Source: Kutzneria sp. 744
Lineage (GTDB): Bacteria > Actinomycetota > Actinomycetes > Mycobacteriales > Pseudonocardiaceae
Direction of reading: 5' to 3'
DNA length: 41,990 bases
Assembly: GCF_000568255.1 (NCBI RefSeq)
Contig: NZ_KK037166.1
Coordinates: 3,379,634 to 3,421,623 of the forward strand
This document shows, one piece after another, positions 1 through 41,990 of this stretch (positions within the stretch are counted from its first letter, which is position 1; every line of letters starts with the position of its first letter). The position numbers and the translations under genes were made by a program. The notes beneath the pieces are model-generated. The model saw nothing but the letters and a program-made list of their open reading frames with translations. It ran no database searches and was not told where the DNA came from.

Positions 1-8
1 TGATCGTC

Positions 9-38
9 TTGAGCGGCGCTCAATTGAGCGCTGCTCAA
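9..38. promoter_or_regulatory. Tandem palindromic operator upstream of the TetR gene
   Basis: Two adjacent 15-bp palindromes lie 45 bp before the TetR start. The first is TTGAGCGGCGCTCAA (7-1-7 perfect arms) and the second TTGAGCGCTGCTCAA (6-3-6 perfect arms). They abut without a spacer, so the 30 bp also form one larger palindrome with one mismatch. TetR repressors with a TetR_C domain usually bind such sites as dimers. The position suggests autoregulation of the TetR-AfsR pair by two dimers side by side. That role is inferred. Confidence 0.75.
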
Positions 39-83
39 ACTACGGCGGCTAGACTGCTCCCGTCAAGAGGAGAGGGGCCACGG

Positions 84-695
84 ATGCCGCTGCGACGGGA
101 CCAGGTGGTCGAGGCCGCGCTGGAGCTGCTGGACGAGGTGGGGCTGGACGCCTTCACCACGCGGGCGCTGACCGACCGCCTCGGCGTGCAGCGCGGCGCC
201 CTGTACTGGCACGTCAAGAGCAAGCAGGACCTGCTGGCCGCGGTCACCGAGCTGGTGGTGCGACCGGTCTTCGCCGACACCGGCGAGGAAGGCGGCGACT
301 GGGCCGACGACCTGGTGGAATTCGCCCACCGGCTGCGCGCCGCCATGCTCGCCCACCGGGACGGCGCCCGGCTCGTGGCCGCGAACGTGACGCTGAGCCA
401 GTCCGGGGTCGAGCTGATGGAGCGCACCCTCGCCCGGTTCACCGACCAGGGCATTCCGCTGCCGATCGCGGCCCGCTGGGGCGACATCATGGCCAGCTAC
501 GTCACGGGCTACGTGCTCCAGGAGCAGAGCAGCCCCGCGCCGGTGCCGGTCGAGGTCGGCGAGGTCGGCCCCGAGCTGCGGGACTTCTTCACCGACGGGC
601 ACCCCAGCAGCGCCGAGACCTTCGCCGCCTCGGTCCGGACCATCGTCCTGGGCATGCGCGCCGAGGCCGACACCTTGACCCCGGCGAGGGGTTGA
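84..695 (+). CDS. TetR family transcriptional regulator (TetR_C type)
   Basis: A 203-residue repressor. Residues about 1-47 form the TetR HTH: MPLRRDQVVEAALELL is followed by the recognition-helix region with RGALYWHVKSKQDLL. The remainder is an all-helical ligand domain of the TetR_C (tetracycline repressor C-terminal) kind. I chose ATG 84 because AGGAGAGG lies just before it and the HTH starts at once; an in-frame codon at position 9 would put the operator inside the gene. The stop is directly followed by the ATG of the AfsR-like gene, so the two are surely co-transcribed. The double palindrome at 9-38 is the likely operator. The ligand is unknown; the nearby FAD monooxygenase hints at a small aromatic or antibiotic-like molecule, which is only inference. 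Confidence 0.9.
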   Translation: MPLRRDQVVEAALELLDEVGLDAFTTRALTDRLGVQRGALYWHVKSKQDLLAAVTELVVRPVFADTGEEGGDWADDLVEFAHRLRAAMLAHRDGARLVAANVTLSQSGVELMERTLARFTDQGIPLPIAARWGDIMASYVTGYVLQEQSSPAPVPVEVGEVGPELRDFFTDGHPSSAETFAASVRTIVLGMRAEADTLTPARG

Positions 696-3368
696 ATGGG
701 CGCGGTGCGGGTCGGGGTGTTGGGGGAGCTGGATTTTCGGGGGTTCGATGGCGGGCGGGTGGAGGTCGGCGGGGCGATGCTCCGGACGCTGCTGGTGCGG
801 CTGGCGGTGGACGCGGGGCGGATCGTCACGACGGACCGGCTGATCGCCGACCTGTGGCCGGAGTCGGCGCCGGCGGAGCCGGGGGCGGCGTTGCAGTCGC
901 TGGTGGCGCGGCTGCGCCGGGCGGTCGGGCGGGAGGCGGTCGACTCGCATCCCACGGGCTACCGGCTGGACGCCGAGGTCGACACCAAGCAGTTCGAGCG
1001 GGCGATCGCCGAGGAACGGCCGCGGGAAGCGCTGGAGCTGTGGCGGGGCGCCCCGCTGGCCGACGTCGGTGACGCGGAGTTCGCCCGGGCCCCGATCGCG
1101 CGGCTGGAGGAGCTGCGAGCAACGGCGGTCGAGGCGCGGATCGACGCCGACATCGCAGCGCAGCGGGACGTGATCGCCGAGGTCGAGGAGTTGGCGGCGG
1201 CGCAGCCACTGCGCGAAGGCTTGCAGGCCAGGCTGATGCTGGCGCTGACGGCGAAGGGCCGCCAGGCCGATGCCCTCACCGCGTACGACCGAGTGCGCAA
1301 GCTGCTGGCCGATCAGCTGGGCGTGGATCCGGGGCCGGAGCTCCGGGAGGCGCACCTGCGTGCCTTGCGGACGACGTCGACCCGCTCGAACCTGCTGGCC
1401 CGGCTGACCAGCTTCGTCGGCCGTGACCTGGAACTGGACCAGGTGACGCGAGCCTTGGCCGGCGCACGGCTGGTGACGCTGACCGGGACCGGCGGCACGG
1501 GCAAGACAAGGCTGGCGGTCGAGGCGGCGGAGCGGCTGCTGACGGATTTCCCGGACGGCGTCTGGCTCATCGACCTCACCTCGACGACGGACGTCATGGC
1601 GGCGACGCGAGAGGCGTTGGACACGGCCGACCATCCGCGCGACTACCTGGTGACCCGGAACTCGTTGCTGGTGCTGGACAATTGCGAGCATGTGATCGAC
1701 GCGGCGGCCGACTTCGCGGCGGATCTGCTGACCCGCTGCCCCCGGTTGAAGATCCTGGCCACCAGTCGCGAGCCGTTGAATGTCACGGGCGAGACGCTGT
1801 GCCCGCTGCGCCCACTGTCCGACAACCAAGCCGTCGCCCTGTTCACGGACCGAGCCCGCGCCGTGAGTCCGGGTTTCCGCGCCGACGAGTCCGTTATGGA
1901 CATCTGCCGAGCCTTGGACGGCCTGCCGCTGGCGATCGAGCTCGCGGCAGCGCGGATCCGGTCGCTCACGCCATCCCAGCTCGTCGACCGGCTGGGCGAC
2001 CGAATCGGCCTGCTGGACAAGGGAACCCGGGCCGCCCCACAACGGCACCGCACGCTGCGGGCGGTGATCGACTGGAGCTGGGACCTGCTCGACGAGGACG
2101 AGCGAACCCTGTTGAGCCGGCTGTCGGTCTTCGCCGGCGGGGCGACGCTGGAGGCGATCGAGCAGGTCACTCAGGGAACCCTGGACCAGCTGACGTCCCT
2201 TGTGGACAAGTCGCTGGTCGTGGCGACCGAGGAGCGTTACCGGCTGCTGGAGACTATCCGCGAATACGCGGCGTCCAAACTGGACGGTGACGAGACCCGG
2301 CAGCGGCACGCCGCCTACTACACGGAACTGGTCGAGCGGGTCGAGCCGTTGCTGCGCGGCCTCGGGCAGGCGGCGTGGCTGACGCGGTTGACCGCCGAGC
2401 GGGCGAATCTGGACCTGGCCATGTCTCCGCGCATGTTCACCGCCCGCCTCTGGCTGTGGCTGGTGCTGGGCCAGTTGCAGGATCCCTTGCGCTGGGCGGA
2501 AACCATCGACACCGACGAGGCCAAGCTACTGAGAGCGCCGACCGAGGAGCTGCTCGACCGCCTCGCCATGGCGGACGGCCCCGCCACGCTGGCACTGGTC
2601 GTCATCCGCAGCGGCAACAACACGAAACGCCTGGCCGGCATACCAGAAAGGCTCAGCGAGTCCGATGACCCGTGGCGGCGGGCGGCCGGCGAGCTGTTGC
2701 ACGGCTATGTCGCCTCGGAGATCAGCGATGGCGCCGTCCCTCAAGCCGAACGGCATTTCGCCCAGGCGGCAACGGCTTTCCGTGAACTCGGCGATCAGGT
2801 CGGGCTCACCTACGCCTTGACCTTCCTGTCCATCTCCCAGTCCAGCCGCGGCGAGAACGAGGCGGCCCTGCGCTCCGCCTCCGAGGCCCTGAGCCTCGGC
2901 GTGCACGTGCCCACGCTGTTGCACGTGCAGTCCGCGCAGCTCCAGGCCCGCACCGGCGACATCGCCGGCGCCCGCCTCCTGCTGGAACGGGCCGAGCGCA
3001 GCACCCCCAAGGACGATGCCGTGTCCCTGGCCCGGGTGCACAACGCCCTGGCCGAGCTGGAACGCCTCGACGGCAATCTCCCGAAAGCCGTTGCCTGGCA
3101 CCGAACCGCCCTGGCGGCCGACGTCACCGGCGCCCCCGCGCAGTTCCTGGCGTTGCTGCGAATGAACTACGCGCTCACCCTGACCGCGCTCGGGGAACGG
3201 GCGGAGGCTGGCCGTCAGCACGAGATGGCGGTGGAGTTGGCCATGCGGACCAAGGACGCGCCCGCCCGGACCATGGTGCTGGAGGCGCAGGCGGAATGGT
3301 TCGACAGCGGCGGCGACCAAGACCGGGCCGCCGCCCTCCGCGCGAAAGCCGCGGCGCTGAGGGGATGA
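696..3368 (+). CDS. AfsR/SARP-like regulator with BTAD, NB-ARC-type ATPase and TPR regions
   Basis: An 890-residue multidomain activator. It begins with an OmpR/SARP-like winged-helix region (VGVLGELDFRG, then TTDRLIADLWPES), followed by a bacterial transcriptional activation domain to about residue 225. An STAND-type ATPase follows, with Walker A GTGGTGKT near residue 265, Walker B-like LLVLDNCEH near 323, and an LPLAIELAAARI motif. The C-terminal 400 residues are helical, TPR-like. The ATG follows the TetR TGA with no gap, preceded by GAGGGG, so translation is coupled. Such proteins often control secondary metabolism or local catabolic genes, but no biosynthetic cluster is visible here. It converges with the FAD monooxygenase gene with one base between the stop codons and no hairpin. 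The target is unknown. Confidence 0.9.
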   Translation: MGAVRVGVLGELDFRGFDGGRVEVGGAMLRTLLVRLAVDAGRIVTTDRLIADLWPESAPAEPGAALQSLVARLRRAVGREAVDSHPTGYRLDAEVDTKQFERAIAEERPREALELWRGAPLADVGDAEFARAPIARLEELRATAVEARIDADIAAQRDVIAEVEELAAAQPLREGLQARLMLALTAKGRQADALTAYDRVRKLLADQLGVDPGPELREAHLRALRTTSTRSNLLARLTSFVGRDLELDQVTRALAGARLVTLTGTGGTGKTRLAVEAAERLLTDFPDGVWLIDLTSTTDVMAATREALDTADHPRDYLVTRNSLLVLDNCEHVIDAAADFAADLLTRCPRLKILATSREPLNVTGETLCPLRPLSDNQAVALFTDRARAVSPGFRADESVMDICRALDGLPLAIELAAARIRSLTPSQLVDRLGDRIGLLDKGTRAAPQRHRTLRAVIDWSWDLLDEDERTLLSRLSVFAGGATLEAIEQVTQGTLDQLTSLVDKSLVVATEERYRLLETIREYAASKLDGDETRQRHAAYYTELVERVEPLLRGLGQAAWLTRLTAERANLDLAMSPRMFTARLWLWLVLGQLQDPLRWAETIDTDEAKLLRAPTEELLDRLAMADGPATLALVVIRSGNNTKRLAGIPERLSESDDPWRRAAGELLHGYVASEISDGAVPQAERHFAQAATAFRELGDQVGLTYALTFLSISQSSRGENEAALRSASEALSLGVHVPTLLHVQSAQLQARTGDIAGARLLLERAERSTPKDDAVSLARVHNALAELERLDGNLPKAVAWHRTALAADVTGAPAQFLALLRMNYALTLTALGERAEAGRQHEMAVELAMRTKDAPARTMVLEAQAEWFDSGGDQDRAAALRAKAAALRG

Positions 3369-3369
3369 A

Positions 3370-4719
3370 CTACCAGCGCCCCAGGTACTGCCGAACGTCC
3401 GCCGCCTCGGTGGCGATCATGCCGATGTAGCCGTCCGGCCGCACCACGACATAGGCGTCCTCGATGTCGTAAGCGGGCGCGTCGGTCACCACTACCCCAC
3501 CGGGGTACGAGGCGGCGCCGAAGGTCAACACGGTGAACTGGGGGCCACGCAAGGCCTCGTGGATGCGCCGCGAACCGGCCAGCCCGTCGGGCGCGCGGTC
3601 GCCCGCGCGCAGCGATCCCGGAGACGACCGGGTGTCGACGGAAAGCTTGCTGTCCCGGTAGTGCAGACCCAACTGCCGAAGCACCGGGTCGGAGCGGTCC
3701 ATGGCGTCGTCCCGGCGGTCGATCCCGCGGGTGAAGAGCTTGTTGCTGATGCCGAGCACATCGGCGGCGATGGGCAGCCGCTCGGACTCGTAGCTGTCGA
3801 GCAGCTCCTCCGAGCCGGAAGCCAGTTTCCAGCCGAGGTTGTACGCGTCCTGTACCCCGGTGTTGAGCCCCTGCCCGCCGGCCGGCGTGTGCACGTGCGC
3901 GGCATCGCCGGCCAGGAACACCCGGCCAATGCGGTAGCGGTCGACCATACGAACGTTTGCCCTCCATTGGCTGGACCATCCGACGTCGGTGACGGTGAAG
4001 CCGGCGATCTCCCGCACCAGCCCGGGCAGGTCCACCGAGTCGTACCGCGTGGTGGTGAGCTGGAAGGTGTCGGTGCCGGCCATGGGGCACAACGCCAGCA
4101 CCGGTCCTTCGGCGTTGGTCCAGATGTGCCAGTGGTCCCGGTCCAGCCCCGTCACACGGACGTCGGCGATCTGGATCCGGTGCTGTTCGAAGGTCTCGCC
4201 GATGAACTCGACGCCGGTGGCCTTGCGCACGACGCTGCGCCCGCCGTCGGCGCCGACGAGGTAGCGGGCCCGCACGGGCTGCCCGTCCAGCATCGCGGTG
4301 ACGCCGTCGGAGTCCTGGGTGAAGCCCTGGAACTCGACGCCGGCCTCGACCCGCCCGCCGAGCTCGGTCAGCTTGTCCCGCAGGATCTCGGCGGTGCGCC
4401 ATTGCGGCAGCATCAAGGGGTTCGGGTACGGCACGTCGGGGCGCGCGTCCACGGTCGGGGCCATCACGCGTTCCCAGGCCACCTGCCCGTCCTGGTAGCC
4501 GCGCATCGGCGGGTATGGCCCGCCGTGCTTCTGGGCGGCGTCGAGCACGCCGAGGTCGGCGAACACTTCCAGGGTGCGGGGCTGGATGCCCTTGCCGCGG
4601 GAGCCGGCGAACTCGGTGTCACGGTCGACGATGCGGTGGTCGACACCGCGCCGGGCGAGGTCGACGGCGAGGGTGAGTCCGGTCGGGCCGGCGCCGACGA
4701 TGAGGATTTCGTTGTCCAT
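3370..4719 (-). CDS. FAD-dependent aromatic-ring monooxygenase (PHBH/PheA-TfdB family)
   Basis: A 449-residue class A flavin monooxygenase that would hydroxylate an aromatic or polyketide substrate with NAD(P)H and O2. The FAD Rossmann motif GAGPTG is at residues 9-14. The second pyridine-nucleotide/FAD motif GADGGRS is near 156-162, and the FAD ribityl motif RVFLAGDAAHVHTPAGG is at about 266-282. The C-terminal residues (VVVRPDGYIGMIA) match the short thioredoxin-like tail of PheA/TfdB and antibiotic-inactivating relatives. ATG 4719 is preferred; GTG 4728 in frame is possible and neither has a clear ribosome site. Downstream it meets the AfsR-like gene tail to tail. Polyketide hydroxylases and rifampicin-type monooxygenases look alike at this level, so the substrate is open. 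Confidence 0.9.
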   Translation of the reverse strand: MDNEILIVGAGPTGLTLAVDLARRGVDHRIVDRDTEFAGSRGKGIQPRTLEVFADLGVLDAAQKHGGPYPPMRGYQDGQVAWERVMAPTVDARPDVPYPNPLMLPQWRTAEILRDKLTELGGRVEAGVEFQGFTQDSDGVTAMLDGQPVRARYLVGADGGRSVVRKATGVEFIGETFEQHRIQIADVRVTGLDRDHWHIWTNAEGPVLALCPMAGTDTFQLTTTRYDSVDLPGLVREIAGFTVTDVGWSSQWRANVRMVDRYRIGRVFLAGDAAHVHTPAGGQGLNTGVQDAYNLGWKLASGSEELLDSYESERLPIAADVLGISNKLFTRGIDRRDDAMDRSDPVLRQLGLHYRDSKLSVDTRSSPGSLRAGDRAPDGLAGSRRIHEALRGPQFTVLTFGAASYPGGVVVTDAPAYDIEDAYVVVRPDGYIGMIATEAADVRQYLGRW

Positions 4720-4767
4720 GACGCACACCGTGCCCGGGGCCGCTGTCAGGCCACCGACACCACGCTG

Positions 4768-5595
4768 TCAGTGCGCCCGTTTGCGCGCGGCTGTCCTGCC
4801 GGTGTCGATGAGGAAGTCGTCGAACAGATTGGGCAGGTACGCCACCAGCAGCCCGACCGCGGAGAAGGCCCCGCCGACCGGGTTGAGGCGGGACAGCGCC
4901 CAGGCGAAGGCGCACCCGCGGTAGGCCGGCACCGGCGTGGTGACATCGGTGAACCAGCTCAGGAACGGCATGCGCAGCTCGCGGATGCGCGAGTTGACCA
5001 GCGGGCCGCCCAGCGCCAGCAGCGCCGTCGGCTCGTTGCGCATGGCCCAGCGGTACACCTGGGAGAACTGGAAGAACCGCCATTCGGCGGCGGTCGGCGC
5101 CACGCCGATGGCGTTGGCCAGGGCCAGGCCGTGCTCGGTGGCGGCCTGCTCGGCCCGGCTCCAGGCGGCGTCGTGCACGCTGCGCCGGTCGAGCTCGCCG
5201 TCACTGAGCCGACGTAAGTACGTAGCCCATTCGGTGGAGCCGGGATTGCCGAACGTGTCCTCGGACAGACCGAGCGCGATGGCCGTCCCGCGCTCGATCC
5301 CCTCCAGAATGGACGCGTCCACAATGGACATCCAGCTGCCCGGCCGGGCCAGCTCGTCGTCCCGGAAGAATTCGAGCACACCTTCGATGTTCCGCCATCG
5401 ACAAGGGTCGACAGCCAGCCGGCTGGCCCACTCCGACTGCAGGTCACGCAGGAAATCCAGGCGGTCGGCCACCGGCATGTGGTCGAGCTCGGCCACGGTG
5501 TGACCGAGCGGGCGGGCCGCGGCCCGCCGGACGCGCGGAACCGCTACCGGCGCGACGGAGGCGCAGGTGTCGGCGATCACACTTCGGGCGTACAC
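4768..5595 (-). CDS. Hypothetical protein of about 275 residues
   Basis: I do not recognise the family. The sequence is mostly helical and rich in Trp, Phe and Arg (EWRFFQFSQVYRWAM, PGSWMSIVDAS). A moderately hydrophobic stretch near the C-terminus (GGAFSAVGLLVAYLPNLFDDF) is followed by a basic tail ending RTAARKRAH. It lies upstream of the FAD monooxygenase on the same strand, 48 bp from its start, so co-transcription is plausible. The start is uncertain: GTG 5595 follows GGGGAG at short spacing, while TTG 5613 and GTG 5580 are alternatives. Codon use is normal for the window, so it is a real gene, but no function can be given. Confidence 0.65.
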   Translation of the reverse strand: MYARSVIADTCASVAPVAVPRVRRAAARPLGHTVAELDHMPVADRLDFLRDLQSEWASRLAVDPCRWRNIEGVLEFFRDDELARPGSWMSIVDASILEGIERGTAIALGLSEDTFGNPGSTEWATYLRRLSDGELDRRSVHDAAWSRAEQAATEHGLALANAIGVAPTAAEWRFFQFSQVYRWAMRNEPTALLALGGPLVNSRIRELRMPFLSWFTDVTTPVPAYRGCAFAWALSRLNPVGGAFSAVGLLVAYLPNLFDDFLIDTGRTAARKRAH

Positions 5596-5613
5596 AGGGC
5601 TCCCCGGGGCCAA

Positions 5614-5949
5614 GAATCACGACATCGCCCGAAAATCGTATCCGCCCCGAATGGGTGCACCGGTCGTCACATTGGGCGAACCACTGCGGCCGAGCAGCGG
5701 ATCTTGAAGAAAGCCCAGGTCATGACATCTGTCTAGTGTGGTCGGTCACGTAACAATGTGAAAAAGTCCTGGCCTGCCACAGGAAGATCGCCACGCACCG
5801 TGCAGGCATGGTCGACGGAGCGCACTTGCCGGGCCCGCCGGCCATGACTCCACAATGGACCGTGCCGGCGATCCCTTTGTGTAGAAGAAGATCACCGCTG
5901 TCGGCGACGGGCGGCAGCCAGGACCGCCGTACGGCCTAAGCCAATCAGC
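5614..5949. other. Intergenic region, about 335 bp, no gene seen
   Basis: This stretch has lower GC than its flanks and no open frame with actinobacterial codon use. It holds the palindrome TGACATCTGTC at 5723-5733, which recurs at 11183-11193, plus the upstream region of the unknown gene on the minus strand. I see no clear -35/-10 pair. Confidence 0.5.
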
Positions 5950-6318
5950 TCATCTCTGGAACCGATAGACCGCGGCGCCACGGGAGTTCTCCGCGCGCCG
6001 GGCGTACCGGTGCAGGAACGCGTCGATCGACGCGCGGGTGCGGGTGAGCGCGGCGGCCGACTCGGCCAGCACCGCGGCCCCGTTGGCGGTCAGGTGGTAC
6101 ATCCGCCGGGCCGGCCCCGGCGTGGCGGTGGTCCAACTGGAACACACCAGCCCGGCCCGCTCCAGGTTGCGCAGCGCGCGGTAGATGCCGCTGGCGTCGT
6201 TGTCCACGCCACACAACAGCCGCAGCCGCTCGATGAGCTCGTAGCCGTGGTCCGGCCGCTCGTCGAGCAACAGAAGCAGGCATGGTTGGACGAAGTTGCG
6301 CGGTTCCCCGTCGCGCAT
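5950..6318 (-). CDS. PadR family transcriptional regulator
   Basis: A 122-residue winged-helix regulator. The N-terminus FVQPCLLLLLDERPDHGYEL followed by ASGIYRALRNLERAGLV is the PadR signature: helix 1, HGYEL turn, then recognition helix. PARRMYHLT marks the wing. The short C-terminal helix is a dimerisation arm, so this is the small subfamily. ATG 6318 has a perfect ribosome site (AGGAGGAG); in-frame codons further upstream lack one. It is divergent from the GAF-ANTAR gene, sharing a 261-bp intergenic region. PadR proteins respond to phenolic acids, drugs or other ligands; the target is not evident. Confidence 0.88.
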   Translation of the reverse strand: MRDGEPRNFVQPCLLLLLDERPDHGYELIERLRLLCGVDNDASGIYRALRNLERAGLVCSSWTTATPGPARRMYHLTANGAAVLAESAAALTRTRASIDAFLHRYARRAENSRGAAVYRFQR

Positions 6319-6579
6319 CAGGCGTCTCCTCCTGCTGAATTCATGACGGCCTCCACGTCGAATTCTCGCCCGTGACCCCGACCAAGGATAAAACCGAATG
6401 ACACCCACGCACAGGGAGACCGCCGCGTCCAATCGGGTACCGAACGAGCCCCGTTCACCGGGTAAATCAAGGATGCAGCCGCCGAAAGGTAGAGTGTGCT
6501 CTGGTCCGACCGGAACAACCGGAACCCATTTGGCCTGATAACGTGCGGCGGCCACCGACGGCACCGGTACGGTTCAACG

Positions 6580-7314
6580 ATGACCGCGATGTCCCCGGCG
6601 CGGCTGGCGGAAACGTTCGCCCGCATCGCCGATACGCTCGTCGACGACTTGGACCATGTCGAGTTCGCTCGATTTCTGACCGCCCGCGCGCGGGAAACGT
6701 TGCTCGTGCCCGCCGTGGGCGCGGTTCTCGTCGACCATCGTGGACAGACCCACATCGGCCACTCCGCGCCCGATCGGCTCGCCGCTTCGCCATTGTGGCC
6801 GCTGCTGCGCGGCGACGGGCCGAGCATGGAGTGCCACCGCACCGGAACCGCGATCGTGGTGCCCGACACCGACCAGCGAAACAACCGATGGAACCGTTTT
6901 CTCGCCGAGGCGAGGGCGGCCGGCTTCGGCTCGCTCACCGCCGTGCCGTTACGCGTGCGGGAAACCACGATCGGGGCCTTGACAGTGCTACGGGCCGAGC
7001 GTGGAACACTGTCGGATCAGGACAGCCGAATCGTCGAGGCGATGGCGCTGACCGCCGCCGCCGGCGTGCGCAGACTTGGGGAGCTGACGCAGGCGCAAAC
7101 GCTCGCCGCGCAGCTCCAGACCGCGTTCAACAGCCGAATAGTGATCGAACAAGCCAAAGGCGTGCTCGCCGAACGGCACGGCAGCTCGGTGGACGGCGCA
7201 TTCGGCGCTCTTCGCGAGTACGCCAGGCGGCGCAACCTGCGCCTGTCCGACCTCGCGAACGCCGTCGTCGCCGGATCGGAGCAGGTGCCGCCGCTGCCGC
7301 CGGCATCGAAGTGA
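6580..7314 (+). CDS. GAF and ANTAR domain-containing regulator
   Basis: A 244-residue protein. Residues about 10-170 form a GAF sensor domain (AVGAVLVDHRG, SLTAVPLRVRETTIGALTVLR, then LSDQDSRIVEAMAL). The C-terminus is an ANTAR domain, visible in NSRIVIEQAKGVLAERHG followed by AFGALREYARRRNLRLSDLA. ANTAR proteins bind paired RNA hairpins and act as transcription antiterminators; the GAF domain would sense a small ligand or redox signal. ATG 6580 is chosen because the GAF domain follows directly, though the ribosome site is weak. ATG 6589 is an alternative. No paired-hexaloop ANTAR target was recognised nearby, so its RNA target is unknown. Confidence 0.88.
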   Translation: MTAMSPARLAETFARIADTLVDDLDHVEFARFLTARARETLLVPAVGAVLVDHRGQTHIGHSAPDRLAASPLWPLLRGDGPSMECHRTGTAIVVPDTDQRNNRWNRFLAEARAAGFGSLTAVPLRVRETTIGALTVLRAERGTLSDQDSRIVEAMALTAAAGVRRLGELTQAQTLAAQLQTAFNSRIVIEQAKGVLAERHGSSVDGAFGALREYARRRNLRLSDLANAVVAGSEQVPPLPPASK

Positions 7315-7472
7315 TCTTCGTCCTGATGGGTTGCGACGTTAATTCACCGGGTGCAAAGTTGACCCTGAATGGACGAATTCGCCGCGCATTGTCGCCGGCC
7401 CTCGCCCGTCGCACCGCTCCGGACCCTGGCGGATCACCACTTCATGCGTGAGAAGCACCAGGGAGGTGTGCC

Positions 7473-8324
7473 GTGTCCGGGTGGGTGTCCGTCTCGGCCC
7501 AGCGGTCCGCGTACACCGGTGAGCCGCTGAGCCGGGCCAGCGCCGCGGTGGGTGATCTGGCGGGCCACGGACTCGACTTCTGTTCGGCCGGCCAGCGCCG
7601 CTTCCGCGCCCTGCTCGCCCTGCTGGCGTGCAATTCCGACGGCACCGAGAACCAGCTGACGCGGTGGCAGCTCGACTGGTCGGTGGCCGGCCGCATCGTC
7701 TACTCCCCCGAGCAGCACGCCCTCGTCGTGCTCACCCCCATTCCGCACCTGCTGGCCTCGGCCGCGCTGGTGCATCCGGATCCGGTGCGGCGCCAGGGTT
7801 TGCCGGGGCTGCGCCCGCTCAACGCCCATCCCGACGGGCTGTGGTTCCGGCTTCGGCACGTGCCGACGCGCACGCTGCTGCGCATCGAAGCAGTCGAATC
7901 CGAGGGCACGGCGGTGCATCCGCAGGTGCCGATCGCGTGGGAGATCGCCAGCCGCAGCTGGGAGATCCTGCCCGAAGAGGACGTGGCGCTGCGGTCGGTG
8001 CCGCCGATGCACGTCGACGCCGAGCAGCTGATGGCCGCCGTGGTGGTGCGCCTGGGTTCCGACGAGCCGGAAGGCCGCTGGCACGTGGGGGCGACGCTCG
8101 CCCGTGCGCACCAACGGGGAACGCCCTCGCCGCTGCGGTCGTTGTGGGGCCGGGGCCGACATTGGCAACTGGTGTGCCGGGACCGGGCCACCGTGACAGG
8201 CTTGTGTTCGGCGTTGACAGGCGCGGAGATCGGCCTGGCCGGGGCGGTGCTGTTGGAGCGGACGAGGTCCACCGCCCTGATCGGCCACCGGGAGGCGACG
8301 CTGCGGCTGGTCGGTCCCGGATGA
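7473..8324 (+). CDS. Hypothetical protein of 283 residues
   Basis: I do not recognise this family. It begins with GTG 7473, preceded by AGGGAGG at good spacing. The protein is soluble, without signal peptide or membrane segments. It contains Trp-rich strands (RWQLDWSVAGRIVY, RGRHWQLVCRD), a conserved-looking HVDAEQLMAAVVVRLGSDEP stretch, and an LLERTRSTALIGHREATLRL tail suggesting a beta-rich fold. It stands just upstream of nagA in the same direction with a DasR-type site between them, so it is probably a separate transcription unit. Confidence 0.7.
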   Translation: MSGWVSVSAQRSAYTGEPLSRASAAVGDLAGHGLDFCSAGQRRFRALLALLACNSDGTENQLTRWQLDWSVAGRIVYSPEQHALVVLTPIPHLLASAALVHPDPVRRQGLPGLRPLNAHPDGLWFRLRHVPTRTLLRIEAVESEGTAVHPQVPIAWEIASRSWEILPEEDVALRSVPPMHVDAEQLMAAVVVRLGSDEPEGRWHVGATLARAHQRGTPSPLRSLWGRGRHWQLVCRDRATVTGLCSALTGAEIGLAGAVLLERTRSTALIGHREATLRLVGPG

Positions 8325-8368
8325 CGGGCCGATCGGCCCGGCGGTCGTGTGCACGCCACACCTTCCGA

Positions 8369-8384
8369 TAAGGTCTATACCAAT
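8369..8384. promoter_or_regulatory. Putative DasR-responsive element (dre) upstream of nagA
   Basis: TAAGGTCTATACCAAT matches the known DasR consensus ACTGGTCTAGACCAGT at 11 of 16 positions, and the core GGTCTATACC differs from GGTCTAGACC at one base. DasR is the GntR-family repressor of aminosugar genes in actinomycetes and is released by glucosamine-6-phosphate. The site lies 56 bp before the nagA start, a classic DasR target. The match is seen in the sequence; regulation is inferred. Confidence 0.75.
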
Positions 8385-8439
8385 ACCGCCAAGCTGCCGT
8401 GGCGGCAGTCGGACCAGACGCCTAGTCCAGGAGGCACCC

Positions 8440-9616
8440 GTGTACCTGCTGCGCCACGCCCGGCTCGTGTTGCCGGGAGGAGTCGTCCACGACGGCCGCC
8501 TCGCCGTCGGCGGGGAATGGATCACAGAGCTGGGCACCGGCGCCAACGGCGGCCCGCATGCCGGCACCGAGGTCGTCGACCTCACCGGATACGTGGTGGT
8601 GCCCGGATTCGTGGACATGCACGTCCACGGGGGCGGCGGCGGCTCCTTTCGGCGAGGACTTGGAACAGGCGCGCAAGGTCGTGGAGTTCCACCGCTCCCA
8701 CGGCACCACGACGACCATCGGCAGCACCGTCACGATGGCGCTGCCGGAGCTGGAGCGGGCCGTCGAGGCGATGTCCGCGTTGGTGCAGGACGGTCTGCTC
8801 GCGGGCATCCACCTGGAGGGCCCGTTCATCAGCAAGGCCCGCTGCGGCGCGCACGATCCGGCGCTGCTGCGAGAACCCGAGGAGCACGTGATCGCCAAGC
8901 TGTTGGAGCGCGGGCACGGCGCCATCAAGATGGTGACGCTGGCGACCGAGCTCAACGGCGGCCTGCGGGCCGTGCGGCAGCTGACCGACAACGGCGTCAT
9001 CGCCGCCCTGGGGCACACCGATTCCAGCTACGAGCAGGCCCGCGAGGCCATCGACGCCGGCGTCACCGTGGCCACGCATCTGTTCAACGCCATGCGCGGC
9101 CTGCACCACCGCGAGCCCGGGCCGATCGCCGCCATGCTGGAGTCGGAGACAATCGCGGTGGAATTGGTCAACGACGGGCACCATCTGCACGACGCCGCCG
9201 TGGAGCTCGCTTTCCAGGCCGCCGGCCACTCTCGCGTCTCGCTGATCACCGACGCGATGAGCGCCGCCGGCGCCGGCGACGGCAGCTACGAGCTGGGCGC
9301 GCTGGCCGTGAACGTCGTCGACGGCGTGGCCCGGCTGGCCGACAACGGCTCCATCGCCGGCTCCACCCTGACCATGGACAGCGCTTTCCGCCGGGCCGTC
9401 CTCGTCAACGAGATCCCGTTGGAGCAGGCCGCCGTCGCCGCCTCCGGCACCCCGGCGCGGGTGCTCGGCATCGACGACCTGGTCGGCTCCCTGGAGGTCG
9501 GCAAGCGCGCCGATCTCGTCGTGCTGGACGACCGCCTCAACGTCGCCGGCGTCATGTCCCACGGCCGCTGGATCACCGAGGTCCCGGCGCCGCTGGTCAA
9601 CCAGGTCACCAGCTGA
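8440..9616 (+). CDS. nagA: N-acetylglucosamine-6-phosphate deacetylase, apparent +1 frameshift
   Basis: NagA removes acetate from GlcNAc-6-phosphate in cytosolic chitin and peptidoglycan sugar recycling. The true start is GTG 8440 behind AGGAGG (8429-8434). Its frame gives VYLLRHARLVLPGG and VPGFVDMHVHGGGGGSF, the expected N-terminus with the first metal-ligand HxH. After the TTT at 8647-8649 the homology continues in the next frame: GEDLEQARKVVEFHRSHGTTTT, HLEGPFIS, LGHTDSSYEQ, HLFNAMRGLHHREPG and ITDAMSAAGAGDG with the catalytic Asp. Removing one T restores one frame of about 391 residues. It is either a pseudogene or a sequencing error. A start at ATG 8558 would lose the metal-binding N-terminus. 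A dre site precedes it and a 20-bp stem hairpin follows. Confidence 0.88.
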
Positions 9617-9621
9617 ACGCA

Positions 9622-9668
9622 GGGAAGGACGCCTTACCCGCATTCAACGCGGGTAAGGCGTCCTTCCC
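9622..9668. terminator. Palindromic hairpin between nagA and the convergent permease
   Basis: A perfect 20-bp inverted repeat (9622-9641 and 9649-9668) with loop ATTCAAC. The arms begin GGGAAGGACGCCTTACCCGC. It lies 5 bp after the nagA stop and 4 bp before the permease stop, so it can end both transcripts. No T-run follows. It belongs to the same repeat family as 14896-14946 and 26286-26340. Confidence 0.8.
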
Positions 9669-9672
9669 CGCG

Positions 9673-11097
9673 TCAGGGCAGGTGCCCGGGAGGCGCGGCG
9701 GCGGCCATGGCCCGGACGCGCTTGCGCACGGCGAACCAGCCCAGCACCAGCAGCAGCACGACGGCCGGGATGCTGTAGATCATGATCCGGCCGGCCGGCA
9801 CGTCGAAGTAGCTCAGCGCCAGCACGAGCACCAGGAAGACCAGGGTGGCGTAGTTGGTGAACGGGGCCCACGGCAGCCGGTAGGCCGGCCGCTCGATCTC
9901 CCCGCGCCGGGCCTTCCGCTGCAGCGCCAGGTTGCAGATCATGATCATCGACCACATGCTCAGAATGCCCAGCGCCGAGAAGTTCAGGGCGATCTCGAAC
10001 GACTCCCCCGGCACGAACAGGTTGAGCACCACGCCCAGCACGTACACGCAGGCGGTCAGCAGCACGCCCCCGTACGGCACGCCGCCCCGGCTCATCACGC
10101 CCAGGAACTTCGGCGCGGAGCCGGCCGTGGACAGCGAGCGCAGGATCCGGCCGGTGGAGTACAGCCCCGAGTTGACGCTGGACAGGGCGGCGGTCAGCAC
10201 GACGATGTCCATGATGCCGGCGGCCCCGGGCACGCCGAGCGAGGACAGGAACGTGACGAAGGGGCTCACGTTCTTGTCGTACGAGCTGGACGGCATGAGC
10301 ATCACCAGCAGCAGCACCGAGCCCACGTAGAAGATCGCGATGCGCCAGCCGACGGAGTTCACCGCCTTGGGGATCACCTTGCGCGGCTCGGCCGTCTCGC
10401 CCGCGGCCACGCCGACCATCTCGATGGCGGCGTAGGCGAACACCACACCCTGCAGGATCAGCACCGCCGGCAGCAGCCCGTTCGGGAAGAAGCCGCCCTG
10501 CTCCACGATCAGCTGCGGACCGGTGACGTTGCCGTTGACCGGCGTGCGGGAGACCAGCACGACGATGGCGATCACCATGAACACGACCAGGGCCAGCACC
10601 TTGATCGCGGCGAACCAGAACTCCAGCTCCCCGAACAGGGTCACCGACACCATGTTCACCGCGAGCACGAGCAGCAGCGCGCACAGGGCCGGGATCCACT
10701 GCGGCACGGTCGGCCAGAAGAACTGCACGTACTTGGCGGCCGCGGTGACGTCGGCGACGCCGCTGCACGCCCAGTTCAGGAAGTACATCCAGCCGACGAA
10801 GAACGCCGAGCGCTCGCCGAGGAACTCCCGCGAGTACGACACGAACGAGCCCGAGCTGGGGCGGTGCATGACCAGCTCGCCCATGGCCCGCACCACGAAG
10901 AACGCGAACACGCCGGCGACGGCGTAGACGATGGCCAGCGACGGGCCAGCGGTCACCAGGCGGCCGCTGGCCCCCAGGAACAGGCCGGTGCCGATGGCCC
11001 CGCCCATGGCGATCATCTGAACCTGACGGCTCTTCAGGCCCTTGTGGTAGCCGGCGTCGCCGTCGTCGACGGCAACGGCCTCCGGGATGTGCGACAT
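9673..11097 (-). CDS. Amino acid permease (APC family; asparagine/D-serine/glycine type)
   Basis: A 474-residue, about 12-helix cytoplasmic membrane symporter. The APC signature is at the N-terminus: YHKGLKSRQVQMIAMGG then AIGTGLFLGASGRL in TM1. GELVMHRPSSGSFVSYSREFLG between TM2 and TM3 and the EMVGVAAGETAEPRKVIPKA segment of TM6 are characteristic of the AnsP/CycA/GabP branch. ATG 11097 follows AAAGGAC. Sequence flavour is closest, by recall, to L-asparagine permease AnsP and the D-Ser/D-Ala/Gly carrier CycA; substrate assignment needs a profile search. It is monocistronic and converges on nagA across a shared hairpin. Confidence 0.9.
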   Translation of the reverse strand: MSHIPEAVAVDDGDAGYHKGLKSRQVQMIAMGGAIGTGLFLGASGRLVTAGPSLAIVYAVAGVFAFFVVRAMGELVMHRPSSGSFVSYSREFLGERSAFFVGWMYFLNWACSGVADVTAAAKYVQFFWPTVPQWIPALCALLLVLAVNMVSVTLFGELEFWFAAIKVLALVVFMVIAIVVLVSRTPVNGNVTGPQLIVEQGGFFPNGLLPAVLILQGVVFAYAAIEMVGVAAGETAEPRKVIPKAVNSVGWRIAIFYVGSVLLLVMLMPSSSYDKNVSPFVTFLSSLGVPGAAGIMDIVVLTAALSSVNSGLYSTGRILRSLSTAGSAPKFLGVMSRGGVPYGGVLLTACVYVLGVVLNLFVPGESFEIALNFSALGILSMWSMIMICNLALQRKARRGEIERPAYRLPWAPFTNYATLVFLVLVLALSYFDVPAGRIMIYSIPAVVLLLVLGWFAVRKRVRAMAAAAPPGHLP

Positions 11098-11236
11098 GTC
11101 GTCCTTTCGGCCGCGGATTACGCCGTTTGTAGCAGAGTGACGAAGCGCTCACTCAGGGGAGCCGCCGATCACGGGACGGACGTGACATCTGTCCCGGGCG
11201 AACGGCCGGTCGGTGGGGCATGGTTTGCTCGTGGAC

Positions 11237-11740
11237 GTGAGTGAGACGACGGGGGTGCGGCTGCGGGCGCCACGGCACCGGATCAGCCGAAAGGCCGTTC
11301 CGTACTGGACCGTGCGGGCGCTGCCGGGATGGATCGTGCTGCTGGTCGGCGAGGTGCTGTTGAAGGTGTTGCCGGACGACCCGCCCGGGACGTGGCTGAC
11401 CGTCGTCATCGTGGTGACGGCGGTGCTGGCGCTCATCCACCTGGCGGTGATGCCGAGCTGGCGCTACCGGGTGCACCGCTGGGAGGTCACGCCGACCGCC
11501 GTCTACACCCAGTCCGGCTGGATCGACCAGGAGTGGCGGGTCGCGCCGCTGAGCCGGATCCAGACCGTCGACACCGAGCGCGGGCCGTGGGAGCAGCTGT
11601 TCGGGCTGGCCAAGGTCACCGTGACCACCGCGTCCGCCGCCGGCCCGCTGCACATCCACGGCCTCGACCTGGACGTGGCCCGCGGGCTGGTGGACGAGCT
11701 GACCGCGGCCACCGAGGCCAGCAAGGGCGACGCGACGTGA
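11237..11740 (+). CDS. PH domain-containing membrane protein (bPH2, YdbS type)
   Basis: A 167-residue protein with two N-terminal membrane helices (LPGWIVLLVGEVLLKVL and LTVVIVVTAVLALIHLAVM). A bacterial PH-like domain of the DUF304/bPH2 family follows, shown by WEVTPTAVYTQSGWIDQEWR, PLSRIQTVDTERGPWEQLFG and LAKVTVTTASAAGPLHIHGL. Start is uncertain among several in-frame GTG codons (11213, 11231, 11237); 11237 gives MSETTG and the usual length. The stop overlaps the start of the next gene (GTGA), so the two are translationally coupled. YdbS-YdbT pairs are membrane-bound; their role is poorly known, though the Bacillus pair is linked to resistance to certain bacteriocins. Confidence 0.85.
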   Translation: MSETTGVRLRAPRHRISRKAVPYWTVRALPGWIVLLVGEVLLKVLPDDPPGTWLTVVIVVTAVLALIHLAVMPSWRYRVHRWEVTPTAVYTQSGWIDQEWRVAPLSRIQTVDTERGPWEQLFGLAKVTVTTASAAGPLHIHGLDLDVARGLVDELTAATEASKGDAT

Positions 11741-13278
11741 GCGAGCACCAGGTGGACATCGCGCCCGCCCCGCCGCTCAACGAGCCGCCGGAGTGGTTGC
11801 GGCTCAACGGATTGATGGTGATCGTCAGCCCGCTCAAGGAGATCGTGCGGGCCGCGGTCCCACTGGTCGTGGTGTTCGTGGCCGGCGCGCACAGCTGGTG
11901 GCAGTGGCTGAGCCTGGTCGGCGTGGGCGTGCTGATCGCCCGCGGCGTCACGCACTGGGCGACGGCCCGCTACCGCATCACCGACGAGCAGGTCGAGCTG
12001 CGCTCGGGTCTGTTCAACCGGAAGACGCGGGCGGTGCCGCGGGACCGGATCCGCACCGTGGACATCACCTCGGAGTGGCAGCACCGCCTGGTCGGGCTGA
12101 GCGCGCTGAAGATCGGCACCGGTCGTCAGGACAAGGGCAAGGACGACGAGCTGGTCCTGGACGCCATCACCAAGGCCGAGGCCGAGCGGCTGCGAACCCT
12201 GTTGCTGACCAAGAACACCGCCGCCGCAGCGCCCGAGCAGTCCGCCGTGGACAGTGTGCCGGCGGCGGCGACCGAGCTGGTCCGGGTGGACCGGCGCTGG
12301 ACCTGGTACGCCCCGTTCACGCTGTCCGGCATCGCCGTCGTGGCGGCGGCGTTCGGCGCGGTCTGGCACTTCGCCAACGACCTGCACATCCGGCCGGACG
12401 ACATCACCCTGCTGCACGACGGGCTGGACCTGGTCGGCACCGAGTCGCCGTGGGTGCTGATCCCGGCGGCGGTCATCGTGCTGCTGCTGGTCGCGACGAT
12501 CGCTTCGGTGCTGGGCTACATCCTGTCGTACTGGAACTTCTCCGTGACCCGCGAGCAGAGCGGCACCCTGCACATCCGGCACGGCCTGCTCAACACCCGC
12601 TCCGTGTCGATCGAGGAGGCACGGCTGCGCGGCGTCGAGGTCAAGGAGACGCTGCCGCTACGCATGGTCGGCGGCGGGCGCGCCACCGCCGTGGTGAGCG
12701 GCCTGCGCACCGGCCGTGGCGACGAGCGCGGCGGCGGCCTGCTGCTGCCGGCGGCCCCGGTCGCCGAGGCGCACCTCGTGGCGGCAAAGGTGTTGCGAGA
12801 GCCGCAAGATCCGACCACCGCCTCCCTCACCGCGCACCCCCGCGCGGCGCTGCGACGCCGGCTCACGCGGGCCGTGGTCGCCGTGCTGGTGCTGGCCCTG
12901 GCGGCGTGGATCGGGTACGAGCTGGACCTCCTGCCGTTCTGGGTGTGGATCGTTTTTGTTGTGCTGACACCGTTCTCCGCGTGGCTGGGCCACGACCGGT
13001 ACCGCAGCCTCGGGCACACCCTGACCCACGGCTACCTCGTCTCGCGATCCGGCTCGCTGGTGCGGGAGACGGTGGCGCTGCGGTCCGACGGCATCATCGG
13101 CTGGCGGGTGCACGCCTCGTACTGGCAGCGCCGATCCGGGCTGGTCACGTTGGTCGCCACCACCGCGGCCGGACGTGGCGGATACCACGTGACCGATGCC
13201 GGCACGAGCCAGGCACTGGCCTTCGCCGACGAGGCCGTCCCCGATCTGGTGGCCCAGTTCCTGGAACCGGCCACATAG
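11737..13278 (+). CDS. PH domain-containing membrane protein (YdbT type, multiple bPH2 domains)
   Basis: A 513-residue membrane protein, partner of the preceding gene with a GTGA overlap at 11737-11740. A first membrane pair (about residues 35-75) is followed by a bPH2 domain (YRITDEQVELRSGLFNRKT, AVPRDRIRTVDITSEWQHR). A second membrane pair includes WYAPFTLSGIAVVAAAFGAV and a long IPAAVIVLLLVATIASVLGY helix, with a second bPH2 unit (HIRHGLLNTRSVSIEEARL). A third hydrophobic segment near 400-430 precedes a third, more divergent unit (GYLVSRSGSLVRETVALRS). This layout is typical of YdbT. Function in actinomycetes is not established; a cell-envelope role is inference. Confidence 0.87.
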   Translation: MSEHQVDIAPAPPLNEPPEWLRLNGLMVIVSPLKEIVRAAVPLVVVFVAGAHSWWQWLSLVGVGVLIARGVTHWATARYRITDEQVELRSGLFNRKTRAVPRDRIRTVDITSEWQHRLVGLSALKIGTGRQDKGKDDELVLDAITKAEAERLRTLLLTKNTAAAAPEQSAVDSVPAAATELVRVDRRWTWYAPFTLSGIAVVAAAFGAVWHFANDLHIRPDDITLLHDGLDLVGTESPWVLIPAAVIVLLLVATIASVLGYILSYWNFSVTREQSGTLHIRHGLLNTRSVSIEEARLRGVEVKETLPLRMVGGGRATAVVSGLRTGRGDERGGGLLLPAAPVAEAHLVAAKVLREPQDPTTASLTAHPRAALRRRLTRAVVAVLVLALAAWIGYELDLLPFWVWIVFVVLTPFSAWLGHDRYRSLGHTLTHGYLVSRSGSLVRETVALRSDGIIGWRVHASYWQRRSGLVTLVATTAAGRGGYHVTDAGTSQALAFADEAVPDLVAQFLEPAT

Positions 13279-13305
13279 GACAAGTCCGGTGTTAGGGTCC
13301 GATCC

Positions 13306-14889
13306 ATGTCGTGGATTCGGGGGGTCGCCGCCGCGGTGGCGGTGCTGACTCTGGGCGGATGTGCCAGCGCTGTGGAGGGCCAGGCGGAGCCGATTCTCGG
13401 TGCGCAGGGCAAGGTCAAGGGTCCGCCGGACCGTGACGGCGACGCGGTGCTGAATGCCCTGCGGCTGCTCGACGCCTGCGCGCTGATGGACGGTCCGGCG
13501 ATGGCCGCCGCCGGCCTGCCGGGCAACGCGCGGCCGGTCCCCGTGGCCGCGCACGCCTGCACGTTCACCGCGGACCCGGTCCTCGGCGACGCCGTCGAGG
13601 TGATGGTCGGCAAGAACACCAGCTTCGCCGCCAAGTACCACGAACTGCCGGTCACCATCGCCGGCGCCAAGGCGTACGTGGACGACCTGACGTTCAGCGG
13701 CCGCCCGGAGTGCTCCGTCGACATCCCGGTCAGCTTCTTCATGTCGATCGAGCTCCGGGACAAGCCCGGCTACGAGTCCAAGACCAATTCCTGTGACCAG
13801 GCCAAGGCGGCCGCCGCCGGCGTGATCGGCAAGCTCGGCAACCCCGACGCCGTCGCCATGCCGGCCTCGCGGCCGATGGGCAACTGGGACGGCTGCTCGC
13901 TGCTGACCGCGGCGCTGCCGGACCTGGACGCCAAGAAGGTCAAGCTGGACATGGATTCCGCGCGCTCGCCGTACGACAGCTGCTCGGCCAGCCAGGACGA
14001 CGGCAAGGGCAAGCTGACCGAGCTGGGACAGGTGGAAGTCAAGTACGACTCGGATCCGCTGGCCGGCGCCAACCGCACGCCTCGTCAGGTGGGCGACAAG
14101 ACCGCCAACGTCTCCGACATGAGCACCAGCTGCTACGTCGAGTGGGGCCTCGGGCCGTCCGGCTCGCCCGACAAGCTGTACGGCACCGTCACCGTCGAGG
14201 TGAAGCTGAAGGGCTGCGACAACGCGACCGCGCTGGCCGTGAAGATCCAGAAGGCGTTGGCCGGCGCGCCGCCCGGCAACGCCAAACCGCAGCGGCCCTT
14301 GCTGTTCAAGCCCGACGAGCCCGACACCGACGCCGTCGGCGCGTGCATCGACTTCCCCCAGAACGACGGCAACTGCGCGCCGTACCAGCCGTTCACGCTG
14401 CCGGCCTCGTTCGCGGAGTGGTTTCCCAGCACCGATTCCCAGCCGTCCATCGGCTGCGCCATCGCCGCTGACGCGGTGAAGGAGGTGTTCGGCGACGCCT
14501 TCAGGCCCGTGGTGTGGGGCCAGCACTGCTTCTTCGTTGAGCCGACGCACTCGCTGACCATCACCATCGACGTGGCCACCAAGTACGCGCCGGGCAAGTA
14601 CGGGGCCCGCCCCGACCTGTTCTCCAACGTGAAGACCATGTCCGTGTCCGGCAAGGCGGCCAAGGCCTTCACCAACACGATCCACACCACCAAGCCCGGG
14701 CACCCGGCCTACGACGAGTACGACGTGTACGTGTCGCCGCACAACGACCTCGACCAGCTGGGCATGATCGCCGGGCTGATCCAGGCCAGCACCCCGCGCG
14801 GCAGCAACCAGGACGCCGTGCCCGACATCAGCAAGCTGCACGAACTGGACAAGGTCATGACCAAGGTCATCAGCCAGTACGTGAAGTGA
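13306..14889 (+). CDS. Large secreted lipoprotein of unknown function
   Basis: A 527-residue predicted lipoprotein. The signal peptide MSWIRGVAAAVAVLTLGGC ends in a good lipobox (LGGC), so Cys19 would be lipidated and the protein anchored outside the membrane. The mature part has many spaced Cys residues (LDACALMDG, AHACTFTAD, GRPECSVD, NSCDQAKAAA, DGCSLLTA, GACIDFPQ, GCAIAADAV) that could form disulfides. It looks like two related halves, each with an LLxACxL-type motif typical of actinobacterial DUF3558-like or sensor lipoproteins. ATG 13306 follows the PH-domain gene by 27 bp in the same direction. The exact family is not recognised. A 25-bp-arm palindrome follows its stop. Confidence 0.75.
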   Translation: MSWIRGVAAAVAVLTLGGCASAVEGQAEPILGAQGKVKGPPDRDGDAVLNALRLLDACALMDGPAMAAAGLPGNARPVPVAAHACTFTADPVLGDAVEVMVGKNTSFAAKYHELPVTIAGAKAYVDDLTFSGRPECSVDIPVSFFMSIELRDKPGYESKTNSCDQAKAAAAGVIGKLGNPDAVAMPASRPMGNWDGCSLLTAALPDLDAKKVKLDMDSARSPYDSCSASQDDGKGKLTELGQVEVKYDSDPLAGANRTPRQVGDKTANVSDMSTSCYVEWGLGPSGSPDKLYGTVTVEVKLKGCDNATALAVKIQKALAGAPPGNAKPQRPLLFKPDEPDTDAVGACIDFPQNDGNCAPYQPFTLPASFAEWFPSTDSQPSIGCAIAADAVKEVFGDAFRPVVWGQHCFFVEPTHSLTITIDVATKYAPGKYGARPDLFSNVKTMSVSGKAAKAFTNTIHTTKPGHPAYDEYDVYVSPHNDLDQLGMIAGLIQASTPRGSNQDAVPDISKLHELDKVMTKVISQYVK

Positions 14890-14895
14890 CCGATG

Positions 14896-14976
14896 TCAGG
14901 AAGGGCCCCTTACTGACGTTGAACGTCAGTAAGGGGCCCTTCCTGACGTTCAACGCCAGTATCGGTCCCTTGATCT
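14896..14976. terminator. 51-bp near-perfect palindrome plus 3' tail between convergent genes
   Basis: Arms of 25 bp (14896-14920 and 14922-14946) are perfect complements around one central G. They read TCAGGAAGGGCCCCTTACTG then ACGTT, with a practical loop GTTGAAC. A tail with CGTTCAACGCCAG and GATCTT runs up to the zinc-ribbon stop at 14977. It probably terminates both flanking genes. A related tail is repeated twice at 38665-38782. Confidence 0.75.
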
Positions 14977-15264
14977 TCAGCCCAGGTTCTGCGGAAGCTG
15001 CTGGGCGGCCGGCTGCTGCGCGGCGGTCTCGTTCTGGGCCACCAGGGCCAGCGACTGCTCCTTGGACAGCTCGCTGACGTTGCCGCAGTACGTGCACTGC
15101 AACTGGTAGCGGTTGCTGACCGGGAACAGCGGGATGAAGAAGAACGTGAACTTGGTGGTGAACTTGCGCAGCGCGTGCGCCGCCGGATTGTGACAGTTGT
15201 TGCACACCAGCATGGTCATCAGCAGCTGCTGCACGTATCTGCGGAAACCCCAGATCAGAAGCAC
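14977..15264 (-). CDS. Zinc-ribbon domain protein (zinc_ribbon_15 type)
   Basis: A 95-residue small protein. Two CxxC knuckles are visible: CNNC near residue 20 and CTYC near 55, separated by FTTKFTFFFIPLFPVSNRYQ, the hydrophobic stretch typical of zinc_ribbon_15 proteins. The N-terminal LLIWGFRRYVQQ is also characteristic of that family. GTG 15264 is chosen because GGAG precedes it and homology starts there; upstream in-frame sequence belongs to the neighbouring gene's antisense. The Gln/Ala-rich C-terminus is variable. It probably binds one Zn ion; the cellular role is not known. Confidence 0.85.
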   Translation of the reverse strand: MLLIWGFRRYVQQLLMTMLVCNNCHNPAAHALRKFTTKFTFFFIPLFPVSNRYQLQCTYCGNVSELSKEQSLALVAQNETAAQQPAAQQLPQNLG

Positions 15265-15304
15265 GTCTTCTCCACCCCTAAAGTCGAAACGATCGAGCGG
15301 CAGT

Positions 15305-16678
15305 TTACAGCGCCTGCCACCCGTTCGGGTCCACTCCGCCGGGAATCTCGGCCGCAGTCTCGTACGGCTCCCGGCTGAAGATGAACGTGGCCAGGTCGAG
15401 GTGGCTGACCGAGCCGTCCTCACGGCGCACCACCCGCAGCGTCTCGCCCGCGTAGTAGCCGTCGAGGCCGATCCAGGTGTCCTTGCCGGTCGGCCGGAAC
15501 CGGGACGCGCGCCCGCCGACGCCCGACAGCGCCGTGAAGCTGATCCAGCCGTCGTGCGACAGCCGCAGCGCCCGCGGCGCCGGGCCCCAGTACCAGGTTC
15601 CAGTCAGGGCCAGCAGGTCCTGGTCCACCTCGGGCAGCGGCGCCCACTCGGCCGGGATCGACGGCTCCAGCGTGGAGATGATGTCGATCAGGTCCGCGAC
15701 CAGCATCGGCACGTCGACGCCGGTGGTCGTGTTGGTCATGGCGATGGCGGCGGTGCCGGTCTCGGGGTGCGCCCAGACCGTGGCCAGGAAGCCCGGCATC
15801 GAGCCGGTGTGCCCGGCCAGCCGGCGGTTGCGGTTGCGGGCCAGCTGGAAGCCGAGGCCGTAGCCGCCGGTCCACTGCTCGCCGTCCTCGACCACGGCCG
15901 GCTCCCGCATCTCGGCCACGGTGTCCGGGCGCAGCACGCCGCCCGTGTCGCCGGCGATGACGCGGGCCCAGCGGGACAGGTCGGTCAGCGTCGACCACAG
16001 CTGGCCGGCCGGGGCCATCGACACCGCGTCGTGCGACGGCTCCGGCAGCAGCACGTCGGCCCACGGGTGCACGGCCAGGCCGTCGGCGTGCGGCTTCTCC
16101 GGCATCGGCGTCGTGCGGGTCATGCCCAGCGGCTGCAGCAGCTCCGTGCGGACCGCGTCCAGCCAGCTCATGCCGCGCTGGCGGGCCACCAGCTCGCCGA
16201 GGGCGCCGTAACCCAGGTTGGAGTAGTGGAACCGGCGGCCCGGGCGGTGCTTGAGCTCCTCCGCGCCGACCCGCTCCGCCATCTCCGGCCACTCCACGCC
16301 CGGCGTGCGCTCCCACCACTGGCCCGGCGACTCCGCCGTGATACCGCTGGCGTGGGCCAGCAGCTGAGCCACGGTCACGTCGCCGAAGGCCGTGCCCGGC
16401 ACGTACTTGTCGTACGGGGCGTTCAGCTCCACCTTGCCCTCGTCGCGCAGGCGCATCACCAGCGCGGCGACGAAGGTCTTCGTGATCGAGCCGATCCGGT
16501 ACTGCGTGTCCACGCCGGGCACTTCGCCCGTGACCCGGCCGCGGCCGCCGCTCCACGCGATCTGCCCGTCCCGCACCACCGCCGCGACCAGCGAGGGCGC
16601 GCGCTTGGTGGACTGCTCGGCGGCGACGCGGTGCAGCAGGGCGCGCTCCGTGGAGGGCAGCAGGGGTTCGATCGGCAC
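15305..16678 (-). CDS. Serine beta-lactamase-like hydrolase (class C / EstB / PBP4* family)
   Basis: A 457-residue serine hydrolase of the beta-lactamase superfamily. The catalytic SxxK motif is S64-ITK67, the YxN motif is Y152-S-N154, and the HTG triad motif is H290-T-G292, all at expected spacing. No signal peptide is present, so it acts in the cytosol and is more likely an esterase or peptidase than a true secreted beta-lactamase. The 90-residue C-terminus (WYWGPAPRALRLSHDGWISF) resembles the lipocalin-like extension seen in some family members. Start GTG 16678 follows GGAAGGACC. It lies 41 bp upstream of the zinc-ribbon gene and is divergent from corA. Confidence 0.88.
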   Translation of the reverse strand: MPIEPLLPSTERALLHRVAAEQSTKRAPSLVAAVVRDGQIAWSGGRGRVTGEVPGVDTQYRIGSITKTFVAALVMRLRDEGKVELNAPYDKYVPGTAFGDVTVAQLLAHASGITAESPGQWWERTPGVEWPEMAERVGAEELKHRPGRRFHYSNLGYGALGELVARQRGMSWLDAVRTELLQPLGMTRTTPMPEKPHADGLAVHPWADVLLPEPSHDAVSMAPAGQLWSTLTDLSRWARVIAGDTGGVLRPDTVAEMREPAVVEDGEQWTGGYGLGFQLARNRNRRLAGHTGSMPGFLATVWAHPETGTAAIAMTNTTTGVDVPMLVADLIDIISTLEPSIPAEWAPLPEVDQDLLALTGTWYWGPAPRALRLSHDGWISFTALSGVGGRASRFRPTGKDTWIGLDGYYAGETLRVVRREDGSVSHLDLATFIFSREPYETAAEIPGGVDPNGWQAL

Positions 16679-16738
16679 GCCAGGTCCTTCCCGTTCAACG
16701 GCGTTGGGCGGCGGAGGCGGGCCGTTAGCCTGGCAGCC

Positions 16739-17710
16739 ATGGCTCGCACCCGGCTCTACCGTAACGGCGTCCTCGCGTCCGAGGACTTCAACCCCGCGGA
16801 GATCTCAGACCACCTGGCCGAACCGAGTGTGACCTTGTGGCTGGACATGTGCGAACCGGACGAATCGGATCTGGCTGTCATCAGCGAGGAGCTGGGCCTG
16901 CACCGGCTGGCCGTCGAGGACGCCATCTCCGAGCACCAGCGGCCCAAGCTGGACCACTACGAGTCGCACCTGTTCATGTCGGCCTACCTGGCCTCGGTCG
17001 ATCCGGACACGGAGAAGCTCAGCACCAGCGAGATCTCCGTGTTCATCACGCCCTCGGCGCTGGTCACCGTGCGCAAGGATCCCCATTTCGACATCAACAA
17101 GGTCGTCGACCGCTGGGACACCAACGCCGACCTGGCCAAGAGCGGCGTGGCCTTCCTGCTGCACGGGCTGCTCGACTTCATCGTGGACAGCCACATCGAC
17201 GCCGTGCAGCTGCTGGACGAGCGGATCGAGCAGATCGAGGAGGCCTTGTTCGCCGAGCGGGTCGACCTCCAGCCCCTCCAGCGCCACTCGTACCGCCTGC
17301 GCCGCAGCCTGATGGCCCTGCGCAAGGTCGCCGGGCCCATGCGGGAGGTCCTGGAGGGCGTCCTGCGGCACGGCTCGCACCTCGTCGACCGCACCATGCG
17401 CCCGTACTTCGGCGACGTCCAGGACCACGTGCTGAAGGCCGCCGGCCGCATCGAGGCGCTCCGTGACCTCGCCGCCACCCTGCGGGAGACCGAGCTGACC
17501 GTGCAGAGCAACCAGCTCAACGTGATCATGAAGAAGGTCACCAGCTGGGCCGCGATCATCGCTGTGCCCACGCTGATCACCGGCTTCTACGGCCAGAACG
17601 TCACCTATCCCGGCATCAACACCGAGTGGGGCTTCTGGGTGTCGTCGCTGGTGATCGTGGTGGCTTCGGTGGCGCTGTGGTGGTCCTTCCGTCGGCGCGG
17701 GTGGCTGTAG
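16739..17710 (+). CDS. corA: CorA-family divalent cation transporter
   Basis: A 323-residue magnesium/cobalt channel of the CorA family. The long N-terminal cytosolic domain includes WLDMCEPDESDLAVISEELGLH and VEDAISEHQRPKLDHYESHLF. The stalk helix (RLRRSLMALRKVAGPMREVL) leads to two C-terminal membrane helices (VTSWAAIIAVPTLITGF and VSSLVIVVASVALWW). The signature loop is YGQN instead of canonical YGMN. The C-terminal basic tail SFRRRGWL is typical. ATG 16739 is divergent from the hydrolase gene across 60 bp. The trp leader begins 12 bp after its stop, and the likely -10 of the leader overlaps the stop region. Confidence 0.9.
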   Translation: MARTRLYRNGVLASEDFNPAEISDHLAEPSVTLWLDMCEPDESDLAVISEELGLHRLAVEDAISEHQRPKLDHYESHLFMSAYLASVDPDTEKLSTSEISVFITPSALVTVRKDPHFDINKVVDRWDTNADLAKSGVAFLLHGLLDFIVDSHIDAVQLLDERIEQIEEALFAERVDLQPLQRHSYRLRRSLMALRKVAGPMREVLEGVLRHGSHLVDRTMRPYFGDVQDHVLKAAGRIEALRDLAATLRETELTVQSNQLNVIMKKVTSWAAIIAVPTLITGFYGQNVTYPGINTEWGFWVSSLVIVVASVALWWSFRRRGWL

Positions 17711-17716
17711 TACGTT
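17711..17716 (+). promoter_or_regulatory. Putative -10 element of the trp leader transcript
   Basis: TACGTT fits an actinobacterial -10 (TAnnnT) and ends 6 bp before GTG 17723. That places the transcription start at or beside the GTG, so the leader peptide would be translated from a leaderless mRNA. No convincing -35 is visible. Confidence 0.5.
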
Positions 17717-17722
17717 GTGCCC

Positions 17723-17764
17723 GTGTCCGCGCGTCAGAACATGAACTGGTGGCCCGCCTGGTAG
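17723..17764 (+). CDS. trpL: trp operon leader peptide
   Basis: A short frame encoding MSARQNMNWWPAW, with three Trp codons in its last six positions. The start is GTG 17723, probably leaderless; an internal ATG at 17741 would give MNWWPAW. Slow reading of the Trp codons when charged tRNA-Trp is scarce would stall the ribosome and free the downstream RNA to form the antiterminator. The attenuator and the TrpE-TrpG gene follow. Trp-rich leaders of this kind are known before actinomycete anthranilate synthase genes. Confidence 0.88.
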   Translation: MSARQNMNWWPAW

Positions 17765-17822
17765 GCGGCCCACTCCCACGCGCATCCCCGTGGCCGTCTC
17801 ATCCGAGGCGGCCATTTTGTTT
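17751..17822 (+). promoter_or_regulatory. Tryptophan transcription attenuator
   Basis: Three mutually exclusive pairings are visible. The 1:2 hairpin pairs GGCCCGCC (17751-17758) with GGCGGCC (17764-17770), overlapping the leader Trp codons and stop. The 2:3 antiterminator pairs GGCGGCC (17764-17770) with GGCCGTC (17792-17798). The terminator pairs GGCCGTCTC (17792-17800) with GAGGCGGCC (17805-17813), 9 bp with one G-U and loop ATCC, followed by ATTTTGTTT. Segment 2 and the terminator 3' arm share AGGCGGCC and so compete for segment 3, the classical arrangement. Confidence 0.88.
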
Positions 17823-17866
17823 GCCCGGCTTCGGTTGTGACGGCCCCTTTTCCCAGGAGCCCGACC

Positions 17867-19660
17867 ATGTTGCTCGACCGGATCACCTCTGCCACCGCCT
17901 ACGCGTTGCTGCGCCGCTCCCCCGACACCGTCGACGTACTCGTCGGCGACGTCGTCGAGGTGGCGTCGTTGGCCGAAATTCCTTTGTCCGACAAGGAAGT
18001 ACTGGCGATCGTGCCCTACCGGCAGATCGCCGAGCGTGGCTTCGAGTGCGTCGACGACGGCGCGCCCTTGTTGGCTCTGCTTGTCCGTGAACGGGAAACC
18101 ATCAGCTTGTCCGACGTGTTGGCCCGGATCGAAGACGTCCCCTTCGACCTGGTCGACGCCGGCTTCGACGTGGACGACGAGGCCTACGGCGAGATCGTGC
18201 GCAAGGTGCTCGCCGAGGAGATCGGGCAGGGCGCCGGGGCCAACTTCGTCATCAAACGGACCTACACCGCAACGATTCCGTCCTACACGCCCGCCGTCGC
18301 CTTGGCCGTCTTCCGCCGCTTGTTGGCTTCCGAACGTGGGGCCTACTGGACGTTCCTCGTGCACACCGGCGCCAGCACCTTCGTCGGCGCCACTCCCGAG
18401 CGGCATGTCTCCGTGGCCGACGGCATCGCCATGATGAACCCCATCAGCGGCACCTACCGCCACCCTTCCGGCCAGTCCGATCGTGACGAGCTGTTGGCGT
18501 TCTTGGCCGACAGCAAGGAAACCGACGAGCTGTACATGGTCGTCGACGAGGAGCTGAAGATGATGGCCCGCGTCGCCGCCCGTGGCGGCCGGGTGCTCGG
18601 GCCATACCTGAAGGAGATGTCCCGGCTGACCCACACCGAGTACCTGTTGGCCGGTGAGACCACCGTGGACGTTCGGGATGTCCTTCGTGAGACCATGTTC
18701 GCGCCCACCGTCACCGGCAGTCCGTTGGAGAACGCCTGCCGGGTCATCGCCCGCTACGAGCAGCGCGGCCGTGGCTACTACGCCGGCGTGTTGGCCCTCA
18801 TCGGTCCCCACGGCTCTTCCCTCGACGCCCCCATCCTGATCCGCACCGCCGAGATCTCCCCGTCCGGCTCGTTGGCCGTCTCCGTCGGCGCCACCCTAGT
18901 GCGCGACTCCGTGCCCGAGAACGAGATCGCCGAGACCTACGCCAAGGCCGCCGGCATCCTGTCCGCCCTGCACGGTCGGTCCACTCCGGACAGTGGCGGT
19001 GTTTCCTTCGCCGACGACGTCCAGGTCTTGTCCGCCTTGGCCGCCCGCAACGACCGCCTCGCCCGCTTCTGGTTGGACCACCGGGATTCTTCCGTCGGCC
19101 CCTTCTCCGGCCTGCGCGCCTTGGTCGTCGACGGCGAGGACACCTTCACCGCCATGCTGTCACATCTCCTACAGTCCTTGGGTTTCTCCGTCACCGTCGT
19201 CTCCCATGACTCTTCTCCCGTGTTCGCCGGCTACGACCTCGTCATCGCCGGTCCCGGCCCCGGTGACCCTCGCGAGCACACCTCCCCCAAGATCGCCGCC
19301 CTGCGCCGCGTCATCCTCGACGTGTTGGAGTCCGGCACCCCGTTGTTGGCCATCTGCCTCGGACACCAGGTTCTCTCCTCGCTGCTCGGCTTCCCCCTCA
19401 TCCGCAAGTCCCAGCCGTACCAGGGAATGCAGCGTTCCATCGACCTGTTCGGCCAGCCCCAGCGTGTCGGCTTCTACAGCACCTTCGTCGCCACCGGTGT
19501 CGTTCCCGGCGTCGACGTGTGTGCCGACCCCGCCACCGGCGAGGTGCATGCCTTGCGCTCTCCCGGCTTCGCCTCCACCCAGTTCCACCCCGAGTCTGTG
19601 CTTACGGAGCACGGCATCGACATCTTGGAGCGCCTGTTGACCGGCTTGTTGCTTCCCTGA
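17867..19660 (+). CDS. trpEG: Anthranilate synthase, fused TrpE-TrpG subunits
   Basis: A 597-residue fusion. Residues about 1-390 are the chorismate-binding domain (FLVHTGASTFVGATPERH, MNPISGTYRHP, DELYMVVDEELKMMARV, SPLENACRVIARYE). Residues about 420-597 are a class I glutamine amidotransferase with GPGPGDPREH, the nucleophile motif LLAICLGHQ, and FHPESVLTEHG carrying the His-Glu pair. The enzyme would make anthranilate from chorismate and glutamine for tryptophan. The ISGTYR motif also occurs in PhzE-type ADIC synthases, but the Trp-rich attenuator argues for a tryptophan-regulated role. ATG 17867 follows CAGGAG. Leucine codon TTG is used far more than in neighbouring genes, which favour CTG. 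A 14-bp stem terminator follows. Confidence 0.88.
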   Translation: MLLDRITSATAYALLRRSPDTVDVLVGDVVEVASLAEIPLSDKEVLAIVPYRQIAERGFECVDDGAPLLALLVRERETISLSDVLARIEDVPFDLVDAGFDVDDEAYGEIVRKVLAEEIGQGAGANFVIKRTYTATIPSYTPAVALAVFRRLLASERGAYWTFLVHTGASTFVGATPERHVSVADGIAMMNPISGTYRHPSGQSDRDELLAFLADSKETDELYMVVDEELKMMARVAARGGRVLGPYLKEMSRLTHTEYLLAGETTVDVRDVLRETMFAPTVTGSPLENACRVIARYEQRGRGYYAGVLALIGPHGSSLDAPILIRTAEISPSGSLAVSVGATLVRDSVPENEIAETYAKAAGILSALHGRSTPDSGGVSFADDVQVLSALAARNDRLARFWLDHRDSSVGPFSGLRALVVDGEDTFTAMLSHLLQSLGFSVTVVSHDSSPVFAGYDLVIAGPGPGDPREHTSPKIAALRRVILDVLESGTPLLAICLGHQVLSSLLGFPLIRKSQPYQGMQRSIDLFGQPQRVGFYSTFVATGVVPGVDVCADPATGEVHALRSPGFASTQFHPESVLTEHGIDILERLLTGLLLP

Positions 19661-19665
19661 AGCCC

Positions 19666-19699
19666 TTGTGGGCGTGAGATTCCCTTCTCACGCCCACAA
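19666..19699 (+). terminator. Hairpin terminator after trpEG
   Basis: Perfect 14-bp arms TTGTGGGCGTGAGA (19666-19679) and its complement (19686-19699) enclose the loop TTCCCT. It begins 5 bp after the trpEG stop. No T-run follows, as is usual in these genomes. Confidence 0.8.
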
Positions 19700-20067
19700 C
19701 TTCCGTCACCTGAAGTCGTCGCCCGGCAAGGGCTTTCAGTCTGTCGCGATTCGAGTCGATCTTGCTGCCGGCGCAACTCGCTGATATGAAGGACAAACCC
19801 GCTCGGGTGATCGAATCTCCCCCGACGTCCTGTCCGCCATGTCCTGCCGCACCCACCCCGCCCGGTCCTGCGACCTCGACCACCGGTCGGCCAAGGCCGG
19901 AAGCAGCGATGTCGGCGGGACCGCTGCCGCGACCACGATGGCCAACCGTGTACTTGACGCCCTCCATGACGTCGCGGCCTTGCCACCCGAACCGTGCTCA
20001 CGTCCGCCGCAGCACACGTCCACCACCAGACAACCCGCCGCCAAAACCGGCAGTCAGATCCAGCCAG
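19700..20067. other. Intergenic region of about 370 bp between convergent genes, no gene seen
   Basis: Open frames cross this stretch on both strands but none has a ribosome site, a recognisable motif or consistent third-position GC preference. I see no hairpin comparable with the trpEG terminator on the kinase side. It may be decayed coding DNA. Confidence 0.4.
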
Positions 20068-21963
20068 TCACATGCGGCGGGTCACGGTGGTCACGGGACC
20101 CCGCTGCGACACACCGGAGTTCGCCAGCCAGCCGTCCAACTGCTGCTGCACCCGCCCGAGAGTGGGACGGTGCCCGGCCTCCTTGTCGAGGGAGGCCATC
20201 AACAGCCGGCGGTGCACGGAACGCTCGGGCAGCTTGGTGTTGGGCTCGGCGTTGGCGCCGGCCAACAGGGCGGCCATGGGGTTTTCACGGGTGCCGCGAG
20301 GGGGGTGGCCGGTGAGGGCGTAGCTGACGGTGGCGGCGAGCTGCCAAGCGTCGGAGGCGGGGCTGGCGGTCTCGCCGCGGGCGACCTCGGGGGCCAGGTA
20401 GTCGGGGGTGCCCATCATCATGCCGGTGGCGGTGAGAGTGCTGTCGCCCCGACGACGGGCGAGGCCGAAGTCGATGAGGTGGGGAATGCCCTCGGGATCG
20501 ATGATGACGTTGGAGGGCTTGAGGTCCCGATGCAGAACGGACTTCTCATGGGCGGCGGACAGGGCACCGGCGAGGGTGGACCACAGGCGGGCGGCGGCGA
20601 CGTCGTCGAGCAGACCGTTGCGCTGCATGGCCTGGGCCAGCGAGAAACCCTCGACATACTCCATGACGATGGCGATGCCGTCGTCCTCCTCGAGAATGTC
20701 GTACACGTGCACACAGTTCTCATGACGAACGGCGGCCAGGGCGCGGGCCTCGCGGTACATGCGCTCCTGGGTGTCGGCATCCGAAGTGTGGGCGATCTTG
20801 ATGGCGACCTGGCGGTTCAGGTTGGAATCCATGGCCAGCCACACCTTGCCGAACCCGCCGGCGCCGAGCTGACGGATACGACGGAAGCGACCGCCGAAGG
20901 AGTCGCCGGTGTTGTCGAACTTCGTCGGGGCGTCCAAGGGATTGAAGACGGTCTTGTCGGGATCGGGAGCGGGAGGGGTGGCCCACGGGAGAGGGCCGGG
21001 GGTCATGGCCAAGCCGCTGGCCAGAGAAGGACCGGCGGGCTGGACACGGGTGGGGGGAGGCAGAGGAGGCCGAACCTGAGGACGCGGCGGGGGGCCAACA
21101 GGCGGGGAAGACTGCGAGTACATCTGCGTGGGCGGGTTCTGCCGAGGCATGGCGGTGGCCGTCGCCGGATTTTGGCGGGGCATGGGGGCCTGCGACTGAG
21201 GCTTGGCCGCCGGCTTGACCGGTGAGGCGGGAGGCAGAGAAGGCGGCACGGGGCGCTGCTCGCTCAAAGCCTTGTCGGGCGGCGAAGACGGATGGAGCAC
21301 GCCGTCGCTGGGCGTGCCGAGCAGCTTCACGGCCAGGACACCGACAGCGCTGACGGGAAGGAAGCCGAGCCACAGCATGCCGACGACACCGGCAGGCAGG
21401 CTGAAGGTGGAGAAGATGAAGATGACGAACGGCGCGTAGTACAGCCGGGCGGGCCACCGGGCGCCGCCACGGAAGGCGTTCTTGGCCTGCCGGGTGATCC
21501 AGAACAGCACGAAGGCCGGCACGATGATCAACGAGGCGATGGCCAGCCAGCGCACCGGCCCGCTCTCGGAGCTGGTGATGGCCCGAGCGGCCCGCATGGA
21601 GCCGGCGAGCAGGTCGTTCTGGCTGGACAGCACGTAACAGAAGCTCTCGCCGAGGGTGTTGCCGCCGGCCAACTGACCCGGGTTCTGCAACGCCACGGTG
21701 GCCCCGTTGAAGGCGGAGAGCGGCAGCAACAGGTTGCCGACGACGCCGATCGCCGTGAACAGGATCACCATGCCGGGGTGGTAGCTGTTGCCGCTGACCT
21801 TGCGGATCAGCGACACGAGCATGGCCGCGGCGATCGGGGCCAACGCGAACAACCCACCGGCCAGCGCAGTCGTCAGCAGCCAGTCACCATTGCAGACCCG
21901 CAGTCCGAACGCGCTGTGCAGTCCAGAGAGCAGGCCGATCACCAGCGCGCCGACACCGTCCAC
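20068..21963 (-). CDS. Membrane-anchored Ser/Thr protein kinase with C-terminal kinase domain
   Basis: A 631-residue Hanks-type kinase of unusual order. The N-terminal about 240 residues hold five or six membrane helices (WLLTTALAGGLFALAPIAA, MVILFTAIGVVGNLLLPL, WLAIASLIIVPAFVLFWI, LYYAPFVIFIFSTF). A Pro/Gln-rich linker of about 110 residues follows (PMPRQNPATATAMPRQNP). The kinase domain begins near 360: glycine loop LGAGGFGKVWLA at about 366, Lys in VAIKIA, catalytic HRDLKPSN at about 478, DFG near 498, and GTPDYLAPE. All catalytic residues are present. GTG 21963 is preferred over GTG 22029, because the latter lies inside the arm of the GH92 terminator (22026-22068). No PASTA or other extracellular sensor is visible, so the membrane part itself may sense. 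Confidence 0.85.
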   Translation of the reverse strand: MDGVGALVIGLLSGLHSAFGLRVCNGDWLLTTALAGGLFALAPIAAAMLVSLIRKVSGNSYHPGMVILFTAIGVVGNLLLPLSAFNGATVALQNPGQLAGGNTLGESFCYVLSSQNDLLAGSMRAARAITSSESGPVRWLAIASLIIVPAFVLFWITRQAKNAFRGGARWPARLYYAPFVIFIFSTFSLPAGVVGMLWLGFLPVSAVGVLAVKLLGTPSDGVLHPSSPPDKALSEQRPVPPSLPPASPVKPAAKPQSQAPMPRQNPATATAMPRQNPPTQMYSQSSPPVGPPPRPQVRPPLPPPTRVQPAGPSLASGLAMTPGPLPWATPPAPDPDKTVFNPLDAPTKFDNTGDSFGGRFRRIRQLGAGGFGKVWLAMDSNLNRQVAIKIAHTSDADTQERMYREARALAAVRHENCVHVYDILEEDDGIAIVMEYVEGFSLAQAMQRNGLLDDVAAARLWSTLAGALSAAHEKSVLHRDLKPSNVIIDPEGIPHLIDFGLARRRGDSTLTATGMMMGTPDYLAPEVARGETASPASDAWQLAATVSYALTGHPPRGTRENPMAALLAGANAEPNTKLPERSVHRRLLMASLDKEAGHRPTLGRVQQQLDGWLANSGVSQRGPVTTVTRRM

Positions 21964-22025
21964 GCAGCCACTGTATCGCCGAGGCACGAGTGGTAGGCCG
22001 AACAGCGCAAAACCGAGACCCGGAC

Positions 22026-22068
22026 TCACCCCCGCGAGCCACCCGCGCCGGGCGGCTCGCGGGGGTGA
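22026..22068 (-). terminator. Hairpin terminator after the GH92 gene
   Basis: Perfect 15-bp arms (TCACCCCCGCGAGCC at 22026-22040, complement at 22054-22068) with a 13-base loop. It starts 4 bp past the GH92 stop on the minus strand and separates it from the kinase gene downstream. Confidence 0.8.
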
Positions 22069-22072
22069 TCGG

Positions 22073-24745
22073 CTAGGACAAGGTCCAGGACTGGGCGTTG
22101 GAGTTGTTGCAGTCGTAGATCTGCAGCTGGGTGCCGTTGGCGGTGGTGCTGTTGGGGTCGTCCAGGCACCGCCCGGACTGCGGGTTGACCAGGCCGGTGC
22201 CCTTGACCTGCCACTGCTGGGCCCCGGAGCTGTTGCAGTCGTAGAGCTGCACCTTGACGCCGTTGGCGGTGCCGGAATTCACCACGTCCATGCACTTGCC
22301 CATCACCTGCAGGCTGCCGTCGCCGGGAGCGGCCCACCGCTGGGCGTTGGAGCTGTTGCAGTCGTACAGCTGGATCGCGGTGTTGTTGCCGACACCACTG
22401 TGGTTGTCGTCGACGCACTTGCCGGCCAGCGCCGAGGTGATCGGCCCCGTTTTGACGTACGGAGCCCCGGTGCCGGGATACGACGGCGGCGGGGAGGACG
22501 CGGCCCACGAGGTGTTGGCGGTGGTGCCGAGCACGTAGTCAAGCGTCCCACCGGTGTTGACGATTGACGGTGGGAGAAACGCGTTGTTCCACGTGGATCC
22601 ATTGAGGGACAAGGACTGCACGTACGGCGCGTTGTCGGCGGCCTGCGGCGCGTTGACGGTCAGCGCGTGCCCGCCGGGCAGCGTGATGACGGCCTGGGTG
22701 AACATCGGGCTGCCCAACGCCAGGTCGGCGGTGCCCGGGGTCTCCGGGAACATGCCCAGCGCCGACCACACGTACCAGGCGCTCATGGTGCCCAGGTCGT
22801 CGTTGCCGGCGAGGCCGTTGGGTTTGTCGGTCCAGATCTGGTCCTGGACCTGCCGAATCACCTGCTGCGTGCGATACGGCTGACCCACGTAGTCGTACTC
22901 CCACGGCAGCTCGATGCTGGGCTCGTTGCCGAGATCAGACTTGCTGCCGCCGGCGCCGTTGAAACCGGACAGCACGCTGTTCAGATACGAGATGTACGCC
23001 GCGTTTCCACCAAAGGCAGTGGCCAGGCCATGGACGTTGAACGGAACCATGCCGGTGTACTGCCATGAGGTGCCCTCGACGAAGTTGCTGCCGCTGGCGG
23101 CGTTGAATCCGCCGGTCCACGAGCCGTCGGCCTGCCGGGGCTGCATGAACTTGCTGGAGGGGTTGAACACGTTGGCCCACTCCTGGGCACGGTTGGCGAA
23201 TCGAGTCTGGTTAGCGGAATCGCCCACAGCGCCGGCGAATGAAGACAAAGCGAAGTCGGCGGTGTCGTACTCCAGCTGCGTCGACACGGGTCCGTAGAAG
23301 TTGCAGCAGTTCCACTGGCCGTCGGCCGGCAGGTAGCCGGGGGTGGTCAGGTAGTTCTGACCAGGGCGGATGTTGTTCTGCACGGACGCCTCGTGCACCA
23401 TGGCGGTCAACGCCGTGGAGGTGTCGAAATTGCGGGCGCCGAAGGCGTAGTAGTCGGCGAGAATGGCCGTTCCGGGGTCACCGACCATCACGTACGTCTC
23501 ACCGTTGTTCAACGACCACTTGGGCAGCATGCCGCTCTGCGAATAGTCGTTGACCATGGATTGGGCGATGTCGCTGGCCTTGTCGGGCGCCAGCAGAGCC
23601 GACAACTGGGCCTGGGATCGATAGATGTCCCAGCCGGAGAAATTGGCGTACTGGGCGTGCCCGGCGGCCACGCTGTGCACCTTGTTGTCGAAACCGATGT
23701 ACTGCCCGTTCACATCCGAGAACACGTTCGGATGCAGCAGCGAGTGGTACAGCGCCGAATAGAACGTCTGCTGCTGGGTGGTGGTGCCGCCGGCAATGGC
23801 GATGCGGCCCAGCATGCTGTTCCACGCCGTGTGGGCGGCCTGGTGCACGGCGTCGAAGTTCCACTGCGCGTTCTCGGTGTCCCGATTGCCCTGGGCGTTG
23901 GCCGTCGACACGTACGAGACGCCGACCTTGGCCTGCACGACCTGGTTGGCGGTGGTGTCGAAGGTCAGGTACTCGCCGGACGGCCCGGCCAGCTGCGGGG
24001 TGGCGGTCGGCGGCTGGGCGGGCGCGCCCGGGCGGGCGGTGTCCGGTGCGGGGCCGGACGCGGCGGCGAAACCTCCGCTGGTGGTGAAGGGCTGGTCGAA
24101 CTTGGCGGCGAAGTACACGGTGTAGGTGGGGCTCGCACCGCAGAAGTGCCCGGTCGTGACCGACCCGACGATCTCGGTGTTGCTGACCGCCGTGACGGTC
24201 GTGTTGCTGACCGAGGTCTGGCTGCCGGCCAGCTTGATCAGCAGGTTGGCCTGCTTGGTCGCGGGGAACGTGAAGCGCCCCATGCCGGATCTGGTCGTGG
24301 TGGTCAGCTCCGTGGTGATGCCGGAGTTGAGTTTGACCTTGTAGTAGCCGGCGTCGGCCTGCTCATTGGCGTGCGAGAACGCAGCCGTGGCGGAGCCGTT
24401 GACCGCGCCGGTCGTCGGCAGGAACGGCACGTCACCCATGGCGCCGCAGCCGGGGCCGGCGATGTGGGTGAGGCTGAAGCCGGTGATCGAGGAGTCGTTG
24501 TACTCGTAACCGCCGCCGTCCGGGCGGCTCGGCGTGTCCGGGCTCCACTGGACCATGCCGAACGGCACGTCAGCGCCCGGGAAGTCATCGGCGGCGTTGC
24601 TGGTGCCGATGAACGTGTTGACCACGGATGCAGGGTCGGCCACCAGTGCCGGCTGCGCCGGCACCGCGGGTGTAGCAGGAATCGGCCCGAGTTGAATCGA
24701 CAGGGTCGCCAGCGCGGCCAGAGCCAGCGTCGGGGATAACGACAT
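22073..24745 (-). CDS. Secreted GH92 alpha-1,2-mannosidase with ricin-type (CBM13) lectin domain
   Basis: An 890-residue secreted glycosidase. A signal peptide (MSLSPTLALAALATLSIQLG, cleavage probably near the Ala-Pro stretch) is followed by the GH92 N-domain (VNTFIGTSNAADDFPGADVPFGMVQWSPDT, split here only for description). The catalytic (alpha/alpha)6 domain shows GYEYNDSSITGFSLTHIAGPG, FSGWDIYRSQAQL, EGTSWQYTGMVPFN and AGNDDLGTMSAWYVWSALG, where the Glu and Asp are the expected acid/base residues. The last 125 residues are a beta-trefoil with three QxW repeats (AQRWAAP, AQQWQVK, AQSWTLS). GH92 enzymes are Ca-dependent exo-mannosidases. ATG 24745 is chosen because AAAGG precedes it at 9 bp; GTG 24754 is too close. 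A palindromic operator lies just upstream. Confidence 0.93.
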   Translation of the reverse strand: MSLSPTLALAALATLSIQLGPIPATPAVPAQPALVADPASVVNTFIGTSNAADDFPGADVPFGMVQWSPDTPSRPDGGGYEYNDSSITGFSLTHIAGPGCGAMGDVPFLPTTGAVNGSATAAFSHANEQADAGYYKVKLNSGITTELTTTTRSGMGRFTFPATKQANLLIKLAGSQTSVSNTTVTAVSNTEIVGSVTTGHFCGASPTYTVYFAAKFDQPFTTSGGFAAASGPAPDTARPGAPAQPPTATPQLAGPSGEYLTFDTTANQVVQAKVGVSYVSTANAQGNRDTENAQWNFDAVHQAAHTAWNSMLGRIAIAGGTTTQQQTFYSALYHSLLHPNVFSDVNGQYIGFDNKVHSVAAGHAQYANFSGWDIYRSQAQLSALLAPDKASDIAQSMVNDYSQSGMLPKWSLNNGETYVMVGDPGTAILADYYAFGARNFDTSTALTAMVHEASVQNNIRPGQNYLTTPGYLPADGQWNCCNFYGPVSTQLEYDTADFALSSFAGAVGDSANQTRFANRAQEWANVFNPSSKFMQPRQADGSWTGGFNAASGSNFVEGTSWQYTGMVPFNVHGLATAFGGNAAYISYLNSVLSGFNGAGGSKSDLGNEPSIELPWEYDYVGQPYRTQQVIRQVQDQIWTDKPNGLAGNDDLGTMSAWYVWSALGMFPETPGTADLALGSPMFTQAVITLPGGHALTVNAPQAADNAPYVQSLSLNGSTWNNAFLPPSIVNTGGTLDYVLGTTANTSWAASSPPPSYPGTGAPYVKTGPITSALAGKCVDDNHSGVGNNTAIQLYDCNSSNAQRWAAPGDGSLQVMGKCMDVVNSGTANGVKVQLYDCNSSGAQQWQVKGTGLVNPQSGRCLDDPNSTTANGTQLQIYDCNNSNAQSWTLS

Positions 24746-24763
24746 CGTGTTCACCCTTTCGCG

Positions 24764-24779
24764 ATGACATCGTTGTCAT
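24764..24779. promoter_or_regulatory. Palindromic operator before the GH92 gene
   Basis: ATGACATCGTTGTCAT has perfect 6-bp arms (ATGACA/TGTCAT) around TCGT. The central CG and the TGACA-type arms resemble sites of LacI-family sugar regulators. It sits 19 bp before ATG 24745, where a bound repressor would block transcription. No regulator gene is adjacent, so the binding protein is unknown. Confidence 0.6.
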
Positions 24780-24898
24780 GTCCACAAATGTGAACATCGG
24801 CCGCGGCCCCGCCCTCACGCACCGCCGTGCGGCCGATCATGGGCGCCGGTCACGTCAGCCATGCGGCCCAGGACAAACCGGAAACCTCTTCAGACCCG

Positions 24899-24928
24899 TT
24901 GACCTGGGCGCTTCCCCGCGCGTAGAAA
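24899..24928 (+). promoter_or_regulatory. Putative promoter of the alginate-lyase-family gene
   Basis: TTGACC (24899-24904) and TAGAAA (24923-24928) are separated by 18 bp, close to the housekeeping sigma consensus. This would give a 5' leader of roughly 75 bases before GTG 25012. Confidence 0.45.
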
Positions 24929-25011
24929 AGCACTGCCGACCGCCACCGCCCTGCCGCCTCGACTCGTCCCCGAGCACGAGCGCGGCTCCTTCCTCGTGAG
25001 GACGTGGATAG

Positions 25012-26277
25012 GTGATCGGACAGCTCGGTGCGGCGCTGGTGACGACGGTGGGCCTGATAATGGCCCCGTTGAACCACGACGCAGCCTCTGTGAAGACCCC
25101 GCACACCGTGGTGATGGACGGCCACGCCCTGGCCTCCGTGAAGATCCAGCTCGTGACGGGCACCGCGTCCAAGGCGACCCGCACCGCGTACGCCGCGCTG
25201 ATCAAGGCGGCGGACGCGGACCTGAAGACCGGCCCGTGGTCGGTGACGGACAAGCCGCAGACCCCGCCCAGCGGCGACAAGCACGACTACATGAGCCAGG
25301 CCCCGTACTGGTGGGCCGGCACCAAGACGCCGGACAACCCGCAGGGCTGCCCGTACGTCAACAAGGACGGCCAGCGCAATCCCGAGGCCGACGCGATCAC
25401 CGACCACACCTACCGCATGGTGGCGTGGGACGCGATCCGCGACCTGGCGCTGGCCTGGTACTACAGCGGCGACCCGAAGTACGCGGCGCGGGCCGAGCTG
25501 GACATCCGCACGTGGTTCCTGAACCCGGCCACGGCGATGAACCCGAACCTGAACTTCGCGCAGATCATCCCGTGCAGCACCAAGATCTCCGGCACGGGCA
25601 TCATCGACTCCTCGCAGAGCCTGACCCAGGTGCTGGACGCGGTCACCGTGCTGGAGTCGGGCGCGCCGGGCTGGAAGGGCCAGGACTCCACGGGCCTGAA
25701 GGCCTGGTTCGGCAAGTTCCTGACGTGGATGCAGACCAGCCCGCAGGCCAAGCTGGAACTGGCCGCCACCAACAACCACGGCAGCTTCATCGACCAGCAG
25801 AACGCCGCGATGGCCGTCTACATCGGCAACACCAAGCTGGCCCGCAGCATTGTCGAGTCGGTGAAGCTGAACCGGATCGACAAGCAGATCAAGCCCGACG
25901 GCAGCCAGCCGCTGGAGCTGTCGCGCACGATGTCGTGGCACTACTCCAACTTCAACCTGGTGGCGCTGGGCCGGCTGGCCGAGATCGGCCACAACCTCGG
26001 CATCGACCTGTGGCACTACACCAGCCCCAGCGGCGGCAACCTGCTCAAGGCCGTGGACTTCCTGATCCCGGCGGCCGAGAAGGGCCAGAGCGTGTGGCCG
26101 TACCAGCAGATCAACGTGTTCGACCAGTCGATCGCGGTGGACATCTTCCACGCCGCGAAGGACCAGGCCGGCGACAAGGCGGCCGGCGCGGCCATCGCCA
26201 GGACGCCGGTGCCGGCCCTGGGCGACAACTGGCCGATCCGCCCCGGCGTGACCTCCCTCGACCCGCCCCTGAAGTGA
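25012..26277 (+). CDS. Secreted alginate lyase family protein (PL5-like)
   Basis: A 421-residue protein with an N-terminal signal-like segment (MIGQLGAALVTTVGLIMAPL). The body is the all-helical Alginate_lyase fold: DYMSQAPYWWAGTKTPD near residue 90, RMVAWDAIRDLALAWYYSGD near 145, the catalytic-type motif NNHGSFIDQQ with His256, and ELSRTMSWHYSNFNL with Arg305 and His310-Tyr311. In PL5 enzymes the NNH histidine, the Arg and the Tyr carry out beta-elimination; these residues are present. The natural substrate in actinomycetes is uncertain and may be another uronic-acid polymer. It is divergent from the GH92 gene across 266 bp, which suggests shared use in polysaccharide breakdown. Start GTG 25012 has a loosely placed GAGGA upstream. 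Confidence 0.88.
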   Translation: MIGQLGAALVTTVGLIMAPLNHDAASVKTPHTVVMDGHALASVKIQLVTGTASKATRTAYAALIKAADADLKTGPWSVTDKPQTPPSGDKHDYMSQAPYWWAGTKTPDNPQGCPYVNKDGQRNPEADAITDHTYRMVAWDAIRDLALAWYYSGDPKYAARAELDIRTWFLNPATAMNPNLNFAQIIPCSTKISGTGIIDSSQSLTQVLDAVTVLESGAPGWKGQDSTGLKAWFGKFLTWMQTSPQAKLELAATNNHGSFIDQQNAAMAVYIGNTKLARSIVESVKLNRIDKQIKPDGSQPLELSRTMSWHYSNFNLVALGRLAEIGHNLGIDLWHYTSPSGGNLLKAVDFLIPAAEKGQSVWPYQQINVFDQSIAVDIFHAAKDQAGDKAAGAAIARTPVPALGDNWPIRPGVTSLDPPLK

Positions 26278-26285
26278 CCCTGTGA

Positions 26286-26340
26286 TGCAGGGAAGGACGC
26301 CTTACCCGCGGTCAACGAGGGTAAGGCGTCCTTCCCTGCA
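26286..26340. terminator. Palindromic hairpin between the alginate lyase and VOC genes
   Basis: Perfect 22-bp arms (26286-26307 and 26319-26340) enclose an 11-base loop GCGGTCAACGA. The arm core GGGAAGGACGCCTTACCC is identical to that of the element at 9622-9668, 16.7 kb away. It lies between convergent genes and can end both transcripts. Confidence 0.8.
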
Positions 26341-26351
26341 TGGAGCGGCCG

Positions 26352-26762
26352 TCAGCCAAGGGGTTGGCTGAAACGGATTGCGTTGCCGAAGGGGTCGCGC
26401 AGGCCGCAGTCGATGCCGTAGTCGCGCTTGGTCGGCGCGTCGGTGAACTCGACGCCCTTGGCCAGCAGCGTCTCGTACGTCTTCTGGCAGTCCTCGGTGG
26501 TGAAGAACAGGGTGCCGGCCATGGCGCCCTTGGTGAGCAGCTCGCGCACCTGGGCCGCGGTGGCCTCGTCCATGCGGGGCGCGCCGGGGCGCTCCAGCAG
26601 GATCTCCCGGTCCTTCTGGCCCGGCACGTTGATCGTCAGCCACCGCATGAAGCCGAGGTCGGCGTCGGTGTTGACCTCCAGCCCGAGCTTGCCGACGTAG
26701 AAGTCGAGCGCCTGGTCCTGGTCGAGCACGAAGATCTGGGAAATGGTCAGCGAGTTGAACAT
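26352..26762 (-). CDS. VOC family protein (glyoxalase/bleomycin resistance fold)
   Basis: A 136-residue single-module VOC protein: SQIFVLDQDQALDFYVGKLGLEV opens the first beta-alpha-beta-beta-beta unit, and TLFFTTEDCQKTYETLLAKGVEF followed by LRDPFGNAIRF closes the second. Many such proteins bind a metal and act as dioxygenases, isomerases or drug-binding proteins; no substrate can be named. It lies 49 bp downstream of the AraC-type gene on the same strand, a frequent actinobacterial pairing in which the regulator controls the VOC gene. TAGCGT ends 7 bp before the ATG, suggesting a leaderless promoter of its own. Confidence 0.9.
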   Translation of the reverse strand: MFNSLTISQIFVLDQDQALDFYVGKLGLEVNTDADLGFMRWLTINVPGQKDREILLERPGAPRMDEATAAQVRELLTKGAMAGTLFFTTEDCQKTYETLLAKGVEFTDAPTKRDYGIDCGLRDPFGNAIRFSQPLG

Positions 26763-26811
26763 GACTCAGACGCTAGTGCCGGCCCCCGGGCGATCGCTTA
26801 TCCAAAACTGC

Positions 26812-27216
26812 TCAGTCGTGGGGCCGCATCCAGGACATGGCGAAGCAGGTGGGCACGGGTGCGAGCGGCCCGCGGGCCCGGCAGGCCGACGGGGTCTCGC
26901 CGACGATGTCCCGGAAGGTGCGGCTGAAGGTGCCGAGGCTGGTGAAGCCCACCTCCAGGCAGATGTCCGTGACGCTGCGATCGCACGAGCGGAGCAGGAA
27001 CATCGCCCGCTCCACCCGGCGCCGCTGGAGGTAGCGGTGCGGGGTCTCGCCGAAGGTGGCCCGGAAGGTGCGGATGAAGTGCGCCTCCGACACGTGCGCG
27101 ACGCGGGCCAGCGCCGGCACGTCCAGCGGCTCGGCGTAGTGCCGGTCCATGGTGTCCCGGGCCCGCAGCATGCGGCGGTTGGTGTCCTCGACGGCCCGGC
27201 TCACGGGCCTGATCAC
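26812..27216 (-). CDS. AraC-type helix-turn-helix regulator, short form
   Basis: A 134-residue protein that is almost entirely the AraC double HTH. MLRARDTMDRHYAEPLDVPALARVAHVSEAHFIRTFRATFGETPHRYLQ is represented by the motifs LDVPALARVAHVSEAHF and FGETPHRYLQRRRVERA, with the second HTH in VTDICLEVGFTSLGTFSRTF. There is no N-terminal sensor domain. The start is uncertain: GTG 27216 or GTG 27204. It is upstream of the VOC gene and divergent from the FMN reductase gene; regulation of either is plausible. Confidence 0.85.
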   Translation of the reverse strand: MIRPVSRAVEDTNRRMLRARDTMDRHYAEPLDVPALARVAHVSEAHFIRTFRATFGETPHRYLQRRRVERAMFLLRSCDRSVTDICLEVGFTSLGTFSRTFRDIVGETPSACRARGPLAPVPTCFAMSWMRPHD

Positions 27217-27270
27217 ACCACATGATGAGAACGCTTGCGGGCGGCCCGGCCGGATGAGGATGCTCGGGAC

Positions 27271-27801
27271 ATGTCCATCACCAGCGGCGTGCTCGTCGGC
27301 AACCCCCGTCCCGCCTCCCGCACCCTCAACGCGGCCCTCGCGCTGCGCGACGCCTTGCACCGTGTTGTCGGCGACGCCACGGCCGGCCCGGTCGTCGACG
27401 CCGCCGAGCTGGCGGAGCAGGTGTTCACGCCGGGCGCGACCGCAGTGAAGGCGGCCTTGGAGGCGCTGGCCGCTACGAATGTGCTCGTGGTGGCGTCGCC
27501 GACGTACAAGGCGAGCTACACCGGCCTGCTCAAGGCGGTGCTCGACCAGCTCCCCGGCGGCGCGCTCAAGGGCGTGGTGGCGGTGCCGCTCCAGGTCGCC
27601 GCGTCGGACAAGCACGCCCTGTCCGTCGACCTGCACCTGCGGCCCGTGCTCGTGGAGCTGGGCGCGACCGTGCCGGGGGCGGGCGTGTTCGTCAACGAGG
27701 CCCGGCTGACCGGCGACCAGGACACCCTGACCAAGGAGCTGGCCGAAGAGCTCGAATCCACCGGCACCGCGAACACGCTGCGGGCACTGCTGGCCAGGTG
27801 A
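27271..27801 (+). CDS. NADPH-dependent FMN reductase
   Basis: A 176-residue flavodoxin-fold reductase of the SsuE/MsuE type. The FMN phosphate loop is GNPRPASRTLN near residue 10, and VASPTYKASYTGLLKAVLDQLP near 75 is the family signature. It would reduce FMN with NADPH to supply a two-component monooxygenase. No sulfonate monooxygenase is adjacent; an MFS transporter follows after 36 bp. ATG 27271 follows GAGGATG. It is divergent from the AraC-type regulator. Confidence 0.9.
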   Translation: MSITSGVLVGNPRPASRTLNAALALRDALHRVVGDATAGPVVDAAELAEQVFTPGATAVKAALEALAATNVLVVASPTYKASYTGLLKAVLDQLPGGALKGVVAVPLQVAASDKHALSVDLHLRPVLVELGATVPGAGVFVNEARLTGDQDTLTKELAEELESTGTANTLRALLAR

Positions 27802-27837
27802 CGCACAGCGGTCGCGCCGCTGCACTAGGTTGCTCGC

Positions 27838-29154
27838 GTGTCTGTTGCGGCGAGAATGAACCGGCTGCCCATCACGCGGTCGCACCGGCTGGCCACGGTC
27901 GCGGTGGGCCTCGGCCTGTTCTTCGACATCTACGAGATCTTCCTGGCCGGCACGCTGGCCAACGTGCTGGTGGCGCAGTTCCATCTGGACAAGGCAATCC
28001 TGCCGCTGGTGCTGGCCTCGACGTTCATCGGTATGTTCGTCGGCGCGATCCTGTTGGGACGGTTGGCCGACCGGATCGGCCGCAGGCGGGCGTTCCTGCT
28101 GAGCCTGGGCATCTACTCGGTGTTCTCGCTGCTGGGCGCGTTCAGCATCGGGCCGTGGACGCTGATGGCCAGCCGCTTCTTCGCCGGCGTGGGCATCGGG
28201 GCCGAGCCCGCGGTGTCGGACGCGTACCTCGGCGACCTGCTGCCGCCGAAAAAACGGGGCCTGTACACGGGAATCGCCTACACGCTGTCGTTCCTGGGCG
28301 TGCCGGCGGTCGGTTTCCTGGCGGCCGGGCTGGTACCGCTGAACCCGGACGCATGGCGCTGGCTGTTCGTGATCGGCGCGGCCGGCGCGGTCGTCGTCTT
28401 CCTGCTGCGGACCGGGCTGCCGGAGTCGCCGCGCTGGCTGGAATCGGTGGGACGGCGCGAGGAGGCGGAGAAGATCGTCGCCCGGTTCGAGGCCGAGGCC
28501 GGCGGCGACCTGCCGGAGCCGGCAGCCGATGAGACGCCCAACACCACCGCCTCGGTCGGGGCGCTGCTGCGGCCGCCGTACCGCAGGCGCACGCTGATGA
28601 TGGCCGTGTTCCACCTGCTCCAGACGTTCGGCTACTACGGCTTCGGCACGCTGGTGCCGACGGTGCTGGCGGCCAAGGGCTATCCGATCGTGCAGTCGCT
28701 GCTGTTCAGCGGCATCACGTTCATCGGCTACCCGGTCGGGGCGGCGCTGTCGCTGCCGATCATCGAGCGGGTCGAGCGCAAGCACCTGGTGATCGCCGCC
28801 GGCCTCGGCATGGCGGTGTGCGGCCTGGCCTTCGGCTTCGCCTCGTCGGAGGCGCTGATCCTGAGTTTCGGCTTCCTGTACACGGCCGTGAGCAACGTCT
28901 TCTCCAACGCCTTCCACGTCTACCAGGCGGAGATCTTCCCGACCGGACTGCGTTCCACCGCCGCCGGCTCGACCTACGCGCTGTCCCGGCTGTCGAGCGC
29001 CGCCATGCCGTTCGTGCTGGTGCCGCTGCTGCACGCCACCAACTCGGCCGTGCTGTTCTCGGTGGTGGCCGCCGCCATGATCGTCGTGGCCTTCGACGTG
29101 GGCATGTTCGGTCCCCGCACGACCGGCCGCGACCTGGAATTGGTCAACGTCTGA
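27838..29154 (+). CDS. MFS transporter, metabolite:H+ symporter type
   Basis: A 438-residue, 12-helix transporter. The family signature GRLADRIGRRRAF follows TM2, RFFAGVGIGAEPAVSDAYL is in TM4, PESPRWL ends the first half, and YQAEIFPTGLRSTAAGS lies in the second. These place it with the sugar-porter-like metabolite symporters (aromatic acid or niacin type). GTG 27838 is preceded by TAGGTT 7 bp upstream, so the mRNA is probably leaderless and this gene has its own promoter despite following the FMN reductase gene. Substrate unknown. Confidence 0.9.
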   Translation: MSVAARMNRLPITRSHRLATVAVGLGLFFDIYEIFLAGTLANVLVAQFHLDKAILPLVLASTFIGMFVGAILLGRLADRIGRRRAFLLSLGIYSVFSLLGAFSIGPWTLMASRFFAGVGIGAEPAVSDAYLGDLLPPKKRGLYTGIAYTLSFLGVPAVGFLAAGLVPLNPDAWRWLFVIGAAGAVVVFLLRTGLPESPRWLESVGRREEAEKIVARFEAEAGGDLPEPAADETPNTTASVGALLRPPYRRRTLMMAVFHLLQTFGYYGFGTLVPTVLAAKGYPIVQSLLFSGITFIGYPVGAALSLPIIERVERKHLVIAAGLGMAVCGLAFGFASSEALILSFGFLYTAVSNVFSNAFHVYQAEIFPTGLRSTAAGSTYALSRLSSAAMPFVLVPLLHATNSAVLFSVVAAAMIVVAFDVGMFGPRTTGRDLELVNV

Positions 29155-29190
29155 GCAAACCCAAATGCCTACTCGCGCGTAGTAAGCACC

Positions 29191-30132
29191 ATGGCGCGAC
29201 TGACGGCCGGTGGCCGACTACGGCAGGCCCGGCAGAACTCGAGGCGCGCGGTCCAGCCCCTGGCCGCGCCCGCGGAGCCGCCGCGCCCCGCGCGCAAGAA
29301 GGTCGGGGCGGGCTGGCTGGTGTACGCGTTTCCGCTGGTCATCGCCCTGACGGCGATCACGGGCTTCCGCGTGCTGAAGGAGCAGCCGCCGGCCGAGCCG
29401 ACACCGACGCCGGTGGCCGCCGGCGCGTCGACGCCCGTGTCCATCGGCGAGGCCCCGCCCGGGGCCAAGTTCGCCAAGCAGCTGGCGTCGGCCCAACTGC
29501 CCGACGGCGGCCCCATTCCCGCGGTCGGCAAGGGCACCTTCCACGTCGTGCCCGGTGCCTCGGCCCAGATCGGCAAGGGCAAGCTCACGACGTACACCAT
29601 CGAGGTGGAGGACGGTTTCCAGCCGGTCGGCGGCGACGCGCTGTTCGCCGAGACCGTGCAGAACACCCTGTCCAACCCCAAGAGCTGGATCGGCGGCGGC
29701 CAGATCTCGTTGAAGCGCGTCGACTCGGGAAAGGCCGACCTGCACATCCGCCTGGCGTCGCAGCAGACCACCCGTGATCCCAAGGTGTGCGGCTTCGACA
29801 TCCCGTACGACACGTCCTGCCGCCTCGACGACAACGTCTACCTCAACGACGCCCGCTGGGAGCGCGGCGCGGTGGCGTTCCAGGGCAACATCCTGCTGTA
29901 CCAGCAGTACGCTGTGAACCACGAGGTCGGGCACTTCTTCGGCGGCAACCACCTGCCGTGCGCCGACAGCGGCGGGCTGGCGCCGGTGATGATGCAGCAG
30001 ACACTGTCCACCGCGAACAACGACCTCGCCGACCTCACCACCCAGAACCCGCAGGGCATCGTCGTGCCCCGCGACGGCAAGGTCTGCCAGCCCAATCCCT
30101 GGCCGTTCCCGGTGGCGGGCCAGGGTCAGTGA
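29191..30132 (+). CDS. DUF3152 membrane-anchored putative metalloprotease-like protein
   Basis: A 313-residue protein. A basic N-terminus (about 45 residues, RQNSRRAVQPL) precedes one membrane helix (GWLVYAFPLVIALTAITGF) and a Thr/Pro/Ala linker. The extracytoplasmic DUF3152 domain starts with GTFHVVPGASAQIGKGKLTTY. It contains CGFDIPYDTSCR and NHEVGHFFGGNHLPC, an HExGHxxGxxH-like zinc site at residues about 243-253, plus VMMQQT. The motif is as in metzincin-type peptidases, and the family is widespread in actinobacteria without known substrate. ATG 29191 lacks a strong ribosome site. It is probably monocistronic. Confidence 0.87.
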   Translation: MARLTAGGRLRQARQNSRRAVQPLAAPAEPPRPARKKVGAGWLVYAFPLVIALTAITGFRVLKEQPPAEPTPTPVAAGASTPVSIGEAPPGAKFAKQLASAQLPDGGPIPAVGKGTFHVVPGASAQIGKGKLTTYTIEVEDGFQPVGGDALFAETVQNTLSNPKSWIGGGQISLKRVDSGKADLHIRLASQQTTRDPKVCGFDIPYDTSCRLDDNVYLNDARWERGAVAFQGNILLYQQYAVNHEVGHFFGGNHLPCADSGGLAPVMMQQTLSTANNDLADLTTQNPQGIVVPRDGKVCQPNPWPFPVAGQGQ

Positions 30133-30252
30133 GGCGGGAACTGAGGTACGTTGACCGGGTCGGGAGCACCTCGCACGCCAGCGCCTCAGCCGGTGTCGGC
30201 CCCCGGCTATGTGATCGGCCGCAGCAACGGGGCCGAAGACGGGAGCGCCGAC

Positions 30253-30612
30253 ATGACGTCGGACCGCGTGCCCAGTGGTGACGGCGCCCGGATGTCCAAG
30301 GTCCACTCGGACGCCCAGCAGGCGATGCGAACCCAGCAGGCCCTGGCCGCCCGCACCGTCGCCGACCACTGCCTCGACGCCGACGACCGGGGCACCCTGC
30401 TCGAAATGCTCGGCCTCGACGACGACAGCGCCCGCGAGGACGTCTCGGCCGCGCTCACCGTCGGGCTCAACGCCTACCTTCGGGCCGTGGCCCGCGCCGT
30501 CGGCGTGCCTGCGAACATATCGAAATACAGATGGCGATGGCTTCTTGTGTGTCGACCAGCTGCCCGTCGGTTCGAACGAACGTGCTTGAGATACACTATC
30601 GGATCATGTTGA
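30253..30612 (+). pseudogene. Small hypothetical gene interrupted near its 3' end by low-GC DNA
   Basis: ATG 30253 follows GGGAG. The first 87 codons (to 30513) have typical host codon use and encode a soluble helical protein with ARTVADHCLDADDRGTLLEML and NAYLRAVARAVGVPA. After 30513 the frame enters low-GC DNA and ends at 30612 with an alien tail (NISKYRWRWLLVC...). At 31050-31059 the sequence CGTGCCGGCG nearly repeats CGTGCCTGCG (30504-30513). Joining the two gives ...AVGVPAAF followed by TGA at 31066-31068, 11 bp before a terminator. The intact gene was therefore probably 89 codons. Function is unknown. The reconstruction is inference from frame and flanking repeats. Confidence 0.6.
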
Positions 30613-31049
30613 GGTTCGCCACACGCGGCCTTAAGCACTTCGATATGCCTTGCTTTACCCTCATCGACATCCCCACAGTCCGTGCGGGATTTAAGCGGTG
30701 CATTCTACCTGTCGCTATCATATTACCTTACCACACAAGGAACCGGATGCTCGTAGACCACTCCACGACAGCCTTTGTGACGCTCCCCTTCAGGGGTAGC
30801 CCGGACCGCAGGGTCTCGAACGATAGCATACACTGCCTAGTGACGCATTCTCTTATGGTCGACTATACGATGTTTCAAATCTAAGCTATTCCTGATCAAA
30901 CTGAGCCGCCGGAGGGTGTGCATATTAAAAACAGCGAGCCTTATCGCCAATCCTGAGGAGGCTGTACTGGCCCCAGTGTAGTCTGTTACATACGGATTAC
31001 CCTGGTCCCACATTTCGTGATCAATGAGGAATCTGTGTCATAGCTACGT
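30514..31049. other. Low-GC inserted segment of about 540 bp, no recognisable content
   Basis: By hand count 260 of 506 bases (about 51%) are G or C in 30541-31046, against well over 65% on both sides; the change is abrupt at each end. Flanking 10-mers CGTGCCTGCG (30504-30513) and CGTGCCGGCG (31050-31059) match at 9 of 10. Inside I see no terminal inverted repeats, transposase, tRNA or conserved protein. A 117-codon frame at 30531-30884 has no ribosome site and no host-like codon use. Small hairpins exist (CCCCTTCAGGGG at 30785-30796; GGACC/GGTCT at about 30803-30816), as expected by chance. Candidates are a foreign insertion, a non-coding element, or an assembly or synthetic artefact. Confidence 0.75.
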
Positions 31050-31079
31050 CGTGCCGGCGGCCTTCTGACCCCGGACAGC

Positions 31080-31120
31080 ACCGCGGCCCGGTGGCTTTCG
31101 CCACCGGGCCGCGGTTTTTT
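31080..31120 (+). terminator. Strong intrinsic terminator, plus-strand orientation
   Basis: Perfect 15-bp arms ACCGCGGCCCGGTGG (31080-31094) and complement (31101-31115) with loop CTTTCG are followed by a run of six T (31115-31120). The T-run shows it serves transcripts coming from the left, that is the interrupted small gene. The stem could also stop csp transcripts from the right, but without a U-tract. Confidence 0.85.
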
Positions 31121-31134
31121 GCTGGTGTCTACGC

Positions 31135-31338
31135 TCAGACGGCGTTGACGGCCTGGGCCTGCGGGCCCTTCTGGCCCTGGCCGACCTCGAAGCGCACGCG
31201 CTGGTTCTCCTCGAGCGACTTGAAGCCGTTGCCCTGGATCTCCGAGTAGTGCACGAACAGGTCGGCGCCACCGTCGTCGGGGGAGATGAAGCCGAAGCCC
31301 TTCTCCGAGTTGAACCACTTCACGGTGCCCTCAGCCAT
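31135..31338 (-). CDS. Cold-shock protein, CspA family
   Basis: A 67-residue single-stranded nucleic acid chaperone: [20 protein letters not shown] carries RNP1 (KGFGFI) and DLFVHYSEI carries RNP2 (LFVHY). The full five-strand OB fold is present and ends [10 protein letters not shown]. It acts as an RNA chaperone in the cytosol. ATG 31338 follows GAGGAG. The 248 bp upstream to the next gene is moderately lower in GC and may hold a long 5' leader, as is common for csp genes, but I could not identify a thermosensor fold. Confidence 0.95.
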
Positions 31339-31586
31339 GGTGTCTCCTCTACAGGGTGCCTATCGGTCCGCCGCGGCTGCCACGGACCGAGCCGCTTGCG
31401 GCGGGAAGCTCTTCCTGGAGGAAAACCAATATGCCCGCAACACTTGTTTCGCGAGCGCGTGGATGAACACGAACACAAAACCAACGACCATGGATATCCA
31501 ACCACAGCCGCCGCCGCGCGCCAAACCGACACCCGCTCACGGCCGCCGCCGGCCGAAATCCGCTGGTGGCGGCGGGCAGCATGACC

Positions 31587-32285
31587 GGCATGGAGCTCTT
31601 CCGCACCGACCGCCGCGTCCGCATCTGGCTGCAGACCGTGACCCACGGGCAGCTGCTGCTGTCCGTCGCCGAGACGGGCGCGCCGACCCGCATTGACCTG
31701 CTGTTCAAGGTCGTGGAGCGGCAGTGCATCCGGTCCGAGTACGACGGCCTGGTCGTACGGCGGCCGCACGAGGACGAGGACTTCCCGCCGGACGCCTTCG
31801 TGCTGGAGTCCGGCGACATCCGGGACTACGTGTGCGCCGCCGGCTTCTTCTGGCAGGAGGACGAGGAGACCGACTTCGGCCCGGCGGTGATGGTGGCGAA
31901 GATGATGCCGCTGCCCTTCGAGCCGCCGTTCCCGGTCCGCGCGGCCTTCCCCGACTGGACGCCGACCGGCCCCACGATACCCCTCGGCGACCTGATCGAC
32001 GCCCTGTCCTCCGACACCCCCGAGCCGCCGGCCGGCTTCCGGCACCTGCACGCCGTCGTGGTGCGAATCACCCCCAGGGTCGGCCGCGAGATCACCGCCC
32101 CGGTCGCCGTCTACCTCACCCGCGGCGAGGCCGAGGCGGCGATCCTGGCCGACCTCGCCGCCAAGGCCGCCGTCATGGCCCGCGGCGCCGAGCCCGACGC
32201 CCGCATCCAGGACCGGCTCATCGCCCAGACCCTGTCCGACACCAGCATCCAGCGCTGGATCGTCCCCGTGCCGGTCCGTCTCTGA
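31587..32285 (+). CDS. Conserved hypothetical protein of about 232 residues
   Basis: The protein begins MELFRTDRRVRIWLQTVTHGQLLL and continues with RIDLLFKVVERQCIRSEYDGLVV, a pattern I recall from actinobacterial hypothetical proteins in which this N-terminal half is conserved. An acidic stretch (RRPHEDEDFPPD) and a beta-rich middle follow, then a helical C-terminus (AEAAILADLAAKAAVMARG). There is no signal peptide or membrane helix. The start could be ATG 31578 or 31587; the latter gives the usual N-terminus. It is divergent from csp. No function is known to me. Confidence 0.75.
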   Translation, partial: GMELFRTDRRVRIWLQTVTHGQLLLSVAETGAPTRIDLLFKVVERQCIRSEYDGLVVRRPHEDEDFPPDAFVLESGDIRDYVCAAGFFWQEDEETDFGPAVMVAKMMPLPFEPPFPVRAAFPDWTPTGPTIPLGDLIDALSSDTPEPPAGFRHLHAVVVRITPRVGREITAPVAVYLTRGEAEAAILADLAAKAAVMARGAEPDARIQDRLIAQTLSDTSIQRWIVPVPVRL

Positions 32286-32476
32286 GCGGCCGTGTCCTCA
32301 TTCGAGGGCATGGCGTCCGGATGTGGGATTGACTTCTGTTCACCGAGGTCGACACGACATTCGGCGGGCACGGATAATTGCATCAACGGCCCGTGGCGCT
32401 GGATCGGAGCAAATGCCGAAGCCTACGGTTCGACTTGTCCGCAACAATCGGCAGGCCTCGAACCCGGGAGTTAGCA

Positions 32477-32920
32477 GTGCAGGATCGAAGCGGTCTCACA
32501 TTGCCGGAAAACCACGCCCGTTCGCGCCGACGTCTGCTCGGCGCGGTCGGTGCGGTCGCGCTGACACTGGCCCTGTCCAGCGCGGTGACCACGGGGACGG
32601 CCACGGCGAGACCGGCGGGGTGCGCACGGTCGGCGACGTTCGACGGCACCGAAATCCAGGTCGACAACTGTGCGGGAAACGACGGCAAACACGGATGGGT
32701 CTGGATCCACACCGGCAACGCGGCCAAAATCCATTGGGCCGATGTCGACGTGACACTGGACACCGGGGTGTTCGCCACCGTTTCCGCCGATCGCAACAAG
32801 ACCAACACGGGCATCTTCGTTCAGCACATCACCAAGGCGAAGATCTGCAATTTCGTTTCGCCGCCCATCGGCTTTCCCCGGGTCCCGGTGCCGTCCTGCT
32901 CGGTCGACATTCCGTTCTAG
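32477..32920 (+). CDS. Small secreted protein of unknown function
   Basis: A 147-residue exported protein. GTG 32477 follows GGGAG at 8 bp. The N-terminus has a twin-arginine-like signal (SRRRLLGAVGAVALTLALSS) with likely cleavage after TATA. The mature part of about 100 residues has four Cys (GCARS, DNCAG, KICNF, PSCSV), probably two disulfides, and a beta-rich look (GWVWIHTGNAAKIHWADVDV). I do not recognise the family. It is convergent with the nitroreductase gene, 7 bp apart, with no hairpin between. Confidence 0.7.
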   Translation: MQDRSGLTLPENHARSRRRLLGAVGAVALTLALSSAVTTGTATARPAGCARSATFDGTEIQVDNCAGNDGKHGWVWIHTGNAAKIHWADVDVTLDTGVFATVSADRNKTNTGIFVQHITKAKICNFVSPPIGFPRVPVPSCSVDIPF

Positions 32921-32927
32921 CGCCGGA

Positions 32928-33536
32928 TCACAGCACCTCGACGGCCTCGTCGAACTCCAGGCGGGGCAGTCGAGGGAACCAGGCGTCCGGGCCGGGCTTG
33001 CCGATGTTCACGATGACCAGGGGCTCCTGGGTGCCGTCGGCGAAGAACTCCTCACGCACGCCCGCGGCGTCGAAGCCGGTCATGGGGCCGGCGGACAGGC
33101 CGGCGGCGCGGACGCCGAGGATGAAGTAGCCGACCTGGAGCAGGGCGTTGAAGCGGGCCGTCTCCGCACGCTTGCCGGCGTCGGGGAAGCGGTCCTTGGC
33201 GTTGGGCACGTGCGGGAAGGTGCGGTGCAGGTGCTCGTGGAAGTCGCTGTCGGCGGACAGGATCGCCACCACGGGGGCGGTGCCGGTCTTGCCCCGGTTG
33301 CCCTCGGACATGTGCGGCAGCAGCCGCGCGCGGGCCTCGGCGGAGCGCACGAAGGTCACGCGGAGGGGCTGGATGTTCATGCTGGTCGGGGCCCACTTGA
33401 CCAGGTCGTAGATGGCCCGCAGCTGCTCGTCGGAGACGGGCTCGTCGGCGAAGGTGTTGGCGGTTCGCGCCTCGTGGAACAGCAGCTCCTGGGCGGAGCG
33501 CTCGAGCTCGAGGACATCGGTCAGCGTCGCGGTCAT
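32928..33536 (-). CDS. Nitroreductase family protein (RutE-like malonic semialdehyde reductase)
   Basis: A 202-residue FMN-dependent reductase. FHEARTANTFADEPVSDEQLRAIYDLVKWAPTSMNIQP is summarised by the motifs EARTANTF, YDLVKWAPTS and NIQPLRVTFV, which match the RutE/HadB-like branch. GPMTGFDAAGVREEFF and VIVNIGKPGPDAW mark the C-terminal half. RutE reduces malonic semialdehyde in pyrimidine breakdown. The gene sits 28 bp downstream of a nucleobase permease on the same strand, which fits nucleobase use, but no other rut genes are present, so the substrate is uncertain. Confidence 0.87.
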   Translation of the reverse strand: MTATLTDVLELERSAQELLFHEARTANTFADEPVSDEQLRAIYDLVKWAPTSMNIQPLRVTFVRSAEARARLLPHMSEGNRGKTGTAPVVAILSADSDFHEHLHRTFPHVPNAKDRFPDAGKRAETARFNALLQVGYFILGVRAAGLSAGPMTGFDAAGVREEFFADGTQEPLVIVNIGKPGPDAWFPRLPRLEFDEAVEVL

Positions 33537-33564
33537 GCCCCGGTCAACATGGTCAAGCGCTCAA

Positions 33565-34878
33565 CTATTTCGGCTCTGATGGTTGAGTGTTCACCTTCAC
33601 ACCGTTGAAGAGCAGGTTGAGCAGCACGGCGGCGATGCTGCCGGCGCTGATGCCGGAGTTCATGACGGTCTGGAACCAGCCCGGGAACTGGGCGTACACG
33701 GTGGGGGCGGCCACCGGCACCAGGCCGATGCCCAGGGCGACGGCGACGACCATCAGGTTGGAGTTGCCGTCGAACGACACCTGCCGAAGCATCCTCACAC
33801 CGCCGGCCGCCACGGAGCCGAACATGACGATTCCGGCTCCGCCCAGCACGGGCATCGGCACCGAGGCGACGATCTCCCCCAGCACCGGGAAAAGCCCCAG
33901 CAGCACCAGAATCCCGCCCGCGGTGGCCACCACGTACCGGCTGCGCACCCGGGTCAGCGCCACCAGGCCGACGTTCTGCCCGAAAGCCGTGTAGGGGAAC
34001 GTGTTGAACACGCCGCCGAGCAGGCTGGACAGGCCGTCGGCCCGCAGCGCCCTGGTCAGGGTCACGCTGTCCACCGGCCGGTCCACGATGTCGCCGACGG
34101 CCAGCACGCTGCCGCTGGTCTCGGTCATCGTCACCAGCATGACGATCACGAACGCCACGATCGCGCCCGGCTCGAAGGTCGGCAGTCCGAAGTGGAACGG
34201 CGTGGTGATCTCCAGCACCGGCGAACCGCCCACACCCGAGAAATCGGCCAGTCCCAACGGAATCGCCGCCACCGTGCCGACCACGATGCCGACGAGCACG
34301 GCGATGCGGCCGATCAGCCCGGGCACGAACCGATGCACCAGCACCACGAGCACCAGCACGCCGAAGGCCACCGCGAGATTGACCGGCCGGCCGAATCCGG
34401 GCGCCCCGACGCCGCCGGCGGCCCAGCCGACCGCGACCGGCAGCAGCGACACCCCGATCACCAGGATGATCGTGCCGGTGACCACCGGCGGGAAGAACCG
34501 TGTCAGCTTGGCGAAGTACGGCGCGATCAGCACCACCATCAGGCCGGACACGATGATCGCGCCGTAGCCGGCGGGCAGCCCGCCGCCGGTGGTGCCGATC
34601 ATCACCATCGGCGTCACGGCCGCGAAGGTGCACCCCTGCATGATCGGCAGCCGCGCGCCGAACACCCAGACTCCCAGGCACTGCACCAGGGTCGCCACGC
34701 CGGACACCAGCAGGTCGGCGTTGACCAGGTAGCCGATGTCCGCAGTGGACAGATGCATCGCGCCGCCGACGATGAGCGGCACGGCCACCGCGCCCGCGTA
34801 CATGGCGAGCACGTGCTGGAGGCCGAACGTGAGCAGCTGACCGGCGGGGAGCCGCTGGTCGACAGGGTGCACGGTCAT
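33565..34878 (-). CDS. NCS2 nucleobase:cation symporter (xanthine/uric acid permease type)
   Basis: A 437-residue, 14-segment membrane permease. FGLQHVLAMYAGAVAVPLIV opens TM1, PIMQGCTFAAVTPM follows, and the NAT signature region NTFPYTAFGQNVGLVALTRV is clear. The second half contains MPVLGGAGIVMFGSVAAGG and AVLLNLLFNG. The QN in AFGQNVG and the Glu in MTETSG belong to the purine-binding site of xanthine/urate carriers, so xanthine or urate is more likely than uracil. TAGACT ends 6 bp before the ATG, suggesting a leaderless promoter. The nitroreductase gene follows. Confidence 0.9.
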   Translation of the reverse strand: MTVHPVDQRLPAGQLLTFGLQHVLAMYAGAVAVPLIVGGAMHLSTADIGYLVNADLLVSGVATLVQCLGVWVFGARLPIMQGCTFAAVTPMVMIGTTGGGLPAGYGAIIVSGLMVVLIAPYFAKLTRFFPPVVTGTIILVIGVSLLPVAVGWAAGGVGAPGFGRPVNLAVAFGVLVLVVLVHRFVPGLIGRIAVLVGIVVGTVAAIPLGLADFSGVGGSPVLEITTPFHFGLPTFEPGAIVAFVIVMLVTMTETSGSVLAVGDIVDRPVDSVTLTRALRADGLSSLLGGVFNTFPYTAFGQNVGLVALTRVRSRYVVATAGGILVLLGLFPVLGEIVASVPMPVLGGAGIVMFGSVAAGGVRMLRQVSFDGNSNLMVVAVALGIGLVPVAAPTVYAQFPGWFQTVMNSGISAGSIAAVLLNLLFNGVKVNTQPSEPK

Positions 34879-34924
34879 CGGCGGAGTCTAGGTCCGCCGC
34901 GTTACCGCGACGTCACGCAATGTC

Positions 34925-35242
34925 CTATGCGGCTGGTGCGGTCTCGGCCATCTTCGCGGTCACGCGGTGCGTCACCTTGCGCTCGGCCACGAAGGACAGG
35001 AACGGGATGGTGCCGGCCAGCAGCACGCCGAGCGTGTACAGCGGCGCCCACTTCGACTTGAGCGACAGGTCGAAGGCACACACCAGGTAGATCATGTACA
35101 GGAAGCCGTGGATCGGACCGACCACCGCGACCAGCGTCGGCGCGTCGGCGGTGTACTTCAGGATCACGCCGACGGTCAGCACGAGCAGGCCGACACCGGT
35201 CAGGTAGGCCATGAACCGGAAGCGGGTGAGAGACCCCTTCAT
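34925..35242 (-). CDS. DUF3817 membrane protein
   Basis: A 105-residue protein with three membrane helices: FMAYLTGVGLLVLTVGVIL, VAVVGPIHGFLYMIYLVCAF and LYTLGVLLAGTIPFLSFVAE. The GPIHGFLYMIYL motif is the core of DUF3817. It starts 4 bp after the stop of the next upstream membrane protein gene (35247-35636), so they form an operon. The family is widespread in actinobacteria with no assigned function. Confidence 0.9.
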   Translation of the reverse strand: MKGSLTRFRFMAYLTGVGLLVLTVGVILKYTADAPTLVAVVGPIHGFLYMIYLVCAFDLSLKSKWAPLYTLGVLLAGTIPFLSFVAERKVTHRVTAKMAETAPAA

Positions 35243-35246
35243 CGAC

Positions 35247-35636
35247 TTACTCTCCGTCTCTCGCGCTCAACGCCGCGAGGTAGCTGTTGTACTGCGCCAT
35301 CGCGTCGTCCGGGCCGTCGGCGGGCGCGGCGGTCCGCCACTCGGTCGGCGAGCGCCGCGGCTTGGCCTCCGGCACGTCCTCGACGGCCGGGGCCTGGGCC
35401 ACCGACTGCTCCGACGCCCGGCGTTCCTTGTCCAGCTTCCACATCCGCCAGTACATGAAGGGGATGAACAGGCCGAACAGGGGCCACTGCAGGGCGTAGC
35501 CGAGATTCTGGAGGGTGCCGGACGACTCCTGCGACCGGTCCCACTGCCACCAGCCGAGCCGGAAGCACACGAACACGGCCGCCAGGGCCAGCAGATGCAC
35601 CAGCAGCCAGCGAGGGGCGAGCAGACCGCGAACCAC
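35247..35636 (-). CDS. Small membrane protein with SURF1-like N-terminus
   Basis: A 129-residue protein with two membrane helices (WLLVHLLALAAVFVCFRLGWW and GYALQWPLFGLFIPFMYWRMW) and a charged Pro/Ala-rich cytosolic tail (EQSVAQAPAVEDVPEAKPRR). The N-terminal LLAPRWLLVHLLALA...LGWWQWDR resembles the first helix of SURF1 proteins, but the rest is different, so this is only a similarity. GTG 35636 is inferred; upstream in-frame codons overlap nothing useful. It is the first gene of an operon with the DUF3817 gene. Role unknown. Confidence 0.8.
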   Translation of the reverse strand: MVRGLLAPRWLLVHLLALAAVFVCFRLGWWQWDRSQESSGTLQNLGYALQWPLFGLFIPFMYWRMWKLDKERRASEQSVAQAPAVEDVPEAKPRRSPTEWRTAAPADGPDDAMAQYNSYLAALSARDGE

Positions 35637-35671
35637 GTCGTCGACGGTAACACTGGTGGGTCGGGGGCCGG

Positions 35672-36502
35672 TCAGGGCCTGGCACTGGCCTTGGCGGCCG
35701 CATCGGCCACCGAGAAGACCTTCTGTCCGTATTCCACCGAGTTGTTGTACGACAGCACGGCCGCCCACCAGCCGGCGGCGGTGGCCAGGTCGCGGCCGCC
35801 CGCGCACAGGTAGCGCGCCGCGGACACGGTGGCGTCGTCGATGTTCTGCGGGTTGGCGACCCCGTCGCCGTTGCCGTCCGAGGCCCAGTTCCGCCAGGTG
35901 GACGGGATGAACTGCATGGGGCCGACGGCGCGGTCGTGCACCGGGTCGCCGTCGAGGCCGCCGCCGTCGGTGTCGGAGATGTCGGCCACGCCGGAGCCGT
36001 TGAGCGGCACGCCGACGATGGGGCGGGTCTCGTCCCCGTTGGCGGCCAGCGTGGCGCCGCCGAAGCGCCCGTGGTCGGACTCGATGCGGCCGATGCCGGC
36101 CAGGAAGGTCCACGGGATGTGGCAACCGGGCTGCACCTTGGCCATGGTGAGGTCGGCATTGGCGTACGCGCGCAGGGCGCGGGCCGGTATGCCGGTGGCG
36201 CCGGACACGCGCGCCAGCCAGACCTCGGCGGTCTCCTGCCTACCGGCGGCACTGGCCTGGGCCGAGGGCTGCGCGGCGTCGGCGGCCGGGGCCGCCGCAC
36301 CGACCCGCACCGGTGCCGGCGCGACGTGCAGCGCGGGGAAGTCGACCGCGACGGGATGAGGCGTGGGCGTGCTGGCCCGATCGACCAGCCACAGCGCCGC
36401 GCCCGCCACCGCGAGCACAAGAAGGACAACCAGCAGCCGGAACACCACCTTCGGCGGGCGAGCGGACGGCTGCGCCGTCGGCTCGGACTGCTGGATCGCC
36501 AT
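35672..36502 (-). CDS. Lytic murein transglycosylase (SLT/MltB-like domain)
   Basis: A 276-residue membrane-anchored or secreted enzyme. One N-terminal helix (FRLLVVLLVLAVAGAALWLV) is followed by an Ala/Pro-rich spacer to about residue 90. The catalytic domain includes IPARALRAYANADLTMAKVQPGC, then WTFLAGIGRIESDHGRFGG with catalytic Glu141, then AVGPMQFIPSTWRNWASDGNGDG and ATVSAARYLCAGG. Such enzymes cut peptidoglycan to 1,6-anhydro muropeptides. TAGCCT lies 6 bp before the GTGGTGATG cluster, consistent with a leaderless mRNA beginning near ATG 36502. It is monocistronic by position. Confidence 0.92.
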   Translation of the reverse strand: MAIQQSEPTAQPSARPPKVVFRLLVVLLVLAVAGAALWLVDRASTPTPHPVAVDFPALHVAPAPVRVGAAAPAADAAQPSAQASAAGRQETAEVWLARVSGATGIPARALRAYANADLTMAKVQPGCHIPWTFLAGIGRIESDHGRFGGATLAANGDETRPIVGVPLNGSGVADISDTDGGGLDGDPVHDRAVGPMQFIPSTWRNWASDGNGDGVANPQNIDDATVSAARYLCAGGRDLATAAGWWAAVLSYNNSVEYGQKVFSVADAAAKASARP

Positions 36503-36574
36503 CACCACAGGCTACCCACAAGTAGCCACAAAACCACTGGCTGCCGGCGGCGACTCACCGCCGGTTCGCCTGAT

Positions 36575-37066
36575 TCAGGGACGCTGCTGCCGGTTCAGCC
36601 GGGCCACGCACCACGCTGCCGCACTGCCCCGACGCAGATGCTCCAGCACGGTGAGCGGGCCGAGTCGGCGCGCAAGGTCGGACGGCGCGAGGCCGGCCGC
36701 ACGGTAGTCCAGGGCACGCTGGTCGAGCGGGCTGATCCCCGCGTCCCACCAGGCCTCGGCCTCTTCGACGGCGCCGGCCAGCTGCCAGCACGTCGCGACC
36801 TCGGTGAGCAGCTCGTCGGGCACCCCGGGCAGCCGCTTGCGCATCGCGGCCAGATAGGCCGGATCCACCGCGTCCACCTCGAACATGCCCCGCGCACTGC
36901 CCCGCCCACCCCGCTGCGCGGGAATTCCGGACCGCTGCCGCGGCACGGACGGTGTCTCGGCAAGCCACTGGGACTTGATCCGATTCACCTCTTGAAGCTC
37001 GGCGTCCTGCGACCGCTCGGCAGTCCACTGCCTGACGAGCTCGTCGACCCCGGAGTCTTCGACCAT
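36575..37066 (-). CDS. Hypothetical protein of 163 residues
   Basis: I do not recognise this protein. ATG 37066 has a perfect ribosome site (GAGGAGG). The N-terminal half is charged and probably disordered (VRQWTAERSQDAELQEVNR, RQRSGIPAQRGGRG). The C-terminal half is helical with Trp residues (ELLTEVATCWQLAGAVEEAEAWWDAGI, RRLGPLTVLEHLRRG). The pattern PLDQRALDYRAAGLAPSDLARRLG looks like a small helical repeat or an HTH-like unit. No signal or membrane segment is present. Confidence 0.7.
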   Translation of the reverse strand: MVEDSGVDELVRQWTAERSQDAELQEVNRIKSQWLAETPSVPRQRSGIPAQRGGRGSARGMFEVDAVDPAYLAAMRKRLPGVPDELLTEVATCWQLAGAVEEAEAWWDAGISPLDQRALDYRAAGLAPSDLARRLGPLTVLEHLRRGSAAAWCVARLNRQQRP

Positions 37067-37235
37067 CCGTGCCTCCTCATGGCTGATGATCACCCAACGC
37101 CTGCGCACCGTATTGCGTTCCGCCGGAGCACCGCTAGACCCGATTCCCGTTACCAGGGCGTGATCGGGGTTAATGCACCCGGTCGGTGGAACTGTGCCCG
37201 GATCCGACTACTTTGCGCAATCGGCCGAGCAGGTG

Positions 37236-37394
37236 TCATGAGGGCACGAGTTCGCGCACGAACGTGATGATCGCCTGCGCTGCGTTACCAAGGCCGCCCA
37301 CGATCTCCTTGACCCAGCCCGCGGATGCCGCCGGTTGGGCGATCAGCGCGAACAGGACCAGCGCCGCGCCGGCGATGATGAGTACCCTTTTCAT
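37236..37394 (-). CDS. Small membrane or secreted protein of 52 residues
   Basis: MKRVLIIAGAALVLFALIAQ forms an N-terminal membrane helix or signal peptide with a possible cleavage at ASA. The remainder (GWVKEIVGGLGNAAQAIITF then VRELVPS) is a second amphipathic helix. GAGGG lies directly before ATG 37394 and AGAAGG further upstream. Small proteins with this layout are common in actinobacteria and unnamed. Codon use is host-like. Confidence 0.6.
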   Translation of the reverse strand: MKRVLIIAGAALVLFALIAQPAASAGWVKEIVGGLGNAAQAIITFVRELVPS

Positions 37395-37574
37395 CCCTCG
37401 TGCACCTTCTTCGTTCGCGGACCCGCCCTCGAGGCCCATGATCGACCATGCCGCGGCCGGCGTCGCCCAGCGCGACCGGTGTGTCGCCGGTTCCCGGTTC
37501 GGGGTAACACCGTCGGGGTCCCGGTGAACGTTAGCGTACGCAGCGATGATCGCAGGTCAGACCGCGCAAAGGTG

Positions 37575-38234
37575 TCAACTCGGGCACGTGGCCAGCATGT
37601 TCGCCAGCGCGTCGTGCTCGGCCGCGGTCACGAACAGCTGGTAGCTGTGCTTCACGATCACCCAGTTGGTGGCATAGGTGCACCAGAAGGCCTGGTTGGC
37701 CGGCTTCCAGCTGGCCGGGTCCTGGTCGCCCTTGCCGCGGTTGCTCGACGCCGAGACGGCCAGCAGCTGGGGCGCCGTGAGGTCGTTCCCGAACTGCGAA
37801 CGCCGCTCGTCGGTCCACTTGTCGGCCCCGGTCCGCCAGGCGTCGGCCAGCGGCACCATATGGTCGATGTCCAGGTCGGAGGCCTTGTTGATCACCTTGT
37901 TGTCGTACGGGCTGGTCCAGTGCCCGCTGGTCGCCCGGCACGAGGCGTCCTTGCGCACGTCCTTGCCGTCGCGCGCGATGACCACCTCCCGGGTGTCGCA
38001 CCCGTTACCCTGCGTGACCCAGTGCTTGAACCGGTCGCGGGAATAGCCGGCCATCGGATGCCAGGTCGCGATCGGCAGCTCCGCCAGCTGCACCTGAGCG
38101 GGTGAGGAACCACTGGCGGTGGTCGGTCCGGAGATGTCCTTGACGACGAACGCCGCTATCACGAGAACGACAACTCCGGCAAGGGTCAGCAACCATCGGC
38201 TAGCACGCATGGCGAGATCATTTCTTGTCGCCAT
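37575..38234 (-). CDS. Secreted HNH endonuclease family protein (DUF1524/GmrSD C-terminal-like)
   Basis: A 219-residue protein with an N-terminal membrane helix or signal anchor (WLLTLAGVVVLVIAAFVV). The nuclease domain reads REVVIARDGKDV, then SPYDNKVINKASDLDIDHMVPLADAW with the HNH first His in DIDHMVPL. It continues with FGNDLTAPQLLAVSASSNRGKGDQDPASW, which supplies the Asn and metal-binding residues. This is the secreted DUF1524-type family, common in streptomycetes, thought to degrade extracellular DNA. ATG 38234 and ATG 38210 are both possible starts; neither has a good ribosome site. Confidence 0.88.
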   Translation of the reverse strand: MATRNDLAMRASRWLLTLAGVVVLVIAAFVVKDISGPTTASGSSPAQVQLAELPIATWHPMAGYSRDRFKHWVTQGNGCDTREVVIARDGKDVRKDASCRATSGHWTSPYDNKVINKASDLDIDHMVPLADAWRTGADKWTDERRSQFGNDLTAPQLLAVSASSNRGKGDQDPASWKPANQAFWCTYATNWVIVKHSYQLFVTAAEHDALANMLATCPS

Positions 38235-38256
38235 GCAATTTCACGGCAACCTGGCC

Positions 38257-38363
38257 GCAGTGTCTTTGCCGCGCGTTCCGCGCGGGGCTCGGCCCCCGGG
38301 TAGCCGACGCAGTGCCTTTAGCGCCGCGTTCCGCGGCGGGCTCGGCCCCCGGGTAGCCGACGC
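38257..38363. repeat. Tandem pair of about 54-bp hairpin repeats
   Basis: Two head-to-tail copies (38257-38310 and 38309-38363) start GCAGTG(T/C)CTTT and end with GGCTCGGCCCCCGGGTAGCC then GACGC. Each has a 7-bp stem with TTC loop: CCGCGCG/CGCGCGG in the first and CGCCGCG/CGCGGCG in the second. The two stems differ at two positions and both changes are compensated. A second hairpin (GGCT/AGCC) lies in each unit. Confidence 0.75.
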
Positions 38364-38370
38364 CTCGCCC

Positions 38371-38442
38371 TTGCCGGATTTCGCCCGCCGCATCCGGCTC
38401 GGGTGGGGCGGACGTCGGGTGGCGGCGGCCGAAATCCGGCAA
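38371..38442. repeat. Inverted repeat with 21-bp arms
   Basis: Left arm 38371-38391 (TTGCCGGATTTCGCCCGCCGC) pairs with 38422-38442 with one mismatch, enclosing a 30-base GC-rich loop. Complementarity continues imperfectly outside (CTCGCCC with GGGCGAA). It lies next to the tandem hairpin repeat in the same intergenic region. Confidence 0.75.
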
Positions 38443-38567
38443 CCGGGCGAAGCATCGGCGGGGCCTCGCACTCTCCTGGGCTGACGGCACCAGCAACCGT
38501 CACAGCAGGCCGCCGTCAGTGGGAACGCCGTCGCAACGACCGCCTGTCGGCCCGGGACCAGCACGGA

Positions 38568-38666
38568 ATGTCCGAAGTGGACTCCATTGCCCAGGAGTTC
38601 CGCTACGGCAAGGACTCCTGGGCCACGGACACCATCGCCGGCACCGGCCGCCACGGCCAGTTTTGA
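38568..38666 (+). CDS. Possible 32-residue peptide
   Basis: The frame encodes MSEVDSIAQEFRYGKDSWAT then DTIAGTGRHGQF, with strict G/C third positions, unlike the repeats on either side. The ribosome site is weak. It could be a genuine small protein, a peptide precursor, or the remnant of a larger gene. No maturation enzyme or partner is adjacent, so no role is proposed. Confidence 0.25.
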   Translation: MSEVDSIAQEFRYGKDSWATDTIAGTGRHGQF

Positions 38667-38782
38667 TGTCAGGAAGGGCCCCTTCCTGACGTTGAACGCC
38701 AGGATCGGTCCCTTGATCTTGGTCGCGATGCCAGGAAGGGGCCCTTCCTGACGTTCAACGCGAGGATCGGTCCCTTGATCTT
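38665..38782. repeat. Two direct copies of a 56-bp palindrome-bearing element
   Basis: Copies at 38665-38720 and 38727-38782 are nearly identical. Each starts GATGYCAGGAAGG, contains the 21-bp palindrome family TCAGGAAGGGCCCCTTCCTGA, passes through CGTTGAACG or CGTTCAACG, and ends GATCGGTCCCTTGATCTT. The same tail occurs at 14947-14976. They sit directly after the SDR stop on the minus strand and probably act as its 3' end. Confidence 0.85.
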
Positions 38783-38786
38783 CTGG

Positions 38787-39548
38787 TCAGCTGGCCTGGG
38801 CGGTGGGCATGATGGTGACCTGCTCCAGGTTGACGTGGGCGGGCTGGGAGGCGAGGAAGCCGACCAGGCGGGCGACGTCCTCGGCGGCCAGCCACTCCAG
38901 GCTGTGCTTGACGCCCTCCAGCCAGTCGTTGGCGCCCTGGTCGGTGACGTGGTCCTGGAGCTCGGTGCGCACCAGCCCCGGCTCGACGGCCGACACCCGC
39001 ACGCCCTTGGCCCCCAGCTCGGCCCGCAGGGTGCGGGACGTGTGCGTGACGAAGGCCTTGGTGCCGGCGTAGACGGCGAAGTTGGGGTAGATGTTCTTCG
39101 CGCCGATGGAGGACGTGTTGATCAGGTCGGCGACGCCCTTGTCAGCGGCGGAGGCGACGAGCTGGGGCACGAAGGCGCGGATGGCGTTCATCAGCCCGGT
39201 GATGTTGGTGTCGATCTCCCGCTGCCACAGGTCGGACCGCAGCGTGTCGACCGGCGCGGGCAGCATGACGCCGGCGTTGTTGAACAGCAGGTCGGCCCGG
39301 CCGAAGTCGGCGGCGACACGGTCGGCGGCGGTCTGCACGGAGGCGGCGTCGGACACGTCGGCGGCCAACGCCAGCGCCTGCCCGCCGTTCTTCTCGATGC
39401 GGGTGACGAGCTCGCTGAGCCGGTCGGCCCGACGGGCCAGCACGACGACCCGGGCGCCCAGCTCGGCCAGGTGCTCGGCGGTGGCCTCGCCGATGCCGCT
39501 GGACGCACCGGTGACGACGGCGACGCGACCTTCAAGAACCTTGGACAT
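38787..39548 (-). CDS. Short-chain dehydrogenase/reductase (classical SDR)
   Basis: A 253-residue NAD(P)H-dependent oxidoreductase. The nucleotide motif TGASSGIGEAT is at residues 13-23, NNAG at about 90, catalytic Ser in NTSSIGAK near 145, and YAGTK with Tyr and Lys near 158-162. R at position 38-39 (LARRADR) suggests NADP(H) preference. ATG 39548 follows GAAGGA. It is divergent from the MmyB-type regulator over 128 bp, a recurrent actinobacterial pairing in which the regulator controls the SDR. Substrate unknown. Confidence 0.93.
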   Translation of the reverse strand: MSKVLEGRVAVVTGASSGIGEATAEHLAELGARVVVLARRADRLSELVTRIEKNGGQALALAADVSDAASVQTAADRVAADFGRADLLFNNAGVMLPAPVDTLRSDLWQREIDTNITGLMNAIRAFVPQLVASAADKGVADLINTSSIGAKNIYPNFAVYAGTKAFVTHTSRTLRAELGAKGVRVSAVEPGLVRTELQDHVTDQGANDWLEGVKHSLEWLAAEDVARLVGFLASQPAHVNLEQVTIMPTAQAS

Positions 39549-39676
39549 CTCGGTTTTCCTTCGTCTCGGTGGGATGCCTCAACATCACCACCGGCCGCAG
39601 GCCACAACCAGACCCGCCGCTGACTGGTACGCGGAGGGCCACCCTCGGGCGCGCGGGTTCGGCCACACTGGGACAC

Positions 39677-40552
39677 ATGGACCGCAGCGCCGAGATCGCC
39701 GACTTCCTGCGCACCCGCCGGGCCCGGATCAGCCCGGACGCCGCCGGGGTGCCGGCGGACGGCCGCACCCGTCGTGTGCCCGGGCTGCGCCGCGACGAGG
39801 TGGCGCGGCTGGCCGGCATCAGCATCGAGTACTACACGCGCCTGGAACAGGGCCGTGGCGGCAATCCGTCGCCGGAGATCATCGACGCCGTCGCCGGCGC
39901 GCTGCGGCTGGATCCCACCGAGCACGAGCACCTGACCAACCTGCTCACCAAGCCCGGCGGGGCGGCCCGCCGCGCGTCGGCGTCCGGCCCGCAACGGGTG
40001 CGGCCGGGCCTGTACATGCTGTTGCAGACCCTGGATCACGTGCCCGCCTTCGTGCTGGGCCGCCGCACCGACATCCTGGCCTCCAACGCGCTGGGCCGCG
40101 CCGTGCTCACCGACTTCGAGGCGCTGCCGCCGTCCGGCCGCAACCTCGCCCGCTACCTGCTGCTGGATCCCGAGTCCCGCTCATGTAGCGACGAATGGGA
40201 GCGCTACGCCTCGGAAACCGTGGCCATGCTGCGCCTTGACGCCAGCCGTCACCCCAACGACAAGCAGCTGGCCGATCTGATCGGTGAGCTCACCGTGCGC
40301 TGCCCCGAGTTCTCCGGCTGGTGGCACGACCACAAGGTGCTGCAACGCACCCACGGCCTCAAGACCTACCGCAACGCCCTCGTCGGCGACCTCGAGTTCC
40401 ACTACGAGGCCCTCACCCTCCCCGGCGACCCCGACCAGACCCTGTGCGTCTACAACGTGGAGCCAGGATCCCCAACGGCCGAGCGAATCCAGCTCCTACG
40501 CAACTGGACCGCCCCCGCCCACACCTCTACCTGCGCCCACACCGATATCTGA
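39677..40552 (+). CDS. XRE-family HTH regulator with MmyB-like ligand-binding domain
   Basis: A 291-residue regulator. The N-terminal HTH (FLRTRRARISPDAAG, then RVPGLRRDEVARLAGISIEYYTRLEQGRG) is the MmyB type, named after the methylenomycin activator. The C-terminal MmyB-like domain (VPAFVLGRRTDILASNALGRAV, EFSGWWHDHKV, HPVLGDLEFHYEAL-like region as GDLEFHYEALTLPGDP) is a PAS-like fold that binds a fatty acid-type ligand in studied cases. ATG 39677 has no ribosome site and may be leaderless. It probably controls the divergent SDR gene. Confidence 0.92.
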   Translation: MDRSAEIADFLRTRRARISPDAAGVPADGRTRRVPGLRRDEVARLAGISIEYYTRLEQGRGGNPSPEIIDAVAGALRLDPTEHEHLTNLLTKPGGAARRASASGPQRVRPGLYMLLQTLDHVPAFVLGRRTDILASNALGRAVLTDFEALPPSGRNLARYLLLDPESRSCSDEWERYASETVAMLRLDASRHPNDKQLADLIGELTVRCPEFSGWWHDHKVLQRTHGLKTYRNALVGDLEFHYEALTLPGDPDQTLCVYNVEPGSPTAERIQLLRNWTAPAHTSTCAHTDI

Positions 40553-40596
40553 CCCCAACCCCGGAGAGCCCTCGGCCCGCCCGCACACAACTCTGA

Positions 40597-41418
40597 CTAC
40601 CGGTTGTAGGACTGCAGGCCCGGCCGGATGGTCTTGTCGTCCAGGAACTGCTGCAGACCCTGCTGCCGCCCCTGGGTCTTGTCCAGGAACTGGGACTGCT
40701 CCAGCTTGGCGTACAGGTAGTCCAGCGCGCCGTCGGTGTCCATGTTGCGGGCGTTGCGGAAGCCGACCTTGGCCGCGCGCAGCACCACCGGGTTCTTGTC
40801 GAGCAGCTCGCGGGCCAGGGTCTCGACCTCCGAGCGCAGCCGGGCCAGGGGCACGCTCTGGTTGACCAGGCCCATGCGGGCGGCCTGCTGACCGTCGAAC
40901 AGACGGCCGGTCATGATGTAGAACAGCGCTTCCCGTGAGCCGACGGTCTCGGCCAGGGCCCGGGACACGAGGCCGCCGGGCGGGATGCCCCAGTTGATCT
41001 CGGACAGGCCGAACTGGGCCTCGTCGGCGGCGATGGCCAGGTCGCAGCCGATCAGCGGCACGAAGGCGCCGCCGAAGCACCAGCCGTTGACCATGGCGAT
41101 GGTGGGCTTGGCGTAGGTGCGCAGCAGCCGCCAGTGCCATTCGAACGAGTCGCGGCGCACGCGGGCCTGCAGGGCCTCGTCGCCGGACTCGTCGACCTCG
41201 CGGAAGTACTCCTTGAGGTCCATGCCGGCCGACCACGCGTCGCCGGCGCCGGTCAGCACCACCACGCCGCACGAGCGGTCGGCCTCCAGCGTGTGCAGCA
41301 CGTCGATCATCTCGGCGTTCAGCGTCGGGCTCATGGCGTTGCGCTTGTCGGGCCGGTTCAGCTCGACCCAGCCGATTCCGTCAACCACCTCGACATTGAC
41401 CGTCGTCCATTCAGCCAT
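40597..41418 (-). CDS. p-Hydroxycinnamoyl-CoA hydratase/lyase (feruloyl-CoA to vanillin type)
   Basis: A 273-residue crotonase-fold enzyme closely resembling the Pseudomonas Ech/HCHL proteins that I recall. Shared motifs include NRPDKRNAMSPTLNAEMIDVL, GMDLKEYFREVD, KPTIAMVNGWCFGGAF, GLSEINWGIPPG, DYLYAKLEQSQ and QQFLDDKTIRPGLQSY. It would hydrate feruloyl-, caffeoyl- or coumaroyl-CoA and cleave it to the aldehyde plus acetyl-CoA. The catalytic Glu (Glu143 in Pseudomonas) is Glu140. The position equivalent to Ser123 is Val120, a difference that may affect substrate choice. It is divergent from a MarR gene over 28 bp, and an acyl-CoA ligase lies beyond, so this is a hydroxycinnamate module. Confidence 0.9.
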   Translation of the reverse strand: MAEWTTVNVEVVDGIGWVELNRPDKRNAMSPTLNAEMIDVLHTLEADRSCGVVVLTGAGDAWSAGMDLKEYFREVDESGDEALQARVRRDSFEWHWRLLRTYAKPTIAMVNGWCFGGAFVPLIGCDLAIAADEAQFGLSEINWGIPPGGLVSRALAETVGSREALFYIMTGRLFDGQQAARMGLVNQSVPLARLRSEVETLARELLDKNPVVLRAAKVGFRNARNMDTDGALDYLYAKLEQSQFLDKTQGRQQGLQQFLDDKTIRPGLQSYNR

Positions 41419-41446
41419 TGCTACCTCCCGGGTAACGTCTGTTGTC

Positions 41447-41893
41447 GTGTTTTCCCAGCAAGCGCCGGAGCCGCGGCTGAGCTACCTCGTGGGGCGGCTG
41501 GACCGCGCCCTGCGGCTGCTCATCGAGGACGCCGTGCGCCCGCATGGCCTGACCGTGCCGCAGTACACGACCCTGTCCGTGTTGCAGCGGCAGACCGGGC
41601 TGTCCAACGCGCAGCTGGCTCGGCGGGCGATGACCACGCCGCAGTCGATGAGCGAGGTGATCGCGGCGCTGACCAAGGCCGGCCTGATCCGGCGCGAGGC
41701 CGATCCGGCGCACGGCCGGATCATGCGCACCGAGCTCACCGCGGCCGGCGAGGCGGTGCTGGACAAGTGCGAGCCGCTGATCAACGAGATCGAGACGCGC
41801 ATGCTGGCCGAGCTGTCCACCGGCGACCGCGACCGCCTGCCTCTGCTGCTGCGCAGCTGTGTGCGCATGCTCAGCTCCGGTTCGGAGAGCTGA
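41447..41893 (+). CDS. MarR family transcriptional regulator
   Basis: A 148-residue winged-helix repressor. RLSYLVGRLDRALRLLIEDAV forms the dimer helix. LTVPQYTTLSVLQRQTGLSNAQLARRAMTTPQSMSEVI is seen here as LTVPQYTTLSVLQ, LSNAQLARRAM and PQSMSEVIAALTKAGLIRRE, followed by the wing (DPAHGRIMRTELT). GTG 41447 is 9 bp after TAACGT, consistent with a leaderless mRNA. It shares a 28-bp divergent promoter with the hydratase/lyase gene. MarR repressors of ferulate and coumarate genes in other bacteria respond to the CoA thioester; that role is inferred here. Its 3' end overlaps the convergent ligase gene by 23 bp. Confidence 0.9.
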   Translation: MFSQQAPEPRLSYLVGRLDRALRLLIEDAVRPHGLTVPQYTTLSVLQRQTGLSNAQLARRAMTTPQSMSEVIAALTKAGLIRREADPAHGRIMRTELTAAGEAVLDKCEPLINEIETRMLAELSTGDRDRLPLLLRSCVRMLSSGSES

Positions 41894-41990
41894 GCCGGGC
41901 CCGCAGCGCCTTCTTGTCGTGCTTGCCGACGGTGGTCAGCGCAGCGCCTCGACCAGCACGATCCGCTCCGGCAGCCACCACCTCGGCACG
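41871..41990 (-). CDS. Acyl-CoA ligase, C-terminal end (partial), apparent frameshift
   Basis: Only the 3' end of the gene is in the window; it continues past 41990. The last frame reads ALTTVGKHDKKALRARLSSP before the TGA at 41871-41873, the C-terminal A10-type motif of acyl-CoA synthetases with the catalytic Lys (usual form PLTTVGKxDKKALR). Upstream the homologous residues VPRWWLPERIVLVEAL lie in another frame and hit a stop at the junction. Adding one base near 41938-41945 (CTGCGCTG to CTGCCGCTG) joins them. The neighbouring hydratase/lyase suggests a feruloyl-CoA synthetase, which the fragment alone cannot prove. Confidence 0.7.
   Translation of the reverse strand, partial: RAEVVAAGADRAGRGAALTTVGKHDKKALRARLSSPNRS

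Follow-up and report, generated by a model that had tools for sequence, protein, structure and literature searches.

The stretch analysed here, referred to as the window, comprises 41,990 nucleotides of the genome of Kutzneria sp. 744 (11,646,492 bases) and is exactly the one piece between two gaps of 100 N (contig positions 3379634–3421623). The locus of interest is a gene interrupted by a segment of deviating composition. The two real parts of the gene, a probable terminator and the adjacent gene, whose product we take to be a member of the cold-shock protein family, are listed in Table 1. The frame upstream of the segment has a match in 13 of the 41 genomes searched, the strain's own included, among them each of the six congeners; the complete genes of five congeners and of one genome from a different genus were read and aligned. 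Over the shared part, the protein identity of the 5' part is 74% to G004 and 77% to G003; in G002 the match, seen as a match alone, lies in an open frame of 237 aa. The three relatives scanned against Pfam all contain the DUF6292 domain (PF19809; E-values of 2.7e-25 in G004, 9.7e-28 in G003 and 6.2e-28 in G006), which starts at residues 75–87 and ends at residues 158–173. The window's own frame gave no DUF6292 match in the Pfam scan, and DUF6292 was not found in the literature searched.

Table 1. Features at the interrupted locus (positions in the window)
Feature	Position	Strand	Basis
Real 5' part of the interrupted gene, codons 1–87; relatives encode a DUF6292-family protein	30253..30513	+	protein homology
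Gap filler, pseudo-random, 528 letters	30514..31041	. (written in + direction)	rand() recurrence 497/497, regeneration with 0 mismatches
Real 3' end of the interrupted gene, closing with codons Y V V P A A F and the TGA stop	31042..31068	+	aligns with gene ends in G003 and G004
Probable terminator separating the interrupted gene from the cold-shock gene: perfect 15-bp hairpin with a T-run after it	31081..31120	+	read in the sequence
Presumed cold-shock-protein gene, 67 aa, real flanking anchor	31135..31338	-	translation

The stop codon of the gene (TGA, 31066–31068) was correctly placed by the first-pass annotation shortly before the hairpin with its T-run, and G003 and G004 have a similar G+C-rich inverted repeat at the corresponding position. 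Each of the six congeneric genomes contains sequence similar to the cold-shock gene, paralogues being counted together. In G003 and G004, too, the DUF6292-family gene lies next to a cold-shock gene, and in G002 both matches lie close together. Further upstream, the gene at 29191–30132 encodes a 313-aa protein with the motif NHEVGHFFGGNH, presumably a zinc-protease-like motif.

The first-pass annotation described an alien segment of about 51% G+C, flanked by the 10-bp near-repeats CGTGCCTGCG (30504–30513) and CGTGCCGGCG (31050–31059). Both the composition and the positions of the flanks hold: positions 30514–31042 contain 50.9% G+C, the remaining 500-bp bins of the window contain 63–76%, and the bin of the segment is the only one below 60% (bins read to position 41500). 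Its left limit, 30514, was likewise correct; its right limit, 31049, has to be moved, since the foreign letters end at 31041. With the exact limits, the segment measures 528 letters and its edges are sharp. Homology to the relatives ends 1–8 nt from the edge of the filler, and on the right the G003 match starts 1 nt past it.

Comparison with the relatives determines what is absent. Between the sites equivalent to the two edges, G004 has 298 bp and G003 has 303 bp, and the gene is continuous in both. The relatives thus carry about 100 more codons, including most of the DUF6292 domain, at the place where the filler sits, and most of the domain-holding part is missing from the copy in this assembly. 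The proposal that joining the near-repeats restores the gene therefore fails: the joined form would lose about 100 codons and is not the native allele, and the continuous gene of the relatives, in which the uninterrupted allele was to be seen as joined flanks, instead carries about 300 bp more. Because the window's last codons line up with the end of the G003 gene, CTACGCCGCGCCGGCGGACTTCGGCTAG, the near-repeats are gene sequence flanking the gap and represent separate portions of a single gene.

Searches with the segment disclosed no relatives in phages, plasmids or viral contigs. In 200 family genomes, searched up to an E-value of 10, its own copy was recovered and elsewhere, among the matches listed, short stretches, the best non-self match having an E-value of 0.002 over 34 letters. 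A genome-wide match search found the segment once in the genome assembly, so that its presence is not an error limited to the window. The earlier statement that no known RNA is encoded is upheld for the whole window, in which no Rfam family at gathering score and no tRNA was found. A frame of 117 aa within the segment (30531–30884) was considered as a gene and rejected; it has no Pfam or PHROGs match and no viral relative, and is a product of chance within random letters.

A sample of 800 kb of the strain's own genome was then considered, consisting of 400 kb contiguous around the window and 400 kb as 20 scattered pieces. A scan of this sample for low G+C revealed several further islands of about 240–530 bp, near 50% G+C and with sharp edges; among 11 islands compared, the longest common stretch was 11–16 letters. 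The base use and the dinucleotides of the segment are consistent with independent uniform letters. Islands with sharp edges, without common sequence and with the composition of uniform letters raised the suspicion that the letters had been made by a computer. The low-GC comparison in the composition test contained other filler and was not a clean control. The 3-base periodicity of the segment (20.4) is high for the uniform-letter model, being reached in 0.24% of 5000 simulations; it is taken as chance, since the recurrence described below fixes all letters.

With A, C, G and T coded as 0, 1, 2 and 3, the letters of the segment correspond to the two lowest bits of the C library function rand() with additive feedback. 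The recurrence o[i] = o[i-3] + o[i-31] + {0,1} mod 4, which a single position obeys by chance in about one-half of the cases, fits 99% of the positions when the edges are cut by G+C content, and with the exact edges it is obeyed at all 497 testable positions. The leader of the rRNA operon, a genuine low-GC control, yields 56%, near the expected half. The carry equals 1 in 0.258 of the segment positions, as compared with the 1/4 expected for the low two bits. For regeneration of the letters, the hidden lowest bit was treated as unknown, with 31 letters and 31 hidden bits fixed. The resulting 256 linear equations in 31 unknowns contain no contradiction, and from their solution the other 497 letters are reproduced with 0 mismatches. 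When the stream is extended in both directions, the match ends exactly at 30514 and 31041. The natural-order A, C, G, T coding gave the best fit, shared with its complement, in 10 of the 11 islands, which are all those that fit; the eleventh, without a fit, is the rRNA operon leader. An examination of the linear complexity of single bits in the segment revealed nothing, and none of 20 probes was found in 4 x 10^10 outputs of the default-seed rand() stream.

Stretches of this kind are confined to the strain's own genome in the material compared. The control set comprised 1.2 Mb from other genomes; runs of at least 30 positions obeying the recurrence were absent from 400 kb of G004 and from 400 kb of G003. 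Outside the segment, the longest runs were 12–17 positions across the window and the control genomes (15 in the window, 17 in 400 kb drawn from 20 genomes). Exact 20-letter matches to the stream numbered 0 in G004, 2 in G003 and 1 in the 20-genome set, which is about the chance level.

In the 800 kb of the strain's own genome, 20 stretches follow the recurrence, including that of the window. After chance letters had been trimmed from the ends, 18 of them yielded a solution on their own, and every one of these 18 belongs to a single continuous output stream; the two short stretches insoluble alone were located on the regenerated stream. Two pairs of neighbouring stretches abut in the stream, with 0 letters drawn between them, which implies that the generator served no other purpose at these points. 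Stream order rises along the chromosome in the contiguous region (3.2–3.6 Mb). In the samples at 7.0, 8.0, 9.0 and 11.0 Mb, the filler is reverse-complemented and the stream order runs backwards; a stretch at 9.5 Mb is forward. For the four reversed stretches the carry equals 1 in 0.73–0.77 of the positions, the proportion that reverse complementation should give. Some of the 29 stream matches of at least 20 letters are chance hits: three in the 400-kb stretch, one of them in the window at 36497–36516, are out of stream order.

Thirteen stretches of the contiguous region were compared with relatives, and none of them matches there. Syntenic flanks were present for 11, and for 2 there were none in the pieces compared. 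The intervening sequence of the relatives differs clearly in length for 10 of the 11 (486 vs 130, 397 vs 56 and, at the present locus, 528 vs about 300), and in one case the lengths agree within 5 letters (153 vs 152–155).

The filler is also related to the N-runs. Within 3.2–3.6 Mb, an N-run is present in every interval in which more than 133 stream letters were drawn, and intervals with 0 letters drawn are without N-runs; two intervals are exceptions, with 133 and 8 letters drawn and no N-run. In these 400 kb, the positions of the N-runs thus agree with letters that were drawn but are not shown. About 1.29 million letters were drawn between the outermost stretches seen, as opposed to about 6.4 kb of filler in the 800 kb. 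This excess may be explained by larger gaps having ended as N-runs, an account that fits the order of events along the stream. The sampled 800 kb contain 41 N-runs, 26 of which are exactly 100 long and the others 176–3006; some may be masks and some assembly gaps.

We conclude, with a probability of about 99%, that the segment is pseudo-random filler for an unsequenced assembly gap and is not the DNA of any organism. Of the three interpretations offered by the first-pass annotation (a small element, a scrap of foreign DNA or an artefact), the last is demonstrated directly by the recurrence, the regeneration and the common stream. According to the scheme we propose, the assembly program would have written one pseudo-random base instead of N for each missing position, the bases being the two low bits of an additive-feedback rand() or random() generator. 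The length of 528 would represent a guess of the gap size and not the true length, which is about 300 bp in the relatives. The filler was presumably written on scaffolds before their final order and orientation, so that reverse-complemented filler would result in some regions. Letters would have been drawn for every scaffold gap, larger gaps would later have been turned into N-runs, and the scaffolds would afterwards have been turned round and joined. The stage at which this happened and the assembly software as its source are inferred. The real organism most probably possesses an ordinary uninterrupted DUF6292-family gene at this locus. In a seven-genome comparison of Kutzneria (PMC10232511), the assembly of strain 744 is given as 11.64 Mbp in 534 contigs with a completeness of 87.3%, the poorest of the seven, many of its genes being fragmented or missing.

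Insertion into the gene between 10-bp target repeats, either of a small non-autonomous mobile element or of a scrap of foreign DNA, would account for the low G+C content, the sharp edges and the match of the flanks at 9 of 10 positions. Such an insertion would have to consist of letters that at 497 of 497 testable positions are the output of the rand() recurrence, and the other such stretches have no sequence in common with it. Since about 300 bp of gene occupy this place in the relatives, nothing was inserted into an otherwise complete gene; excision of the segment and one repeat would not yield the native allele of relatives (298–303 bp of gene), the filler stops before the right repeat is reached, and further copies are lacking, as seen from the single match in the genome and the 11–16 letters at most that islands share. 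The probability of an insertion, be it an element or foreign DNA, is practically nil. The same applies to the idea that the gene has a native C-terminal domain which evolves fast or has been replaced: the filler does sit where most of the DUF6292 domain lies in the relatives, yet its letters match the rand() generator, and filler of the same type occurs at 19 other sampled places, so that this reading is negligible.

Somewhat less remote, although still very improbable, is the addition of the filler after deposition, in a later step of database packing or data preparation in which N was replaced by random letters. Packing programs such as bwa index replace ambiguous positions with pseudo-random bases, hence with letters of the same kind. 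A single left-to-right pass over the finished record would not, however, produce the reverse-complemented, backward filler at 7.0, 8.0, 9.0 and 11.0 Mb, and the 41 N-runs of the 800-kb sample, among them the 26 with a length of exactly 100, have remained N. Moreover, the lrand48()&3 generator, the scheme of bwa index, gave no match when it was tested. The filler in the assembly gap thus resembles the replacement made by packing programs in that missing positions became pseudo-random bases, and it differs from the lrand48 scheme in its additive-feedback rand()/random() stream and in a step that seemingly preceded the orientation of the scaffolds.

Like the N-runs used in scaffolds, the filler marks an unsequenced stretch between real contig ends, and its length is not the true length. 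Unlike N-runs, it consists of plausible A, C, G and T letters, so that it looks like real sequence, creates spurious reading frames and encourages erroneous findings. Biologically there is no element at this locus, and the value of the observation lies in the warning: each patch can truncate or distort the feature it interrupts and can be mistaken for an orphan gene or an island of foreign DNA. In the literature on random-base gap filling, none of the titles among the matches listed deals with this artefact; the phrase 'gaps filled with random' occurs in PMC4777764. We see about even odds that other public assemblies from the same software carry rand() filler unnoticed as ordinary bases, in which case some orphan frames and 'foreign islands' would be random output, provable and removable by the recurrence test. 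This test is cheap, conclusive and applicable to any assembly. The genes in the region 3.20–3.60 Mb of the strain's genome should be read with care. Besides the segment in the window, that region contains 12 further filler stretches of 96–482 letters and a likely one of 31 letters.
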